Below are positions 1 through 64,000 of a stretch of DNA of 64,000 bases, one piece after another. Every line of letters starts with the position of its first letter. Position 1 is the first letter of the stretch. The position numbers were made by a program, and so were the translations under genes. Below the pieces are notes generated by a model. The model was not told where the DNA came from, ran no database searches, and saw only the letters and a list, made by a program, of their open reading frames with translations. Origin of the DNA: Bacteroidota bacterium (GTDB lineage: Bacteria > Bacteroidota > Ignavibacteria > UBA10030 > UBA6906); the NCBI GenBank assembly GCA_030835135.1, contig JAUQWO010000051.1, positions 1 through 64,000 on the forward strand. The letters run 5' to 3'.

Positions 1-35
1 GCCCCGGAGGGCGCGGCACCAGGACAACACCATGG

Positions 36-3000
36 TTACTTCACGAGCATCATCTTCTTCATCGCCGTGAACTCGCCCGCATGCATCGTCAGGAAGTACA
101 CGCCCGACGTCACCTGCTGGCCACGGTTGTCGGTGCCGTTCCACTGCACCGTGTAGTACCCGGCTTCCTGGGCACCGTTCACGAGCGAGGCGACCTGCTC
201 GCCCAGAACATTGAACACCGCGATCCGCACCTCACCCGGCGCAGGCAGGGCATAGCTGACGGTCGTGGAGGGGTTGAACGGATTCGGGAAGTTCTGCTGC
301 AGCGCGAACTCCGTCGGCAGTTCGCTGAACGCCGGCGTGCGCATCTTCGTTGCCAATGCCGCGTTGGTGCTGGTGCGTGCATCCGCCGCCGTGAGGCCCA
401 TGGCCGCCTTGCCTTCGAAGCGCAGCACCACGAGTTCGCCCGCCGACTTCAACGCTTCCACCTCGGCACCGGCGATGGCAAGGTCCACATACACCTTGCC
501 GTCGCGATCGCTGTACATCACCGGCACCGGGGTCTCGTAGCCGCTCAGGAGAGCGCCCTTCTCGACGCCCAGCAACCGGCCATGGGAACCGCTGAATGCC
601 ATCGACAGACCGCGGAGGTCGTTCACCGTGCCTTCGAGCATCACCGGCACGCGGGTCTCGCCACCGCCTGCCTTCACATCACCGATCGCGACCGTCACCG
701 GCTCTGCCTGCTCCACCGCCTGCTTCGGCAATTGGTGGTTGGCGCTGAGGCCGTAGCTGATCGAGAAGATGATCAGGTCCTCGAAATCGATCTTGCCGTC
801 CACCTGCGGGGCGGAGAACACGTAGTGGTCGGCCGTCGGACCGATGTCGAACTTCACTTTGTACAGCGTCATCCCGCCGGCATAACCCGGAACACCGGAC
901 CAGTACGCGGTTGCCCACGGGTTCAGATCGGAGAAATTGATCTGGCCGTCGGCCGACGCATCGTTGGAGCCGTTCGCAATATCACCGAGAAACGCACGCA
1001 CATCGGCCTGATGCGGGGTCACGTACACGCCAAGTGGCGCGCCCGCGCCGGAGTACCTCCGGAGGTCGGACGCGATCACTGTGATGGCGCTATGACCGGG
1101 CTTCAGCGTGCGGAGCGTCAGCTTCGCGATGTAGTTGCCTGCCACTGCCGTCACGTTGTTCGGGCTCTGAAGGCTGGCGTTGATGCGGACCCGGTTGTTC
1201 GTCCCGAGCTGGTCGGCGGTGGCATACAGCGTGTTTCCGCCGGATGGGAACAGCGAGCCGACGAAGGACACGTTCGCGTAGGCCAGCAGGGCCGGATCCC
1301 ATTCCAGGGTCAGGTCTGCCGCACCGAACTCCGTGCCGGGTTCAGGCACGATATACACATCGAACGTCTGCGTGGAGGTGTATCCCCAGTCGTTCGCCAG
1401 AGCCGGATAGCCGGCCGGAAGCGGTGCCGGGAGTGCCCACGTGTCGTTCGGATAGATACCGCTGACGATGGCCGACGGGCTGCTGCTGAGATGCAACTGG
1501 AATGCCGTTGCCGGCGTGTTCACGAACGCGAACGGGGTGAAGTGGGTAGTGGTGAAGGTGAAGGTCTTCGCCATCGCATCGTACGTACCGCCCACCGGCA
1601 CCCAGCTGTTCGTGATACTATTGAGGTACATGATCTGGCTGCCCGCACCGAACCCGGCGATGTCGCTCACGTCCACCGTGATCGTTGCGCTGAAGCTGTA
1701 GTTCGGCATCGAGGAGCTGAGCATCAGCCAGAGCGGAATATACGTTGCGCCTGCCGGCGGGGCAGGGTATGGCGGGTTCGGCGGCATACCGAGGAGCCGC
1801 TGCACGGTCACGCTTCCGCCACCCGAAGGCACGGTACCGAAGGTGATCGATACACCGCTTTCCGGCCACGAGTACGTGCCGGCCGCCGGGACGTTCACGT
1901 TCTCGGCCTTGCCGGACCACGGGTCGAAGCGCACGTGTTCGCTGACCTCCACGCCGGTACCATTAGCCACAACTGCCGTCGTCGGATCGGCAACACCGCC
2001 CGACGGGCCGCTGCCATTGCCCCACCAGTTGCGGCGGGCATCAACGACCGGGGCGGTTGATGTTACGCCATAGTCGCACCCCGTGAAATCGTTTCCGGAC
2101 ATCGTCGCCACCGTCACGTCGGTTGCATCGTACCCGATCGCCAGACCGGTGGTATTGTTGATGAACGTATTGTCCGTTGCCGTCAGCTGTGTGCCAGCGG
2201 CGAAGTATGTGGTTGCCAACACGGCGGCAGACGTCGACCCATCATAGGCAACACCCTTGCACTCCGTGACGGTATTGCCGGTGATCGTTGCATGGGCTGC
2301 GTTCTCAACTTCGATACCATAGTCCAGCCAGTTGCCAGCGCCCTTGCCGGTAAACGTGTTGCCGGTGATCATCGCATTGGTGACTTCTGAACCGTTCACA
2401 TAAATGCCGATGCGCCCGATATTGCTCAGGGCGTTGTTGGAAATTGTAGCATTGGCACCGTAGAATGCGATGCCGCGGCCTGCGTAATCAGAGCTCGGGT
2501 TATACCCCATATTCTTGATGATGTTGCCCGAGATCGTTCCTGGGCCATGGGAGAGAAGCGCCATATTCACGAGCTTCCCGGCACCATCCAGCGTGACACC
2601 GCTCAGGTTGAAGGTCTTGCCTGCGTTCACCAGGAACCATCCACGCGTATCACCGGAGGCGCCGGTGTTGGAAGACGGTGTGATGATGACCGTGTTCTTG
2701 TCGGCGCCGACCACGGAGACGTCCGTGTTCACGACCACCTGCGGGCCTTCGACATAGCTTCCCGCTGCAACGTTGATCGTTGCGCCGGAGGCTGCCATGG
2801 CGATGGCTTCATGGATGCGCGAGACGCTGCCGCTCTGCGGGCCGGCTGCGGTGACGTTCAACACCATGTTGGCCGGCTGGAACCCGGGGGCCATCGGGTC
2901 TGCGTCCGCACCGGAACCGAGGTACGGGGTGTAGTCGATGTTGGGGGTCACCAGTGTTGCCGGATCGCCGCCGAACCAGTTGCCGGAGGCATCCTGCGTG

Positions 3001-5288
3001 ATGCCTGTAAATTGATCGTCGATCGCCTTCACGTTCCCGGAAAGGTCGTTGCCGTGTGCGGTAACGGTGAGTGTTGCGGTGACATCCCTGTAATACTCAG
3101 CGGCCACGGCCCACCCGTTCACTTTGTTCCCGGTGAACAGAGCGGTCATGACCTCCGCACCAAGCGAATAGAATCCCACGCCGACACCATTGGTGCCGTC
3201 GCCGGTCACGGTATTTCGCTGGATCGTGAACGCCAATGCGTTCGTCCCCGCCAACGACTGCACCGCGTTCTGCTGTTTCACCGAAGCGGGAACCGCATCA
3301 TACGCCTGCACGGCGATGCGTGGAGCCGCACCCGGATCGGCCACGATGGCCCAGAGTCCGGTGGTCCCTGCGGCAACGGCGCTCGAGGAGACGACATTCT
3401 CCTCGATCGTGCCGCCGGTATTGTAGTAGTAGATACTTGCCTGGCATCCGCTGACGGTGTTCCGTGCGGCAATGACCGATGCGGCATCATAGAACAGCAT
3501 ACCAGTGGCGGTCCAGCTGGCGGGGGTATAGGAGAACCCCGTCACGGTGTTGTCTGTCACGTTCGCCGTTGCACCCGACGACACCTGGATCCCGTTCTGG
3601 GCGGTGAAGTCGATGGCGCCAGCACCCGTGAAGGTATTCCCCGCGATCTGCGTGGTGAGGTTCGCACCCGAGAACACCGCGGCATTCTTCTGGAATGCCG
3701 TGACGGTGGTGCCGGTGAGGGTGAACGTGCGCGGGGTTCCCGCTGCTGCGTTCACGACCAGGCCGTTCCCGTGCTGTGAGCCGCTGATAGGCGTGTCGCG
3801 GATATCCTTGATCACGCAGTTCTCCACCGACCCGCCGGCGTTGTTGTAGCCGACACCGACGAAGCGGTAGTTCGCGTTGCCGCGTCCGGCGCCGTCAATG
3901 GTAAGGTCCTTCACCACGATGCCATCGGCATCATGTCCGTACACGACCGGGAAGTTCGCCGCACTGGTCATAAAGGAAATGGGCAACGTCGCGGGCGACT
4001 TGATGATGGTGGCCGCACCCGCTCCCTGCAGCGTGAGGGACTTGGCGATCTCCAGCTGCTCCTCGTACGTCCCTGCACCCATCACGACCTTCTCGCCCGC
4101 CTGCGCATACCCGATCTCCTGCTGCACGAGACCCGCGATGTGGCGGACGTTCGGCATGGTCACAGTGCCGCTGAGATAAGAGAACACCCCGGGGGCCGCC
4201 GGTGGGTTTGTCCCAAAGGCCACCTTCCGCGTGTAGGTATTATTGTTCCAATATGTGGCCCAATCGAATTGCGCATTGTCGTACGTGCCACGCGCCCGGA
4301 TGATGTGCTCCTCACCGCCGTTGAACGTATTGCCGGTGATCACCGCTCCACCGACCGGATAGAGGAACCATCCAATATCAGGAACTGCACCAGAGAAACT
4401 GATCAATGCCCAATATGATCCCACTGGAATATTGAACGTATTGTCACGGATGACCCTGCCTGAGGCCAGACCTGACTTGCCTGCACCACTCGCAACGTCG
4501 ATGGACGTGCCATTCTCCAGCACATTCCCTTCAACGGTATAGCTCTTGACATATGAGATCGCGTTGACAGCGTCGTATCGCCAGTCATTGATATAGAATG
4601 ACCCGCCAGATACGTCAGCGATGGCGGCCCAACAATTCTTGATCGTTGCATTGTCGCCGATCACTTCGATGGTCTTGTTGTTCCCACTAACGTTGTCCAC
4701 GATCTTCAATCCCTGGATCGTCACATTGTCCGCTTCAACGAACATGCCGCTGTAGCCGAACGAGTTGGTTGCATTCGTCGCAACTGTGGCAACCGCACCC
4801 GCCGCCGACGTGATCGGCGCACCCGCAGCATCAACTCCACGGACGGTGATGCCAGCCTTGGCCACGCCAAGGAACAGGCCGAACTGGTACGGACCAGTGC
4901 CATCATACAGGAACCGGTTCGCCGCGGTCTCCGAGTACGCGCCCGGATACACATTCACCGTGCCCCCGGCATCGACGGCGTCGATACCTCCCTGGATGGT
5001 CGCGAACGCATCCACGCCCATGGCCGTGGCCGGGCCGCCGCCGTCAGGGTCACCGGTGGCCGCTGCCCAGGCAGCATTCACATACACCGTTGCAGCAAGG
5101 GTTGTGCCCGGTGCAGCAGGGGTGGAGGCCTGTGTGCTGTTGATGCGCGCACGCGCTGCCTGCCCTTCGGCAGAGGTCCTGGAACGCAGGAGGTCGCGGT
5201 CGCCTTTCGCATCCGCACCCCACGCCGACCCGATACACAGCATCGCTGCGAGAGCGACGATAAGGACCGTGGTGAAGACGTGTTTCAT
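36..5288 (-). CDS. Giant secreted beta-helix surface protein with dockerin-like loops and type IX-type sorting domain
   Basis: 1750 residues. The start is placed at 5288 because it gives a clean signal peptide (MKHVFTTVLIVALAAMLCIG then SAWGADA) and has AGGTGA seven bases upstream; the frame stays open 96 bases further. Residues from about 70 to 1150 are mostly right-handed parallel beta-helix repeats of the NosD/pectate-lyase type (many ITGNTF, NATIKN, VENCVIKD turns). A cohesin-like region follows, then two Ca-binding, dockerin-like loops (NDASADGQINFSDLNPW and DGKIDFEDLIIF). The last 84 residues start with FPNPFNPST and form the C-terminal beta-domain used as a type IX secretion signal in this assemblage. 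Likely a secreted adhesin or polysaccharide-binding protein; no catalytic site was recognised. A sigma-54-type site lies about 350 bases upstream. Confidence 0.88.
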   Translation of the reverse strand: MKHVFTTVLIVALAAMLCIGSAWGADAKGDRDLLRSRTSAEGQAARARINSTQASTPAAPGTTLAATVYVNAAWAAATGDPDGGGPATAMGVDAFATIQGGIDAVDAGGTVNVYPGAYSETAANRFLYDGTGPYQFGLFLGVAKAGITVRGVDAAGAPITSAAGAVATVATNATNSFGYSGMFVEADNVTIQGLKIVDNVSGNNKTIEVIGDNATIKNCWAAIADVSGGSFYINDWRYDAVNAISYVKSYTVEGNVLENGTSIDVASGAGKSGLASGRVIRDNTFNIPVGSYWALISFSGAVPDIGWFLYPVGGAVITGNTFNGGEEHIIRARGTYDNAQFDWATYWNNNTYTRKVAFGTNPPAAPGVFSYLSGTVTMPNVRHIAGLVQQEIGYAQAGEKVVMGAGTYEEQLEIAKSLTLQGAGAATIIKSPATLPISFMTSAANFPVVYGHDADGIVVKDLTIDGAGRGNANYRFVGVGYNNAGGSVENCVIKDIRDTPISGSQHGNGLVVNAAAGTPRTFTLTGTTVTAFQKNAAVFSGANLTTQIAGNTFTGAGAIDFTAQNGIQVSSGATANVTDNTVTGFSYTPASWTATGMLFYDAASVIAARNTVSGCQASIYYYNTGGTIEENVVSSSAVAAGTTGLWAIVADPGAAPRIAVQAYDAVPASVKQQNAVQSLAGTNALAFTIQRNTVTGDGTNGVGVGFYSLGAEVMTALFTGNKVNGWAVAAEYYRDVTATLTVTAHGNDLSGNVKAIDDQFTGITQDASGNWFGGDPATLVTPNIDYTPYLGSGADADPMAPGFQPANMVLNVTAAGPQSGSVSRIHEAIAMAASGATINVAAGSYVEGPQVVVNTDVSVVGADKNTVIITPSSNTGASGDTRGWFLVNAGKTFNLSGVTLDGAGKLVNMALLSHGPGTISGNIIKNMGYNPSSDYAGRGIAFYGANATISNNALSNIGRIGIYVNGSEVTNAMITGNTFTGKGAGNWLDYGIEVENAAHATITGNTVTECKGVAYDGSTSAAVLATTYFAAGTQLTATDNTFINNTTGLAIGYDATDVTVATMSGNDFTGCDYGVTSTAPVVDARRNWWGNGSGPSGGVADPTTAVVANGTGVEVSEHVRFDPWSGKAENVNVPAAGTYSWPESGVSITFGTVPSGGGSVTVQRLLGMPPNPPYPAPPAGATYIPLWLMLSSSMPNYSFSATITVDVSDIAGFGAGSQIMYLNSITNSWVPVGGTYDAMAKTFTFTTTHFTPFAFVNTPATAFQLHLSSSPSAIVSGIYPNDTWALPAPLPAGYPALANDWGYTSTQTFDVYIVPEPGTEFGAADLTLEWDPALLAYANVSFVGSLFPSGGNTLYATADQLGTNNRVRINASLQSPNNVTAVAGNYIAKLTLRTLKPGHSAITVIASDLRRYSGAGAPLGVYVTPHQADVRAFLGDIANGSNDASADGQINFSDLNPWATAYWSGVPGYAGGMTLYKVKFDIGPTADHYVFSAPQVDGKIDFEDLIIFSISYGLSANHQLPKQAVEQAEPVTVAIGDVKAGGGETRVPVMLEGTVNDLRGLSMAFSGSHGRLLGVEKGALLSGYETPVPVMYSDRDGKVYVDLAIAGAEVEALKSAGELVVLRFEGKAAMGLTAADARTSTNAALATKMRTPAFSELPTEFALQQNFPNPFNPSTTVSYALPAPGEVRIAVFNVLGEQVASLVNGAQEAGYYTVQWNGTDNRGQQVTSGVYFLTMHAGEFTAMKKMMLVK

Positions 5289-5787
5289 GGTTTCACCTAT
5301 CACAGATGATGGAACAAGTGAGTTGTAGAAGAGCTGGAACTCAGGTAGGTGGACAGCCGATGGTTCAACGTTGCAGCCGTGCAAGCGGAAGTGTCATCCC
5401 CCGGTTCCATGATCCCCAACGAGAGACAGACACTGGCGCGGACATTCACGGAGCTACGCAAAAGGACCGCTGTTCCCCCGGATACCCCGGCGTCATGCCG
5501 TGCACATGCAATAAATAGAGAGCCAGGACGCCCGTTCGAGAAACAACCCGGAGACGCCCGGCGGTGAAAGGATCTTTACATGTGACTATTGATCCGCAAC
5601 TTCGTGGTGCGGCTTGATAAACAAGAGGTGTGGAATCTATATGCCAGAAACGTGCCACGGCGGGAAGACGCCAAAACGCCCCTGAGAGAGAGATTTCTTC
5701 GGTTAGTTGTACAGCAGAGACACCCCGAGTTTGCAGAAGAAAAACGGAAGTTAACTACCCGTCAACGAGGAAAGAAGGCTGAGTGGA
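5289..5787. other. Intergenic leader region of the beta-helix protein
   Basis: About 500 bases between two minus-strand genes. It is less GC-rich than the flanking genes and holds no convincing ORF. The only site I can support is the sigma-54-type promoter at 5642-5657, which would leave an untranslated leader of about 340 nt. No strong terminator for the upstream regulator gene was seen. Confidence 0.6.
5642..5657 (-). promoter_or_regulatory. Candidate sigma-54 (-24/-12) promoter
   Basis: Minus-strand TGGCACGTTTCTGGCA has GG-N10-GC spacing and matches TGGCACG-N4-TTGCA at 11 of 12 defined positions. It lies between the stop of the NtrC-like regulator gene and the beta-helix gene, pointing at the latter. 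Confidence 0.6.
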
Positions 5788-7188
5788 TCAGTCCCTGTCG
5801 CGTTGAAGCACAACCTTGTTCGTCTTGAGCGCTTTGCGCAGCCCCGGACCTGTGATGCCGGCCATCTGGGCTGCCTTCGCCACATTGAAGTTCGCCCGCC
5901 GCATGAGCTCCGAGAAGTAGCCACGCTTGAAGACCTCCTCGGCATTGCGGTAGGCCGGAAGCTCGTCGTACCGCTGGGCCAGACACTCCCGGCACCGGTC
6001 CCCCTCCCCCTCACGCTTCATCACCCCCAGCATCGGAAAGTCCACCGGCTGCAACTCGCCCGACTGCGAGTACGCCAGCGCACCCTTCACCGCATTCTCC
6101 AGCTCCCGCACGTTCCCCGGCCACCGGTGACTCTCCAGGGCACGGATCGCCTCGGGGGTCAGGGTGTACTGCCGCCCATCGGACTGCACGCCGAACTTCT
6201 GCAGGAAATACCCCGCCAGCGGAGCGATGTCCTCCCGCCGGTCCCGCAACGGAGGGATGTTCAGCTTCACGCCCGAGATGCGGTGATAGAAATCCTCACG
6301 CATCTTCCCCTTCGCCACCACGTCCTCGAGCTTCTCGTTGGTGGCCATGATCACCCGCACGTCCAGCCGCGTGTCCGGCCGCCGCGGGTCCTGCCCCACC
6401 CGCGCAATGCTCTTGTACTGCATGAACTGCAGCAGCTTGAGCTGCACGGTCTCGGTCAGACATGAGACCTCGGGGATGTACAACGTGCCGCCGTTCGCCG
6501 CCTCGAGCTTGCCGATCTTCGCCTTGTCCGCCCCCGAGAACGCCCCCTTCTCATGTCCGAAGAGCTCACTCTCGATGATGGATTCGCTCAGGACGCGCAT
6601 GGCCAGCGGGATGAAGGGCTTGTCCCTCCGCACGCTCCGCTGATGGATCTCGAACGCACACAGGTCCTTTCCCACGCCGGTCTCGCCATAAATGAGCACG
6701 TCGAACGTGAGCCCGGCGAGGCGCGTGAGTTCGTAGTGCACCTTCTTCATCCCTTCGCTGGCGAACACGAGACGGTCATGGAACTCCGCAAAACTGCTTT
6801 GCAGGGCGCGGACGCTGATCTCGAGCGTGCGGCGTTCGAGGGCCTTGGTGAGCTTGGCGGCAAGGATGTCGCGGTTGAAACTCTTGGAGACGAAGTCGTA
6901 CGCCCCGAGACGCATGAGCTCCACGGCGGTCTCGGTGTCGGCATGGTCGGTCACGATCACCACGGGCAGGAACGGGTCCACATCCCGATGCAGGGCCTGG
7001 AGCACTTCGCTGCCATCCTGATCCGGAAGACGGAGGTCCAGCAGCACGGCCGCGGGCCCTTCGAGGCGTGCCATCTCCAACCCCTTCTTCGCCGTCGTGG
7101 CGGTGCGGATGTGATAGCGGTCGCGGAGGAGCGACTCTACGTCGTTCAGGAACGCGACGCTATCGTCGATGATCAGTACTCGGTCCAT
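5788..7188 (-). CDS. NtrC-like response regulator with divergent AAA+ motifs
   Basis: 466 residues. The receiver domain (1-120) has an acidic pocket (IIDDS), phospho-acceptor D51 in LLDLRLPD, T80 and K102. The sigma-54 AAA+ domain (about 135-385) has Walker A YGETGVGKD (168-175) but GAFSGA instead of GAFTGA (215-220). In Walker B the usual FLDEIG is YIPEVS, so the metal-binding Asp is missing. A Fis-type HTH is at the C-terminus (NVAKAAQMAGITGPGLRKAL). The fold is clear, but ATPase and sigma-54 activity are doubtful. It follows the PAS kinase gene on the same strand, its likely partner, and precedes the beta-helix gene with its sigma-54-like promoter. Confidence 0.88.
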   Translation of the reverse strand: MDRVLIIDDSVAFLNDVESLLRDRYHIRTATTAKKGLEMARLEGPAAVLLDLRLPDQDGSEVLQALHRDVDPFLPVVIVTDHADTETAVELMRLGAYDFVSKSFNRDILAAKLTKALERRTLEISVRALQSSFAEFHDRLVFASEGMKKVHYELTRLAGLTFDVLIYGETGVGKDLCAFEIHQRSVRRDKPFIPLAMRVLSESIIESELFGHEKGAFSGADKAKIGKLEAANGGTLYIPEVSCLTETVQLKLLQFMQYKSIARVGQDPRRPDTRLDVRVIMATNEKLEDVVAKGKMREDFYHRISGVKLNIPPLRDRREDIAPLAGYFLQKFGVQSDGRQYTLTPEAIRALESHRWPGNVRELENAVKGALAYSQSGELQPVDFPMLGVMKREGEGDRCRECLAQRYDELPAYRNAEEVFKRGYFSELMRRANFNVAKAAQMAGITGPGLRKALKTNKVVLQRDRD

Positions 7189-7257
7189 GGATTTCCTGGA
7201 GTGAAACCGTGATACGACAATTGCGAACGATGCTGCTTCAGTGGGGATACATTCCCC

Positions 7258-7290
7258 CCGGAAGGCAACGTTCCGGTCCGCTGACCGGAA
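7258..7290 (-). promoter_or_regulatory. Two mutually exclusive hairpins in the leader of the regulator gene
   Basis: In minus-strand order there are three segments: TTCCGGTC (7290-7283), GACCGGAA (7278-7271) and TTCCGG (7263-7258). Segment 2 can pair with segment 1 (8 bp) or segment 3 (6 bp), not both. They sit in the 126-base spacer between the kinase and regulator genes, so they may act as an attenuator or terminator. Confidence 0.4.
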
Positions 7291-7314
7291 ACCAATGTCC
7301 GCGTTGTGAGTCTG

Positions 7315-9306
7315 TTACAGGCGAGCCAACTCGACGACGAAACGGGAGCCACTGGGTGAAGAGCTGTCCAGACGCAGCGAACCGCCGCAACCCTGCAGGC
7401 ACCGCAATGCATGCCCGAGCCCGAACCCGCGGCCGGTCCCCTTCGTGGAGAAATGATCCTCGAAGATGCGGTGACGGATCTCCTCGGAGATACCCGGGCC
7501 GTTGTCTTCCACTTCGATCAGCACACGCTGTCCGGCCCCCTGCACCACGCGCAGGGCCACGGTCGGCGCGTCACTCCGGTCGCTGGCGGCACCGGCCTCC
7601 AGCGCGTTCGTGACGAGCGTGGAGATCACCTCGTTGAGCTCGGAGGTCCGCATCACCACCGGCAGCGGTGCCGGGTCCCCTTCGCAATTGATCACGGCCT
7701 GCGTCCCTTCGCACCGGAACTTCGCCACGGTGGAACGGACGATGGCGTTCACGTCGCACGTGAACTCCACCTGCAACAGGGCATGAAGGTCGCTCGTGAC
7801 CACCTTGATGTCCGCCACGTTGCGCACGACCTCGCGGGCCAGGGCCCGGAGACGGTCCTCCAGATCCACATCACCCAGCAACGCAAGCACCTCCGGCAGA
7901 GCGGTGCGTATGCTGTTCGTGGCGTTGCGCAGCTTGAGGGCATCCTTGGCGACGGGACGCACGGCATCGCGGAACGCGACATCGGTGGCAAGGATGTGCA
8001 TGAGCGAACTGATGAGCAGCAACTGGTGCGATGTGGTATCGTCGAATTCCTGCGCGGCAATGCGGAACCGCTGCACGGGCGAGGGGCCGGCAACACCGCC
8101 GCCGGCGATGGGCATGCACAACGAATCGAGGTTCTCCAGGAATAGCGCGATCCGGTTCAGGTTCATCGACGCGCTCTCGCCATGCCGCAAGGCGTGCAGC
8201 TTCGTGAGGAGCTTGTCCACCGCCTCGCTCCGTACGGCATGCCGGAATTCGGCCTCGGCCATCTTCCGCTGGGTGATGTCGTGCAGGATCATCTGGATCC
8301 GGCCGTCGGACATGCCGCGGCCGCTGATCTCGACATCCACCCGCCGGCCATCGTGACACACCAGGCGGCGCTCCGAGTGCACCGTACCGCCGTTCTGCAG
8401 CTCTTTGATGCGGATCGGTTCCGCCGCGAGCTGGTCGGGCTCGACCAGATCGCCAAGCCGCATCGCCAGCAACTCTTCACGCGGAAAGCCCAGCAGTTCG
8501 CAGGCACGCGAGTTCACCGCAACGATCCGCTGGTCCGGGTCCCCGATCAGGATGGGATCCGCCGCCTGCTCCATCAGCATGCGGTATTCCTTTTCGCGCT
8601 GCTCGAGCGCACGGCGTGAGGCCTCGCGCTCCGAGACGTCCGTGAAGCTGTGCACGAACCCGGACCACGTCCCCGCTTCGTCCACCATCATGTTGGAACG
8701 GTAGTCCACTTCGTAACGGGTGCCGTCGCGCGCGAGGAGCGTGGCGGGCGGAAGCACGACATACACATCCTGCAATGGCCGTCCGACGGCCTCATCCACG
8801 GTCCACCCGGTGAGCGCCTCGGCGACCGGATTCATGTACCGTATCGCACCCTCCGTGCCCGCAACGATCACGCCATCATCGATGGTGTCGAGCGTGGCGC
8901 CAAGGAGTTGCTTCTGTTCGCGGATGGTGGATTCGAGCCGGTGACGCAGGAGCGCGATCTCGATGGCGGCGTGGAGCTCTGATTCTTCGAACGGTTTGAG
9001 GATGTAGGCGAACGGTTCGGTGAGGCGGATGCGCTCGATGAGTTCGGCGTCCGAGAAGGCGGTGAGGTACACGACCGGGATGCGGTAGTGCTCCTTGATG
9101 CGGGCGGCGGTCTCGATGCCGTCGATCCCCGTGCCAAGGTTGACGTCCATAAGCACCACATCGGGATGCGCAGCCCCCACAGCGGACATAGCGTCCTCCC
9201 CTGAAGACGCCATGCCCGCCACGTCATATCCGAGCTCCTGCAGCCGGTGACGGATGTCGAGCGCGACTACTGCTTCGTCTTCAACAATGAGGATGCGGGG
9301 CTTCAT
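7315..9306 (-). CDS. Receiver-PAS-PAS sensor kinase-like protein
   Basis: 663 residues, no membrane segment, so cytosolic. An N-terminal receiver domain (1-125; IVEDEA, phospho-acceptor Asp in VVLMDVNLG, YLTAF, YILKPF) is followed by two PAS domains (about 140-270 and 275-400, the first ending FTDVSERE, the second HDITQRK). The C-terminal HATPase has an N box (NEVISTLVTNALEAG), DNGPGI, FEDHFSTK and GRGFGLG. The stretch between PAS and ATPase domains has no recognisable H-E/D-x-x-N phospho-acceptor box. It may use an unusual His or signal without autophosphorylation. The NtrC-like regulator gene lies 126 bases downstream on the same strand. Confidence 0.85.
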   Translation of the reverse strand: MKPRILIVEDEAVVALDIRHRLQELGYDVAGMASSGEDAMSAVGAAHPDVVLMDVNLGTGIDGIETAARIKEHYRIPVVYLTAFSDAELIERIRLTEPFAYILKPFEESELHAAIEIALLRHRLESTIREQKQLLGATLDTIDDGVIVAGTEGAIRYMNPVAEALTGWTVDEAVGRPLQDVYVVLPPATLLARDGTRYEVDYRSNMMVDEAGTWSGFVHSFTDVSEREASRRALEQREKEYRMLMEQAADPILIGDPDQRIVAVNSRACELLGFPREELLAMRLGDLVEPDQLAAEPIRIKELQNGGTVHSERRLVCHDGRRVDVEISGRGMSDGRIQMILHDITQRKMAEAEFRHAVRSEAVDKLLTKLHALRHGESASMNLNRIALFLENLDSLCMPIAGGGVAGPSPVQRFRIAAQEFDDTTSHQLLLISSLMHILATDVAFRDAVRPVAKDALKLRNATNSIRTALPEVLALLGDVDLEDRLRALAREVVRNVADIKVVTSDLHALLQVEFTCDVNAIVRSTVAKFRCEGTQAVINCEGDPAPLPVVMRTSELNEVISTLVTNALEAGAASDRSDAPTVALRVVQGAGQRVLIEVEDNGPGISEEIRHRIFEDHFSTKGTGRGFGLGHALRCLQGCGGSLRLDSSSPSGSRFVVELARL

Positions 9307-9743
9307 GGATCACGATGCGAGGTCATGTGGTTGAACCCGAACCGAATGGATGCGAGGTCCATCCATGGGTCGCCGCACACACGCAACCACGATCACCTCT
9401 TGCCCCTGTCCCCGTAATGCAAAGTTCCCTATCCCCACCAGACAAGCGAACCGGTGCTGACACTGCGCGTTGCTGCTACTGCATCCGGTACATATTCGGG
9501 ATACAATTATGTCAATTTTAGTTCACCGGTCAATTCCTCAGATTCTGATTCTCCTGTCAGAATCATCGGAAGTTTTCTTGTAGTCCGTGGACTACAACCG
9601 AATCTCAGGATTTTCAGGGTTTTCGCGGAAACAATTGTTTACCGCGCCCTGAATGGTCCCCGGTGCACGTAATATGTTTCGTTGCATTTCCCCGCGCTTG
9701 CAGAAGCCTGGGAGATTAAAGTTGTTTTTCGTACCTTCATTCT
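9307..9743. other. Palindrome-rich AT-rich spacer, possible operator cluster or structured RNA
   Basis: 437 bases between divergent genes, clearly AT-richer than the flanks and without a credible ORF. Three dyads lie in a row: GATTCTGA/TCAGAATC (9541-9564), a 9+9 bp near-perfect palindrome TTGTAGTCC-GT-GGACTACAA (9578-9597), and a two-step stem. In the last, TTCAGGG (9613-9619) pairs with CCCTGAA (9647-9653), enclosing CGCGG/CCGCG around a loop that contains AAACAATTGTTT. The spacing suits either repressor operators or a ~120-nt structured RNA; strand unknown. Confidence 0.5.
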
Positions 9744-10223
9744 ATGAAAGAAGTCGCCGTCGGCATCATCTTCCGCAATGGAACCGTTCTTACGGGTCAA
9801 CGTAAGCCAACCGCCCGCTACCCGCTGAAGTGGGAATTTCCCGGGGGGAAACTGGAGCCTGGCGAGACCCCGGCCGCCGCACTCGTGCGCGAACTCCACG
9901 AGGAGCTGGGGATCGATGCGTCTCCCGGACCCGAACTCCACCGCCAGGAGTGGGACTACGGCGACCGCGCCTGGCGCGTGTATTACTTTACCGTCCATGC
10001 GTTCACCGGCGAACCGGAGAACCGGACCTTCGCTCAGATCCGCTGGGTGACGCCGCAAGACCTGCTCGCAATGGACATCCTGGACGGCAACAGGGAGGTG
10101 GTCGAATTACTGTGCCGGGACGGCATTGGTCAACAGGACGCAGGCAGCCCGGCTCAGGGGAAGACCTCAAGAGGCAACGCTGCGGACGATGAAAATGTGT
10201 CCGGCGGCGGGGACCGGCAATGA
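9744..10223 (+). CDS. mutT: MutT-type Nudix hydrolase (8-oxo-dGTP diphosphatase)
   Basis: 159 residues. The Nudix box is complete: GKLEPGETPAAALVRELHEE continuing LGI (about 36-58), preceded by the typical KWEFPGG. It would remove 8-oxo-dGTP from the nucleotide pool in the cytosol. The stop overlaps the mutY start (ATGA), and mutY in turn overlaps an ogg gene, so the operon covers pool cleansing, A:8-oxoG repair and 8-oxoG excision. A TACCTTC box lies six bases before the ATG at 9732-9738, so the transcript could be nearly leaderless; no clear -33 TTG was found. The last 25 or so residues are longer than usual and low in complexity. Confidence 0.9.
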   Translation: MKEVAVGIIFRNGTVLTGQRKPTARYPLKWEFPGGKLEPGETPAAALVRELHEELGIDASPGPELHRQEWDYGDRAWRVYYFTVHAFTGEPENRTFAQIRWVTPQDLLAMDILDGNREVVELLCRDGIGQQDAGSPAQGKTSRGNAADDENVSGGGDRQ

Positions 10224-11176
10224 GCGCGCACGGCTCTGCTGTTGTGCTTCCTTCGCGCTCCCCACTGCCTTCTCCTCCTGTCCGACTTCTCCAGCGGACG
10301 ATCCTGCAGTGGTACCGCCGCCACGGCCGCTCACTCCCGTGGCGAGGCATCCGTGATCCGTACCGCATCCTCCTCTCCGAGGTGATGCTCCAGCAGACGC
10401 AGGTGAGCCGGGTGCTCGTGAAGTATCCGCTCTTTCTCAAACGCTTCCCCACCATCGCCGCGCTCGCACGCGCACGCCGCGCGGATGTGGTCCGCACCTG
10501 GCAGGGCATGGGCTACAACAACCGCGCCGTGCGCCTCCACGCCCTCGCACAGGAGGTGGCCGCACGGCACAAGGGGCGCATCCCCGGCACCGAAGAGGCG
10601 CTCACCTCGCTCCCGGGCATCGGCACCTACACCGCCCGCGCGATCCTCTGCTCTGCGTTCGGCATGCCGGTGTCGTTCGTGGATGTGAACATCCGCCGCC
10701 TCCTCTCGCGCGTGTTCCAGAAGATGCCCGACACCGGCAGTATGGTCCCCGAACCGCGGGCACGCGAGATCGCGGAAGCTGCCCTCGACCGTACCCATGC
10801 TTATGATTGGAACCAGGCGCTGATGGATATCGGCGCGACGATCTGTACGGCACGCAACCCGCTCTGCACGGCATGTCCGCTCGCCCGGCTCTGCATCTCG
10901 GCCGGATCCATGGGCGCGCCGGCGCCAACCAAGAAGAAGCCGGAACGCTCGCTCTACGGCATCCCGCACCGGATCTATCGCGGCCGCATCATCGAACAGC
11001 TCCGCCTGAGTGGTCCGCGCCGCGCACTGCCGTTGGCTTCCCTCGGACCGAAGGTCCTCCCGCAATTCGGTCCGCGGCACACGGGATGGCTGGAACGGCT
11101 GATGAAGGGACTGGAACGCGACGGGCTGGTGCGCATCACCTCCCGCCGGGGCATTCCGGTGGTCCGGCTCGCATGA
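10220..11176 (+). CDS. mutY: A/G-specific adenine DNA glycosylase
   Basis: 318 residues. HhH-GPD fold with catalytic Glu in SEVMLQQTQV, hairpin LPGIGTYTARAI, the Asp region VDVNIRRLLSR and a [4Fe-4S] loop C-x6-C-x2-C-x5-C (CTARNPLCTACPLARLC). It removes adenine mispaired with 8-oxoguanine. The C-terminal Nudix-like 8-oxoG-sensing domain of typical MutY is absent; about 85 residues with a winged-helix look follow the cluster. Overlaps mutT upstream (ATGA) and ogg downstream (ATGA). The N-terminus before LLQRTILQWY is poorly conserved, so the true start could be somewhat internal. Confidence 0.9.
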   Translation: MSAHGSAVVLPSRSPLPSPPVRLLQRTILQWYRRHGRSLPWRGIRDPYRILLSEVMLQQTQVSRVLVKYPLFLKRFPTIAALARARRADVVRTWQGMGYNNRAVRLHALAQEVAARHKGRIPGTEEALTSLPGIGTYTARAILCSAFGMPVSFVDVNIRRLLSRVFQKMPDTGSMVPEPRAREIAEAALDRTHAYDWNQALMDIGATICTARNPLCTACPLARLCISAGSMGAPAPTKKKPERSLYGIPHRIYRGRIIEQLRLSGPRRALPLASLGPKVLPQFGPRHTGWLERLMKGLERDGLVRITSRRGIPVVRLA

Positions 11177-11958
11177 AGCCGAAGCGCTACAGGAACATCG
11201 ATGAGATCCATCGCGATCATGAGGAACGCGGTGAGCGCGCGCAGCAACGCCTCCGCGAGTACGCCGCGGTGCCTGCATCGGAATACTTTTACGAGCTGGC
11301 GTACTGCCTGCTCACGCCGCAGTCCAGCGCGGTGAACGCGGACACGGCGGTCGGACGGTTGAAGGAGCTCGCGTTCCTCGAACGCGGGGGCGACCCGACA
11401 TCCGTCCTCCGGCAGGGCGATGCCTATATCCGTTTCCACAACACGAAGGCGCGGCGCCTGCTCACGGTACGGGACCAGTTCCCCGTGATTGCGGCACGGC
11501 TTGCGGCAACACCAAAGGGTCTCCCGCAAGGGCTACGACAGGGAATCCCGCCAGTGATGACCCGGGAAATTCCGGAAGAAATGACGCAGGCGACACCGGC
11601 AGGAACACCGCCGGGAACCCTGCAGGGGTCGCCTCCGGCGAACCTCCATGCGGCACCGACTGAGGACGTGCTGGCCCTCCGCGACTGGCTGATCGCCAAC
11701 ATCAATGGTCTGGGACGCAAGGAAGCTGCACATTTTCTTCGTAATATTGGATACCGGGGACTGGCGATCCTGGACCGTCACATCCTGCGCAACCTGATGT
11801 ATCACGGGGTGCTGCGATCGATGCCGACATCCCTCACCCCCGCCCGGTACTCTATTATAGAGGGGCTTGTCCGGCAGTTCGCGGTGGATATCGGGATCGA
11901 TATGGACGAGCTGGACCTGCTGTTCTGGAGCCGGGAGACCGGCGAGATCAGAAAATAA
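11173..11958 (+). CDS. ogg: Ogg2-type 8-oxoguanine DNA glycosylase/AP lyase with internal low-complexity insert
   Basis: 261 residues from the ATG that overlaps the mutY stop; the frame stays open further upstream inside mutY, but the product aligns only from here. It has the Ogg2 hallmarks YELAYCLLTPQSSA, GLGRKEAAHFLRNIGY with Schiff-base K183, and LAILDRHIL with D201. It excises 8-oxoG from DNA, completing the repair trio with mutT and mutY. Residues about 113-158 form an insert rich in Pro, Gly, Thr and Gln (PKGLPQGLRQGIPP, TPAGTPPGT) encoded by degenerate repeats. It lies ahead of the catalytic helix, so the fold could tolerate it. Confidence 0.85.
   Translation: MKPKRYRNIDEIHRDHEERGERAQQRLREYAAVPASEYFYELAYCLLTPQSSAVNADTAVGRLKELAFLERGGDPTSVLRQGDAYIRFHNTKARRLLTVRDQFPVIAARLAATPKGLPQGLRQGIPPVMTREIPEEMTQATPAGTPPGTLQGSPPANLHAAPTEDVLALRDWLIANINGLGRKEAAHFLRNIGYRGLAILDRHILRNLMYHGVLRSMPTSLTPARYSIIEGLVRQFAVDIGIDMDELDLLFWSRETGEIRK
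11509..11647 (+). repeat. Degenerate word repeats translated in frame inside ogg
   Basis: About 139 bases with recurring CCCGGGAA / CCGGCAGGAA / CCGCCGGGAA / CTGCAGGGG-like words, reading as Pro/Gly/Thr-rich protein in the ogg frame. It resembles the intergenic repeat patches elsewhere in the window in style, not in sequence. Confidence 0.55.
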
Positions 11959-11973
11959 CCCTGGAGCACGCAT

Positions 11974-13134
11974 ATGCGCTTTCTCGTACTCGGTGCCGGC
12001 ATGATGGGCAGTGCGGTGGCCTACGACCTGGCCAAGGCTTCGCCGGACAACACGGTGCTCCTCGCCGACATCAATGAAGACGCCGCCCGCACCACTGCCC
12101 GCGCGATCGGTCCGAACGTACAACCGCACAAGCTGGATGTGAACGATGCCGCCGCCCTGGACGCACTCCTGCAGGGGTGCAGCGTGGTGGTGAGCGCAGT
12201 CTCCTACTCCGTGAACGAGCGCATCACCCGCGCGGCGATCGCTGGCGGTGTGCATATGTGCGACCTCGGCGGGAACAACGATGTGGTGGACCGCCAGATG
12301 GCGATGGATGCGGCGGCAAAGACACGGAACGTGACGGTCCTGCCGAACTGCGGCCTCGCACCCGGACTGATCAACATCCTCGCGGCCGCGGGCATGAGTG
12401 CGTTCGATGCGGTGGACTCGATCGCCCTGCGCGTGGGCGGCCTCCCCCGGAACCCGCGCCCGCCCCTGAACTACCAGATCGTCTTCTCCGCGGAAGGACT
12501 GCTGAACGAGTACATCGAACCCGCCGAGATACTGGAGAACGGCGAACTGAAGACGGTCCCGTCCATGACCGGACTCGAAGAGCTGTCCTTCCCGTTGCCG
12601 TACGGACGGCTGGAGGCGTTCTACACCTCGGGCGGACTCTCCACGCTCACCCGCACCCTGCGCTCGAAGGTGGGCCGGCTGGACTACAAAACGATCCGCT
12701 ATCCGGGTCACTGCGAGCGGTTCAAGCTGCTCCTGGACATTGGCTTCGCGACCTCCGAGCCGATCCTGAACGCCGGCGGGTCGGTGCGCACCTCGCGCGA
12801 ACTCTTCACCGAGCTGCTGAAACGGCGGCTGGACGGCGACGGACCGGACGTGGTGCTCGCCCGGGCCACGCTGACGGGCACGAAGAACGGCGGGAAGCAG
12901 ACACTTGTGTATGAATGTGTGGATGTGTATGATGAAGGGACGCGCATGACCGCGATGATGCGGACGACGGCCTTCCCCACATCCATCGCGGCCCTTCTGC
13001 TTGCGGACGGCCGCATCACCCGCCGGGGCGTGTTCCCCCCGGAAGAGTGCGTCCCCGGCGATATCATGATCGCCGAACTCCGGAAGCGCGGTATCGTCAT
13101 CTCCACGCAGATCTCTCACGAAAGTTTGCCATGA
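11974..13134 (+). CDS. Saccharopine dehydrogenase-like oxidoreductase
   Basis: 386 residues. N-terminal Rossmann fold (VLGAGMMGSAVAYDLA; ADINED at the end of beta-2) and the family segment VLPNCGLAPGLINILA. This matches the saccharopine reductase / L-lysine dehydrogenase / carboxynorspermidine dehydrogenase-like group. The substrate cannot be told from sequence; lysine or a polyamine precursor are the usual options. It starts 15 bases after ogg on the same strand, with a GGAG ribosome site, and its stop overlaps the next small ORF (ATGA). Confidence 0.82.
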   Translation: MRFLVLGAGMMGSAVAYDLAKASPDNTVLLADINEDAARTTARAIGPNVQPHKLDVNDAAALDALLQGCSVVVSAVSYSVNERITRAAIAGGVHMCDLGGNNDVVDRQMAMDAAAKTRNVTVLPNCGLAPGLINILAAAGMSAFDAVDSIALRVGGLPRNPRPPLNYQIVFSAEGLLNEYIEPAEILENGELKTVPSMTGLEELSFPLPYGRLEAFYTSGGLSTLTRTLRSKVGRLDYKTIRYPGHCERFKLLLDIGFATSEPILNAGGSVRTSRELFTELLKRRLDGDGPDVVLARATLTGTKNGGKQTLVYECVDVYDEGTRMTAMMRTTAFPTSIAALLLADGRITRRGVFPPEECVPGDIMIAELRKRGIVISTQISHESLP

Positions 13135-13283
13135 GCATGGTCCCGCTGTCCGTCATGATCAGCACACGCGATGCCCGCGAGGGACGCGACATCCAGCACC
13201 ACTACGTGGTCAGCACCTCCAGCCCGCGGTGGGAACTGGTGAAGATCCTCGTCCGGGCGCTGTTCGAGATCAAGTTCCGGTGA
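13131..13283 (+). CDS. Small hypothetical protein (50 residues)
   Basis: The ATG overlaps the previous stop (ATGA) and its TGA overlaps the next ATG (TGATG), the coupling seen between other real genes here. The product is MSMVPLSVMISTRDAREGRD and onward, ending ALFEIKFR. No family recognised and no membrane segment. It could be a genuine small protein or just a translation bridge between the flanking genes. Confidence 0.4.
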   Translation: MSMVPLSVMISTRDAREGRDIQHHYVVSTSSPRWELVKILVRALFEIKFR

Positions 13284-15145
13284 TGCGCACGCGTGCCGCA
13301 CATAGCGCTGATGAGCCCCGGCCCGCAGGATGCCCGTGCAGCCCTCCCGGCCCGTTCGATGCCCGGCAGGCTGCGTGCTTCGCCCGACCGCGCGCTTCCC
13401 GTTTCCCGCTGTGTGCGATGTTCGTTGTCCTGCTGTTCATCCCCCTGCTCGCGGCCGCGCAACAGAATACGGTGAAGATCGTGGTGGACGGCGACCCGCA
13501 GGCGGGCGGCGTGATCGGGGTGTTCCAGTCGAAGGGGATCCTCTACGCCTCCCTCACGGACCTCGCCGCAACGTTCCGCGTGACGCCATTCGAGAACCAC
13601 CGGATGGCAAAGATGGAGGTGAAGCAGGGGCCGTACCGCATCAAGGTCACCGGCGGCAGCCCGTTCATCGTTGTCATCGACCAGAACAGCACCCAGACGG
13701 TCTACCAGCTCCCCGCGAACGTGATCTATGCCGCCGGCTCGTTCTTCGTGCCGCTGCAGTCGTTCATCCCGTTCTTCGGCCTGGTCTTCAACAAATCCGG
13801 CTCGTTCGAGATCACCAGCAACACCCTGCGCGTGACACCCGCGCCGCCAACCTCCGCATACCAGATCCCGACCGTGGACCTCGAGGCGAAGACGAACGGC
13901 ATGCTCATCCGCATCCGCTCCACGAAGCGCATCAAGGACGTGGAGAGCTGGTTGCGGCAGGACGGCTGGTTGTATGTGACGCTGATGGACGTGAAGGCGA
14001 ACGTGCCGGTGATCAATGCGATCAAGGGCACCGGCGTGGTCAAGAGCATCATCGCCATACAGTCGCCCACGTCGGTGCAGCTCACGTTCAGACTCTCGGG
14101 CACCGTGGCCGCGAGCGAGATCCTGCGCGAGGACGATTCCGATGACATCCTCATCGCGCTCCGCACTCCCGGCGCACAGGAATCTCCCGCGGGAACCGCC
14201 CCGCTCGTGGTGCCGCCGGTGAAGCAGCAGCCGGTGCAACAGCCACAGGAGAAACCGGTCACGAGGCCGCCGGCGCAACAGCAGGAAGAAACACCGGGAG
14301 TGACACTTCCAGCCGATCAGCAGGGTGAGAAGATGCCGACCGGCGAGCAGCAGGATGCGAAGCCCGGAGTGAAGGATGAGTCCGCGGGAAACGCACCCGT
14401 GCTGCCGGACTTGGAAGAGCGCAAGCGGCGGTGGGACCTGGACGTGATCGTCATCGACCCGGGGCATGGCGGGAAGGACCCCGGGACGATCGGGGTGACG
14501 GGGCTCAGGGAAAAGGACGTCGTGCTGAGCGTCGGACTGAAGCTCGGCGAGCTGATCAGGAAGCATATCCCCGGCGTGAAGGTGGTGTACACGCGCTCCA
14601 CGGACGTGTTCATTCCGCTCTACCGCCGCGGACAGATCGCCAACGAGGCCGGGGGGAAGCTGTTCATCAGCATCCATTGCAACGCCACGCCGCGCAAGCC
14701 CAGCGCCACGCGCGGCACGGAGGTGTACCTCCTGCGTCCCAACCGTTCGGAGGAGGCGATCGCTATCGCCGAACAGGAGAATGCCGTGATCTCCCTCGAA
14801 GAAGGATCGGAGGGGCGGTATCAGGAGCTCACCGACGAGAACTTCATCCTCGTCACGATGGCACAGACGGCCTACATGCGCTCCAGTGAGGTGCTGGCCG
14901 AGCAGGTGCACCGGGAGATGTCCAAAGTGCCCGGGCTCCGCGGACGTGGCGTGCGCCAGGCCGGCTTCTACGTCCTCGTGGGCGCTGCCATGCCGAACAT
15001 CCTCGTGGAGACCGCGTTCGTGTCGAACCGCGAGGACGAGAAGTTCCTGCGCAGCAAGACGGGACAGAGCCGCATGGCGGAAGCAATGTACCAGGGCATC
15101 GTCCGCTATAAGAAAGAATACGAGAAGCTCCTCACCCATGAGTAA
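13283..15145 (+). CDS. N-acetylmuramoyl-L-alanine amidase (AMIN + Amidase_3)
   Basis: Peptidoglycan hydrolase that splits stem peptides from glycan strands in the periplasm, usually at division. A hydrophobic export signal is MFVVLLFIPLLAAAQQ. The start is uncertain: 13283 (TGATG overlap) gives a long basic leader, 13418 gives a compact signal peptide. Then come a copper-amine-oxidase-like N-terminal domain (VVDGDPQAGG, LYASLTDLA), an AMIN-like domain (IRIRSTKRIKDVESWLRQDG), a Gln/Pro-rich linker, and Amidase_3 with Zn ligands in DPGHGG, GLREKD and SIHCN and catalytic Glu in VETAFVSN. Overlaps the next gene by 8 bases. Confidence 0.9.
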   Translation: MRTRAAHSADEPRPAGCPCSPPGPFDARQAACFARPRASRFPLCAMFVVLLFIPLLAAAQQNTVKIVVDGDPQAGGVIGVFQSKGILYASLTDLAATFRVTPFENHRMAKMEVKQGPYRIKVTGGSPFIVVIDQNSTQTVYQLPANVIYAAGSFFVPLQSFIPFFGLVFNKSGSFEITSNTLRVTPAPPTSAYQIPTVDLEAKTNGMLIRIRSTKRIKDVESWLRQDGWLYVTLMDVKANVPVINAIKGTGVVKSIIAIQSPTSVQLTFRLSGTVAASEILREDDSDDILIALRTPGAQESPAGTAPLVVPPVKQQPVQQPQEKPVTRPPAQQQEETPGVTLPADQQGEKMPTGEQQDAKPGVKDESAGNAPVLPDLEERKRRWDLDVIVIDPGHGGKDPGTIGVTGLREKDVVLSVGLKLGELIRKHIPGVKVVYTRSTDVFIPLYRRGQIANEAGGKLFISIHCNATPRKPSATRGTEVYLLRPNRSEEAIAIAEQENAVISLEEGSEGRYQELTDENFILVTMAQTAYMRSSEVLAEQVHREMSKVPGLRGRGVRQAGFYVLVGAAMPNILVETAFVSNREDEKFLRSKTGQSRMAEAMYQGIVRYKKEYEKLLTHE

Positions 15146-15662
15146 TTCCGGCAGAGCATGGCTCGCGTACGGGACCGTCCTGGCCGGGGCGGCGCTGTGG
15201 TGCGGATCGATCGTTGCCGCGCCATTGCTCTCGCATGCCGGCGGCACGGCGGCCACGTGGGGCGGACATCTGTACACACTCTTTCATCCGGTCTGTCATC
15301 AATTGGATGATCGGTCGCTGCATCTGTTCGGTGGGCCGCTCGCCGTCTGTTCCCGGTGCTCGGCGATCTATGCGGGGTTCTTCGCCGGGCTCCTGATCTA
15401 CCCGTTCTTCCGGTCCGTCGGCACGCCGCATCCCCCGTCGCGCACCATGCTGGCCGTGGCGCTGGCGCCGATGCTGGTGGATGTGCTGCTGGGCATCGCG
15501 GGTCTGCACGATGTGACCATCGGTACGCGGCTCATCACCGGTGCCCTGTTCGGTTTGCTCGTCCCATATGTCGTCATGCCCGTTGTCCTGGGCGCAGTCC
15601 ATGAATACAACGCACACCAACCACCCCTCACTCAACTGCAGAAAGGATCCACCGATGCCTGA
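15138..15662 (+). CDS. DUF2085 integral membrane protein
   Basis: 174 residues. The start ATG overlaps the amidase end by 8 bases. It carries the DUF2085 signature FHPVCHQLDDRSLHLFGG, PLAVCSRCSAIYAGFFAG: a CHQ motif and a CSRC pair at membrane edges. Four hydrophobic helices follow the N-terminus (LAYGTVLAGAALWCGSIVAA; AIYAGFFAGLLIYPFF; MLAVALAPMLVDVLLGI; LITGALFGLLVPYVVMPVVL). Function unknown; the conserved Cys/His suggest metal or redox binding. It runs into the next gene with an 8-base overlap. Confidence 0.85.
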   Translation: MSNSGRAWLAYGTVLAGAALWCGSIVAAPLLSHAGGTAATWGGHLYTLFHPVCHQLDDRSLHLFGGPLAVCSRCSAIYAGFFAGLLIYPFFRSVGTPHPPSRTMLAVALAPMLVDVLLGIAGLHDVTIGTRLITGALFGLLVPYVVMPVVLGAVHEYNAHQPPLTQLQKGSTDA

Positions 15663-16200
15663 AAAGCCGAGTAAACTCATGCCGGCGCTGTACGGCGGCA
15701 TCATCATCGGCCTGCTCTCCGGTATCCCCTTCATTAGTTTCATCAACTGCCTCTGCTGCGCCGGTGTCATGATCGGCGGCTTCCTCGCGGTGTTCTTCTA
15801 CAAGAAGGACCTCCCGCAGGATGCACCGCCCCTCACGAACAACGACGCCCTTGCCCTGGGTGCACTGGCCGGATTGTTCGGTGCGCTGTTCTCCAACATC
15901 ATCTCCGCCGGGTTCATGTTCACGGTCGGCAATGTGGCCGCGGGCGTGATGTATGACTTCGTCGTCTCGATGTATGACAAGATGGGCATGCTGGACAAGA
16001 TGCCGCCCGAGGCGCTGGATGACATGAAGAGCCAGATGTATCAGGATTCGATCTCGCCGATGAATGTGCTGAGCTCGTTCATCATCCTGCCGCTTTTCGG
16101 CCTGCTCGGCGGTCTCATCGGGTATGCGGTGTACAAGCCGAAGGCAGAAGAGAAGCCGCCGGAAGCGCCGACACTGCCGCCCATGGAAATCAAGAATTAA
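15655..16200 (+). CDS. Integral membrane protein of unknown function
   Basis: 181 residues from the ATG inside the DUF2085 gene end, with GAAAGGATCC as ribosome site. Four membrane segments: GGIIIGLLSGIPFISFINCL, GVMIGGFLAVFF, ALGALAGLFGALFSNIISAG and a C-terminal IILPLFGLLGGLIGYAVY. A Cys pair (CLCCAG) lies in the first loop. The acidic Met-rich stretch between segments 3 and 4 may be a lumen-facing amphipathic helix. I do not recognise the family. The last three codons and the stop lie in an AT-rich word repeat. Confidence 0.75.
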   Translation: MPEKPSKLMPALYGGIIIGLLSGIPFISFINCLCCAGVMIGGFLAVFFYKKDLPQDAPPLTNNDALALGALAGLFGALFSNIISAGFMFTVGNVAAGVMYDFVVSMYDKMGMLDKMPPEALDDMKSQMYQDSISPMNVLSSFIILPLFGLLGGLIGYAVYKPKAEEKPPEAPTLPPMEIKN

Positions 16201-16237
16201 GAACTAAGAATTCTCAATTCGTAATTGAATTGTCAAT
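16191..16237. repeat. AT-rich degenerate word repeat at a gene end
   Basis: Recurring AAGAATTA / AAGAACTA / AAGAATTC / AATTCGTAATTG words. The patch begins inside the preceding gene and supplies its stop codon. Confidence 0.6.
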
Positions 16238-16239
16238 GG

Positions 16240-16275
16240 CCGGAGGAGACCCCGCGCTCACGGGGGATCCTCCGG
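16240..16275 (+). terminator. Strong hairpin, probable terminator
   Basis: CCGGAGGA (16240-16247) pairs with TCCTCCGG (16268-16275); inside, after a 2-nt mismatch, CCCCG pairs with CGGGG. It separates the membrane protein gene from the sigma-54 activator. The T-tract after it is weak. Confidence 0.65.
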
Positions 16276-16308
16276 TTCGTGTAAGAATACGTCCATGATG
16301 CAGATGCG

Positions 16309-17853
16309 ATGAACTCCCGTCACGACCGCCTGCTGGCGATAACCTCCGCACTCCTCGGTGCCTATGACCCGCAACGGCTCTTCAACGCCGTTGCCGGACA
16401 CCTGCGCGGGATCTTCCCCGTCGATGCCTTCGGCATCGCGTATTTCGACCACCGCACGGATACGTTCGCCCGCGGGATGGCCATGGCCGCGGACGGCGCG
16501 ATCCTCAGTCTCGAACCCATTCCCCGCACCGGCTCCGCACTCGAAGAGATCTGCGCCACCGGCACAGCGGTGTGCCTCGATGAATCGCGCGCACGCCAGG
16601 CCCTTGCACGGTTCGTGGGATTGCACACCCCCGCGCCCGGACAGCCGACGCAGATCGTCGTCCTCCCGCTCTTCGGCCGCGATCATGCATTGCTGGGCGT
16701 TGCCGCCGGACTCAACGGCGCGGGGTATACCTACACCTCAGACGACCTCGCATTCCTCGACCAGCTCGGCACGCAGGTCGGGCTCGCGATCGAGAACATG
16801 CAGCTCCATCAGGAAAATGCACGGCTCCGGATGCGGCTCGAGGCCGAGGGACAATACCTCAAGGACGAGATCGACCGCGCGGCGGATGTGGGCGGACTCA
16901 TCTACGCCAGCCGCTCGATGGACGAGGCGATGCAGCAGATCCAGCGCGCCGCGCCCACCGATGCATCGGTGCTGCTGGTGGGCGAGACCGGCACGGGAAA
17001 GGAACTGTTCGCGCGCACGCTCCACGCACGCAGCGCCTCCGCGCACCGGCCACTCGTGCGCGTCAATTGCGGGGCCATTCCCACCGGACTCATCGAGAGC
17101 ACGCTCTTCGGCCACGAGAAGGGCGCGTTCACCGGCGCTGTGCACCGTCACATCGGACTGTTCGAAGTGGCCGATGGCGGGACGCTTTTCCTCGATGAGA
17201 TCGGCGAGCTGCCGCTCGACATGCAGGTGAAGCTCCTCCGCGTGCTGCAGGAAGGCGAGTTCACGCGCGTGGGCGGACATGAACCGCTGCACGTGAGCGT
17301 GCGCATCGTTGCGGCAACCAACAGACCGATTGAAGCGATGGTGACGTCGGGAACCTTCCGCGCCGACCTGTACTACCGCCTCGCCGTCGTCCCGATCACC
17401 ATCCCGCCGCTGCGTGCGCGGCGCGAAGACATCCCGCTGCTCGCCACCGCGTTCGTGCAGAAGTATTCACGCCGCTTCCATAAGCCCGTCCGCCAGATCG
17501 CACCCGGAGCGCTGCACCGGCTCGAGGGCTATGCGTTCCCCGGCAACGTGCGCGAACTCGAGAACCTCATCGAACGGGCGGTGGTGTTGTGCGACGATAC
17601 CACGCTGCGCGCGGAACACTTTCCGCTCCCCTCCGTGAAGCATCCGCATCATGCGGCGGAGACAGGCCCCGCATCCGGCGGTCAGCCGGACGATGAGCGT
17701 GCACGCATCCTCACGGCACTCCGCCAGGCCAACTGGATCATCGAGGGCACCCGCGGAGCTGCTCACCGGCTCGGGATCAAGCCCAGCACGTTGCGCGGAC
17801 GCATGAACCGCCTGGGCATCGATCGCAATAGCGACACGCCCCCTACCTGCTGA
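16309..17853 (+). CDS. GAF-domain sigma-54-dependent transcriptional activator
   Basis: 514 residues with NorR/FhlA-type layout: an N-terminal GAF sensor (about 1-165), a coiled linker (NMQLHQENARLRMRLEAEGQ), an intact AAA+ domain (Walker [36 protein letters not shown]-finger region RADLYYRL) and a C-terminal Fis-like HTH (GAAHRLGIKPSTLRGRMNRLGI). It should sense a small molecule through GAF and open sigma-54 promoters. It stands alone upstream of the sulfur island. The long C-terminal linker before the HTH is His/Gly-rich. It could be the activator for the sigma-54-type sites elsewhere in the window, but that is inference. Confidence 0.9.
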   Translation: MNSRHDRLLAITSALLGAYDPQRLFNAVAGHLRGIFPVDAFGIAYFDHRTDTFARGMAMAADGAILSLEPIPRTGSALEEICATGTAVCLDESRARQALARFVGLHTPAPGQPTQIVVLPLFGRDHALLGVAAGLNGAGYTYTSDDLAFLDQLGTQVGLAIENMQLHQENARLRMRLEAEGQYLKDEIDRAADVGGLIYASRSMDEAMQQIQRAAPTDASVLLVGETGTGKELFARTLHARSASAHRPLVRVNCGAIPTGLIESTLFGHEKGAFTGAVHRHIGLFEVADGGTLFLDEIGELPLDMQVKLLRVLQEGEFTRVGGHEPLHVSVRIVAATNRPIEAMVTSGTFRADLYYRLAVVPITIPPLRARREDIPLLATAFVQKYSRRFHKPVRQIAPGALHRLEGYAFPGNVRELENLIERAVVLCDDTTLRAEHFPLPSVKHPHHAAETGPASGGQPDDERARILTALRQANWIIEGTRGAAHRLGIKPSTLRGRMNRLGIDRNSDTPPTC

Positions 17854-18058
17854 CACGCTGATTCACCTCTTTGCTGCACCCCGTCCGTTTCACCTCGTTG
17901 CCACACCCTGTCAGCATCACCATCTCGTGACAACCCGTCCGTACCACTCCCTTGCCGCACCCTGTCTGGATCACCACCTTGCCACACTCCGTCTGCAACA
18001 CCACCCCGTGGCAACCCGTCCGTTTCACCCCTTTGCTGAGCCCCGCTGCTTCACCCCT
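17848..18058. repeat. About eight degenerate 24-29 bp tandem repeats
   Basis: Copies read roughly TGCCACACCCTGTCTG, then TCACCACCTT, with about 27-bp spacing and several differences each. The patch starts over the stop codon of the activator gene and fills most of the 370-base spacer. No constant spacers, no ORF, not a CRISPR array. Confidence 0.7.
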
Positions 18059-18223
18059 CCGGCCTTCCTATTTTTCTCACAATTGGGAATACGAAACCCT
18101 GGTTTCCGCCTCATTGGCAGATATTTCACCAACATACCGGCTGGCACAATATCTGTTAATCATCGATAGAGATTTGGTTTTCCCGTCCGCATCCTCTCAT
18201 ACAAGATCAGGACTGATACCAGA

Positions 18224-18652
18224 ATGGAAACCCTTTACAGTATCGGGGAAGCAGCAGACATCCTGGGGGTATCGGTACCAACGCTTCGCCTCTACGAGCG
18301 CGAAGGTCTCATCATTCCCATCCGGAAAAAGTCACGGCACCGGCTGTACGCACCCGCCGATCTGGAACGCATCCGCTGTCTCCGCAAGAGCATCAACGAT
18401 GACAAGGTGGGTATCGCCGGCATGCGGCGCCTGCTCGCCCTGATCCCCTGCTGGAAGATCCACGACTGCAAGGCACCCGACCGCGAGAAGTGTCTGGCCT
18501 TCAACGACGATCAGACGCCCTGCTGGAAAGTGTCGCCCCGGCCGGTGCCCTGCGGCGATGCGGACTGCAGGAACTGTGAAGTATACAATCACGTCACCGA
18601 CTGCACCGCGTTGAAGCGTACGATCGCACAGTACACCATCGACAAGGGGTGA
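18224..18652 (+). CDS. MerR-family regulator with Cys-rich C-terminal domain
   Basis: 142 residues. N-terminal MerR winged helix (YSIGEAADILGVSVPTLRLY, EREGLI, RHRLYAPADLERI). The C-terminal half holds eight Cys (76, 82, 90, 100, 110, 115, 118, 127; CWKIHDC, PCWKV, PCGDADCRNC), a pattern suited to an Fe-S cluster or zinc. It starts 9 bases upstream of an RBS-led psrA-like gene (gap of 4 bases), so it likely controls the reductase operon in response to redox, sulfur or metal. The 160 bases upstream are AT-rich; I could not fix a MerR operator. Confidence 0.85.
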   Translation: METLYSIGEAADILGVSVPTLRLYEREGLIIPIRKKSRHRLYAPADLERIRCLRKSINDDKVGIAGMRRLLALIPCWKIHDCKAPDREKCLAFNDDQTPCWKVSPRPVPCGDADCRNCEVYNHVTDCTALKRTIAQYTIDKG

Positions 18653-18656
18653 TCCC

Positions 18657-20852
18657 ATGAACGCACTTTCCCGCAGGAAGTTCCTCAAGATCACCGGGTT
18701 CACTGCGGGGGCGGCTGCCGCGGGAACGGCGGCCCTGCGCGCCACGGGCGTGTTGCAGCCCCCGGCGCCGGAACGCGGCACGCGTACGGTCCCGACCTCC
18801 TGCGACATCTGCTTCTGGAAGTGCGGCGCGATCGCGCATGTGCGCGACGGCGAACTCTGGAAGATCGAAGGGAATCCGCTCGACCCTCTCAGCGAAGGAC
18901 GGCTCTGTCCGCGCGGCACCGGCGGCATCGGCGCACACTTCGACCCCGACCGTCTGCGGTCGCCCCTCATGCGCAAGCATCTCCGCGGCGAAGAGGAATG
19001 GGTGGAGGTCACGTGGGACGAAGCGTTCGATTTCATCGCCAAGAAGATGACCGCGATCAAGGAACAGCACGGACCCGAGGCGGTGGCGCTGTTCAGTCAC
19101 GGCATCGGCGGCAACTTCCTCAAACACATGATCAAGGCGTACGGGAGTCCGAACATCACCGCCCCCTCGTTCGCCCAGTGCCGCGGTCCGCGCGACGTCG
19201 GGTTCCGCCTCACGTTCGGCGAGGATGTGAGTTCGCCCGAGCGCACCGACATCCGTAACGCGCGCTGCCTCGTGCTTATCGGCAGTCACCTCGGCGAGAA
19301 CATGCACAACACGCAGGTGCAGGAATTCGCGGATGCCGTCGGGAACGGTGCCACGGTGATCGTGGCCGACCCCCGCTTCTCCATCGCCGCAAGTAAGGCG
19401 AAGTATTATCTGCCGGTGAAACCCGGCACCGACATCGCGCTCCTCCTTGCGTGGATGCATGTGATCGTGACCGAAGGCCTCTACGACAAGGAATACGTCG
19501 CGGCACATGGGTTCGGGTTCGAACAGTTCGCCGCGTCGCTCGCGCCCTTCACACCGGCGTGGGCATATCCGGAGACCGGCATCGAGCCGTCGGTGATCGA
19601 GGCCACCGCCCGCGAGATGGCAGCGCACAAACCCTCCACGCTCGTGCACCCCGGCCGTCATGCCACGTGGTACGGCGACGATGCCCAGCGGAGCCGCGCG
19701 ATCGCCCTGCTGAACGCACTCCTCGGCAGCTGGGGACGCAAGGGCGGCTTCTACACGCCCGTGAGCATGGATGTGCCCGGCTATCCCTATCCGGAATATC
19801 CGAAGAGCGAGCGCGGGAAGGTGGACAACCCCGGCCACAAGTATCCGTTCGCGCACGAGACCATCACCACGGGGATACGTGAGGCGACCCTCACCGGTCA
19901 GCCGTATCCGGTCAAAGGGTGGTGGGTGTATGCAACGAACCTTATCCATGCCCTTCCCAACGAGGCGGAGACCATCAAGGCGATCCAGAACCTGGACCTG
20001 ATGGTGGTGGTGGATGTGATCCCGAGCGAGATCGCCGGATGGGCGGACGTTGTACTCCCCGAGTCGGTCTATCTGGAGCGGCACGACGACCTCAATGTGG
20101 AGTGGTTCCGCGAACCGTTCATCGCGCTGCGACAGCCGGTGGTTCCCTCGCCGCACGAACAGAAGCCCAACTGGTGGATCGCGAAGTCCATGGCCGAACG
20201 GCTCGGCCTCGGTGCGTATTTCCCCTGGAAGGACATCGAAGAGTATTTCCAGCACCGTCTGACGGCGGCGGGACTGAGCTACGAACGTCTGAAGAAGGAC
20301 GGCATCATCCGCGGCGTGAAGCAGCCGGTGTATTTCGCCGAGGGCGTCACGCCCACCTTCCCAACGCCGAGCGGCAAGATCGAGTTCATGTCGCCGCAGC
20401 TGCAGCAGGCCGGGTTCGATCCCGTCCCGGTGTATCACCGTCCCCCACCGGCACCGCCGGGCAGCTACCGGCTGCTCTTTGGCCGGTCACCCGTCCACTC
20501 GTTCAGCCGCACGCAATCCAACCGCATTCTTTCGGACATGATGCCGGAGAACGAGGTGTGGGTGAACACGGACATCGCCCGGCGGCACGGGCTTACGCAC
20601 GGACAGTACGTGCGGTTGAAGAATCAGGACGGCGTGGTGAGCAACAGGGTGCGCGTGAAGGTCACCGAACGCATCCGTCCGGAGTGCGTGTACATCGTGC
20701 ATGGCTTCGGTCACACCGCGCGCGGGCTGCATCATGCGGCCGGCAAGGGCGCCAGCGATGCGCAGCTCATCACGCGCTACGCCACGGATCCGCTCATGGG
20801 CGGCACCGCAATGAACATGAATTTCGTCACCTTTGAACCCGCGGAGGCCTGA
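18657..20852 (+). CDS. psrA: Molybdopterin oxidoreductase catalytic subunit, PsrA/PhsA-type
   Basis: 731 residues. Tat signal SRRKFLK at residues 6-12, so exported folded. [4Fe-4S] ligands C49, C52, C56 and C84 (SCDICFWKC, LCPRG), a probable Mo-ligating Cys175 in FAQCRGPRD, and both MGD-binding halves through the C-terminal NTDIARRHGLTHGQYVRL. Best fit is the polysulfide/thiosulfate reductase branch of the DMSO reductase family; arsenate or tetrathionate reductases are alternatives. It is followed by PsrB- and PsrC-like genes, giving a complete membrane complex, and by sulfur transport and rhodanese genes that support a sulfur substrate. Confidence 0.88.
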   Translation: MNALSRRKFLKITGFTAGAAAAGTAALRATGVLQPPAPERGTRTVPTSCDICFWKCGAIAHVRDGELWKIEGNPLDPLSEGRLCPRGTGGIGAHFDPDRLRSPLMRKHLRGEEEWVEVTWDEAFDFIAKKMTAIKEQHGPEAVALFSHGIGGNFLKHMIKAYGSPNITAPSFAQCRGPRDVGFRLTFGEDVSSPERTDIRNARCLVLIGSHLGENMHNTQVQEFADAVGNGATVIVADPRFSIAASKAKYYLPVKPGTDIALLLAWMHVIVTEGLYDKEYVAAHGFGFEQFAASLAPFTPAWAYPETGIEPSVIEATAREMAAHKPSTLVHPGRHATWYGDDAQRSRAIALLNALLGSWGRKGGFYTPVSMDVPGYPYPEYPKSERGKVDNPGHKYPFAHETITTGIREATLTGQPYPVKGWWVYATNLIHALPNEAETIKAIQNLDLMVVVDVIPSEIAGWADVVLPESVYLERHDDLNVEWFREPFIALRQPVVPSPHEQKPNWWIAKSMAERLGLGAYFPWKDIEEYFQHRLTAAGLSYERLKKDGIIRGVKQPVYFAEGVTPTFPTPSGKIEFMSPQLQQAGFDPVPVYHRPPPAPPGSYRLLFGRSPVHSFSRTQSNRILSDMMPENEVWVNTDIARRHGLTHGQYVRLKNQDGVVSNRVRVKVTERIRPECVYIVHGFGHTARGLHHAAGKGASDAQLITRYATDPLMGGTAMNMNFVTFEPAEA

Positions 20853-20854
20853 CC

Positions 20855-21394
20855 ATGGCGCGTTATGCAATGGCGATCGATACCGTCCGCTGCGTGGGGT
20901 GCATGGATTGCGTGGCCGCCTGCAAGACGGAGAACGGTGTGCCGGAGGGATACGACCGCGACTGGATCACGTATGAATCCACCGGTCAGTTCCCCACCCT
21001 GCACATGGAGATCCGCAGCGAGCGGTGCAATCACTGCGACGACCCGCCGTGCGTGGGGTGCTGTCCGTGCGGCGCGAGTCACATCCACGAACGGGGCGGC
21101 GTGGTGCTGGTACATCACGACAAGTGCAGCGGGTGCAAGGCGTGCATCGCGGCATGTCCGTACGATGCGCGGTTCATCCATCCGGACGGGTACGCGGACA
21201 AGTGCACGTTCTGTATCCACCGTGTGGAAGCCGGCAAGGACCCGGCATGCGTGGCGGTCTGCCCGACCCACTGCATGCATTTCGGCGACCTCGAGGACCC
21301 ACACAGCGAGGTGAGCAGGATCCTGGCGTCGAGGAACAGCCATGCGCTGGTTCCGGCCGCCGGCACGAAACCGCAGATCTTCTATTTGAGATGA
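20855..21394 (+). CDS. psrB: PsrB-type four-cluster ferredoxin subunit
   Basis: 179 residues with four Cys motifs for four [4Fe-4S] clusters: CVGCMDCVAAC, CNHCDDPPCVGCC, CSGCKACIAAC, and CTFCIHRVEAG with CVAVC. It carries electrons between the membrane subunit and the molybdenum subunit. Two bases after psrA. A repeat patch, not a gene, follows directly and separates it from psrC, so the operon has been interrupted by repeat DNA without losing the gene order. Confidence 0.9.
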   Translation: MARYAMAIDTVRCVGCMDCVAACKTENGVPEGYDRDWITYESTGQFPTLHMEIRSERCNHCDDPPCVGCCPCGASHIHERGGVVLVHHDKCSGCKACIAACPYDARFIHPDGYADKCTFCIHRVEAGKDPACVAVCPTHCMHFGDLEDPHSEVSRILASRNSHALVPAAGTKPQIFYLR

Positions 21395-21591
21395 AGCAAA
21401 GGCGAGAAGACCATCGATCGAAGAGGGAGGATGGAAGATCCAGGATGGAAGCCCGATTGAAGATGGACGATCGAAGAGGGAGGATGGAAGATCCAGGATG
21501 GAAGACCGATTGAAGATGGACGATCGGCGATCGAAGATGGAAGATTGATTGAGGATCGAAGATCGAAGACGGAAGATCGAGGGTGAAAAGC
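21395..21591. repeat. GAAGATGGA / GATCGAAGA word repeats between psrB and psrC
   Basis: Nearly the whole spacer is built from variants of GGAAGATC, GATGGAAG, GATCGAAGA and GATTGAAGATGG. A longer 53-bp unit is present twice in tandem (starting at 21416 and 21469) with one or two differences. Purine-rich on the plus strand, no ORF of its own. Confidence 0.75.
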
Positions 21592-21635
21592 AGAGAGAAT
21601 AAGAAGGGCCCCGGGAGCAGAAGAAAGAACCCCGC

Positions 21636-22586
21636 ATGAACGAGATAGTGTCCACCCGCACAAACCCGATGATCGACCCGGCCATCCATATCTGGGGCTG
21701 GGAGATCCCCGTCTACCTGTTCCTGGGAGGATTGGTCGCCGGGATGATGATGATCTCCGGCTACTTCCTGTTCCGGGGACGGCAGAAGGAGATGGCGACG
21801 TCCTGCCTGACGCTGCCGTTGCTCAGCGTGGTGCTGCTGAGTCTGGGCATGTTCGCGCTGTTCCTGGACCTCGCGCACCGGTGGTACTTCTGGCGGATGT
21901 ACATGACCTTCCAGCCCGCGTCCCCCATGTCGTGGGGGTCGTGGATCCTGCTGCTGGTCTATCCGGCTCTGCTCGCCAACGCCCTCATCCGTCCGCCGGC
22001 CTGGCTCACCGCCCGCATCCCCGCGCTGGTCACGCTCTCGGAGCGCATCGGCACCCGGAGCGCCACCGTGAAATTCATCGGGATCGCCAACATGCTCCTG
22101 GGCGCGATGCTCGGGGTGTACACCGGCGTCCTGCTCAGCGCGTTCGGTGCGCGGCCGCTGTGGAACAGTTCGATCCTCGGACTCCTGTTCCTCACCTCCG
22201 GACTCTCGTCGGCGGCGGCGTTCGTGCATCTCGTGGCAAGAGATGAATTCGAACAAAAGCTGCTGGCCAAGGCGGACAATGCATTCCTCACCGCCGAGAT
22301 CGTCATCATCGGGATGTTCCTGATCGGGTTGCTCAGCAGCACGGCGGTGCACATCGAGGCCGCACAGCTCCTCCTCAGCGGACCGTTCGCACCCGTGTTC
22401 TGGGTGTTCGTCATCGGCCTCGGCATCGTCATCCCGCTCATCGTCCAGTCGCTGGCGGTCAATCATAAGGTCGCTCATACGCCGGTCGCACCCATCCTGG
22501 TCGTGCTCGGCGGACTCATTCTCCGGTTCGTGATCGTGCAGGCCGGACAGGTGAGTCATTGGACCCGGCTCTTTCCATCGCACTAA
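21636..22586 (+). CDS. psrC: NrfD/PsrC-type membrane quinone-reactive subunit
   Basis: 316 residues, about eight to nine membrane helices, first one IPVYLFLGGLVAGMMMISGYF, typical of NrfD/PsrC. It anchors the PsrAB pair and exchanges electrons with the quinone pool. The product retains the early helix motif and the acidic loop after LSLGMFALFLDLAHRWYFW. No haem ligands, as expected. Lies 241 bases after psrB, the gap being repeat DNA; transcription probably continues through it. Confidence 0.88.
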   Translation: MNEIVSTRTNPMIDPAIHIWGWEIPVYLFLGGLVAGMMMISGYFLFRGRQKEMATSCLTLPLLSVVLLSLGMFALFLDLAHRWYFWRMYMTFQPASPMSWGSWILLLVYPALLANALIRPPAWLTARIPALVTLSERIGTRSATVKFIGIANMLLGAMLGVYTGVLLSAFGARPLWNSSILGLLFLTSGLSSAAAFVHLVARDEFEQKLLAKADNAFLTAEIVIIGMFLIGLLSSTAVHIEAAQLLLSGPFAPVFWVFVIGLGIVIPLIVQSLAVNHKVAHTPVAPILVVLGGLILRFVIVQAGQVSHWTRLFPSH

Positions 22587-22598
22587 GGAGACCTCTTC

Positions 22599-23180
22599 AT
22601 GCATGCAGACGCGCAATCATTGGCCGCGGACGCCGGACAGGGGCATGAGTCCCATGCGGCCGCCCGCACCCCGCAGCCGTACGTGCATCCGTACCTGGCC
22701 GGCTTCGGGCTCGGGCTCGTCCTCCTCGCGTCCTTCGTCATCATGGGGCGCGGACTCGGCGCATCGGGTGCGTTCAGCTCCGTCATCGCCGGCGGGATCG
22801 ATGCCGTGGCACCGGCCCACGCACAGGGGAACGCCTTCTATGGCGAGTACCTGGGCGATGGGTCGCGCTCGCCGCTCATGGACTGGCTGGTCTTCGAGGT
22901 CCTCGGCGTTTTCGTCGGCGGGTTCCTGTCCGGCCTCCTCGCCGGACGGTTCAAGAAGGAGATCGGCCGCGGACCCGCGATCACGTCGGGCAAGCGGCTC
23001 GTCTTGGCCTTCATCGGCGGCGGGATCCTCGGGTTCGGCTCCAAGCTCGCGCGCGGGTGCATGAGCGGGCAGGCACTTACCGGCGGCGCGTTGTTGAACG
23101 TGGGCAGCTGGGCTGCGATGATGTGTATCTTCGCCGGCGCATACGCGGTGGCGTATTTCGTAAGGAGACAGTGGCAATGA
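22599..23180 (+). CDS. YeeE/YedE-type sulfur transporter, first half
   Basis: 193 residues. YeeE/YedE family (DUF395), with conserved Cys in LARGCMSGQALTGGALLNVGSW. The family includes the thiosulfate importer TsuA, which relays thiosulfate past Cys residues in the channel. Here the fold is split over two genes, this one and the next, as in many bacteria. The N-terminal 30 residues are hydrophilic and His-rich. Overlaps the second half by ATGA, so both are made together right after psrC. Confidence 0.87.
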   Translation: MHADAQSLAADAGQGHESHAAARTPQPYVHPYLAGFGLGLVLLASFVIMGRGLGASGAFSSVIAGGIDAVAPAHAQGNAFYGEYLGDGSRSPLMDWLVFEVLGVFVGGFLSGLLAGRFKKEIGRGPAITSGKRLVLAFIGGGILGFGSKLARGCMSGQALTGGALLNVGSWAAMMCIFAGAYAVAYFVRRQWQ

Positions 23181-23782
23181 ACGCACCCCTCTTCAAATTC
23201 GGACTCTTCGGCGACAATGTCGGACTGATCTTCGCCTTCGTCATCGGCATCGCCTTCGGCTTCGCCCTCGAACGCGCGGGCTTCGGCAACGTGCGCAAAC
23301 TCACCGCACAGTTCTACTTCACCGACCTCGCCGTGTTCAAGGTGATGTTCACCGCGATCGTCACCGCCATGACCGGACTCTTCTACCTTGCATGGATCGG
23401 GTTCGTGGACCTGTCACAGGTCTATCTCACGGATACGTACATCGTGCCGCAGGCCGTGGGCGGACTCCTGCTCGGCGTCGGGTTCGTCGTCGGCGGCTAC
23501 TGTCCGGGCACCTCGTGCGTGGCCGTGTCCACCGGAAAGATCGATGCCGTTGTGTTCCTCGTTGGCATCGTGGCCGGCATCTTCGCGTTCGGTGAGATGT
23601 TCCCCCTGCTGGAATCGTTCTACAATGCGACACCGATGGGGCGCATCACGTTGCCGGAACTGCTCCATGTGCCGTATGGCGTTGTCGTGTTCCTGGTGAT
23701 CCTGATGGCCGTGGGCGGCTTCGCCGGCGCGACGTGGGTGGAAAAGACCATGGCCGCAAAGAAAGGAGGGCAGACGGCATGA
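23177..23782 (+). CDS. YeeE/YedE-type sulfur transporter, second half
   Basis: 201 residues from the ATG overlapping the previous stop. Six hydrophobic segments and the family motif GYCPGTSCVAVSTGKIDA, preceded by FGFALERAGFGNVRKLTAQFYF. With the first half it should form a pseudo-symmetric channel for thiosulfate, sulfite or persulfide-type sulfur. Overlaps the rhodanese gene that follows (ATGA), which suggests the imported sulfur is passed to it. Confidence 0.87.
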   Translation: MNAPLFKFGLFGDNVGLIFAFVIGIAFGFALERAGFGNVRKLTAQFYFTDLAVFKVMFTAIVTAMTGLFYLAWIGFVDLSQVYLTDTYIVPQAVGGLLLGVGFVVGGYCPGTSCVAVSTGKIDAVVFLVGIVAGIFAFGEMFPLLESFYNATPMGRITLPELLHVPYGVVVFLVILMAVGGFAGATWVEKTMAAKKGGQTA

Positions 23783-24438
23783 TGAAGCGACTGGCATCGC
23801 TGAGCGTGCCGCAGAAGGCCGCCGCCGCCGTGATCGCGCTCGGCTTCCTCGGACTCTTCGCGGGTGATCCGTACAAGGGATCGCGCTATACCATCGACGA
23901 ACAGGAGCTTGCACGTGTCGTGGAAACGACGGTGGACCATGTGAGTCCGCAGGAGCTGGCGGACTGGATCATCCAGGGGAAGGCGGATTTCCGGCTCATC
24001 GATCTGCGCACGGAGAACGAGTTCAAGGAGTATCACATCCCCGGAGCCGAGAACGTGCCGCTGACCGCCCTCATGAACCACGGGCTGAGCACGCAGGAAA
24101 AGATCGTCCTGTATTCCGACGGCGGGATCCATTCTGCGCAGGCGTGGTTCCTGCTGCGGGCGAAGGGATACAGCGCGGCATACATGCTCTTCGGCGGACT
24201 GGAGGAATGGAAGGACCGCGTCTTGTTCCCGAAGCGCGCCGCGAATGCCACCCCGGCCGAAGCGGTGGAATTCGCCAGGATGTCCGCGGTGAGCGCCTAC
24301 TTCGGCGGCACGCCGCAGTCGGGCACTGCCGACACTGCAACCACGCCCGCCATCGTGATGCCCAAACTCGAGATGCCGGCCTCCGCGCCGGCCGCCGCGG
24401 GCGGGCCGCCGAAGAAAAAGAAGAAGGAAGGCTGCTGA
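23779..24438 (+). CDS. Membrane-anchored rhodanese-like protein without catalytic Cys
   Basis: 219 residues. A membrane segment near the N-terminus (AAAAVIALGFLGLFAG) and one rhodanese domain (VSPQELADWI, RLIDLRTENEFKEYHIPGAENVP, FGGLEEW). The active-site loop reads LYSDGGIHS where an active enzyme has C-x-x-G-x-R-S, so the catalytic Cys is Ser. The tail after the domain is Ala/Pro-rich and ends PPKKKKKEGC, leaving a Cys as the last residue. It may bind rather than transfer sulfur, or use the terminal Cys as a carrier arm. Two in-frame ATG codons (23779 and 23782) are possible. Confidence 0.82.
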   Translation: MMKRLASLSVPQKAAAAVIALGFLGLFAGDPYKGSRYTIDEQELARVVETTVDHVSPQELADWIIQGKADFRLIDLRTENEFKEYHIPGAENVPLTALMNHGLSTQEKIVLYSDGGIHSAQAWFLLRAKGYSAAYMLFGGLEEWKDRVLFPKRAANATPAEAVEFARMSAVSAYFGGTPQSGTADTATTPAIVMPKLEMPASAPAAAGGPPKKKKKEGC

Positions 24439-24448
24439 CGGAGCATTC

Positions 24449-25063
24449 GTGACCACCGCGCGATCAACCGTTCTTGGCGTGGTGCTGGCAGGGGGCCGGA
24501 GCCGGCGCATGGGGACCGACAAGGCAATGCTGCGCCTGGGGGATGCAACGCTCCTCGAACGCAGCGTGCGCACGCTCGAAGGTGTGACGCGCACGGTCGT
24601 GATCGCCGGCGGCGAGACCGGCCGATACCGCATCCCCGGCATCCCCTGCCTGGACGATACGCATCCCGACGCCGGTCCGCTCGGAGGACTGTGTGCGGCC
24701 TTGAGGTCTGCGGACGCAGAGACGGTACTGCTGCTCGCATGCGACCTTCCGTTCGTGAGCGCGCCGTTGATGAAGCTCCTCTTGTCCACTGAACCCCTGA
24801 CCCCGGTCGTCATCCCGCGCTCCGGCGGCATCGTCCAACCTCTCTGCGGCCGCTACGCCGCGCATTGCGGGCCATCGCTGCAGGCGTACCTCGACAGCGG
24901 CGAACGGAAGGTGATGGGGTTTGTTTCCACCGTCCCGCATGCGTATCTTGATATCGAACCGGGCCATCCGCTGTATCACGCTTCACTCCTGTCGAACATC
25001 AACCTGCGGGACGATCTGGCACGGGCGGCATCGATCATGCAGCAGCGTGGACCAACGACATGA
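24449..25063 (+). CDS. mobA: Molybdenum cofactor guanylyltransferase
   Basis: 204 residues, GTG start. MobA nucleotidyltransferase signature LAGGRSRRMGTDKAML at residues 13-28, DDTHPDAGPLGGL, and the catalytic-site LLACDLPFVS. It converts Mo-molybdopterin and GTP to MGD, the cofactor the PsrA-like subunit needs, so its place in this operon makes sense. Ends 4 bases into the next gene (ATGA-type overlap). Confidence 0.88.
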   Translation: MTTARSTVLGVVLAGGRSRRMGTDKAMLRLGDATLLERSVRTLEGVTRTVVIAGGETGRYRIPGIPCLDDTHPDAGPLGGLCAALRSADAETVLLLACDLPFVSAPLMKLLLSTEPLTPVVIPRSGGIVQPLCGRYAAHCGPSLQAYLDSGERKVMGFVSTVPHAYLDIEPGHPLYHASLLSNINLRDDLARAASIMQQRGPTT

Positions 25064-26937
25064 TGGCAGATGAGAGGACCGCGGCACTATCGCTGCGCTG
25101 GCAACGCGCCGCGCTCCTCGGCAGTCTGTGGGCCGCCAACGAGATCATCCTCGGCAGTTTCCTCCATAACGTGCAGCTTCCGTTCGCGGGCACCGTGCTG
25201 GCCACCATGGCCGCGGCGCTGCTCGTGACCGGCGCACGCCTCTGGCGCGATGCCGGCGTGATCTGGCGCGCGGGCGTGGTCTGCTCCCTGATGAAATCCA
25301 TCTCACCCAGCGCGGTGATCATCGGACCGATGATCGGGATCATGCTCGAGGCATTCATCATTGCGGCGGCGGCCGGGGCGTTCCGTTTCACGATCGCCGG
25401 GTGCATCATCGGCGGCATGATCGCCACCGTCGCGCCGATCCTGCAGAAGATCGTCGCCATCCTTCTCACCTATGGGATGGATGCCGCGCGGATGTACAGC
25501 GCTCTCTTCTCCGTCCTCGCCGGGATGCTGGGCGCCGCCGATGCCGAGCCGGGCCTTCTCCTTGTGTGGTTCGTGGCGGCGCAGGCGCTGCCGGGCGCCG
25601 CGGCGGCCCTGGCTGGCATCCTGATCGCACGCGGTGTCCATGAAGATATCCCCCGGTCCATCGCATGGGCCGAAGGCCCCGATGCCACACCCGACCTTCT
25701 CCACAGCACCACCACGCGGTTCTCCATCGGCTGGCTCGTGGCACACGCTCTCCTCATGACCGCGGGACTCGTTGGTCTGCCGCTACTTCCCCCGCTCGCC
25801 ACGCCCATGCCCGCTGCGCTGTATCTCTCGGCGGTGTTGCTGCGCTATCCTGCGCTCCGTCCGAAATTCCGCCGGGTCCGTCTCTGGATCGAACTTGCCG
25901 CAGTGGCGATCCTCGCCGGGATCCTCCTGGGCATCGTGGCACCCGGAGACAACGGCACATGGTGGACCGGCTTGCAGAGCGGCATCGTGATGACCGCTCG
26001 TGCGATCATTGTGATCGGTGCGTTCGGCGCGATCGGCATCGAGTTGCGCAACCCCGTGATCATGGCATGGTTCCTCGAGCGCGGACTCGGTACGCTCTCC
26101 GCGGCGATGCGCGTGGCATTCCAGGCGCTCCCCTCCATGCTGCAGGGAGTGGCGCAGGAGCGCTCCGCCCTCCGTCATCCCCTCCGCGCCATGCGCCGGA
26201 TGTTCGGGCTCATCGTGTTCCGTCTCGCCGAACTGAACCCTTCCCCACCCGGAGCCTGCGTGTTCATGGTGTCCGGGCCACAGGGCGCGGGCAAGACGTC
26301 GAGCCTCGCCAGGATCGCCGCGTCGTTGCAGAAGCGGGGAGGCATCGCCCGCGGCTTCCTTTCGCACGTCGTGTATGAACGCGGCGAACGGGTGGGCTAT
26401 GACCTCGGATCACTCTCCTCCCGCGCGCATGTACCGCTGTGCAGAGTGCAGGGACTTTCAGGTGAACACCCGGGCGAACAGTCAGGCGATCTCCCGGGGG
26501 GACTTTCAGGCGAACACCCGGGCGAACAGTCAGGCGATCTCCCGGGGGGACATTCAGGCGAACACCCGGGCGAACCCCATGGGACTCCATCGGGCGCTCC
26601 TTCCATCGGCCGGTTCACGTTCAGAAGCGAGACCATTGCGCACGGACGTGCAGCGCTCGCCCCTGCGGGCGGCGGGGAGCGCGCGGTATACTTCGTGGAC
26701 GAAGTGGGCCCTCTCGAAATGCAGGATGGGGGATGGGCCCCGGCACTCCCCACGCTTCTGCGTGATCCCTCGGCGATCGTGGTCCTTGCCGTACGCCCTG
26801 ACCTGATCGTCCCCGTCCAGGAGAAATTCGGGTTCACAGCGAAGAAGATCTGGCTCGTAGCGGGAGGAACGGTGGATGAACACGAGATCGTGGATACGCT
26901 GCTTCTCACAAGCATGGCCGCTTCCCACCACCCCTGA
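25060..26937 (+). CDS. Fusion of a multi-helix membrane transporter-like domain with a P-loop NTPase
   Basis: 625 residues. Residues 15-360 hold about nine hydrophobic helices; the first part (LWAANEIILGSFLHNVQLPF, SLMKSISPSAVIIGPMIGI) looks like an ECF-type substrate-binding (S) component. Residues about 400-620 are a soluble NTPase of the THEP1/DUF2478 kind: Walker A VSGPQGAGKT, RGFLSHVV, Walker B YFVDEVGPLEM. DUF2478 proteins often accompany molybdenum transport, and mobA is the overlapping upstream gene, so a role in molybdenum or cofactor uptake is plausible but unproven. A 48-bp tandem repeat inserts Gly/Pro/Glu-rich sequence at residues 465-506. Confidence 0.7.
   Translation: MMADERTAALSLRWQRAALLGSLWAANEIILGSFLHNVQLPFAGTVLATMAAALLVTGARLWRDAGVIWRAGVVCSLMKSISPSAVIIGPMIGIMLEAFIIAAAAGAFRFTIAGCIIGGMIATVAPILQKIVAILLTYGMDAARMYSALFSVLAGMLGAADAEPGLLLVWFVAAQALPGAAAALAGILIARGVHEDIPRSIAWAEGPDATPDLLHSTTTRFSIGWLVAHALLMTAGLVGLPLLPPLATPMPAALYLSAVLLRYPALRPKFRRVRLWIELAAVAILAGILLGIVAPGDNGTWWTGLQSGIVMTARAIIVIGAFGAIGIELRNPVIMAWFLERGLGTLSAAMRVAFQALPSMLQGVAQERSALRHPLRAMRRMFGLIVFRLAELNPSPPGACVFMVSGPQGAGKTSSLARIAASLQKRGGIARGFLSHVVYERGERVGYDLGSLSSRAHVPLCRVQGLSGEHPGEQSGDLPGGLSGEHPGEQSGDLPGGHSGEHPGEPHGTPSGAPSIGRFTFRSETIAHGRAALAPAGGGERAVYFVDEVGPLEMQDGGWAPALPTLLRDPSAIVVLAVRPDLIVPVQEKFGFTAKKIWLVAGGTVDEHEIVDTLLLTSMAASHHP
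26454..26575 (+). repeat. 48-bp tandem repeat, 2.5 copies, translated in frame
   Basis: Units at 26454-26501 and 26502-26549 differ at one base; a third partial unit begins at 26550. Because 48 is a multiple of three, each copy adds the same 16 residues (LSGEHPGEQSGDLPGG). It lies between Walker A and Walker B of the NTPase domain. Confidence 0.9.
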
Positions 26938-27056
26938 CTGGCGGACTTTTCGTCGATTCCGGCCCGTATTGGCCATTCGACAAAAGTGCCCCCTTTACTC
27001 CCTTCACTGCATCTTATCGAAAAGCATCGGTCTTCAGCGACTCTGAGAGGATTCCA

Positions 27057-27497
27057 ATGGCAACGAAGCAGGCAGTGGTGAAGCAAGTGAGCAACGGCGT
27101 CACGTTCATGGCAAAGGGCGATTCCGGACACTGGGTGAACATGGACGGCCCGGCGGATTTCGGTGGGAGCAACGCCGCATCCCGTCCGAAAGAACTCATC
27201 CTGTTCGCGCTGGGCGGGTGCACGGGGAGCGACGTCGTCGCGATCCTCAGGAAGAAACGCGTGCCGGTGCAGGACTTCGAAATGAACCTGACCGCCACAC
27301 AGGCCGACGAGCATCCCCAGGTGTTCACGGCCATCCACGTCGAGTACATCTTCTACGGCACGGGCATCAACCCGGCGGATGTGGAGCGCGCCATCGAACT
27401 GTCCACGACGAAGTACTGCGCCGTCTCCGCCATGCTGAAGGCAAGCGTTGCCCTCACACATTCATACAAGATCGAGCCCCCGAAGGTCGCGGCCTGA
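27057..27497 (+). CDS. OsmC/Ohr-family protein
   Basis: 146 residues. Two conserved Cys at the expected distance (LALGGCTGSDV and TTKYCAVSAML), as in the OsmC/YhfA peroxidase-like family. Such proteins reduce organic hydroperoxides, or bind other thiol substrates. In sulfur operons next to rhodaneses they are common and may handle persulfides. GAGAGGA ribosome site 5 bases upstream. It follows 119 bases of spacer after the NTPase fusion, so it may have its own promoter. Confidence 0.88.
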   Translation: MATKQAVVKQVSNGVTFMAKGDSGHWVNMDGPADFGGSNAASRPKELILFALGGCTGSDVVAILRKKRVPVQDFEMNLTATQADEHPQVFTAIHVEYIFYGTGINPADVERAIELSTTKYCAVSAMLKASVALTHSYKIEPPKVAA

Positions 27498-27514
27498 CGG
27501 CCGCCGGACACGCC

Positions 27515-28888
27515 ATGGCCATGACACACCGCTTTTCGATACTCCTTGTGGACGATGAGCCCGGACAACGCACCGTGCTCGCCGGATTCCTCAGGAAACG
27601 ATCGCACACCGTGCGGGAGGCGGGGAGTGTTGGAGAAGCGCTTGCGCTTGTCGGACAGGACGTGCCCGACATCGTCCTGACGGACCAGCGGATGGCCGAC
27701 CGCACCGGACTGGATCTGCTGCGCGAGGTCCGGAAGATCGATCCGGACACGACGGTCATCATCATGACCGCCTTCGGCACCATCGAACAGGCCGTGCAGG
27801 CGATGCAGGATGGGGCGTACAGCTACCTGACAAAACCGATCGATCTCGGCGAACTCGATCTGATGATGCAGCGCATCGGCGAACGCGAGCAACTCATCTC
27901 GGAGAACCGGCTGCTGCGGGAGCAGCTCGTGAACCGGTATGCGTTCACCGGCATCATCGCCGGCTCGGCGTCGATGGAGACCGTGCTGAACACCGCCGGG
28001 CGCGTGGCACAGAGCCGGGCCTCGGTACTGGTGCGCGGCGAGAGCGGCACGGGCAAGGAACTGATCGCACGCGCGATCCACTTCAACAGTCCGCGCGCGG
28101 CGAAGCCGTTCATCGCCGTCAACTGTGCCGCGCTCAACGAGCATCTGCTCGAGAGCGAACTCTTCGGACACGAGAAGGGCGCATTCACCGGTGCCGACCG
28201 TCAGCGGCGCGGCAGATTCGAAGCGGCCGACGGCGGGACCCTGTTCCTCGATGAAGTGGGCGACATTCCGCTCTCGATGCAGGTGAAGCTGCTGCGCGTC
28301 CTGCAGGAGCGGTCGTTCGAGCGCGTTGGCGGCACGTCACCCATCGAAGTGGACGTGCGCGTCATCGCCGCCACGAACCGCGATCTGGAGTCGATGATCA
28401 AAGCCGGCACCTTCCGTGAGGACCTGCTGTACCGGTTGAACGTCGTCACGCTGGATATACCGCCATTGCGCGAGCGGCGGGAGGACATCGCACCGCTCGC
28501 CCAGCATTTCACCGTGCGCTTTGCGAACGAGAACGGGCGCAACGCCATGACGTGGTCGCGGGAGGCGTGGGAGATCATGCAGCGCCATGGGTATCCGGGC
28601 AACGTACGCGAGCTGGAGAACATCATCCAGCGCGCCGTGATCCTGGCACGCGGCGATGTGATCACCTCGGAGGACCTGCCGCCGGTGGTGTTGAACCTGC
28701 CGCCGGAGCAGGCCATGGCGGCCACGCGGGAGATCGCGGACCTTCCCGGACAGGTGGACCGGCTGGAGAAGGAGCTCGTGCTGGAGGCGCTGCGCGTGCA
28801 CCATGGGAATCAATCGCGCGCTGCAGCCCAACTGGGACTCTCGGAGCGCAACCTGCGCTATCGTCTCAAGAAGTGGGGGATCAAGTAG
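27515..28888 (+). CDS. NtrC-family sigma-54 response regulator
   Basis: 457 residues; start at 27515 is tentative, a second ATG lies two codons on. Receiver domain with LLVDDE, phospho-acceptor Asp in IVLTDQRM (about residue 57), MTAFGT and LTKPI. AAA+ domain intact: [45 protein letters not shown]. Fis-like HTH at the end ([25 protein letters not shown]). Fully competent sigma-54 activator placed between OsmC and the rhodaneses, 17 bases after osmC. No kinase gene is adjacent; the orphan kinase at 47723-49393 is one candidate partner. Confidence 0.92.
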
Positions 28889-28943
28889 CCCCGCATCGGG
28901 AGGCCGTCATCGACTCTCCATCGTACAGAGGAACGATACACCC

Positions 28944-29261
28944 ATGAGCGTCATCAACATCACGCCGCATCATTTGAAGGAGCTTCTTGCTCAGGAACCC
29001 GCGCCCTTTCTCCTGGATGTGCGCGAGTGGTTCGAACTCAAGGCATTCGGGGCCATTCCCGGAGTGGTGAATATTCCCATGGAAGAGGTGACGGGCAGGA
29101 TGGACGAGCTCCCGGCCGACCGCGCGGTGCCGATCGTTGTGGTCTGTCAGAGCGGGGCCCGCTCCGCTGACGTTGCCTCGTATCTCGACAGGAAAGGATA
29201 CACGGCAGTGCACAATCTTCAGGGCGGTACCTACGCATGGCTGAGGTCGGGCCATGCATAA
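28944..29261 (+). CDS. Single-domain rhodanese (GlpE-like)
   Basis: 105 residues with LLDVREWFELKAFGAIPGVVNIP and active-site loop VVCQSGARS, so catalytically complete, no signal peptide, thus cytoplasmic. It would transfer sulfane sulfur from thiosulfate or persulfide to an acceptor. GAGGAACG ribosome site. Overlaps the next gene by 8 bases. First of three small catalytic rhodaneses in a row, each in a different compartment (cytoplasm, lipoprotein, membrane). Confidence 0.9.
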   Translation: MSVINITPHHLKELLAQEPAPFLLDVREWFELKAFGAIPGVVNIPMEEVTGRMDELPADRAVPIVVVCQSGARSADVASYLDRKGYTAVHNLQGGTYAWLRSGHA

Positions 29262-29823
29262 ATTCGAACCCGGCAACGCCGCGCGCCTCGAGCGCGCGGA
29301 GCGGTATCAGCTCATCCCGCCGGCCGAAACGCTGCGCAAGCTCGGGCTGCGGTCCGGCATGACGTTCGTCGACATTGGCGCCGGGACGGGGTTCTTCGCC
29401 CGTGCCGCGGCGGAGATCGTTGGTCCCACCGGACGCGTGTTCGCCGCGGACCTCGCGCAGGGGATGCTCGAGTTCATGCGGAGCCAGGGCGTTCCCGCGA
29501 ACATGACGCCGATCCTCTCCGACGAGTACAGCGTTCCCGTCTCCGACGGCATCGCGGATATGTCGTTCATGGCATTCGTGGCGCATGAGACACCCGACCT
29601 CCTCCGGTTCATCGGTGAGGCGGCCCGGCTGACCGGAGCCGGCGGGAAGATCGTGATCGTCGAGTGGAAGAAGCAGACCGAAGAACAGGGGCCGCCCGAG
29701 TCCGAGCGCCTTGCGGAGAGCAGCATGATGGACCAGCTTGCACCTCACTACACGGTGCTCGAACATGGTGCGCTGAACGCCTCTCATTATTATGTCGTGC
29801 TCCAGCCGGGGAAGCGCCCATGA
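29254..29823 (+). CDS. Class I SAM-dependent methyltransferase
   Basis: 189 residues. SAM-binding motif I VDIGAGTGFFARAAAE, acidic loop FAADLAQGML, and post-motif MSFMAFVAHE; UbiE/MenG-like class I fold. The substrate cannot be told. Between rhodaneses in a sulfur operon it might methylate a thiol or sulfide, or a metalloid, but that is inference. Overlaps the genes on both sides (8 bases upstream, ATGA downstream). Confidence 0.85.
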   Translation: MHKFEPGNAARLERAERYQLIPPAETLRKLGLRSGMTFVDIGAGTGFFARAAAEIVGPTGRVFAADLAQGMLEFMRSQGVPANMTPILSDEYSVPVSDGIADMSFMAFVAHETPDLLRFIGEAARLTGAGGKIVIVEWKKQTEEQGPPESERLAESSMMDQLAPHYTVLEHGALNASHYYVVLQPGKRP

Positions 29824-30227
29824 CGCGGACACTGCTGCTCCTCATCGCTGCCGGTGTCATGCTCACCGGCCTGACCGCTTGTCAGGGCACCGACACGCCC
29901 GTGATCACGCCTGCCGAAACACACGCACGCCTCGGCAAGGATTCGCTGTATGTCTTTCTGGATGTGCGCACACAGCAGGAATTCGACGGCCCCTCCGGAC
30001 ATGTCCCCGGGTCGATCCTGATCCCGGTCCAGGAGTTGGAGACACGGGTCGGAGAGTTGACCCCGTACAAAGGGCGGACGATCATCGCGATCTGCCGGTC
30101 CGGGAACCGGAGCGGAACGGCGACACGCTTCCTGCGCGAAAAGGGATTTGAAGCCATGAACATGACGGGCGGGATGCACCGCTGGAGCGCGGAAGGATTG
30201 CCCGTCCACCACACGGAGAACAAATGA
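29820..30227 (+). CDS. Rhodanese lipoprotein
   Basis: 135 residues. Lipoprotein signal LLLLIAAGVMLTGLTAC with lipobox LTAC, so anchored outside the cytoplasm. Rhodanese domain follows with FLDVRTQQEF, HVPGSILIPV and active loop ICRSGNRSGTA, catalytically complete. Likely takes sulfane sulfur in the periplasm, where the PsrABC-type complex acts. Overlaps the next gene (ATGA). Confidence 0.9.
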   Translation: MTRTLLLLIAAGVMLTGLTACQGTDTPVITPAETHARLGKDSLYVFLDVRTQQEFDGPSGHVPGSILIPVQELETRVGELTPYKGRTIIAICRSGNRSGTATRFLREKGFEAMNMTGGMHRWSAEGLPVHHTENK

Positions 30228-30607
30228 CGACCTCACAGATCGTATTGTATGCCATTCTTGCCTTCATTGTCTTCATCTATGTGCGGAAGTTCCTGCTGAC
30301 CCGTTCGGTCACCCGGTACTCCCCGTCGCAGCTCGCGGACCGCATCAAAGAGGGCGGCGTGGTCCTGCTCGATGTGCGGACCGCGGGGGAGTTCAGTGGC
30401 GGACACATGAAGGGCGCGATCCACATCCCCGTGCAGGAGCTTGCAGCGCGGGCGGACGAGCTGAAGAAGCACGGCGACCGTGAGATCGTCTGCTATTGCC
30501 AGTCGGGCAGCAGAAGTCTGATGGGTGCGGCACGACTGAAGAAGCTCGGCTACCGCGCGGCGAGTCTCGACGGCGGCATCGCGGAATGGAATTACCTGTA
30601 CCGATAA
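30224..30607 (+). CDS. Membrane-anchored rhodanese
   Basis: 127 residues. N-terminal membrane helix QIVLYAILAFIVFIYVRKFL, then a rhodanese domain with LLDVRTAGEF, GGHMKGAIHIPV and active loop CYCQSGSRS. Basic residues after the helix (RKFLLTRS) favour a cytoplasmic catalytic domain. It could receive sulfur delivered by the YeeE/YedE transporter. Confidence 0.88.
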   Translation: MTTSQIVLYAILAFIVFIYVRKFLLTRSVTRYSPSQLADRIKEGGVVLLDVRTAGEFSGGHMKGAIHIPVQELAARADELKKHGDREIVCYCQSGSRSLMGAARLKKLGYRAASLDGGIAEWNYLYR

Positions 30608-30622
30608 CACAAGGAGGCGGCA

Positions 30623-31006
30623 ATGCGCTACGGCACATCCAAAGAAGTGGCCCTGCCATTCGAGCAGGCGGTCGCAAAGGTGACGGAGGAGCTGAAGAAG
30701 GAAGGGTTCGGCGTCCTGACCACCATCGACATGCAGGAGACGCTGAAGAAGAAGTTGAACGTGGACGTCGCGCGCTACACGATCCTCGGTGCGTGCAATC
30801 CCCCGTTTGCGTACAGGGCACTGCAGACCGAGGAAGAGATCGGCCTGCTGCTGCCGTGCAACGTGATCGTGTATGAAAAGGACGGGCGCACACGGGTGTC
30901 GGTGTTCGATCCGATGGTCATGACCGTCATCATCGAGAAGGATGCCATCGTGCCCGTAGCGCTGGAGGTGAAGGCGCGATTGGACAGAGTGATGGCAGCG
31001 ATGTAG
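30623..31006 (+). CDS. DUF302 protein
   Basis: 127 residues. DUF302 features: VTEELKKEGFGVLTTIDMQETL, YTILGACNPPFAYRAL, EEIGLLLPCNVIVYE. Members bind in or near sulfur oxidation and heme-type operons, and some are sulfur-binding, but the role is unsettled. Last gene of the sulfur run, ends at a bidirectional hairpin. A GGAGG ribosome site lies at 30611-30616. Confidence 0.88.
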   Translation: MRYGTSKEVALPFEQAVAKVTEELKKEGFGVLTTIDMQETLKKKLNVDVARYTILGACNPPFAYRALQTEEEIGLLLPCNVIVYEKDGRTRVSVFDPMVMTVIIEKDAIVPVALEVKARLDRVMAAM

Positions 31007-31016
31007 CGAAGGCACG

Positions 31017-31062
31017 CGGCGAAGGGAACGAGACACCGCCCTGCGCACCGTTCCCTTTGCCG
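31017..31062. terminator. Bidirectional hairpin between convergent genes
   Basis: CGGCGAAGGGAACG (31017-31030) pairs with CGTTCCCTTTGCCG (31049-31062), 14 bp with one wobble or mismatch, between the DUF302 gene end and the end of the minus-strand Ycf48-like gene. Confidence 0.75.
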
Positions 31063-31079
31063 GTCTCTGTTCGCGTCTG

Positions 31080-33197
31080 TTACTTCACCAGACTTCCTCT
31101 GATACTCACCGATCTCCCTCCCGTTTCCAGGCGGAAGATGATGACCCCCGAGCTCTTCATGCCGCTCCGTTCCGCGTCGAAGAGCACCTGATGTGTTCCC
31201 GCCTGCTGCCATGCATCAACCAGCGTCGCCAGTTCCTGTCCGAGCACCGTGTATGCCCTGAGCACGACATGCGCTCCCGCCGGAATGCTGTACCGCACCA
31301 TGGTGGAAGGGTTGAACGGATTGGGATAGTTCGCGTCCAGCACGGGCAGTGAGGGGAGCGTTGCTTCATCGCTCCTGACGCTGTTCACGGGATCCGTGAG
31401 CCGCGGCGTGCCGGTGCGAAGGATCGAGCCGTTGTCGCCGCCGATCCACGCCACGGTGTCCGAGAGCACGGAGAGTCCGAAGAGATCATTGCTCGTCCGT
31501 GCGTACCCGGTCGCCCACGTCGCGCCGCCGTCGGAGGTCGTCATCACCAGTCCGGTGTCGCCGATGGCGTAGGCCCTGGTGGCCGACGCACCGGATGCGA
31601 CATAGATGTTCCGTGTTGATCCGGTGGTGCCCGTGAGCCATGTCCCGCCTGCATCGGATGTATGGAGGATCACGCCGCTGCCGCCGGCGGCATAGCCGTG
31701 GGCATCATCGGCGAACGAGGTGCTCCAGAGGACGGTGGCGACGGGTGCTGATTCCGGCGCCCAGGTGGTGCCATCGGTGCTGTGGCGGATGGCGCCGGAT
31801 TCGCCCACGAGCCATCCTTTCGGCCCCTGCCGCATCGCGATGCCGTAGAGCGGGTTCGTCGTGCCGCTGGCACCGGCGGTCCAGTGTTCGCCGCCATCGG
31901 TGGTACGGAGCAGCACTCCGCCGTCGCCCACGGCCCAGCCATGGGCGTCATCCGTGAACGAGATGCCGAGGAGCGTCATGGTGGTGCCGGTGGTCTGTTG
32001 CATCCAATGCGCACCGCGGTCGGTGGAGTGGAGCATGACGCCCAGATCGCCGACCGCCCAGATCTTCGTTCCCACGCAGGCCACGCCATAGAAGGAGTCG
32101 CCCGTGATCCCGTTCGCCACCGGTGTCCACGTGGTCCCGCCGTCGGTCGTGCGGATGATGAAGCCCCACTGTCCCACGCCGATGCCGTTCATCGCATCGG
32201 CGAATGCCAGCCAGTTCACCGCCGGTGTCGTACCGCTGTTCATCAGCGTCCAGCCGCCGTCCGACGGTTTCCGGGCAAGGAACCCGTTCTCACCCACCGC
32301 GATCACCGATGTGCCGGCCATGGTGATGCCATTGATGGTCGCGTAGGTGCCGTGCAGGACCTCCGCACTCCAGGACGTGCCGCCATTCGTACTATGCAGG
32401 ATCACCGAGTCGTCCGCGGCGATCCAGCAGTCCAGTCCGTTCCCGGGGAAGACGTCATTCAGTCCGCGTGTGGTCCCGGACGATACCGGAGACCATGTCG
32501 ATCCTCCTGACGAGGTCGTCATGAGGAGTCCGCCTGACCCCACGATGAATCCGATCTGCCCGCCATCCGCGAACGCGATGTCCTGTCCTGAAGCACTCAA
32601 GGATTGAGCGACCGCCCATGACGCACCGCTATCGGTGCTCTTGTAGAGCGTCCCGGCACCGCCGCTGGCGGCACCCGTCGCCCAGCCTGCCGTCGGGGAT
32701 GTGAACGCGACGGCATTGATGGACGCACTTCCCTGTCCCATGGGTATCGTTGCCGCGGACCATGTCGCCCCGCCGTTGGTCGTCCGGATGATGGTCCGGA
32801 CATCCCCCACGGCCCAGCCACGTGCGCTGTCGAAGAAGAAGACGCCATTCAATCCGTTCACCGTGCCGCTCGTCTGTTCGGACCAGTGCGCGCCGCCGTT
32901 CGTGGTATGGAGGATCATGCCGTTATCTCCGACGATCCAGACGGTATTCGCATTCACGACCGCCAGGGCCCGGAGATGGTCCGTGACGCCGACATACTGC
33001 AATGCCCAGTGCACTCCGGCATCATGCGTGACCATGATCGTGCCATCGTTCCCCACGGCGTAGCCCGTGGACGCATCGGCGAACGCGATCTTCGCCAGCG
33101 TGTTCCCCTGGGGGAGAGGATACTGCCATTCCCATTCGGCGGCCTGCCCTGTTGCCACCGCTGCCATCATCATCACCGCAAGAGCACCTGCCTTCAC
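31080..33197 (-). CDS. Secreted Ycf48/BNR-repeat protein with type IX-type sorting domain
   Basis: 705 residues, GTG start, signal peptide MKAGALAVMMMAAVATGQAA. About fifteen Ycf48-like repeats (GxAVGxxGTIxxTTDGGxTW) suggest a seven-bladed or larger beta-propeller. The C-terminus has YPNPFNPSTMVRYSIPAG and the beta-domain to LVETxSLVK-like end (SIRGSLVK), the second type IX-like sorting domain here. Such proteins are common on the surface of this assemblage; no enzyme activity is evident. Ends at a shared hairpin with the sulfur operon. Confidence 0.87.
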   Translation of the reverse strand: MKAGALAVMMMAAVATGQAAEWEWQYPLPQGNTLAKIAFADASTGYAVGNDGTIMVTHDAGVHWALQYVGVTDHLRALAVVNANTVWIVGDNGMILHTTNGGAHWSEQTSGTVNGLNGVFFFDSARGWAVGDVRTIIRTTNGGATWSAATIPMGQGSASINAVAFTSPTAGWATGAASGGAGTLYKSTDSGASWAVAQSLSASGQDIAFADGGQIGFIVGSGGLLMTTSSGGSTWSPVSSGTTRGLNDVFPGNGLDCWIAADDSVILHSTNGGTSWSAEVLHGTYATINGITMAGTSVIAVGENGFLARKPSDGGWTLMNSGTTPAVNWLAFADAMNGIGVGQWGFIIRTTDGGTTWTPVANGITGDSFYGVACVGTKIWAVGDLGVMLHSTDRGAHWMQQTTGTTMTLLGISFTDDAHGWAVGDGGVLLRTTDGGEHWTAGASGTTNPLYGIAMRQGPKGWLVGESGAIRHSTDGTTWAPESAPVATVLWSTSFADDAHGYAAGGSGVILHTSDAGGTWLTGTTGSTRNIYVASGASATRAYAIGDTGLVMTTSDGGATWATGYARTSNDLFGLSVLSDTVAWIGGDNGSILRTGTPRLTDPVNSVRSDEATLPSLPVLDANYPNPFNPSTMVRYSIPAGAHVVLRAYTVLGQELATLVDAWQQAGTHQVLFDAERSGMKSSGVIIFRLETGGRSVSIRGSLVK

Positions 33198-33211
33198 GCG
33201 TCATCCTTTCC

Positions 33212-33306
33212 TTGACAATTGGCACGTGGCAATTGACGAGTGGCAATTGCCTTTGCCGTTGTTGCCACTGTCGATGGGGAATTGCCCATTGACAATCGCC
33301 GATGGG
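33212..33306. repeat. CAATTG-word repeat between genes
   Basis: Words GGCAATTG / ACAATTGG / GGGAATTGCC / TTGACAAT recur at least six times within 95 bases. Fills the spacer between the Ycf48-like protein (start) and the outer-membrane barrel gene (end). Confidence 0.65.
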
Positions 33307-33316
33307 GTGTGACGCT

Positions 33317-34606
33317 TCAGAAGCCCACCCCCACGCTCATCCCCACCTGATACAATCCATGATCGTTGTACGCATCATTCGACCGGTTCCGCAGGACCGC
33401 GCCGCTCAGTGCCACATCGAGTGCCAGACGCTCGCCCAGCGGGATGTACCGCGAGAGCCAGATCTCCGCTGAGCCGTGGTCATCCGTGCGTGTCACCCCC
33501 GCATCATTTCCATCGAGATCCAGTGCCGGCGCCTTGAATCGCTTCCGCGCAATGCCGCACGTGATCGTCGACTGTACCCCGAGCGGCAGGCTCTGCTTCC
33601 ATATGAGCGCTCCGTCCGGCCCGTCATACGAGAAGAAATCCGTGTAGATGTCCTCGTTCAGCATGGAAGAGTTCGCATACTGCGCGAGGTAGCGTGTCCC
33701 GTTCCCCGGATTGGTCCGGTACCACCCTTCCACGTGCACCGATCCGCCCTCCCAGGAGACGCCGCCGAAGACGCCACCGGCGAGCTGCCACGCAATGGTG
33801 GTCGTTGCGTTCGTGAGAATCTTCTTATCGGACGGCACGACGAGCTTCGCCCCCCCTTTGCCCTTCCCCGTCTCCTTTTCCACGAAGGTCCGCTTCGATT
33901 CGTACAGCGTGGTATCGATCAGGTCCGTCGTGTAATACTTCATGCCGGCGGCGGCGGCGAACCCGAAGCTCAGGCCGTTCTTCAGCACGCGGCCGGTCTG
34001 GACTGTGAGGTGTCCGGTGAGGTTGGAGAGTTCGGGGAGGTTGGTGTACGAGCGGATGCCCGCATCGTTGAGGATGCGGAGGTACCAGCGGCGCACGGGG
34101 ACGCGCAGGACCGTGGTCAGGGCTACGCCGGTGTTATCGAATTCGCGGTACGCCAGTTTGTCGTGCCGTGCCGAGGCGCGCAGTTGCAGGTCCAGGAACG
34201 TCCGCACGGAATCCGGGTCCACCGGCCGGTCTTCCTCCTCCTCTTCTTCGTTTTCCTCGCTCTCCTGCCGGGCGGCGGGCGGACGGCGGCGCAGTGGCGG
34301 CGCACCGAACGCATTCCGGTAGCCGAGCCGCACGGAATGCTCCAGGTAGTTGCGGTCGGTGAACGTATTGAACACCATCAGTCCGCCGACATATCCCGCC
34401 GACAGCGTGGCCGTACCCACCGGCTGCAGGTACTGCAGCTCGAGATACCCCTGCCGGAGTTGATCGGGGATCTTCTCATAATTGTACAGCGGGTTGTTGT
34501 GATACCCATACGAAGCGGACGCGAACCCGTTGAACTGGGCCACGGCCGCGGCCCCTCCCACCACGAGGAGCAGATGGACGCACACCATCCGTACGATCAT
34601 CCGCAT
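33317..34606 (-). CDS. Outer-membrane beta-barrel protein of the polysaccharide locus
   Basis: 429 residues. Start chosen at 34606: signal peptide MRMIVRMVCVHLLLVVGGAAAVAQ with GGAGGAGAGGT upstream; the frame opens 46 codons further into repeat DNA. Alternating hydrophobic/aromatic strands throughout and a final strand ending in Phe (GMSVGVGF). An acidic loop ESEENEEEEEEDRPVD is inserted. Clearly paralogous to the barrel at 46478-47614 by shared spacing of YDGPDGALIWKQSLP, PALDLDGN and RNRSNDAYN. In this cluster it could be the exporter for the GT2-made polymer, by analogy with PgaA. Confidence 0.78.
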   Translation of the reverse strand: MRMIVRMVCVHLLLVVGGAAAVAQFNGFASASYGYHNNPLYNYEKIPDQLRQGYLELQYLQPVGTATLSAGYVGGLMVFNTFTDRNYLEHSVRLGYRNAFGAPPLRRRPPAARQESEENEEEEEEDRPVDPDSVRTFLDLQLRASARHDKLAYREFDNTGVALTTVLRVPVRRWYLRILNDAGIRSYTNLPELSNLTGHLTVQTGRVLKNGLSFGFAAAAGMKYYTTDLIDTTLYESKRTFVEKETGKGKGGAKLVVPSDKKILTNATTTIAWQLAGGVFGGVSWEGGSVHVEGWYRTNPGNGTRYLAQYANSSMLNEDIYTDFFSYDGPDGALIWKQSLPLGVQSTITCGIARKRFKAPALDLDGNDAGVTRTDDHGSAEIWLSRYIPLGERLALDVALSGAVLRNRSNDAYNDHGLYQVGMSVGVGF

Positions 34607-34620
34607 AGTTACCTCTCCTC

Positions 34621-34873
34621 CAGTCACACGTTGCTCTTCATTGCACTCACGGCTTCTCACTTTCGACATACCACTCTCCACCCGGCACTCTCCACTTGCC
34701 ACTCTCTCTTTCTCACGCGTCACTCGTAGCGCCTCACTTCTCACTCACGACACCCCACTCTCCACCCGGCACTCTGCACTCTCCACCCTCTCCTTCTCGC
34801 GCGTCACTTCTCACGCTTCACGTCCCACTCTTCGCTTCCCACTCTCCGCGTCACACTCTCTTCATTCCATTCC
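34621..34873. repeat. CACTCTCCAC-word repeats in the spacer
   Basis: Pyrimidine-rich plus strand made of CACTCTCC, TCACTTCTCAC, CCACTCTTCGC variants. A longer unit (CCACTCTCCACCCGGCACTC) appears at 34671 and 34755, 84 bases apart. Fills the 270 bases between the barrel and GT2 genes and lies over the open frame upstream of the barrel start. Confidence 0.7.
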
Positions 34874-34875
34874 CT

Positions 34876-36153
34876 TCATTGCTTCTTCGTTCCTTCCGCC
34901 ACCACGAACCGCTCCGTCTTGGCCCACACGCGCTTCTCGCGGCGCACATAATCCGACCACCACGCCTTGATGACGATGTACATCCAGAGCTGGCAGTATG
35001 TGAAGTACATCAGGACCGCCAGACCCAGGTTGCTCAGTGTGTCCTCGCGGTCGTACGACAGCGTGACCAGCATCTCTCCGAGGAACAGGAAGAAGGCAAG
35101 GACCCACACCGCGGTGTACGGTCCGGGCAGCGCGATGCTTACCAGGTTCAGCGCGCTCACGATGAACAGGAGGTCCGAGATGACGATCGCGGCAAAGAAC
35201 ACATAGTACAGCGCCAGCGTATAGAGCAGATCGAACGCCAGCCGCCGGTTCTTGAAGTATGGGATATGGCGGAAGAACTTCCCGATCACATAGTTATTCC
35301 CGCGGACCCACCGCATGCGCTGCCGGATCCACACGGCCCATTCCTGTGGCTCCTGCTCGAAGGTGACCGCATACGGGATGTACTTGATCCTGAAGCCGTG
35401 TTCGTAGATCCGGATGCTCAGCTCGGAATCCTCCGTGAGCGCTTCTTCATCCCACCCGCCCAGCTCGGCGATGAGCGCAGAACGCATGACGAAGTTCGTG
35501 CCGGGCAGCGTGGCGATGTGATGCATCTGCCAGCGGCCGGCCTGGAGCATCGACTGGAACCCGAGCGTCTCGATGTTGATGAAGCGCGTGAGCAGCGTGG
35601 CGTTCTTGTTCACCGTCCGGAACTTCCCGAGCACGGCACCCAGGTCGGGATGCAGGATGAGCTGGGCAACGAGATACCGGAGCGCATCCGGTTCGGGCGT
35701 GTTGTCGGCATCATAGATCGCGATGATCTCCGAGTCCACCTGCCGGATGCCGAGGTTCAGCGCCCGCGACTTCCCCTTCCCGCCCTGCCCCTGCGGCACA
35801 TCGAAGAGCACCACGCGGTCGTCCTGCGCCGCCAGCTCCAGGATGATCTCCCGCGTCCGGTCCTTCGATCCGTCGTTGATCACCATGATCTTCAGGCGGT
35901 CGCGGGGATAGACCAGCCGGCACATGGATTCCACGGTGCGGCGGATCACGAGTTCTTCATTGTGCGCGGGGATGAGAATGGTGCACGTGGGGTAGTCGAA
36001 GGACATACCATCCACGTCCCTCCGCTCGCGCGCGGAGCGGAGGAAATTGATGTAGCCGAACACGGTCAGCAGGAACTGATAGCCGATCATGAACCAGATC
36101 AGGATGACGGCGACGACGAACAGGGCGCTGAGATCGACTTCGAGCAGCGTCAT
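34876..36153 (-). CDS. Membrane glycosyltransferase family 2 (synthase-like)
   Basis: 425 residues. N-terminal membrane helix, then GT2 domain: TCTILIPAHNEE, VINDGSKDRT, AIYDADNTPE (DxD), TEDSELSIR (catalytic ED) and QRMRWVRG (Q-x-x-R-W), ending in three to four membrane helices. This is the PgaC/BcsA-like layout that polymerises a sugar and moves it across the inner membrane. The start overlaps the stop of the giant deacetylase-like gene (ATGA), so the two are made together. The sugar is unknown; the WecB epimerase nearby hints at an N-acetylhexosamine. Confidence 0.88.
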   Translation of the reverse strand: MTLLEVDLSALFVVAVILIWFMIGYQFLLTVFGYINFLRSARERRDVDGMSFDYPTCTILIPAHNEELVIRRTVESMCRLVYPRDRLKIMVINDGSKDRTREIILELAAQDDRVVLFDVPQGQGGKGKSRALNLGIRQVDSEIIAIYDADNTPEPDALRYLVAQLILHPDLGAVLGKFRTVNKNATLLTRFINIETLGFQSMLQAGRWQMHHIATLPGTNFVMRSALIAELGGWDEEALTEDSELSIRIYEHGFRIKYIPYAVTFEQEPQEWAVWIRQRMRWVRGNNYVIGKFFRHIPYFKNRRLAFDLLYTLALYYVFFAAIVISDLLFIVSALNLVSIALPGPYTAVWVLAFFLFLGEMLVTLSYDREDTLSNLGLAVLMYFTYCQLWMYIVIKAWWSDYVRREKRVWAKTERFVVAEGTKKQ

Positions 36154-39100
36154 GCCGGGATGCTCCTCTCGGGTGTCGCCACCGTCCTGCGGCGCACGAC
36201 GACGACGGCATACATGCCGAGCAGCATCACGACCGATGCGCCGCCGAACCAGGCGATGGCGGTGGATGACCAGAAGCTGGTGAGATTGACGCCATACGAG
36301 AACACGTCGCCCGCAACGATCTCCGCCCGGTGCGACCCCGGCGGAAGGAAGAGCGCGAACCCGTCGTTGCCCTTCATCACGGAGAACGGACGGGACACGC
36401 CGTCGATGATGAGGTCATGCGGCTCACGGTTCACCATGAGCAGGCACCGGCCGTCCGATGAGTACTGGAACCGGAGCGTCCGCATGTCGTACTCAACGCC
36501 GTACAACAGTCCGGTGAACGAGAGGATATGCGGATAGAACTGGTGCGGCGACATCGAGCCGGTCATGTCGTTCACCGGCGACACGGTATGGGTGCCGGCA
36601 GGGATCAGATACAGGTTGTCGCGCACCGGTGCAAACGGCGTACCATCCAGGTAGACTTCCTTCACCGCGGGCGGCAGCTTGAGCATCACCTGGTGGGGCG
36701 TCGCGATCTGATAGCCGCCGTCCTGATGGCGCAACGTCGCGGCTCCGGCATAGGCCGCGGAGAGCATCATCATATCCTGCGGGTTCACGCTGGACTCCGC
36801 ATAGATCGTTGCCCGGGGTGCGCCCAGGGCAGCGGCGCGGACGAGATGGAAGCATTCCGTGCCGGTCTGGATCATGGTCGGGAACGGCGTGATCACATCC
36901 TTGCTCCGGAAGGAAAGGATGTTCAGGTCGAGCAACAGCTTCTCCGCGGAGCCCAGGCGTGCGGCATAGCCGGTTCCCATGGATTCGTACCGCATGGGAT
37001 CGGTGGACCAGCGCCGTTCGGGATCTTCGACCTGCAGGGCGAAGCCGAACTCCTTCTGCAGCCGGATGATGCCGGGCATGTCCACCCCGATGTGCTCGCG
37101 CAACTCCGGCGATCCATAGCTGTCCATCGCGGTCACCATCACCTCGAACCCTTCGCGTTCCGTCCGGATGCTGTGCGCGAGACCGAGGAGATCACGGTAC
37201 ACGCCTTCAAGGGTCCGGATGCGGTAGGCGGTGACCAGGTTGCGTGCGGCGGGATGGTCGCGCCAGTAGATCGGCGACCGCGGGTCGAAGAGTCGCACCG
37301 GGTCCTCGCCCAGGAGTGCGCGCAGGTCGCGCCGCGCCGAGGCATGCATGGGAGTATAGAGCGTGGAATCCTCCATGCCCCGTCCGGCTTCGAAGTAGAG
37401 CTCGGCGAGATTCACGCCATCGAATTCATACCTCCGGAGGAAGGTGGCATAGTCGGCGAGCATCGCCTGGCGTGCGCGCGAATCGGTGAGGGCCACGGGA
37501 TAGCGCCACGACGGGCGTACATCCTTACCGAGGTAGTTCTTCTCCCGCCACTCCGGATGTTCCAGCCAGAACTTCTGGCTCACCTGCGGCGGCTCCAGCC
37601 ACGCATAGACGAGGATACCATTCGCGTGCGCCAGCGTAATGAGCCGTTCATAGTCGTACGTGTACTTCGGATACGTGTGCCACCCGGCCACATGGATCCT
37701 CCGGATGCCATGCTGGACCCAGAGTCTGACGAGTTGCTCGATGCTCTGCATGTGCCGGAAGCCGGGATCGAAGTACATCTCCAGCGCCTCCCGGCGCATC
37801 ACCGGCGCGACACCGAAGAAGGTGCGGACGTATTCCATCATGAAGGGGTAGTGGCTGTACCCGAGCTGTGTATGCGGATCGAAGCGGGTGCCGATGAAGA
37901 TGACCTTCCCTTTGCCGAACTCCCTGCCGGCGACGAGCGGGGCTTCCGTTTCGTTGTCCATACAGAACACCTCGTCGCCATCCCCCACTTCGAACTTGCG
38001 AAGCGGTTCGGCCGTGCGCCAGGAGATGCGCTCTTCAGGGAACAACCGATCCTGCACACGGTTCACGCGGATGAGACCACCGGTGAACCGGAAGCCCATC
38101 TCTTCGATCAGGTAGTTGTGGGTGTCGGTGATGAGACATCCGCCGGCCTTCACCCACCGCACAAGAGCGTCATAGTCCTCCAGCCGGAGGGAGTCCACGA
38201 ACCCGAACGGGACCACGACGATGTTGTGCTGCCGCGGGTCGACCGCGTCGCCGACGAAGATGGTATCGACGGGGATGTTGATGCTGGCGAACAGCGCGGC
38301 GAACGACGCCTGGTCATTGTAGGCGGCCCCGCGCGCGTACTGGTTCCAGAGCACCACCGGCCGTGCCTCGCGCCAGCTCTCTTCCGACGAGAAGATCCCG
38401 GCCGCGGTCTGCCGGACATTCATCCATGCGCGGTCCAGTGTGGAGAGCTGACGCTCCCGGAATTCTGTCGGCTCCGCCTTGTACCACTCGCCCGGCTGCA
38501 GCGTCACCGCATGCGTGGAGGGGCCGGACAGCCGTTGCTGCGAGGTCTCGCGCCGGATCGGTTCGCCGTTCCTGTCGAAGGTGGTCTCCGCAAGATACTG
38601 GTCGGTCAGCGTGACCCGATACTCCTGCGAACCGGTCAGGATCACCCGGTCGCGCATCTGCACGCGGTTGCTGTCGTCGCGCACATCCAGGAACGTGTAT
38701 CCCATGCCCCGGATCGAATCCACCAGCTCCTCGAGGAGCGCGTGATCCACGAACGCATGGAAGAACCCCGAGGCAAAGCCGTCGCGCACCGCAAGGTTGA
38801 CGCGCGCATCATGCGCCATCTCTCGGACGCGTCTGCGGCCGACCGCCAGGTCGGCGCTCAGCGGCACGTACCCCAGGTTCTCGGGGTAGATCCGTTGCCC
38901 GAACAGATCGCGGTGGATCACATACGGGAAGAACTGGCTGTAGTCCGCGTTCTCGATGGTCAACCGCTGTTCCATCGCCGTCGAGAAGTACTGGCCGATG
39001 GTCCTGTACAGCGTGAACGACGCGGTATAGTGCGGCGTCTCCCAGACCAGGGGATAGAGACCGTTGCGCATGAATTCCTGGATGCCAAGCTCGATCTTGT

Positions 39101-40145
39101 GGCGTACGCCTTCTTCGGTCTCGCCGGCGATCGGACGGTTCGTGCTTTCGTCCCAGAACTCGTAATCCGCGCCGGTCGAGCCGCGATACTGGTGCGTCAC
39201 ACCATGCATCACGATCGTGCCGCCATTCCCTACCATGTACTTGAGGGCATCGACCAGGTCCGGTTTATCGGAGAGACTGACACGAATGCCTTCCGCGGGA
39301 ACGACGTAGAACGGCGAGACACCCACGAGGAACGGGATGCCGCGTGTTGAGAGGATATCCGCCAGGTCCCGGAGACGGTCCGGATCTTCCATCGGGTTCA
39401 CGTCCTCGATGCGGATCAGGGCGGAGTGGGAATGCTCATGGTCCTCGCCGAGGATGTCGTGCAGCATGTCCGCGAAGAGGATGTAACGGTCGGAGGGACC
39501 GGTCATGGAGAACGGCGAGTCGGCGCAGTACACGAACGTGCCGGACCCGACGATGTACGGTAGCGTGCGTCCCGACCGTGGCGCCGCCACGGTCGCGAGG
39601 ACCCTCACGCGGTCGCGGTCGGCGATGGTGACCACATTCAGCATCGGCTCGGTCTTGGTGAACCGGTCGGTGCCGCGTTCGACCGTGGTGTAGGCGCCGG
39701 TGGAATCCAGTCCGCTCACCGAGAACCCGAAGCGTTTCTTCAGGTCGTGCGACGCCGAGAACTCCGCAAAACCGGTATGGAGCCACATCACGGGGGTCGT
39801 CCCGGCAAGGACATCCTCGAGGAAGGGGCGGGGGACGCTGTTCTTCGCGTGGAATCCGATATAGAAGACCTGCGCGAAACCCTGCATACGGCCGGTCGTG
39901 TATTCGTCGACACCGAGCACGGTGGAGGTCACGTGGAAATGGCCGAGCAGTGCCGCCAGATGGCGTCCGTCGCCAATGGCAAAGCTCGTCGGACTCGTCT
40001 TCCCTTCCACGACGATCAGGACCTTCTTCGCCGGTTGCGCCATCGCCGGCGCGGCAACGAAGGTGAACAGGAGCAGAGAGAGCAGAGCGCCACCCACCCG
40101 CATCCAACCCACGCCCCGCATCAGATCAGACTCTCCGCTCTTCAT
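36150..40145 (-). CDS. Giant exported DUF2334-type deacetylase with hydrolase-like domains (PgaB/PelA-like)
   Basis: 1331 residues; start at 40145 chosen for a strong GGGAGGAG site and signal sequence (RVGGALLSLLLFTFVAAPAMAQ). Residues about 45-240 are a Rossmann-like domain. About 245-500 form a NodB-like DUF2334 deacetylase with ALIRIEDVNP (metal Asp) and HGVTHQY (H-x3-H). About 610-790 is a second Rossmann/amidotransferase-like domain. About 820-1180 looks like a glycoside-hydrolase TIM barrel (GIRRIHVAGWHTYP, YEFDGVNLAELYF). A C-terminal membrane helix (WFGGASVVMLLGMYAVVVV) anchors it. The deacetylase plus hydrolase plan recalls PgaB and PelA, which modify exopolysaccharide on its way out. 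Confidence 0.75.
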   Translation of the reverse strand: MKSGESDLMRGVGWMRVGGALLSLLLFTFVAAPAMAQPAKKVLIVVEGKTSPTSFAIGDGRHLAALLGHFHVTSTVLGVDEYTTGRMQGFAQVFYIGFHAKNSVPRPFLEDVLAGTTPVMWLHTGFAEFSASHDLKKRFGFSVSGLDSTGAYTTVERGTDRFTKTEPMLNVVTIADRDRVRVLATVAAPRSGRTLPYIVGSGTFVYCADSPFSMTGPSDRYILFADMLHDILGEDHEHSHSALIRIEDVNPMEDPDRLRDLADILSTRGIPFLVGVSPFYVVPAEGIRVSLSDKPDLVDALKYMVGNGGTIVMHGVTHQYRGSTGADYEFWDESTNRPIAGETEEGVRHKIELGIQEFMRNGLYPLVWETPHYTASFTLYRTIGQYFSTAMEQRLTIENADYSQFFPYVIHRDLFGQRIYPENLGYVPLSADLAVGRRRVREMAHDARVNLAVRDGFASGFFHAFVDHALLEELVDSIRGMGYTFLDVRDDSNRVQMRDRVILTGSQEYRVTLTDQYLAETTFDRNGEPIRRETSQQRLSGPSTHAVTLQPGEWYKAEPTEFRERQLSTLDRAWMNVRQTAAGIFSSEESWREARPVVLWNQYARGAAYNDQASFAALFASINIPVDTIFVGDAVDPRQHNIVVVPFGFVDSLRLEDYDALVRWVKAGGCLITDTHNYLIEEMGFRFTGGLIRVNRVQDRLFPEERISWRTAEPLRKFEVGDGDEVFCMDNETEAPLVAGREFGKGKVIFIGTRFDPHTQLGYSHYPFMMEYVRTFFGVAPVMRREALEMYFDPGFRHMQSIEQLVRLWVQHGIRRIHVAGWHTYPKYTYDYERLITLAHANGILVYAWLEPPQVSQKFWLEHPEWREKNYLGKDVRPSWRYPVALTDSRARQAMLADYATFLRRYEFDGVNLAELYFEAGRGMEDSTLYTPMHASARRDLRALLGEDPVRLFDPRSPIYWRDHPAARNLVTAYRIRTLEGVYRDLLGLAHSIRTEREGFEVMVTAMDSYGSPELREHIGVDMPGIIRLQKEFGFALQVEDPERRWSTDPMRYESMGTGYAARLGSAEKLLLDLNILSFRSKDVITPFPTMIQTGTECFHLVRAAALGAPRATIYAESSVNPQDMMMLSAAYAGAATLRHQDGGYQIATPHQVMLKLPPAVKEVYLDGTPFAPVRDNLYLIPAGTHTVSPVNDMTGSMSPHQFYPHILSFTGLLYGVEYDMRTLRFQYSSDGRCLLMVNREPHDLIIDGVSRPFSVMKGNDGFALFLPPGSHRAEIVAGDVFSYGVNLTSFWSSTAIAWFGGASVVMLLGMYAVVVVRRRTVATPERSIPA

Positions 40146-40148
40146 TGC

Positions 40149-40284
40149 TCCTCCCTCAACGATCACCAGTGTCAATTGGCCGGCGGCAATTCGCGATCGA
40201 CAATTGCTTCCTCCTCATCCACTGCTTCTCCCGCAACGATCACCATCGTCAATTGGCAGGCGGCAACTGCTCTTTTCTTCCGCC
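40149..40284. repeat. CAATTGGC-word repeat with a 77-bp duplication
   Basis: CAACGATCACCA, then TCAATTGGC and GGCGGCAA, occur at 40157 and again at 40234, 77 bases apart, with further CAATTG words between. Lies between wecB end and the start of the giant deacetylase gene. Same word type as the patch at 33212-33306. Confidence 0.7.
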
Positions 40285-40289
40285 TTCAA

Positions 40290-41456
40290 TTATCGTCTCT
40301 TCTTCGCCAGGAACTCTTTCCCTGGTCTTCTCTTCAACCCGAAGAAGTATTTGATCGCTGCCACCGTCCGTTCCGATGCCTTGCCATCGCCATACGGATT
40401 CACCGCCGTCGCCATTTTCCGGTAGGCCGCGGCATTGCCCAGGAGCTTACGCGCACCGGTCCAGATCTTCTCCGGGTCCGTCCCCACCAGCTTCACGGTA
40501 CCATACTTCACCGCCTCAGGCCGTTCGGTCACCTCGCGCAGCACCAGCACCGGCTTGCCCAGCGCCGGCCCTTCTTCCTGTACCCCGCCCGAATCCGTGA
40601 TGAGCAGATGCGACCGCGCCATGATGTGCACGAAGTCCATATAGTCCAGCGGCTCCATGAGCATCACATTCGTCACGCCATCGAGCACCGGCATCACGGC
40701 CTCGCGCACGATGGGATTCTTATGGATCGGGAACACCACGAGCGCGTCGGGCGAGGCTTCCGCGATGCGGCGCAGGGCGAGGGCGGCACCGCGCATCGGT
40801 TCGCCCCAGTTCTCGCGACGGTGCATGGTGACGAGGATGAGCTTCCGCTTGTCCGCGGCCGCGCGCTGCAGTGCGGGCGTCGAGAACGTGTGCTTCTGGT
40901 TCACCGCGATATGCAGTGCATCGATCACGGAGTTGCCGGTCACATGGATCGTTCCCGGGTCGACGCGTTCGCGCAACAGTGCCCGCTTCGCCGTGTCGGT
41001 CGGCGCAAAGTGGAGATCACCGATCACGGTCGTCAACCGCCGGTTGATCTCTTCCGGGAACGGCTGGGTCTTGTCGTTCGTCCGCAGTCCGGCCTCGACG
41101 TGCCCGACGGGGATGTGCCGGAAGAATGCCGCGAGACTTCCCACGAAGGTGGTCAGCGTGTCGCCCTGCACCAGCACCATGTCCGGCTCTTCCTGCACGA
41201 GCACGGTATCGAGCGCCTCGATGGCGTTGTGCGTGATCGTTGCCAGGCTCTGCTTCGGCTGCATGATATTGAGGTCATGGTCGGCCGTGATGTGGAAAAC
41301 ATCCAGCACCTGATCCAGCATCTGCCGGTGCTGGGCAGTGGCGATGGTGACCACCCGGCACCACTCCTGCTCCTGTTGGAGTTTCAGGATGATGGGTGCC
41401 ATCTTGATGGTATCGGGACGGGTCCCGAAGATCACGGCAACGGTCTTCTTCTTCAT
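40290..41456 (-). CDS. wecB: UDP-N-acetylglucosamine 2-epimerase (non-hydrolysing)
   Basis: 388 residues. WecB signatures: IFGTRPDTIKMAPII, VQGDTLTTFVGSLAAFF, HVEAGLRT, PFPEEINRR, VTMHRRENWGEP, LLITDSGGVQEEGPALGKPVLVLREVTERPE. It interconverts UDP-GlcNAc and UDP-ManNAc in the cytosol to feed a polysaccharide or lipid-linked glycan. The start overlaps the end of the DUF4405 gene (ATGA), an unusual partner. It probably supplies the exopolysaccharide locus downstream on the same strand. Confidence 0.93.
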   Translation of the reverse strand: MKKKTVAVIFGTRPDTIKMAPIILKLQQEQEWCRVVTIATAQHRQMLDQVLDVFHITADHDLNIMQPKQSLATITHNAIEALDTVLVQEEPDMVLVQGDTLTTFVGSLAAFFRHIPVGHVEAGLRTNDKTQPFPEEINRRLTTVIGDLHFAPTDTAKRALLRERVDPGTIHVTGNSVIDALHIAVNQKHTFSTPALQRAAADKRKLILVTMHRRENWGEPMRGAALALRRIAEASPDALVVFPIHKNPIVREAVMPVLDGVTNVMLMEPLDYMDFVHIMARSHLLITDSGGVQEEGPALGKPVLVLREVTERPEAVKYGTVKLVGTDPEKIWTGARKLLGNAAAYRKMATAVNPYGDGKASERTVAAIKYFFGLKRRPGKEFLAKKRR

Positions 41457-42307
41457 TCTTCCCTGTGTGCTGGTTGTCCTTGAATGATGGCGGCAACGTC
41501 GGCCGGCGAAATCCCGGTCCCCTGTGCGATCGTGCGGATGCTCGATCCCTGGTCTGCGCTGAGCCCGGCCGCGGCGAGTCGCGCGAGACCTTCGTCAACG
41601 GTGATCCCTGCCTCTTCGCACAGCGATGCAACACTCTTGCGGCCGTAGCCTGGCCCGCTCCCAGCGGACAGTGCCGGCGGCGGAGCGATGCCGGCGCGGT
41701 CATAGACCTGCTTCGGGGTCATCGCATGCTGTGCGGCGAGATCCTTGATCGTCACCCCCGCGCTCTCCGGCGCGATGCCGGCGGCAGCGAGGCGGTGCAT
41801 GAGTTCGTCCACGGGGAGCTTCATCTCGCCTGCCAGACGGGCGACGCTCAGCAGTTCGGCGTGCGGGACCGGCGGTTCGGTGGCGGGGGTGGACCAGCTG
41901 TTCCTGATCTCCTCTCCCCAGGCCATCACGGTGCCGAAAGGTACCGTGCCATCGGCGGCCATCACGAACACGATGATCCCGACCGTGAGCGACAATGCCA
42001 GCTCGCGCCGCTTGTTGATCCCTTCATTGATCCGCCGGGCGATGTATCCGAGAATGACCCGCCAGTTGAAGAAGAGATGGAAGGACGCCGCAACGACGAA
42101 GATGAACGAGAAGATGGTGTGGACGGACTGCCACTGTGATTTGGAGAATCCGAGCAGGCGCCAATCGGACCAGTTCGCGATGCGTCCGGGCGGCGTGATG
42201 AACAGGACGATGCCGGTGACCGCAATGACGAGGAACGAGAGCACGACGTAGAACGTGACGAAGGCTCTCCAGGTGAAGGGCTTTGCAGCCGATTGTGCAG
42301 TGGTCAT
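41453..42307 (-). CDS. DUF4405-type three-helix membrane protein with C-terminal helical modules
   Basis: 284 residues from ATG at 42307 (the frame opens further upstream, but this start lies 39 bases below a sigma-54-type site). Three membrane helices: FVTFYVVLSFLVIAVTGIVL, SVHTIFSFIFVVAASFHLFF and LALSLTVGIIVFVMA. The second has His spaced 14 apart (VHTIFSFIFVVAASFH), suited to b-haem, as proposed for DUF4405 proteins. Residues about 155-284 hold repeated helical modules (TIKDLAAQHAMTPKQVYDRA; TIRTIAQGTGISPADVAAII). It may carry electrons from quinol to the cytochromes encoded upstream. Confidence 0.75.
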   Translation of the reverse strand: MTTAQSAAKPFTWRAFVTFYVVLSFLVIAVTGIVLFITPPGRIANWSDWRLLGFSKSQWQSVHTIFSFIFVVAASFHLFFNWRVILGYIARRINEGINKRRELALSLTVGIIVFVMAADGTVPFGTVMAWGEEIRNSWSTPATEPPVPHAELLSVARLAGEMKLPVDELMHRLAAAGIAPESAGVTIKDLAAQHAMTPKQVYDRAGIAPPPALSAGSGPGYGRKSVASLCEEAGITVDEGLARLAAAGLSADQGSSIRTIAQGTGISPADVAAIIQGQPAHREE

Positions 42308-42345
42308 GGTACGCTCAGCATCCGTAGTATGGTTCACCGGAAAAA

Positions 42346-42361
42346 TGCACGTACCGTGCCA
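42346..42361 (-). promoter_or_regulatory. Candidate sigma-54 promoter of the DUF4405-wecB operon
   Basis: Minus-strand TGGCACGGTACGTGCA, GG-N10-GC, 11 of 12 positions of TGGCACG-N4-TTGCA. The -12 element lies about 39 bases before the ATG at 42307, giving a leader of about 27 nt, a normal arrangement. Confidence 0.68.
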
Positions 42362-42429
42362 CAGAAAGACGCCCATTTCGCACAGCAATCGCGTTCTTTG
42401 CGGTTCACGCTCGGCGATTATGCCCCTTG

Positions 42430-42447
42430 TTCGACGAATTTGTCGGA
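42430..42447. promoter_or_regulatory. Candidate activator-binding dyad upstream of the sigma-54 site
   Basis: TTCGACGAATTTGTCGGA, a near-symmetric TTCGAC-N6-GTCGGA, 69 bases upstream of the sigma-54-type promoter at 42346-42361. The same motif recurs at 45456-45473. Confidence 0.5.
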
Positions 42448-42611
42448 TTTTTACCCAATGAAGATACGGAAGAGGTGGGAGAAATGCTGTGGTCGAGGAA
42501 CGGGGGGCACCGGGAGCTGCGGGAGGGACACGGACATCCCGTCTGCAGGGAGGTCGGCAGGGGTTTGGGGTGGACGCGTTGCTTCCGGTGTGCGGAAAGC
42601 TTGATATGAAC

Positions 42612-42661
42612 GACCGCCTTTGTGCGAAGCAACGGTGGATCTGCTTCACACAAAGACGGTC
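42612..42661. terminator. Long imperfect inverted repeat after the barrel-cytochrome gene
   Basis: Arms of about 20 bases: GACCG-C-CTTTGTGCGAAGCA (42612-42631) against TGCTTCACACAAAG-A-CGGTC (42642-42661), with two mismatches; on minus-strand RNA one of them becomes a G-U pair. It lies 51-101 bases past the minus-strand gene end. It could terminate transcription or be a small palindromic element; no T-tract follows. Confidence 0.5.
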
Positions 42662-42712
42662 TCTCCGGGCATGGAACTCATGCCCGCCGATCTCACCCCC
42701 GGATCAGTGACC

Positions 42713-43936
42713 CTAGAACGCGCTCACGAACCCCACCGACAGCTTCGTGGTCTTCGCGATCGTGTCGTGCGTGACTTCACCGACGACGCGGAAGTTGCGC
42801 GCCAGCATGTAGCCCACGTGGCCCGTGATGGTCTCGTAGTCGAGCGAGTTCTGCTCGGAATCCACCCAATTGTACAACGCCGCACAATACCACTTCCCGG
42901 CGTCGCCACCCGGGGTGATCACGAGTTCGCCGAAGGCACCGTTGGTCTTTACCTTCGCCGGACCCGTCCCTGCGATCCAGGAGGGCGAGTAGAACGATGG
43001 ATTCTCGTCGCTCCGCGTCACGTACTGTGCATTCAGCTGCACGTTGCCGAGTTCGAGCGTCACATCGGGCCCGGCCATCCACATGTCGTTCGTGGTGACC
43101 ATGCGCCACTGATGCGGCAGATCCAGATTCTCTCCCTGCTCGCGCCCGAAGTACGCGAACCCGCCCACGCGAACATGCTCGCCAAGGTCCTGCGACAGCC
43201 GGAACATGGTGTTCTTGTACTTATCGGTGTCGAAGCTGCGCGACGCATCTGCCGCGCCGATCCCGGAACCATTCAGGACTTCCACGATGATGTCCGTACC
43301 CGTCGGGAAGCCATACGTCATCATCACCCCGCGGTCGTACGTGAGATTGGCCGACGACAGTCCGGGCCTCACGCGGTACACCTGATAGTCCTCCAGCGTC
43401 AGCCGCAGCTCGCGTTTGAAGAGCGGGTCCGACACCTGGAACTGCCCGAGATAGATATCCAGTTCGCTGTTGAAGACGTTATTGAACATCACGAACGCAT
43501 CTTCAAGTCCGGCCACCTCTCCCCGCTCGCCAAAGAAGAAATAGAAATAGTATGACACGTCTTTCGCGATCTGTCCGCCGGAGAGCAGTTTCACCAGGTA
43601 CGGCCACTGCATATCGGCCTTCCCGGCGTTGCCGGACTTCCAGCTGCCGTAGCCTTCCAGCCGGAGCGCCAGCGGGATCTCGCGGAGCAACATCAGCTCT
43701 TCATCGCCGGTCTCGCGGTAGGCCCGCGGCGCTTCCTTGTCCGCAAGCACGAACCCGTTGCCGGCGAATTCATCGCCATACGGTTTCAGCCGTGGTGCCG
43801 GACGGTGGCAGGTATTGCAGGACATATCATATTTCCGCGCGAACGCCGGGATAGCCAGCGCTTCGGCGGCGACAACGACCAACAGGAGCAGCGTGCAGAA
43901 CGAGAACAGGAATATGCGGTTCATGGCGGAACTCAT
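42713..43936 (-). CDS. Outer-membrane beta-barrel with N-terminal c-type haem site
   Basis: 407 residues. Signal sequence LFSFCTLLLLVVVAAEALA, then a single CxxCH (C40-N-T-C43-H44) in KYDMSCNTCHRPAPRLKPYGDEFAGNGF, followed by an all-beta region ending in a Phe-terminated strand (LSVGFVSAF). So a haem is tethered to an outer-membrane porin-like barrel. Start at 43936 overlaps the stop of the multihaem cytochrome gene (ATGA); MNRIF, four codons on, is an alternative. The pair fits a porin-cytochrome electron conduit. Confidence 0.82.
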   Translation of the reverse strand: MSSAMNRIFLFSFCTLLLLVVVAAEALAIPAFARKYDMSCNTCHRPAPRLKPYGDEFAGNGFVLADKEAPRAYRETGDEELMLLREIPLALRLEGYGSWKSGNAGKADMQWPYLVKLLSGGQIAKDVSYYFYFFFGERGEVAGLEDAFVMFNNVFNSELDIYLGQFQVSDPLFKRELRLTLEDYQVYRVRPGLSSANLTYDRGVMMTYGFPTGTDIIVEVLNGSGIGAADASRSFDTDKYKNTMFRLSQDLGEHVRVGGFAYFGREQGENLDLPHQWRMVTTNDMWMAGPDVTLELGNVQLNAQYVTRSDENPSFYSPSWIAGTGPAKVKTNGAFGELVITPGGDAGKWYCAALYNWVDSEQNSLDYETITGHVGYMLARNFRVVGEVTHDTIAKTTKLSVGFVSAF

Positions 43937-45282
43937 GGCAGGATAGTGACTGATGTTGAATGGGTATTGACCTCGATGATCTCAGCTTCTTCCATCGGCA
44001 CGCCGAGGAACTCCGTGACCGGCGTGGGGAGCTTCTGGAAATTCAGCGTCGCTTTCACGGTCAACGGCCCGGGCGCGCACGTGCCCGGCACGGACCACGT
44101 GAATGTCTCCAGCTTCGTCTCCCGCGGTCCGATGCGGTAATCCACCGCCTGCGACGCGGTGTTCCACTGCATGATCGTCATGCGCCCCTGCGGGTCCAGG
44201 TACGGCAGACGGAAGATCCGGTCGCCCACCGGCACCCCGTCACGCTGGATCCCCTTGAAGTCGGGGATGTTCAACGGGATGCCCATGTCCTGGTACGCAA
44301 GCGTGTTCGCGGCGATCGTATACTCTTCGCCGGTGAAGCCCTTCTTGTCCACGGGCAGGTGATAGACCGTCCCCTTCGCATCCCTCGCCTCCACATGCAG
44401 CCACACCATCCGCTCCTCGGCAGAACCGGTGGGGAACTTGTGGCCGGTCTTCTGGTTGAACAGCGCAACAGTGAAGCGCACCTTGTCGCCCGGTTCCACC
44501 TCGCGGCCATCGGGATGGATCCGCACCTCGATGGTGCCGCGCACCTTGCCGGGATCGTGGGCACCGTGGAAAAGGTGCTGCATGGCATCGGGCACCTTCG
44601 GCTTCAGGGACACGATCTGGCCCTCGGCTTTCGTCATATGGCAGTCATGGCACCGCACACCTTCTTTCGCGTAGGGTCCATCGCGCCACTCGAGATGGGT
44701 GGATTTCACCCAGACACCATACGGACTCTTCTCGTTGTGGCAGGTACCGCAGAAGTCGGGATTCGAAATGAAATCGAGTTTTCGCGTCTCGTGCACCGGC
44801 GACACCACGCCATCGCGGCGGCCGTACTTGATCTTGCCCGGTTCGCTGATGTAGTTGAAATTGAACGGCGTGTCGCCCGCAAAGCCGGTGATGGTATGAC
44901 AGACGTCGCACGATACCGATTCGTTCGCGCGGCTGTTGGCCTCCGGCTTCGGCGGCGGCACATCACCGGCCATGAACGAGAGCGGCGCATGACATCCGTT
45001 GCATCCGGCCTTCACGCCCGCCACCTTCGGATCCTTCTCCGCGTGGGGCACGGCCAGCTTGAAGTACTCGATCTCATCCCAGTGATGCGTGTAGGCCTGC
45101 GACATCATCGCCTGCTGCCACTGCTGATAGAAGTCCTTGTGGCAGGCCGTGCCACATGCCTTCGGCTTCTCGAACGCATCGTACGGGTGCGTCCCCAGGG
45201 CGTCGTCGCCTGCCTTTTTCTGCTGGCCGGTGAGCACCGCGGTCAACATCAGCGTGAGAAGGAGAACGGACAGGGTTTTCAT
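43933..45282 (-). CDS. Exported five-haem cytochrome c (c554-like)
   Basis: 449 residues with signal peptide MKTLSVLLLTLMLTAVLTG. Haem motifs: CGTACH (C43-x3-C47-H48, an uncommon CX3CH), CNGCH, CDVCH, CGTCH and CHDCH, five in all. About 200 C-terminal residues form a beta-rich domain (KVRFTVALFNQKTGHKFPTG). The N-terminal half resembles the cytochrome c554 / multihaem nitrogen- or sulfur-cycle family. It sits first in an operon with the barrel-cytochrome, downstream of a sigma-54-type promoter, and may shuttle electrons across the periplasm. Confidence 0.88.
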   Translation of the reverse strand: MKTLSVLLLTLMLTAVLTGQQKKAGDDALGTHPYDAFEKPKACGTACHKDFYQQWQQAMMSQAYTHHWDEIEYFKLAVPHAEKDPKVAGVKAGCNGCHAPLSFMAGDVPPPKPEANSRANESVSCDVCHTITGFAGDTPFNFNYISEPGKIKYGRRDGVVSPVHETRKLDFISNPDFCGTCHNEKSPYGVWVKSTHLEWRDGPYAKEGVRCHDCHMTKAEGQIVSLKPKVPDAMQHLFHGAHDPGKVRGTIEVRIHPDGREVEPGDKVRFTVALFNQKTGHKFPTGSAEERMVWLHVEARDAKGTVYHLPVDKKGFTGEEYTIAANTLAYQDMGIPLNIPDFKGIQRDGVPVGDRIFRLPYLDPQGRMTIMQWNTASQAVDYRIGPRETKLETFTWSVPGTCAPGPLTVKATLNFQKLPTPVTEFLGVPMEEAEIIEVNTHSTSVTILP

Positions 45283-45341
45283 CGTGCGGTCCCTCGCGAT
45301 AGTCGAACTGGATCAGGGTGTACAGCGGATGCAGAAACGTT

Positions 45342-45357
45342 TTCAAACGCAGTGCCA
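45342..45357 (-). promoter_or_regulatory. Candidate sigma-54 promoter of the cytochrome operon
   Basis: Minus-strand TGGCACTGCGTTTGAA; TGGCAC in the -24 box and TTGAA in place of TTGCA at -12. About 60 bases upstream of the cytochrome start, a natural position. Confidence 0.52.
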
Positions 45358-45455
45358 GAGAAGAGGTGCGAATTGCTCATGATTCCGCGGGATTTTTCGC
45401 TCGCGCACGCGATAGTTCGCAAAGATGGGAATGGTCGTCACTCCTGACGAGGTTC

Positions 45456-45473
45456 TTCGACATTTGTGTCGAG
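45456..45473. promoter_or_regulatory. Central activator-binding dyad shared by two divergent promoters
   Basis: TTCGACATTTGTGTCGAG, TTCGAC-N6-GTCGAG. Centre near 45464, almost midway between the two sigma-54-type sites (99 and 108 bases away). Same motif as 42430-42447. Confidence 0.52.
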
Positions 45474-45580
45474 AAAGGACGCCCCAACGCCCCGGTTTGC
45501 ATGGCGCACGAGCTCCTCTCACAGGCGGTATCGGGTCCAACTGGTTGCGTGATTTGATGTTACAGCCGTGGCAGAAAAAG

Positions 45581-45596
45581 TGGCACGGACATTGAA
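45581..45596 (+). promoter_or_regulatory. Candidate sigma-54 promoter of the small Ca-loop protein operon
   Basis: TGGCACGGACATTGAA; the -24 box is perfect (TGGCACG) and the -12 box reads TTGAA for TTGCA, the same deviation as in the facing promoter. 76 bases upstream of the ATG at 45672. Confidence 0.55.
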
Positions 45597-45671
45597 TGAG
45601 ATGGGGCAAGCTCATGAGCATTCTCACAAACAACAAATTCCAGAACAGGGTACCAGAGAAGGAGTAACGGC

Positions 45672-46025
45672 ATGAAACGCATCACGGCATTGTTCCTCAC
45701 GCTCGCGCTGGTGGTGTTCCTCGGCGCACTGCACACCGATGCAGCGGCACAGACACTCGGCAAGAGCAGCAAGACCACCATGGGCCAGCACGGTCCGATC
45801 GATTCCGATGGCGATGGGATCCCCAACGGGCAGGACCCGGACTACACGAAGCCGGCGAACGGCACGGGCAGCAAGTTCGGGAAGATGAACGGCACGCAGA
45901 GCGGGCTCGGCAAGGGTATGGGCAAGGGCCAGGGTCTTCGTGATGGCAGCTGCGGCACGGGCACCGGAACAGGCACGGGCGTCTGCGACGGTACGGGTCC
46001 CAAAGGCCGCGGCAAGGGCCGGTAA
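45672..46025 (+). CDS. Small secreted Gly/Lys-rich protein with one Ca-binding loop
   Basis: 117 residues. Signal peptide MKRITALFLTLALVVFLGAL then HTDAAAQ. One thrombospondin-3/dockerin-like Ca loop, DSDGDGIPNGQDPDY (about 44-58), then a Gly/Lys/Thr-rich tail with two Cys in CGTGTGTGTGVCDGTG. No enzyme fold. It begins a plus-strand operon with a similar protein and an outer-membrane barrel, under a sigma-54-type promoter facing that of the cytochromes. The tail may bind anions or polysaccharide, or form an extracellular matrix. Confidence 0.78.
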   Translation: MKRITALFLTLALVVFLGALHTDAAAQTLGKSSKTTMGQHGPIDSDGDGIPNGQDPDYTKPANGTGSKFGKMNGTQSGLGKGMGKGQGLRDGSCGTGTGTGTGVCDGTGPKGRGKGR

Positions 46026-46032
46026 GTTCATG

Positions 46033-46077
46033 GTGACGCAGGTCGGCACCGGGATCCCCGATGCCGCCCTGCGTCAC
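46033..46077 (+). terminator. Hairpin between the two small secreted protein genes
   Basis: GTGACGCAGG (46033-46042) pairs perfectly with CCTGCGTCAC (46068-46077), with an inner CGGCA/TGCCG stem. Followed by only a mild T content, so it may attenuate rather than end transcription, giving more of the first product. Confidence 0.6.
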
Positions 46078-46118
46078 TTCGTTGTCTTGTGCCGGGAAGT
46101 TTGGGAAGGAAGAGAGCC

Positions 46119-46481
46119 ATGACCTCAAGAACGATGTCTCTGATAGCCGTGCTGGCAGTACTGCCGGCCGTCGCCTTCAGCCAGTCGCGCGACACCACAG
46201 CGGCAGCACGCAGTGCGGAGCAGCAGCGCGACCGCGTGCGGGCCGGACAGGGAGGTTTCCGCGACGAGAACGGCAACGGCATCGACGACAGGATCGAGCG
46301 TCAGGGCAAAGGACAGGGCGCGCGCAAGGACCGTTTCGTGGATGCCGATGGCGACGGGATCTGTGACGGCCGCGCGGGCGGACTCGGATTCAAGCGCGGA
46401 GCGATGAACGGCGGGCAGGGCGCGGGTGCGGGCAAAGGCAATGGGACGGGGAACCGATTCGGACAGGGAGGAAAGAAGTGA
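46119..46481 (+). CDS. Small secreted Gly/Lys/Arg-rich protein with two Ca-binding loops
   Basis: 120 residues from ATG at 46119 (GGAAGGAAGAGAG upstream). Signal peptide MTSRTMSLIAVLAVLPAVAFS. Two EF/dockerin-like loops, DENGNGIDDRIE (about 49-60) and DADGDGICDGR (about 74-84), then a Gly-rich basic tail ending FGQGGKK. A relative of the previous small protein. Its stop overlaps the GTG start of the barrel gene. Confidence 0.78.
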   Translation: MTSRTMSLIAVLAVLPAVAFSQSRDTTAAARSAEQQRDRVRAGQGGFRDENGNGIDDRIERQGKGQGARKDRFVDADGDGICDGRAGGLGFKRGAMNGGQGAGAGKGNGTGNRFGQGGKK

Positions 46482-47614
46482 AACAGACCACAGGTGCAGT
46501 TGCCTTCATTCTCTTCGCCGGTGTTTTTCTTGCCTCGAACCCCGCAGCCGCCCAGTTCTCCGTGGAGGCAGAGGTCGGCACCATGGTGGACGACAACGTG
46601 AACAACAACAGTCTGCGTCTCTCGGACCGGATCGTCTCCGCTGGCCTGCAGGCGGGATACGATTGGGTCACGGACCGCACGAACACGACGCTGCAGTACA
46701 ATGGCGGGTACAACTATTTCACGCTGGTGCCGGGGCGGAGCAACCAGGTACACGGCGGTGGAGTGTCCTTCGCGCAGCTCTTCGGCAATGATGAAGAAAC
46801 ATTGTGGAATGCCGCGGCAAGCTACAGCGTGCGCACCGACAGGGAGGAATTCACCTTCTACGACAACACCGCGTTCATGGCGTCGAGCACGCTCAAGCAC
46901 CAGTTCTCCGCGATGTTCATCGGCCGCGCCGGCTACACGCTGAGGCTCATGCGCTTCCCGAACCTCGCATCATTCGACCATGCAGAACATCAGCTCTTCA
47001 TCCAGGGCTCCACATTCCTCCCTTCGCATACCACCATCATCGGTCAGATCGATCTCGGCATGAAGCTGTACAGCACGCCGAACGAGGATACGACGGCGGC
47101 CGCGGCGGGACGGGGCCGGCGCTCGAGCGCGCTCTCCAGCCCCGGCGTCACCCAGCTGACCGGGAGCGTCCGCATCGGACAATCGCTCTTCGAACAGACG
47201 GGCCTCAGCGTTGCCGGCGGCTATCAGTTGAACCTCCGGAAGGACACGCGCTATCTCGGCTCCACCAGCGGCCTGATCGCCGATGACGAGATCTTCGACG
47301 ACCACTATGGCTATGAGGGTCCGCAGGCATCGCTCATGCTCACCCAGATCCTGCCGTGGGACATCAAGGCGCGCCTCTCGGGCACGTGGCAGCGGCGGAC
47401 GTACTCCACGCAGCCGGCGTTCGATGATGCAGGCACGCAGCTGGCAGCGCACCGGCTCGATACCCGGAGCGCGGTCAACCTCACCGTGACCGTGCCGGTA
47501 CCTGCACTCCGGTGCACGATCGGCCTGGCCTACGACCGGATCTGGAATGCATCGAACGATCCGTTCTATGCCTACACCAACAACGCGTTCACGGTCCAGC
47601 TCTCGTTCCCCTGA
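46478..47614 (+). CDS. Outer-membrane beta-barrel protein, paralogue of the polysaccharide-locus barrel
   Basis: 378 residues, GTG start overlapping the previous stop. Signal peptide MKQTTGAVAFILFAGVFLAS then NPAAAQ. Alternating beta-strands throughout, ending in Pro after VQLSF. Shared blocks with the 33317-34606 product include YGYEGPQASLMLTQILPW, PAFDDAGTQLAAHRLD and the final IWNASNDPFYAYTNN. Perhaps a secretion pore for the two small Ca-loop proteins or a passive porin; the substrate is unknown. Confidence 0.78.
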   Translation: MKQTTGAVAFILFAGVFLASNPAAAQFSVEAEVGTMVDDNVNNNSLRLSDRIVSAGLQAGYDWVTDRTNTTLQYNGGYNYFTLVPGRSNQVHGGGVSFAQLFGNDEETLWNAAASYSVRTDREEFTFYDNTAFMASSTLKHQFSAMFIGRAGYTLRLMRFPNLASFDHAEHQLFIQGSTFLPSHTTIIGQIDLGMKLYSTPNEDTTAAAAGRGRRSSALSSPGVTQLTGSVRIGQSLFEQTGLSVAGGYQLNLRKDTRYLGSTSGLIADDEIFDDHYGYEGPQASLMLTQILPWDIKARLSGTWQRRTYSTQPAFDDAGTQLAAHRLDTRSAVNLTVTVPVPALRCTIGLAYDRIWNASNDPFYAYTNNAFTVQLSFP

Positions 47615-47684
47615 TCGGTACGGAACCCTGCGACCGGCCCGGTCACCTGCATCCGGCACGGCCGCCCGCATCGGGGGCGGTGCC

Positions 47685-47715
47685 CTGCAAGTGCCCGGGA
47701 ATTTCGCTACATTGG
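47685..47715 (+). promoter_or_regulatory. Weak promoter-like site upstream of the sensor kinase
   Basis: CTG-N20-TACATTGG, the same spacing as the TTG-N20-TA sites near 52150-53230, with one mismatch in the -33 box. ATG follows at 47723. Confidence 0.4.
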
Positions 47716-47722
47716 CACCACG

Positions 47723-49393
47723 ATGCCCATCCCCTTCGCCGTCAACATCCGTCCGCGGGTCCTGATCGCCGTCACGGCAACGGTCGGGGCCCTTCTGCTC
47801 TTCTCGGCATTCTGGGAACTCGACCGGAGCAGGAAGGAACTCTCGCATGTGGTCCATGAAGAGGCCCTCGGGCTCGTCGAAGTGGTACACCAGAGTGCCG
47901 TCAATACGATCCTCGCCACCGAGCAGAACGAATCCCTGCTCACCGAGAGGCTGCTGAACAATGCCTGGTTCATCGCGGAGCTTGACCGCACCGGGTCGCT
48001 GTCGGAACAACGCCTCGCGGCGATCGCGGAGGCCAACCACATCTTCCGCATCAACATCTTCGACCACGCCGGGTACAAGGTACTGTCCAACCACCGCTCC
48101 GAGGAGGGCCACGGCCCCGTCGCCGGACGTCACCGGCCCGGGGAAGCGATCGCGCCCATCCTCCGGGGCGATACCACGGTGCTCGTCATCGGTCTGAAGG
48201 ACGCCCGGATGGAGGAGGGTCAGCGGTACGCCGTGGCTGTCCGGCGTCATCGCCCGGCAGGCGGTGCCATCGTCCTCAATCTGGATGCGGCGGAGTTGCT
48301 TGAGTTCCGCAAACGCATCGGCATTGGCAAGCTGATCCGGGACCTCGGGGACAACAGCGGCATCGTGTTCGCTGCGTTACAGGACCCGCAGGGCATCATC
48401 GCTGCGAGTGGCGAGGTGAAAGAGCTCTCGTCCTTTGAAGCCGATCCGGACCTCGGCCATGCGATGGCATCCGATACGACGCTCACGCGTGAGGCCCCGT
48501 TCGGCGAGACAACGGTCTTCGAGGTGATCCATCCCCTGGTGATCGAGGGTTCAACACTGGGTGTGCTGCGCCTGGGCCTGTCCATGGACGAGGTCCGCGC
48601 CGCGGAACAACGCATGCAGCGCCGGATGGTGATCGTCATGTTCGTCCTCCTCCTGCTCGCGGCACTGGCCACGCTGGCGATCATCGCAAACCGGAACTAT
48701 CAGCGGGTGCAGGCCGAGCTCCAGCGTTCCGAGAAGCTGCTCGCGCTCGGCGAGCTCGCATCGGGCGTGGCCCACGAGATCAGGAATCCGCTGAACGCGA
48801 TCGCGATGATCGCGCAGCGGTTCGCGCACGAATTCACGCCGGCACAGGACGTGGAGGAGTACCGTTCGCTGACCGGCGTGCTCCGCACTGAAGCAGAGCG
48901 GGTCAACGGGATCATCGTCAACTTCCTCCGGTATGCCCGTCCTCCGCGGCTCAACCCGGTGCCGGTGGCGCCCGGCGCACTGGTTACGCACTGTGCGGCG
49001 GTGATCCAGCCGCAGATGAAGGCGCGGAATGTCGGGTTCACGCTCACCGCCCATGGCGACGGCACCGTTCTCCTTGACCGCGATCAGATGACGCAGGCAT
49101 TATTGAACCTGTTGCGCAACGCGCTGGAAGCGACACCGGAGGGAGGGAAGGTGACGCTGGCATCCTGGGTGGACCACAACGGAGCGGTGATCACGGTGAC
49201 CGATACCGGGGTGGGGATCACGCCGGAGGCGATGGAGCGGGTCTTCAACCTCTATTATACGACGAAGCCGGACGGGACGGGGATGGGGCTCCCCATGGCG
49301 CGGCAGATCATCGTGCAGCACGGGGGGAAGCTGGAGATCGAGAGCGAACCCGGGGGAGGAACGACCTGTCGGGTGAAGATACCCGCACACTAG
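47723..49393 (+). CDS. Membrane sensor histidine kinase (NtrB/ZraS-like)
   Basis: 556 residues. Membrane helix 1 near residues 12-30 (VLIAVTATVGALLLFSAFW), a periplasmic sensing domain to about 290, helix 2 (MVIVMFVLLLLAALATLAII), then a HisKA/HATPase core: GVAHEIRNPLNAI with H351, N-box NLLRNALEA, DTGVGI and GTGMGLPMA. This is the NtrB/ZraS-type partner of NtrC regulators. No regulator gene is adjacent; the NtrC protein at 27515-28888 is a candidate. It follows the barrel operon by 108 bases and may sense the same envelope signal. Confidence 0.9.
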   Translation: MPIPFAVNIRPRVLIAVTATVGALLLFSAFWELDRSRKELSHVVHEEALGLVEVVHQSAVNTILATEQNESLLTERLLNNAWFIAELDRTGSLSEQRLAAIAEANHIFRINIFDHAGYKVLSNHRSEEGHGPVAGRHRPGEAIAPILRGDTTVLVIGLKDARMEEGQRYAVAVRRHRPAGGAIVLNLDAAELLEFRKRIGIGKLIRDLGDNSGIVFAALQDPQGIIAASGEVKELSSFEADPDLGHAMASDTTLTREAPFGETTVFEVIHPLVIEGSTLGVLRLGLSMDEVRAAEQRMQRRMVIVMFVLLLLAALATLAIIANRNYQRVQAELQRSEKLLALGELASGVAHEIRNPLNAIAMIAQRFAHEFTPAQDVEEYRSLTGVLRTEAERVNGIIVNFLRYARPPRLNPVPVAPGALVTHCAAVIQPQMKARNVGFTLTAHGDGTVLLDRDQMTQALLNLLRNALEATPEGGKVTLASWVDHNGAVITVTDTGVGITPEAMERVFNLYYTTKPDGTGMGLPMARQIIVQHGGKLEIESEPGGGTTCRVKIPAH

Positions 49394-49400
49394 CGGGAGC

Positions 49401-49433
49401 GGGAAGAAGGACCACCGTGCTCTCCTTCTTCCC
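49401..49433. terminator. Bidirectional hairpin between convergent genes
   Basis: GGGAAGAAGGA (49401-49411) pairs perfectly with TCCTTCTTCCC (49423-49433), between the kinase (plus) and SPFH (minus) gene ends. Confidence 0.78.
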
Positions 49434-49461
49434 TCTCCGGCTGCGACACTTCCCTGCCGGG

Positions 49462-50352
49462 TTACTTTGTATCGAGAATGATCGGCAGTCCGTCTCTCCC
49501 CGCACCAACGATCACGACCTTGGTGTTCGGCGACTGCGCGATCTTCTCCGTTGCCTCGATGCCCTTCCACCGCAGCAGCTGTTCGCTGATCCCCGCCGCC
49601 ACGATGGTCTGGAAATCCGCGATACCCTTCGCTTCGATCCGCTTGCGGTCCGCTTCCTGCCGTTCCTTCAGCAGGATGAACTCCATCCGCTGCGCTTCCT
49701 GGTCCGCCCGCTGCTTCTGCTCGATCGCTTCTGTCAACTGTGTGGGCAGCGCCACGTTGCGCAGCGGTGTGGTCTCCACGATCACGCCGCGGGGTGCGAT
49801 GGTGCGTGCGAGTTCCTCCTGCACGGCCATCCCGAGGCGCTCGCGCTCGGTCGAGTAGAGCGCACTGGCCTGGAAACTCGCCGTGACGGCACGGCTGATC
49901 GACCGGAACTGCGGGATCAGGACGATGGTCTCATAGTCCCCGCCGGCGATGGTCTGATACACCCGTGCCGCGGAGTCCGGGTTCAACCGGTACAGCACGC
50001 TGATCTCCAGGCCGATGGTGAGCCCTTCGCGCGACAGCACTTCCATGCTCTCCTTGTGCTCGCGGGTCTGCACGGAGAATTCATGCACGCGCGCCAGCGG
50101 ATTCACGGTATTGATGCCGGGCGGCAGGGTCCGGTCGGACACGATACCGAAGAAGTCCACGACCCCCACGTGTCCGGCGGGGATCTGGGTGAAGAACTGT
50201 GACAGTGTCACGATGCTGAAGAACGCGAAGACGAAGACGCTGACCGTTGCCAGCGAGCGGAACGATGAATTGCCCTGCTTGACCTTCCGGGCCGCGGCGC
50301 GCCAGCCGATGAACGCGATCACGGCGATGATGACGCTGAGTATGAACAGCAT
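49462..50352 (-). CDS. SPFH/prohibitin-family membrane protein
   Basis: 296 residues. N-terminal helix MLFILSVIIAVIAFIGW and a second one near residues 35-58, then a Band-7/prohibitin domain (IPAGHVGVVDFFGIV, LPPGINTVNPLARV, SREGLTIGLEISVLYRLNP) and a coiled coil (EAIEQKQRADQEAQRMEFIL). Prohibitin-like proteins form membrane rings that scaffold or restrain proteases. No protease is adjacent. It lies downstream of the PP2C gene on the same strand with 65 bases between. Confidence 0.88.
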   Translation of the reverse strand: MLFILSVIIAVIAFIGWRAAARKVKQGNSSFRSLATVSVFVFAFFSIVTLSQFFTQIPAGHVGVVDFFGIVSDRTLPPGINTVNPLARVHEFSVQTREHKESMEVLSREGLTIGLEISVLYRLNPDSAARVYQTIAGGDYETIVLIPQFRSISRAVTASFQASALYSTERERLGMAVQEELARTIAPRGVIVETTPLRNVALPTQLTEAIEQKQRADQEAQRMEFILLKERQEADRKRIEAKGIADFQTIVAAGISEQLLRWKGIEATEKIAQSPNTKVVIVGAGRDGLPIILDTK

Positions 50353-50417
50353 GGTGTGTTCCTCCGAATGATGACTGTGGCGTGCGCCGGACGGCGCCGC
50401 CGGTGGTGAACTCGATG

Positions 50418-52142
50418 TTATACGGACAGGCGGCGGATCACGAGCACGGTCATATCGTCCGCCGCGGGCTCGCCGCCCTGATGCTTCATCACTGCATCCA
50501 GTATCGCCTCGCGCACGGTCATCGCGGACATGCCGCGTTGCTCCGCACAGATCTCCCTCAGGCGGTCGTCGCCGAGTAACTCCTTGCGCGCATTCATCGC
50601 CTCGGAGATCCCGTCCGTATACAACACGAGGGTGTCGCCGGGTGCGAAGGCAATGGACTCCTGCGTGTACTCCATCCCGTCCACAATGCCCAGGATCGTC
50701 CCGCCGGCGGGCAGCTCGGTCACCGCTCCGCTCGCCGCTACGTGATACGGCGGATTGTGCCCGGCGTTACAGTAGCGGAACACATGCTCCTGCGCGTCCA
50801 GAACGCCATACACGAGGGTCACGAATTTCTCCGGCGCGGTGGTCACCACCAGGCGCTGGTTCAGCATCGTCACGCAGGTGCCGGCATCGGTCGCTTCATG
50901 GGCCACATCGCGGACGGAACCCTGGATGTGCGCCATGAGGAGTGCGGCGGGAAGCCCCTTCCCCGAGACGTCCCCGATGCTGATCCCGTAGTGCGCCGGG
51001 TCGAGCCGGATGAAATCATAGAGGTCACCCGCCACCTCCCGTGCCGGCATCGCCGTCGCGGCGAACTCGTAGCCGGCGACCGCCGGGAGCTGCGCGGGCA
51101 GCAGTCCCATCTGCACTTCGCGCGCCGCAAGCAGATCGCGTTCGATCCGGATCTTCTCGCGTTCCTGTTCGTAGAGCCGTGCGTTCTCGAGTGCGATTGC
51201 GGCGTGGACGGAGAAGGCGCTCATGATCCGCGCATCATCCTCGGTGAAGACGCCATCCTTCTTATTGAGGAGCTGAAAGACACCGATGATCTTCCCGCTC
51301 TTCACGCGGATCGGCAGACACAGGATGGACGCGGTGCGGTACCCCGTCTGGCGGTCGTAGTCCGGATTGAAGCGGGGATCGAGATACGCATCGGGGATGT
51401 TGATCGTATCGCCCGTAGCCGCCACATACCCCGCGATCCCCTTGCCGATGGGCATGCGGATGGTGACGCGGCTCAGGCCATCGAGCCCCTTCGCCACGCG
51501 CGTCCACATCTCCTGCGTCGTGTCATCGATGATGTACACCGTGCCGCGGTCGCCGTCGGTGATCTGCAGCGCGAAGTCCACGAGCATATCGAGCAGCTCG
51601 TTGAGGTCCAGCGTGGAGTTCAGGCTCTTCGCGGCTTCGATGAGCTGTTCGAGCTTGTGGACCTCGAGGCGGTTCTGTTCCGCACGGCGGGCGGATTCAT
51701 GGACGAAGCGGTTGTTCGTGGCGCGCAGCCGGATGCTCAGGACCTGCAGGAGGCGTACCGCGAGATCGCGCGAACGGTACAGCAGGTGTTCGAAATCCGT
51801 TTTGTGCAGCGCATACGTGACGCAGTGCTCGAGCGCCACGACGCGTGCCGAGCGTGGCCGTCCTGCGATCAGTTCCAGCTCTCCGAAGGTATCGCCGGGG
51901 TGCAGGAGTGCGAGCAGCTGATCATCGGCGCCGGCGATGCGTTTGGAGATGCGCACGCGTCCTTCCACCAGGAAGTGCACTTCGTCGCCGTAGCCTTCAT
52001 CCTCGATGATCACCTCATCCGCGGCGAAGGTCCGCTGAATGAACTTCTCGCGCACACCCTCAAATTCATCGTCGGTGAGGGTCTCGAGAAGGACATTGTA
52101 GCGCAGCCGCATCGGGGCGGTACTACTTTTTGAGGGAGACAT
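50418..52142 (-). CDS. cNMP-binding / GAF / PP2C (SpoIIE-like) serine phosphatase
   Basis: About 574 residues from ATG at 52142, where a promoter ends; an upstream frame extends further but precedes the promoter. Domains: cyclic-nucleotide-binding-like (FIQRTFAADEVIIEDEGYGDEVHFLVEGRV), GAF (IGKGIAGYVAATGDTINIPD) and PP2C/RsbU (REVQMGLLPAQLPAVAGYEFAATAMPAREVAGDLYDF, ISIGDVSGKGLPAALLMA, NAGHNPPY, LVLYTDGISEAMN, DDMTVLVIRR). It probably dephosphorylates an anti-sigma-factor antagonist or other partner-switching protein in response to a small ligand. No such partner is adjacent. Confidence 0.88.
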   Translation of the reverse strand: MSPSKSSTAPMRLRYNVLLETLTDDEFEGVREKFIQRTFAADEVIIEDEGYGDEVHFLVEGRVRISKRIAGADDQLLALLHPGDTFGELELIAGRPRSARVVALEHCVTYALHKTDFEHLLYRSRDLAVRLLQVLSIRLRATNNRFVHESARRAEQNRLEVHKLEQLIEAAKSLNSTLDLNELLDMLVDFALQITDGDRGTVYIIDDTTQEMWTRVAKGLDGLSRVTIRMPIGKGIAGYVAATGDTINIPDAYLDPRFNPDYDRQTGYRTASILCLPIRVKSGKIIGVFQLLNKKDGVFTEDDARIMSAFSVHAAIALENARLYEQEREKIRIERDLLAAREVQMGLLPAQLPAVAGYEFAATAMPAREVAGDLYDFIRLDPAHYGISIGDVSGKGLPAALLMAHIQGSVRDVAHEATDAGTCVTMLNQRLVVTTAPEKFVTLVYGVLDAQEHVFRYCNAGHNPPYHVAASGAVTELPAGGTILGIVDGMEYTQESIAFAPGDTLVLYTDGISEAMNARKELLGDDRLREICAEQRGMSAMTVREAILDAVMKHQGGEPAADDMTVLVIRRLSV

Positions 52143-52150
52143 GGTGATTG

Positions 52151-52181
52151 CCAACATACTGGCAACGCGCCCGAAAGTCAA
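52151..52181 (-). promoter_or_regulatory. Bacteroidota-type promoter of the PP2C gene
   Basis: Minus-strand TTG-N20-TATGTTGG: -33 TTG at 52181-52179 and -7 TATGTTGG at 52158-52151. Ends 8 bases before the ATG, so the transcript would be nearly leaderless. Confidence 0.65.
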
Positions 52182-52200
52182 GTGGAAAGCGGACGGCCCT

Positions 52201-52232
52201 TTGCATTTGCCGCGAATGCTGAGTATTTTATG
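52201..52232 (+). promoter_or_regulatory. Bacteroidota-type promoter of the LD-carboxypeptidase gene
   Basis: TTG (52201-52203), 20 bases, TATTTTATG (52224-52232). Divergent from the PP2C promoter, 20 bases away. GTG start 27 bases on, with GGAG at 52250-52253. Confidence 0.62.
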
Positions 52233-52258
52233 CTGCATCCCCACCAACCGGAGAACCC

Positions 52259-53197
52259 GTGGAACCCCTCAAGGCGCCAAGACTGAAGGCCGGTGACCTC
52301 ATCGGCATCATTTCCCCCGCAAGCCGTATCGCGAAACCGGAACGCATCGACCAGGGCATTGCCTATCTGGAACGCCTCGGCTACCGCACCGCCACGGGAA
52401 AGCACATTCTGAGCACCCACGGCTACCTCGCGGGAACGGACGAGGAGCGGGTGGCCGACCTCCACGCAATGTTCGCCAACCCGGAGGTCAAAGCCATCAT
52501 GTGCATCCGGGGCGGGTATGGCACCCCACGGTTGCTCTCCCTGGTGGACTATCGCCTGATCGCCCGGAACCCGAAGATCTTCGTTGGGTACAGCGACATC
52601 ACGTCCCTGCAACTCGCCATGTGGAAGCGGTGCGGACTGATCACGTTCCAGGGTCTGATGGTCGGGGTGGACATGCCCGACCAACCCGATGCCTCGACGG
52701 AGGAGCTGTTCTGGCGCCTCCTCACTTCGCCCAGGAAAGCGGGGCCGGTGATCCCCCCGGGCACGCAAACCGTGACGCTCCGGAAGGGGAAAGGCACCGG
52801 TCGCCTCCTCGGCGGCAACCTGGCCCATCTGGCCGGGGCGGTGGGGACGGTCCACATGCCCTCGTTCAAGGATGCGCTTCTGTTCATCGAAGACATCGGG
52901 GAGGAGCCGTACCGGATCGACAGGATGCTGACCCAGCTGCGCCATGCGAAGATCCTCGACCAGGTGAAGGGCATCCTCGGTGGTCAGTTCACCGATTGCG
53001 AGATCAAGGATGCCACCAAACCGACCCTCACGGTGGACGAGGTCCTTCAGGAATTCGGCCGGACAGCCCCGCCCCCCTTCCTGGCACACCTCCCCTTCGG
53101 GCATGAGGCGCACAAGATGACCATCCCGATGGGGATCAGGGCGAAGGTCGACGCCGGGGCCGGCACGCTTGAATTCCTCGAAGGCGCCGTGAAATAG
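52259..53197 (+). CDS. LD-carboxypeptidase (peptidase family S66)
   Basis: 312 residues, GTG start with GGAG ribosome site. S66 features: GDLIGIISPASRI, IRGGYGTPRLL, the nucleophile in FVGYSDITSLQ (S112), LLGGNLAHLAG, FIEDIGEEPYRIDRML (Glu) and HLPFGHEAHKMTIPMG (His). It removes the terminal D-Ala from muropeptide tetrapeptides in the cytosol during wall recycling, in keeping with the mre/PBP2 genes downstream. It has a promoter of its own. Confidence 0.92.
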   Translation: MEPLKAPRLKAGDLIGIISPASRIAKPERIDQGIAYLERLGYRTATGKHILSTHGYLAGTDEERVADLHAMFANPEVKAIMCIRGGYGTPRLLSLVDYRLIARNPKIFVGYSDITSLQLAMWKRCGLITFQGLMVGVDMPDQPDASTEELFWRLLTSPRKAGPVIPPGTQTVTLRKGKGTGRLLGGNLAHLAGAVGTVHMPSFKDALLFIEDIGEEPYRIDRMLTQLRHAKILDQVKGILGGQFTDCEIKDATKPTLTVDEVLQEFGRTAPPPFLAHLPFGHEAHKMTIPMGIRAKVDAGAGTLEFLEGAVK

Positions 53198-53202
53198 CCA
53201 GG

Positions 53203-53232
53203 TTGAATCTCTGGCAAAATTGTGCTACTATG
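53203..53232 (+). promoter_or_regulatory. Bacteroidota-type promoter of purN
   Basis: TTG (53203-53205), 20 bases, TACTATG (53226-53232). Only 5 bases separate it from the ATG at 53238, so the message is probably leaderless. Confidence 0.62.
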
Positions 53233-53237
53233 GAAAC

Positions 53238-53876
53238 ATGCTGAATATCGCCGTATTCGGGTCGGGACGTGGGTCCAACTTCAAATCCTTGCTGGATGCC
53301 ATGGACGCCGGCCGCGTGCGGGATGTTCGCTGCGTTCTCGTTGTGAGCAACAACGCCGATGCCGGCATCTTCGATCATGCGCGCCGGCATGGAATTGCAG
53401 TGCTCCAGTGGAGCCGGAAGATGTACGCATCGGACGAAGCGTACGCCGCAGCGATGCTTGCTGCGTTGCGGGAGGCGCGTGCAGATCTGATCGTCCTGGC
53501 GGGATACATGAAGTTCCTTCCCGCTCCCATCATTGCCGCCTATCGAAACCGCATTCTGAATATTCATCCGGCGTTGTTGCCGTCGTTCGGAGGCACCGGG
53601 ATGTACGGACTGCATGTACACCGTGCGGTCCTTGCCGCGCATGAACCGCTTACCGGTGCGACGGTGCATATCGTCGATGAAGAGTACGACCATGGTCCGA
53701 TCGTGATCCAGCGGACCGTGCCGGTGCTGGCATCCGATTCACCCGAATCGCTCGCCGCACGCGTGCTCGCAATGGAACATCACATCCTTCCCGAAGCTGT
53801 ACGCTTGTTCGCAGAGGGCCGGATCACGGTGGAACCGGGCCGGACCCATGTTCACATACGTTCATCCCAGGAGTAG
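53238..53876 (+). CDS. purN: Phosphoribosylglycinamide formyltransferase
   Basis: 212 residues from ATG at 53238. GART signatures: IAVFGSGRGSNFKSLLDA, VLAGYMKFLP, NIHPALLPSFGG, GATVHIVDEEYDHGPIVIQR. Formyl transfer to GAR, step 3 of purine synthesis, using 10-formyl-THF. No Shine-Dalgarno is visible, matching the leaderless promoter. purH follows 2 bases later, so the two purine genes form one transcript. Confidence 0.93.
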   Translation: MLNIAVFGSGRGSNFKSLLDAMDAGRVRDVRCVLVVSNNADAGIFDHARRHGIAVLQWSRKMYASDEAYAAAMLAALREARADLIVLAGYMKFLPAPIIAAYRNRILNIHPALLPSFGGTGMYGLHVHRAVLAAHEPLTGATVHIVDEEYDHGPIVIQRTVPVLASDSPESLAARVLAMEHHILPEAVRLFAEGRITVEPGRTHVHIRSSQE

Positions 53877-53878
53877 CT

Positions 53879-55420
53879 GTGCCTCTCATTCGCCGGGCTC
53901 TCATCAGCGTTTCTGACAAGCGCGGACTCATTGCCTTTGCCTCCGCATTGCATGCGCGGGGTGTCGAGATCATCTCCACCGGCGGCACGCTTTCCTTCCT
54001 CCAGAAGAACGCCATCCCCGCACGCCAGGTCTCGGACGTGACCGGCTTCCCCGAGATCCTCGATGGGCGGGTGAAGACCTTGCATCCGGTGATCCATGCC
54101 GGACTGCTCGCGGTGCTCGACAATCCCGAGCATGTCCGTCAGCTCGCAGAGCACAAGATCACGCCCATCGATATGGTGGTGGTGAACCTCTACCCCTTCG
54201 CCGAGACGATCGCGAAACCGGGGATCGGGCTCGAGGATGCGATCGAACAGATCGATATCGGCGGACCGTCGATGCTCCGTTCCGCCGCGAAGAATTTTCG
54301 TCACACCGCCGTGATCACGGACCCCGGCCGCTACGACGCGGTGCTGCAGGAACTGCAGGCACGCGATGGCTCCATCAGCGAGGAGACCTGTTTCGCGCTC
54401 GCACGCGAGGTGTTCCGCCATACGGCGGCGTACGATGCGGTGATCGCCGGCTACCTCGACCGCCAGGCGGAACCCGCCACGGTCTTCCCCGCATCGTTCC
54501 AGGTGTCCACCCCGCGCGAACTGGCCCTGCGCTACGGCGAGAACCCGCATCAGCAGGCGGCGCTGTACGGCACATGGACCTCGCTCTTTGAGAAGCTTCA
54601 TGGGAAAGAACTCTCGTTCAATAATATCATCGACGTCTCGGCGGCGGCCGCGCTGGCCGCGGAGTTCGACGAACCGGCAGCGGTGATCGTGAAGCACACG
54701 AACCCCTGCGGCGTCGGCACGGGCGCCACGCTCGACGAGGCCTATGAACGCGCGTTCGCCACCGACACGGCCTCGCCATTCGGCGGCATCGTGGCCGTCA
54801 ACCGGCCGCTGAACCGTTCCGCCGCGGAGCTGATCAACAAGATCTTCACCGAGGTCATCATCGCCCCGGCATTCCCGGACGAGGTCCTCGAGCTGCTCAA
54901 GAAGAAGAAGGACCGCCGGCTCATCACGCTGCGCGGCGACCTCCGGCAACGCCGCGATCCCGATGTGCGCAGCGTGCCCGGCGGTTTCCTGGTGCAGGAA
55001 CCCGATGTCCGCCCGCCGGCGGAAGAAGGGTTCCGGTGCGTCACGAAGCGTGCTCCCACCGACGATGAGACCCGCGCGTTGCGGTTCGCGTGGAAGGTCG
55101 CCAAACATGTGAAGTCCAACGCCATCGTCTATGCCGGCCCCGACCGCACGCTGGGTGTGGGGGCGGGACAGATGTCGCGCGTCGATGCGTCACGCGTTGC
55201 CGTGCGCAAGGCCGGCGACCACAACCTCTCGCTGACGGGGTCCGTGGTCGGTTCGGATGCATTCTTCCCCTTCGCGGACGGGCTGCTGGAAGCCGTGCGC
55301 GCGGGGGCCACAGCCGTCATTCAGCCCGGGGGATCCGTACGCGACGATGAGGTGATCGCCGCCGCGGACGAACACCAGATCGCCATGATATTCACCGGTA
55401 CCAGACACTTCAGACACTAA
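53879..55420 (+). CDS. purH: AICAR transformylase / IMP cyclohydrolase
   Basis: 513 residues, GTG start, GGAG at 53870. Cyclohydrolase half: [70 protein letters not shown]. Transformylase half: [50 protein letters not shown] and the closing GVRAIIQPGGSxRD-like [14 protein letters not shown]. Final two steps of IMP synthesis. mreB begins 5 bases after the stop, linking purine synthesis to cell-shape genes. Confidence 0.95.
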
Positions 55421-55425
55421 CGCCC

Positions 55426-56451
55426 ATGGGCCTGTTCTCGTTCTTCTCCGCCGACCTCGCCATCGATCTCGGCACCGCCAACACCCTGATCCACATGAAG
55501 GGGAAGGGGATCGTTCTCAACGAGCCATCGATCGTTGCCTTCGACCGCAACACGAAGAAGATCGTTGCGATCGGGCACGAAGCGCAGCAGATGCTCGGGA
55601 GGACGCACCGGGATATCCGGACGATCCGGCCGATGCGCGACGGTGTGATCGCCGATTTCGAGATCGCCGAAGGGATGCTGCGCGAGTTCATCCGGAAGAT
55701 CCATGCGAACTGGATGCCCAGCCGGCGCATCGTGATCAGCGTGCCGAGCGGCGTCACCGAAGTGGAGAAACGCGCCGTGCGCGATGCCGCGGAGCATTCC
55801 GGCGCCAAGGAAGTGCATCTGGTGGCCGAACCGATGGCCGCGGCCGTCGGCGTGGGACTGGACGTGGAAGCGGCGGTCGGCAACATGATCGTGGACATCG
55901 GCGGCGGCACGACCGAGATCGCAGTCATCGCCCTCTCCGGCATCGTGAACGAGGAATCGATCCGCATCGCGGGCGACGAGCTGAACAATGCCATCATCCA
56001 GTTCTTCAAGAAGAACCATAACATCCTGATCGGGGAGCGCACCGCCGAGGCCATCAAGTGCGAGGTCGGGTCCGCCATGCCGCTGAAAGAAGAGATCTCG
56101 ATCCGGGTGAAAGGGCGCGACCTCGTGAACGGCATTCCGAAGACCACCGAGGCGAGTTCGGTCGAGATCCGCGAATCGCTCAGCGAACCGGTCGGTCAGA
56201 TCATCGAGGCCGTGAAGCTGTCCCTGGAACGCACACCACCGGAACTGTCGGCGGATATCCTGGACCGCGGGATCATGCTCAGCGGCGGTGGCGCGCTGCT
56301 GCGCGGACTGGACGAGCGCCTGCGGCTCGAGACGCAACTCCCCGTCCATGTGTCCGAAGACCCGCTCTCCGCCGTGGTGCGCGGGACCGGGCGCATCCTC
56401 GAGAATCTCAACAAGTATTCGAAGGTGCTTCTCAAGAGCAAACGCTATTGA
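55426..56451 (+). CDS. mreB: Rod-shape-determining actin-like protein MreB
   Basis: 341 residues. Actin-fold ATPase motifs: AIDLGTANTLIHMKGKGIVL (phosphate 1), VISVPSGVTEVEKRAV, MIVDIGGGTTEIAVIALSG (phosphate 2) and LSGGGALLRGLDERL (adenosine). Cytoskeletal filament that positions the elongasome. The following mreC, mreD, PBP2 and rodA genes complete the elongasome set. Usual length for the family. Confidence 0.96.
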   Translation: MGLFSFFSADLAIDLGTANTLIHMKGKGIVLNEPSIVAFDRNTKKIVAIGHEAQQMLGRTHRDIRTIRPMRDGVIADFEIAEGMLREFIRKIHANWMPSRRIVISVPSGVTEVEKRAVRDAAEHSGAKEVHLVAEPMAAAVGVGLDVEAAVGNMIVDIGGGTTEIAVIALSGIVNEESIRIAGDELNNAIIQFFKKNHNILIGERTAEAIKCEVGSAMPLKEEISIRVKGRDLVNGIPKTTEASSVEIRESLSEPVGQIIEAVKLSLERTPPELSADILDRGIMLSGGGALLRGLDERLRLETQLPVHVSEDPLSAVVRGTGRILENLNKYSKVLLKSKRY

Positions 56452-56478
56452 GGCACAGGCCGGAGCAATGACGGCGCC

Positions 56479-57306
56479 ATGCTGAAACGTGCCTACGATC
56501 TCCTCGTCCAATTCAAAGAGTACGCCCTTCTTGCGCTCTATCTCCTGACCGCGCTCGTCCTGTTCGCGCAGAACACGAGCGCGCCGGTGAAAGGCATCCG
56601 CAGCAATCTGCTCGCCGCCGCCGGCTTCCTCCAGGACACCTTCGATTTCATCCCGGACTACTTCTCGCTGTCGCGCGAGAACCGCGCGCTGCGCGAACAG
56701 AATATCCTGCTGGCGGATGAAGTGAACATGCTGCGCGAGGCGGCGATCGAGAACATCCGGCTGCGTGCCATGGTCGGACTCAAGGACCGTCCCGCCTTCC
56801 AGTACGTCAGCGCGCTCGTCGTCGGTACCCAGATGCACGCGCTCACCAACACCGTCACCATCAACGCCGGATCGGAGAACGGGGTGAAGACCGGCATGCC
56901 GGTCCTCACCGACCATGGTCTCGCGGGACGCGTCACCTCCACGAGTGGGCGGTATGCCATCGTGCAGCTTCTGCTGCACAAGGACATCCGCGTGAGCGCA
57001 CGCATCCAGCGCAGCAGGGTGAACGGCATCGTCCGGTGGACGGGCGGGAATGAGTTGCGGATGATCAACGTGCCCAAGACCTCCGACGTGATCCCCGGCG
57101 ATGTCCTCATCACCTCCGAATTCAGCAGCCTGTTCCCCTCCGGGATCCGCATCGGCGTGATCTCCTCCACCCGCGATGTCCCCGGCGATCTCTTCCAGGA
57201 GATCCTGGTGAAGCCTTCCGTGGATTTCGACCGCATGGAGGAGGTGTTCGTGGCCACGGTGCTGCCGGATTCCACGCGCATCGTGCTCGAAGGACGCATC
57301 CGCTGA
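56479..57306 (+). CDS. mreC: Rod-shape-determining protein MreC
   Basis: 275 residues. One N-terminal membrane helix (YALLALYLLTALVLFAQN), a coiled coil (SRENRALREQNILLADEVNMLREAAIENIRLRAM), then a periplasmic beta-domain with VNAGSENGVKTGMPV-like TINAGSENGVKTGMPVLTDHGLAGRV. It links MreB to the periplasmic synthesis enzymes. Its TGA overlaps the mreD ATG (TGATG). Confidence 0.93.
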   Translation: MLKRAYDLLVQFKEYALLALYLLTALVLFAQNTSAPVKGIRSNLLAAAGFLQDTFDFIPDYFSLSRENRALREQNILLADEVNMLREAAIENIRLRAMVGLKDRPAFQYVSALVVGTQMHALTNTVTINAGSENGVKTGMPVLTDHGLAGRVTSTSGRYAIVQLLLHKDIRVSARIQRSRVNGIVRWTGGNELRMINVPKTSDVIPGDVLITSEFSSLFPSGIRIGVISSTRDVPGDLFQEILVKPSVDFDRMEEVFVATVLPDSTRIVLEGRIR

Positions 57307-57812
57307 TGACCTCCGCTCCCGTCATACGACCCGCACTCCTGGTGCTCATCTCGCTGGCGGCCCTGCTGCTCCAGACCATGGTCATCCCCTACGCCGCGGT
57401 CGGCACCATCGTGCCCGATGCGGTGCTCATCTGGATCGTGTACCTCGCGATCACCCGCGGCCACATCGCGGGATCCACGGCCGGGTTCTTCCTCGGACTC
57501 ATCATGGATGTCCTGATGGGCGGCGACGGGATGCTCGGCCTTGCGGCATTCACCAAGACCCTCGCCGGGTTCCTTGCCGGCTACACATTCAGCGAGAACA
57601 AGACCCTGCAGACCCTCTCGACGTCGCGCTTCCCGCTCATCGTCGCGATCACGGCCCTGGTGCACAACCAGTTCTACTTCCTGGTCTCGCTGCAGGGGAC
57701 CGATATTCCGTTCGAATCCGTGGTGCTCCGCTATGGCGTCCCCGCTACGATCTATACGGCGCTCCTCGCGCTGCTCCCCATGTTCATTTTTGCACGCCGG
57801 GTGCGTTCCTGA
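57306..57812 (+). CDS. mreD: Rod-shape-determining membrane protein MreD
   Basis: 168 residues, five or six membrane helices, starting ALLVLISLAALLLQTMVIPY. The central GHIAGSTAGFFLGLIMDVLMG is the MreD family block. Sits between mreC and PBP2 in the standard order. Two bases to the next gene. Confidence 0.9.
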   Translation: MTSAPVIRPALLVLISLAALLLQTMVIPYAAVGTIVPDAVLIWIVYLAITRGHIAGSTAGFFLGLIMDVLMGGDGMLGLAAFTKTLAGFLAGYTFSENKTLQTLSTSRFPLIVAITALVHNQFYFLVSLQGTDIPFESVVLRYGVPATIYTALLALLPMFIFARRVRS

Positions 57813-57814
57813 TC

Positions 57815-59662
57815 ATGGCACTGCAGGATGACATACAGATCTACGAAAAGCGCCGCGTCCTGTACGTGGTCATCGGCCTGGTGTTCGTCATCTTCCTCGG
57901 CCGCCTCTTCCAGCTCCAGATGTTCTACAGCGACGAGTACGGCAAGAAGTCGGAAGAGAACAGCATCCGCGTCATCCCCCGCGAACCGATCCGCGGGTAC
58001 ATCTATGACCGGAACGGCGTGCGGGTCGTGGATAACCGTCCGTCGTTCACCGTGACCGTCATGCCGTACGAGTTCGACCGCCGCAAGCTCGGGTTCATCG
58101 CGCGGGTCCTCTCGCTCGATACCACATTCATCCGCGCCCGCATCAAACAGGGCGAGGAGTATTCCCGGTTCGCGCCCGTGAAGATCAAACGCGACATCGA
58201 TTTCCGCGAACTGTCCGTGCTCGAAGAGAACCGCGACCGTCTTCCCGGCGTGGACTACCAGGTGGAATCAAAACGCTGGTACGTGACCCCCGCCCGCGCA
58301 TCGCATATCCTCGGCTACACGAAGGAGATCTCGGAGAACCAGATCCGCGCCCTCGGCGGCGAATACACACAGGGCGACGTCGTCGGTTCGTCGGGGCTCG
58401 AAGGCGGCTATGAATCGAGCCTGCGCGGGAGGAAGGGCGCCGAGTTCAGCACGGTGAACGTGCGCGGACAGGTGGTGGGCGGATTCGAGAGCGGCAAGCT
58501 CGATGTGCAGGCGGTGGATGGCAAGGACCTTGCGCTCACCATGGACTTCGGACTGCAGGCGTTCGCGGAATCGCTGATGGCGGGACGACGCGGTGCAGTG
58601 GTCGCACTCGACCCGCGCGACGGCGGCGTGCTTGCCATGGTCAGCTCGCCGGACTATGACCTGTCCGTCTTCAGCGGCGTGACCCCGCCACAGATCTGGC
58701 GCGCGATGAACAGCGATGCCGAACGGCCGCTCTTCAACCGCGCAACACTCACCCGCTATCCCCCCGGCTCCACTTTCAAGATGGTGCTTGCGATCGCCGC
58801 ACTGGAGACCGGCAAGGTCACCCCGCAGTGGCGGGTCAACTGCGGCGGATCGTTCCGCCTCGGCAACAAGGTCTTCAAGGACCTCCACGTGCATGGTTCC
58901 GTGGATATGCTCAGTGCGATCCAGCATTCGTGCAACGTGTACTTTTATCAGCTCATGCTGAAGACGGGGCTCGATGAGTGGGCGTACTACGGACGGGAGC
59001 TCGGATTCGGGATGCTGACCGGCATCGACATCGCGGAGGAGAATCCGGGACTGTTGCCGTCCACGGCGTTCATGAACCGGCGGTATGGCCCTACGGGATG
59101 GACCCGCGGATTTCTCCCGAGTCTGGGCATCGGACAGGGCGAACTCGGTGTGACGCCGCTGCAGATGGCGGCGTACGCCATGGTCCTCGCGAACTGGGGC
59201 GATTATCACCAGCCGCATGCCGTGCAGGGGTTCCGCCGGAGGAGCGACGGGAAGGTGGATACACTCGCGTTCCAGAGCCGCAGGCTCAGCGTTGCGATCC
59301 CCACATGGGCCATCGTGCGCGAAGGCATGCGGCGTGCCGTGGAACTGCCCGGCGGCACGGGCGGACTGGCGAAGATCAAGGGTATCGAGGTGGCGGGCAA
59401 GACCGGCACGGCCCAGAATCCGCATGGTCCCGACCATGCCTGGTTCGTAGGCTTCGCGCCGTTCGACGATCCCCGAATCGCCATCTGCGTCCTCGTCGAG
59501 AATGCGGGCTTCGGCGGTTCCCATGCGGCGCCGGTCGCCGGCAAGTGCATGGAGCGCTATCTGTTCGGCCCGCAGGGTGCAACGCCACCCCCGAAAGCCA
59601 TACCCCGTCCAGCGGTCACGGAAACGGCACAGCAGACTCCGCCCATGGCAGGAGGTGAATGA
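57815..59662 (+). CDS. mrdA: Penicillin-binding protein 2 (elongation transpeptidase)
   Basis: 615 residues. N-terminal membrane helix (VLYVVIGLVFVIFLGRLFQLQ), a dimerisation domain with REPIRGYIYDRNGVRV, then the transpeptidase: nucleophile S319 in PPGSTFKMVL, SxN in QHSCNVYF and KTG in VAGKTGTAQ. Cross-links peptidoglycan during elongation with RodA as glycosyltransferase. The C-terminal 40 residues are Pro-rich. rodA begins 3 bases after the stop. Confidence 0.95.
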   Translation: MALQDDIQIYEKRRVLYVVIGLVFVIFLGRLFQLQMFYSDEYGKKSEENSIRVIPREPIRGYIYDRNGVRVVDNRPSFTVTVMPYEFDRRKLGFIARVLSLDTTFIRARIKQGEEYSRFAPVKIKRDIDFRELSVLEENRDRLPGVDYQVESKRWYVTPARASHILGYTKEISENQIRALGGEYTQGDVVGSSGLEGGYESSLRGRKGAEFSTVNVRGQVVGGFESGKLDVQAVDGKDLALTMDFGLQAFAESLMAGRRGAVVALDPRDGGVLAMVSSPDYDLSVFSGVTPPQIWRAMNSDAERPLFNRATLTRYPPGSTFKMVLAIAALETGKVTPQWRVNCGGSFRLGNKVFKDLHVHGSVDMLSAIQHSCNVYFYQLMLKTGLDEWAYYGRELGFGMLTGIDIAEENPGLLPSTAFMNRRYGPTGWTRGFLPSLGIGQGELGVTPLQMAAYAMVLANWGDYHQPHAVQGFRRRSDGKVDTLAFQSRRLSVAIPTWAIVREGMRRAVELPGGTGGLAKIKGIEVAGKTGTAQNPHGPDHAWFVGFAPFDDPRIAICVLVENAGFGGSHAAPVAGKCMERYLFGPQGATPPPKAIPRPAVTETAQQTPPMAGGE

Positions 59663-59665
59663 CGC

Positions 59666-60883
59666 ATGCTCAATTATATTCAGCGCCATTTCGACCTGCA
59701 GATCGGTATCGCTTCATTCCTGCTCGCCCTCATCGGACTCGTGTCGGTGTACAGCGCCACCTATGATGCGCGCGCGTCGGATATCTTCTTCAAGCAACTT
59801 GTCTGGTCCGGTGCCGGCACCATCGTCGTGCTGACGCTGACCCTCTTTCCGTTCCGCTTGCTGCAGACCATCTCGATACCGGCGTGGCTTTTCTCGCTCC
59901 TCCTGCTGGTGGTCGTGCTCCTGCTCGGCAAGACCGTCTCCGGGTCTACCAGCTGGTTCAACCTCGGCTCGTTCCGCATCCAGCCATCGGAGTTCGCCAA
60001 GATCACCACCGTGCTGGCGCTGGCCTCGTATCTCTCACGCAGCGACGTGAGTTTGCGGAACCCGCGCGACCTGATGCTCGCCACGGGCATCGTGCTTGCG
60101 CCGGTGGCCCTCATCATGATGCAACCCGATTTCGGGACGGCGGTCATCTATGGCGGCATGGCGTTCGCCATCATGTACTGGGGCGGCGCGTCGCAATTCT
60201 CCCTCCTTGCCGTCGTCGCTCCCGGAGCGGCGGCCGTGGCCGCACTGTTCGGCACCACGCCGTTCCTGATCGTTGTCGCCGTGATGGGCGTCCTCATTTA
60301 TCTCACGAAGGAACACCGGCTCGTGGCCGCCGTGGTCTTCTCGATCATGGTGCTCGTTGGGATCTCGGTGCAGTTCATCTACGACGGCCTGCGGCCATAT
60401 CAGCAGAAACGCATCGACACGTTCCTCGATCCGGGTGCCGACCCCCTCGGCGCGGGATACAACATCCTGCAGTCCAAGGTGGCCATCGGGTCGGGCGGGG
60501 TGTTCGGCAAGGGCTACCTGCACGGATCCCAGACCCAGTTGAACTTCATCCCCGAGCAGTGGACGGACTTCATCTTCTGCGTGCCCGGCGAGGAATTCGG
60601 CTTCATGGGCGCCGCCACGGTGCTCCTGCTCTTCGCGGTCTTCCTGATGCGGGGGGTGACGCTGGCATCGAAGGTGAAGAGCAAGTACGCGAGTTTCGTT
60701 GCGATCGGGCTGACCGCCACGATCGCCACGCATGTGTTCATCAACATCGGTATGGCCCTCGGCCTGTTCCCCGTCATCGGCGTCCCGCTCCCCTTTCTGA
60801 GCTATGGCGGGTCGTCATTGTTGTCGAATGCCGCAATGGTCGGCATCCTGATGAACCTGTACACCAACCGCAAAGAGTACTGA
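59666..60883 (+). CDS. rodA: SEDS peptidoglycan glycosyltransferase RodA
   Basis: 405 residues, about ten membrane helices. SEDS motifs: GSTSWFNLGSFRIQPSEFAK, MQPDFGTAVIYG, GYNILQSKVAIGSGGVFGKG, LNFIPEQWTDFIFCVPGEEFGF, and the final GVPLPFLSYGGSSLL. Polymerises glycan strands with PBP2. The Lon-like gene starts on its TGA (TGATG). Confidence 0.95.
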   Translation: MLNYIQRHFDLQIGIASFLLALIGLVSVYSATYDARASDIFFKQLVWSGAGTIVVLTLTLFPFRLLQTISIPAWLFSLLLLVVVLLLGKTVSGSTSWFNLGSFRIQPSEFAKITTVLALASYLSRSDVSLRNPRDLMLATGIVLAPVALIMMQPDFGTAVIYGGMAFAIMYWGGASQFSLLAVVAPGAAAVAALFGTTPFLIVVAVMGVLIYLTKEHRLVAAVVFSIMVLVGISVQFIYDGLRPYQQKRIDTFLDPGADPLGAGYNILQSKVAIGSGGVFGKGYLHGSQTQLNFIPEQWTDFIFCVPGEEFGFMGAATVLLLFAVFLMRGVTLASKVKSKYASFVAIGLTATIATHVFINIGMALGLFPVIGVPLPFLSYGGSSLLSNAAMVGILMNLYTNRKEY

Positions 60884-63324
60884 TGAAGACACGATCCGCG
60901 ACCCGCACACGCCATCCCCTCGAACTCCCGGCGTCGTCGCTGCGCTGGCGCTGTACCACGGCCGCCATCGGCGTGGAGAACGTGGACGAGGTGACGCCCC
61001 TCCATGATATCATCGGTCAGGACCGCGCGCTGCAGGCCCTCGCGCTCGGACTCGATATCAAACATAACGGATACAATGTGTTCGTCACCGGCCTCTCCGG
61101 CACCGGCCGCACCACGACCATCCGCCGTCTGCTCAAGGAGATCGAGCAGCGCCCGACGGAGCTGACGGATAAATGTTACGTCCACAATTTCCGTGACCCG
61201 GATTCGCCGGTGCTCATCACGCTTCCCGCCGGCAAGGGGCGCAGCTTCAAGAAGGACATGAGCGCGATGCTCACCGAGCTGACGAAGGCGATCCCGTCCG
61301 TCTTCGAAAGCCGGCGTTATGCCGAGCAGCGGAAGAGCACGCTCGAACACTTCCAGAACCGGCAGCGCAGCGTCCTGCGCGATTTCGAGAAGAAGGTCAA
61401 GGAACGCGGCTTCGAAGTGGTGCAGATGCAGGTGGGCGGCGGCAACCGGCCCGAGATCGCCCCGCTCATCGATGGCACGCCGGCGTCCATGGACCAGCTC
61501 GCCGCGCGGGTGGAATCGGGCGAGATGACCGCCGACGACCTGAAACTCATGGAGATGCGGCAGGGCGAACTCGAGAAGCAGATGGACCTCGTGATGCGGG
61601 AGATGCGCAACATCGAGAGGAAGGCCAAGAAGTCCCTCGAGGACCTCAACCACCGCATCATCGTTCCCGTGGTGGAAGAGATGATGGAGGAACTCCGCAA
61701 CCGCTACACGTCGCCCCGGGTGCAGGAATATCTCACCGATGCGCAGCAGGACATCCTCGACAATCTCCAGCGGTTCCAGCAGCGCGACGACCCCTCGCAC
61801 CAGATCATCGCCGCCGGTGAGGCGCCCGAAGAAGAGATGTTCCTGGAATATCAGGTGAACGTGATCGTGGACAATGCCGAGACCACCGGCACGCCGGTGA
61901 TCTTCGAGGCCAACCCGCGGTACAAGAACCTCTTCGGTACCATCGAACGCGTCGTGGACCGCAATGGGATGTGGCGTTCGGATTTCACGCGTGTGCGCGC
62001 CGGGTCCGTGGCCAAGGCCGATGGCGGCTACCTCGTGATCAACGCAACGGATGCTCTCACCGAACCCGGGGTGTGGAACACGCTGAAACGCGTCCTCCGC
62101 AACCGCCAGATGGAGATCCAGTCGTACGAGAATGGGTTCTTCGGGACCAGCTCCGCCCTGCAACCGGAGTCCATCGGGATCAACGTGAAGGTGGTGATGA
62201 TCGGCGACTCGCACATCTACCATCTGTTGTTCGGCCTCGATGAAGACTTCAAGAAGATCTTCAAGGTCCGCGCCGACTTCGACACCGAGATGGTGAACGA
62301 TGCCAAATCCATCGGGTCCTACGTCTCGTTCATCCGCTCCTTCTGTGAGAAGGAGGGACTGCTTCCGCTCGAACTCAGCGCCGCCGCCGAGATGGTGGAG
62401 TACGGCGCGCGGCTTGCCGGCCGCCAGCAGAAACTCTCCACCCGCTTCAGCCTTCTTGCCGATGTGCTCCGCGAAGCGAGCCACTGGGCCTCCGAAGACA
62501 AGGCCGCGCGGGTGACGGACACGCATGTGCGCCGGGCGATCGATGAGCGCACGCGGCGGGTGAACATGCTCGAAGACAAGATCCAGGAGATGATCCTGGA
62601 CGGGTCGATCATGATCGACACCGGCGCGGCGGTGGTCGGACAGATCAACGGGCTGTCGGTGTACCAGCTTGCCGAACATGAATTCGGGCGGCCGTCGCGC
62701 ATCACGGCCAAGACCATGATGGGCCGTGCGGGCATCATCAACATCGAACGCGAAGCCGCGATGAGCGGACCGATCCATAACAAGGGCGTCTACATTCTGA
62801 GCGGATACCTCGGCTCGAAGTACGCACAGGACAAACCGCTGGTGCTCAGCGCCAGTCTCGCCTTTGAACAGTCGTATTCAGGGGTCGACGGCGACAGCGC
62901 CTCGTCCGCGGAGATCTATGTGCTGCTGTCGAGTCTCGCGGATGTCCCCTTGCGCCAGGACCTGGCTGTCACCGGTTCGGTGAACCAGCACGGCGAGATC
63001 CAGCCCATCGGCGGCGTCAATCAGAAGATCGAAGGGTTCTTCGACGTCTGCGCCGCACGGGGGCTGACCGGAACGCAGGGGGTCCTCATTCCCGTGCAGA
63101 ACGTGCAGGACCTCATGCTGCGGCACGACATTGTGGAGGCGGTCGACGCCGGGCGGTTCCACGTCTATGCGCTCACGACGATCGATGAAGGGATCGAACT
63201 GTTGACCGGCAGGAAGGCCGGCACACGCAACGGCCGCGGTGCGTACACGCCGGGGAGCATCCATGCGCTCGTGGACAAACGCCTCACGGCGTACGCACGC
63301 AAGAACAAGACCTTCGGTCAATGA
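60883..63324 (+). CDS. Lon-like ATP-dependent protease (LonB/AAA_32 type)
   Basis: 813 residues from the ATG overlapping the rodA stop; the frame stays open far upstream inside rodA. Begins ELPASSLRWRCTTAAIGV as in the AAA_32 Lon-like family. Walker A is FVTGLSGTGRTTT, with Arg instead of the usual Lys. A long coiled-coil insert (about 130-290), an AAA+ core and the Lon protease domain (SGVDGDSASSAEIYVL with catalytic Ser, GGVNQKIEGFF with catalytic Lys). Soluble, cytoplasmic; substrates unknown. Downstream of the elongasome, so wall-related regulation is possible. Confidence 0.88.
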   Translation: MKTRSATRTRHPLELPASSLRWRCTTAAIGVENVDEVTPLHDIIGQDRALQALALGLDIKHNGYNVFVTGLSGTGRTTTIRRLLKEIEQRPTELTDKCYVHNFRDPDSPVLITLPAGKGRSFKKDMSAMLTELTKAIPSVFESRRYAEQRKSTLEHFQNRQRSVLRDFEKKVKERGFEVVQMQVGGGNRPEIAPLIDGTPASMDQLAARVESGEMTADDLKLMEMRQGELEKQMDLVMREMRNIERKAKKSLEDLNHRIIVPVVEEMMEELRNRYTSPRVQEYLTDAQQDILDNLQRFQQRDDPSHQIIAAGEAPEEEMFLEYQVNVIVDNAETTGTPVIFEANPRYKNLFGTIERVVDRNGMWRSDFTRVRAGSVAKADGGYLVINATDALTEPGVWNTLKRVLRNRQMEIQSYENGFFGTSSALQPESIGINVKVVMIGDSHIYHLLFGLDEDFKKIFKVRADFDTEMVNDAKSIGSYVSFIRSFCEKEGLLPLELSAAAEMVEYGARLAGRQQKLSTRFSLLADVLREASHWASEDKAARVTDTHVRRAIDERTRRVNMLEDKIQEMILDGSIMIDTGAAVVGQINGLSVYQLAEHEFGRPSRITAKTMMGRAGIINIEREAAMSGPIHNKGVYILSGYLGSKYAQDKPLVLSASLAFEQSYSGVDGDSASSAEIYVLLSSLADVPLRQDLAVTGSVNQHGEIQPIGGVNQKIEGFFDVCAARGLTGTQGVLIPVQNVQDLMLRHDIVEAVDAGRFHVYALTTIDEGIELLTGRKAGTRNGRGAYTPGSIHALVDKRLTAYARKNKTFGQ

Positions 63325-64000
63325 CACCGGACGAGTTTCGCACATACGGGCACGAACTCGTCGACTGGATGGCGGACTACATGGCGAACGTGGACACGTT
63401 GCCGGTCAAGCCGGACATCCCGCCGCGCGCCATCATTGACCAGCTGCCGGCTGCACCTCCTGACACACCGGAGCCATTCCCACGGATCTTCGATGATTTC
63501 CGGTCGATCATCCTCCCGGGGATGACGCACTGGCAGCATCCGTCGTTCTTTGCCTACTTCCCTGCCAACAGCAGTCCGCCGTCGGTCCTCGGCGAGATGC
63601 TCACCGCGACGCTGGGCGCACAGTGCATGAGCTGGGCGACATCGCCGGCCGCCACCGAGCTCGAGCAGCGCGTGATGGAGTGGTTGCGGTCCATGATCGG
63701 ACTGCCGGCATCGTTCACCGGCGTCATTCAGGACACGGCATCCACCGCCACCCTGTGCGCGATCCTGACCGCGCGCGAGCAGCGGTCGGGATTCGCCGTG
63801 AATGAGCGGGGATTCTCGCCGGACGAGCGGTACACGGTGTATTGTTCCCTCGAAGCGCATTCGTCCGTCGAGAAGGCCGTGAAGATCGCCGGGATCGGGC
63901 GCGAGTACCTCCGGAAGATACCGGTGGACGCTGCGTACGCGATGGATCCCCCGGCATTGGAGACCGCCATCGCGGCGGACATCCGGTCGGGGCTCACGCC
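63321..64000 (+). CDS. PLP-dependent group II amino-acid decarboxylase, 5' part only
   Basis: Cut by the window end after 226 codons. The ATG overlaps the Lon-like stop (ATGA). It begins MTPDEFRTYGHELVDWMADY and has the aromatic-amino-acid decarboxylase blocks WQHPSFFAYFPANSS, GEMLTATLGA, SWATSPAATELEQRVMEWL, GVIQDTASTATLCAILTAR, YCSLEAHSSVEKAVKIAG. It is in the tryptophan/tyrosine/DOPA decarboxylase branch rather than glutamate decarboxylase. The PLP-binding Lys would lie beyond the window. Confidence 0.88.
   Translation, partial: MTPDEFRTYGHELVDWMADYMANVDTLPVKPDIPPRAIIDQLPAAPPDTPEPFPRIFDDFRSIILPGMTHWQHPSFFAYFPANSSPPSVLGEMLTATLGAQCMSWATSPAATELEQRVMEWLRSMIGLPASFTGVIQDTASTATLCAILTAREQRSGFAVNERGFSPDERYTVYCSLEAHSSVEKAVKIAGIGREYLRKIPVDAAYAMDPPALETAIAADIRSGLT

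Follow-up and report, generated by a model that had tools for sequence, protein, structure and literature searches.

In the established case of ZraR, the divergent sigma-54 promoters of zraP and zraSR are served by a shared enhancer (PMC4987338). In Desulfovibrio vulgaris the enhancer-binding protein DVU2106 fires both orp operons from palindromic sites lying between divergent sigma-54 promoters (PMC3897727). One enhancer serving two divergent sigma-54 promoters is a known arrangement, and by analogy the locus analysed below would work like the ZraR and orp cases. It belongs to a window of 64,000 nucleotides (the whole stretch of DNA that was analysed) from a Bacteroidota bacterium of the class Ignavibacteria, in which a 390-bp spacer parts the minus-strand genes of a pentahaem cytochrome and a haem-porin from a plus-strand Ca-loop/barrel/kinase operon (45672–49393). 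We are confident, judging from the sequence features described here, that this spacer represents a bidirectional sigma-54 control region, where one two-component regulator would activate both operons.

Two outward sites and a tandem operator in the spacer

Both putative sigma-54-type promoters of the form TGGCAC-N5-TTGAA reported by the first-pass annotation were found in the sequence. One of them, TGGCACTGCGTTTGAA (45342–45357, minus strand), precedes the cytochrome operon with a predicted 5' leader of ~48 nt and has counterparts of the same orientation and on the same side in two related loci (L153 and L175). The other, TGGCACGGACATTGAA (45581–45596, plus strand), precedes the Ca-loop/barrel/kinase operon with a predicted leader of ~65 nt, and its counterpart is present upstream of the first gene, ca1, in most relatives. 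In both sites the GG-N10 spacing fits the sigma-54 criteria, while the −12 doublet is GA, not GC. The genome encodes RpoN (Sigma54_DBD, E 4e-55, G000:C45).

The dyad TTCGAC-N6-GTCGAG, previously suggested as the common target of one activator, does occupy positions 45456–45473, and its perfect core TCGACA-N4-TGTCGA (TCGACA-TTTG-TGTCGA, 45457–45472) is conserved in relatives. It was placed almost midway between the two promoters, and the distance from its centre (45464.5) to their midpoint (45469.0) is indeed only 4.5 bp. The dyad is thus real, but the picture of a single operator was incomplete: an inspection of the spacer at helically spaced positions around the dyad brought to light another perfect palindrome, TCGTCA-CTCC-TGACGA (TCGTCACTCCTGACGA, 45435–45450), which matches the tandem pattern with 0 mismatches. 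The starts of the two palindromes are 22 bp, i.e. two helix turns, apart, and the centre of the pair is at 45453.5, which is 104 bp from the centre of the cytochrome-side site and 135 bp from that of the opposite one.

A genome-wide scan for the dyad in combination with sigma-54 sites had been proposed as a check. The lone dyad failed in such a scan: with no more than one mismatch it has 33 other copies in the genome, none of them with a sigma-54-like site within 250 bp and none with a partner at 22 bp. The single dyad by itself is background, and counting it in the genome as a signal was dropped for this reason. The tandem pair is unique in the genome and linked to sigma-54 sites in relatives. 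It occurs once in 4.9 Mb where the pattern search at up to 3 mismatches expects 0.006, although this uniqueness is partly post hoc, since the pattern permits A or T at one position owing to the copy in the window; no second tandem pair was detected in this genome at up to 3 mismatches. Palindromic sites, helical phase and conservation upstream of sigma-54 promoters together would qualify the pair as an upstream enhancer of an NtrC-class activator.

Pairs and promoters in related genomes

Comparative loci were picked solely as encoding relatives of the kinase, the regulator or the cytochrome, without reference to the motif. Among the dyad–dyad distances below 120 bp registered in them, 22 of 24 were exactly 22 bp. 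The pair was present in 30 of 100 related genomes, 28 of those holding the kinase or the regulator. It was found in 28 of the 34 genomes bearing kinase or regulator versus 2 of the 66 others (1e-16), and its association with the cytochrome in the same 100 genomes was weaker (8e-6), these p-values, like those given below, overstating independence because the loci are related by descent. Extra matches in G020 and G029 (L207, L212) look like chance, as they have 3 mismatches and neither kinase, regulator nor sigma-54 site. A reversed control pattern gave no matches, and in 395 genomes sampled across the phylum all matches with at most 2 mismatches fell into the order except for one, a 2-mismatch match from the same class. 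Six genomes bear the kinase or the regulator but have no recognised pair (G043, G047, G086, G088, G094 and G098); in G047 and G094 the contigs are very short, and in G086 the partner of one good dyad is degraded. The cytochrome was rejected as the gene defining the regulon, since 7 of the 23 genomes with a strong orthologue have no pair and 14 of the 30 pair-bearing genomes have no cytochrome. Based on this distribution one can state that the pair and its outward sites follow the kinase and regulator rather than the cytochrome.

Coupling of the pairs to sigma-54-like sites (score of at least 9 of 11) was estimated for 31 distinct pairs with a background taken from the same loci. At distances of 60–150 bp from the pairs 39 sites pointed outward and 1 inward, while 0.64 of each were expected. 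Since sigma-54 sequences were not used in defining the pair, this orientation test does not depend on the pattern, even though common descent connects the loci. Outward sites flanked 29 of the 31 pairs on at least one side and 10 of them on both, so that the two-sided architecture suggested for the window is common in the order. The pair-to-site distances cluster at 77–78, 85–88, 99–100, 104–108, 120 and 135–148 bp and are helically phased (Rayleigh ~3e-7 at a 10.5-bp period); the 104 and 135 bp of the window are less common than 85–88. The same divergent layout was observed in G000, G002 and G090, where the distance between the pair and the outward cytochrome-side site is 104, 209 and 148 bp, respectively.

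The TTGAA variant of the −12 element, noticed earlier as a deviation shared by the two promoters, is present in both but is not special to them. The base following TTG in the 39 pair-associated promoters is A in 19 cases, T in 12, C in 7 and G in 1, so that 31 of them have A or T in place of C. Another 8 TGGCAC-N5-TTGAA sites were found in the genome, 6 of them intergenic and 5 with a gene start 29–102 bp downstream, and sites with TTGCA, TTGCT or TTGTA resemble them in placement. The usual A or T and the intergenic TTGAA sites rule out that TTGAA is peculiar to the two window promoters and suggest that it is an accepted −12 element here, which does not mark the two operons. A search that insists on GC at −12 would overlook most of the predicted promoters of the regulon.

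Target genes, sensor and regulator

The pentahaem c-type cytochrome (43933–45282, minus strand; Pfam NapC/NirT and cytochrome c554) has one CX3CH and four CX2CH motifs, and its orthologues are mostly 59–80% identical. In those compared at the first haem motif (L057, L059, L061, L068, L075, L080 and L086) it is CX3CH in most, whereas L068 and L086 are among those with CX2CH; such a difference in spacing is unusual for a conserved haem. The end of this gene is overlapped by the start of the next one (42713–43936, minus strand), which encodes a Cyc2-like fused monohaem cytochrome-porin recognised by the signature AIPAFARKY...CNTCH...PRL and porin fold matches. The predicted structure is a 16-strand barrel (pLDDT 73, with the haem domain poorly modelled). 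In line with the Cyc2 criteria the protein has AxPxFAR[QK][TY] before CxxCH and PxL after it, is longer than 365 aa and contains a porin domain; the AxPxFAR[QK][TY] part of the signature was reported to be unique to Cyc2 (PMC8406198).

On the other side of the spacer ca1 (45672–46025, plus strand) encodes a secreted protein with the Ca-binding-type loop DSDGDGIPNGQDPD and Gly-Thr repeats, and its orthologues stand upstream of ca2, barrel and kinase. It is followed on the same strand by ca2 for the second secreted Ca-loop protein (46119–46481; ORF with orthologues), by a predicted outer-membrane beta-barrel of ~16 strands (46478–47614) and by the kinase gene. In relatives the pair precedes the same ca1-ca2-barrel(-kinase) operon, and its other side or a second site is occupied by DUF2202 genes (L169, L181, L183, L185, L197), by a TonB-receptor-like gene (L194–L196) or by DUF4405 (L177). 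The recurrent DUF2202 partners are L181:2896-3489, L183:2319-2912, L185:7707-8297, L197:774-1367 and L169:13689-14315. The regulon may help to place DUF2202, a family of unknown role; our literature search found no paper on DUF2202, nor on sigma54 together with Ignavibacterium.

A third sigma-54-type site, TGGCACGGTACGTGCA (42346–42361, minus strand), is located 38 bp before the start codon of a DUF4405 membrane cytochrome gene identified by domain match (41453–42307, minus strand). The centre of a single degenerate dyad, CCGACA-AATT-CGTCGA in the minus-strand reading (42431–42446), lies 85 bp upstream of it, and the chance of such a neighbour for a given site is ~0.007. In G097 (L177) the tandem pair is immediately adjacent to DUF4405, and G026 and G040 have DUF4405 inside the ca operon. 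Judging from these arrangements the gene is probably the third target. Proteins with DUF4405 have been demonstrated to be membrane cytochromes carrying haem b (PMC11334425). One can assume that this inner-membrane cytochrome, the periplasmic pentahaem cytochrome and the outer-membrane haem-porin would form a trans-envelope electron route.

Some arrangements of the cytochrome deviate from that in the window. In G001, a member of the same genus, the SPFH gene and the cytochrome are direct neighbours, with the whole Ca-loop/barrel/kinase operon missing and no sigma-54 site (L057:2030-2100, versus 45283–49461 in the window), and kinase, regulator and pair are on another contig. The cytochrome can, therefore, leave (or join) the regulon by local rearrangement. 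In G012 and G017, two genomes of the same family, it has a sigma-54 site (L190:8191-8206, L191:8056-8071) in the absence of kinase, regulator and pair, so that it would depend on a different activator there. Elsewhere in the window a weak sigma-54-like site, TGGCACAATATCTGTT (18142–18157), stands just before a gene starting near 18224, which by eye reads as a MerR-type regulator.

The sensor histidine kinase (47723–49393, plus strand; sCache, HisKA and HATPase domain matches) is the final gene of the target operon. Its nearest named families are ZraS and AtoS, both under cut-off. Most of its orthologues (L152, L156, L169 and L175 among the loci compared) have ~110 extra residues between the sensor and kinase halves, perhaps a PAS domain, which are absent in the window genome, G002 and G086. 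The proposed activator, an NtrC-type response regulator (27515–28888, plus strand), has the architecture of NtrC-class enhancer-binding proteins with a receiver, a sigma-54-interacting AAA+ domain and a Fis-type HTH. In the window genome, which contains ~20 enhancer-binding proteins, its gene is ~19 kb from that of the kinase. Its orthologues are 57–75% identical and keep a 13-residue HTH stretch which was found in no other activator of the genome. Among 100 genomes 28 have both kinase and regulator, 4 the kinase only, 2 the regulator only and 66 neither (Fisher 3e-18); of the 27 other genomes that have both, 22 carry the two on one contig, and L152, L156, L175 and L177 are examples of loci where kinase and regulator lie together with the ca genes and the pair. 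Very probably, as these sequence comparisons suggest, the activator of the pair is this regulator. The sites, their phasing, orientation and conservation, their co-occurrence with kinase and regulator and the presence of RpoN are all read directly from the genomes.

Proposed mechanism, alternatives and known systems

From these data we infer binding, phosphotransfer, looping, promoter use and a sensed signal in the following form. The kinase 47723–49393 would phosphorylate the regulator 27515–28888, whose dimers would occupy the two 16-bp palindromes TCGWCA-N4-TGWCGA, 22 bp apart on one helix face, and come together on them as an ATPase. Looping would then allow this complex to open RpoN-RNA polymerase at the outward sites, 104 bp on one side and 135 bp on the other. 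The 104-bp side would drive the pentahaem cytochrome and the Cyc2-like cytochrome-porin, the 135-bp side the Ca-loop proteins, the barrel and the kinase itself. As the kinase closes an operon that is itself a target, positive feedback is predicted. The DUF4405 membrane cytochrome, preceded by a weaker copy of the operator, is probably a third target.

An alternative is autoregulation, in which pair and plus-strand promoter would be dedicated to the Ca-loop/kinase operon alone, with the cytochrome site coincidental or belonging to another activator. In most relatives the pair adjoins ca1 with no cytochrome next door; G003, G012, G017, G022 and G031 have the cytochrome without kinase or regulator, in two of them (G012, G017) it has retained a sigma-54 site but no pair, and in L156 the pair lies between cytochrome and ca1 with no strong cytochrome-side site. 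We nevertheless consider such one-sided control unlikely, because all three genomes with the divergent layout have the outward cytochrome-side site, two-sided use is common in other genomes, where DUF2202, TonB-receptor or DUF4405 genes take the second side, and the downstream DUF4405 gene of the window has a dyad and a sigma-54 site of its own.

Binding of the pair by another of the ~20 enhancer-binding proteins, for instance 16309–17853 or 5788–7188, seems still less probable. The number of activators in the genome and the separation of the proposed regulator from the kinase here leave room for it, but across genomes the pair tracks the 27515 regulator family, in most relatives the regulator is beside the kinase and the pair, and none of the other activators of the genome has its recognition helix. 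A chance resemblance in GC-rich DNA, which would make dyad and GG...GA sites mere background and which the abundance of near-identical single dyads might suggest, is hardly credible: it is contradicted by the exact spacing of 22 bp, by the outward orientation and helical phasing of the sites and by conservation across families. One enhancer-binding protein for both operons, as it was initially proposed, is the best-supported reading, with the pair and outward sigma-54 sites conserved across several families of the order.

Regulator, operator and regulon appear to be undescribed so far; no description of them was found in the literature searched, which is no proof of absence. It is possible, and we suggest it tentatively with slightly less than even confidence, that they constitute an undescribed order-wide sigma-54 two-component regulon with an operator of two 22-bp-phased TCGACA-N4-TGTCGA palindromes and TTG[A/T]A in place of TTGCA at −12, controlling in this organism a full trans-envelope electron route (DUF4405 membrane cytochrome, pentahaem cytochrome and Cyc2-like cytochrome-porin), Ca-loop surface proteins and its own sensor. 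The findings connect an as yet uncharacterised two-component system with a defined operator and a defined set of targets in a whole order known mostly from metagenome assemblies, predict when the Cyc2-like cytochrome-porin and the pentahaem cytochrome are made, and offer a simple sequence rule for locating further targets.

Among known systems the likeness to ZraSR/zraP of E. coli and Salmonella includes an NtrC-type two-component system, divergent sigma-54 promoters and one promoter driving an operon with the sensor kinase, the other promoter of ZraSR driving a periplasmic protein; ZraS is also the best-named relative of the window kinase. Identity with ZraSR is ruled out, since both proteins are far under the model cut-offs (226 bits versus 479 for ZraS and 423 versus 760 for ZraR). 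The targets also differ, being haem proteins, Ca-loop proteins and barrels, with no zraP-like gene recognised among those examined, and the regulator gene stands apart from the operon. With AtoSC and the NtrC class the regulator shares receiver, AAA+ and Fis-type HTH, and AtoC is its top NCBIfam match, but 530 bits are under the AtoC cut-off of 714 and, in contrast to AtoSC, no acetoacetate genes were seen among the targets. The cytochrome-porin resembles Cyc2 in signature, length above 365 aa and 16-strand barrel, as predicted from sequence and model; unlike Cyc2 its gene stands behind that of a pentahaem cytochrome. The orp system (PMC3897727) shares with the window palindromic sites between two divergent sigma-54 promoters; DVU2106 is described as its cognate activator, the passages considered mention no kinase, and the orp system requires IHF and differs from the window in targets and operator sequence.
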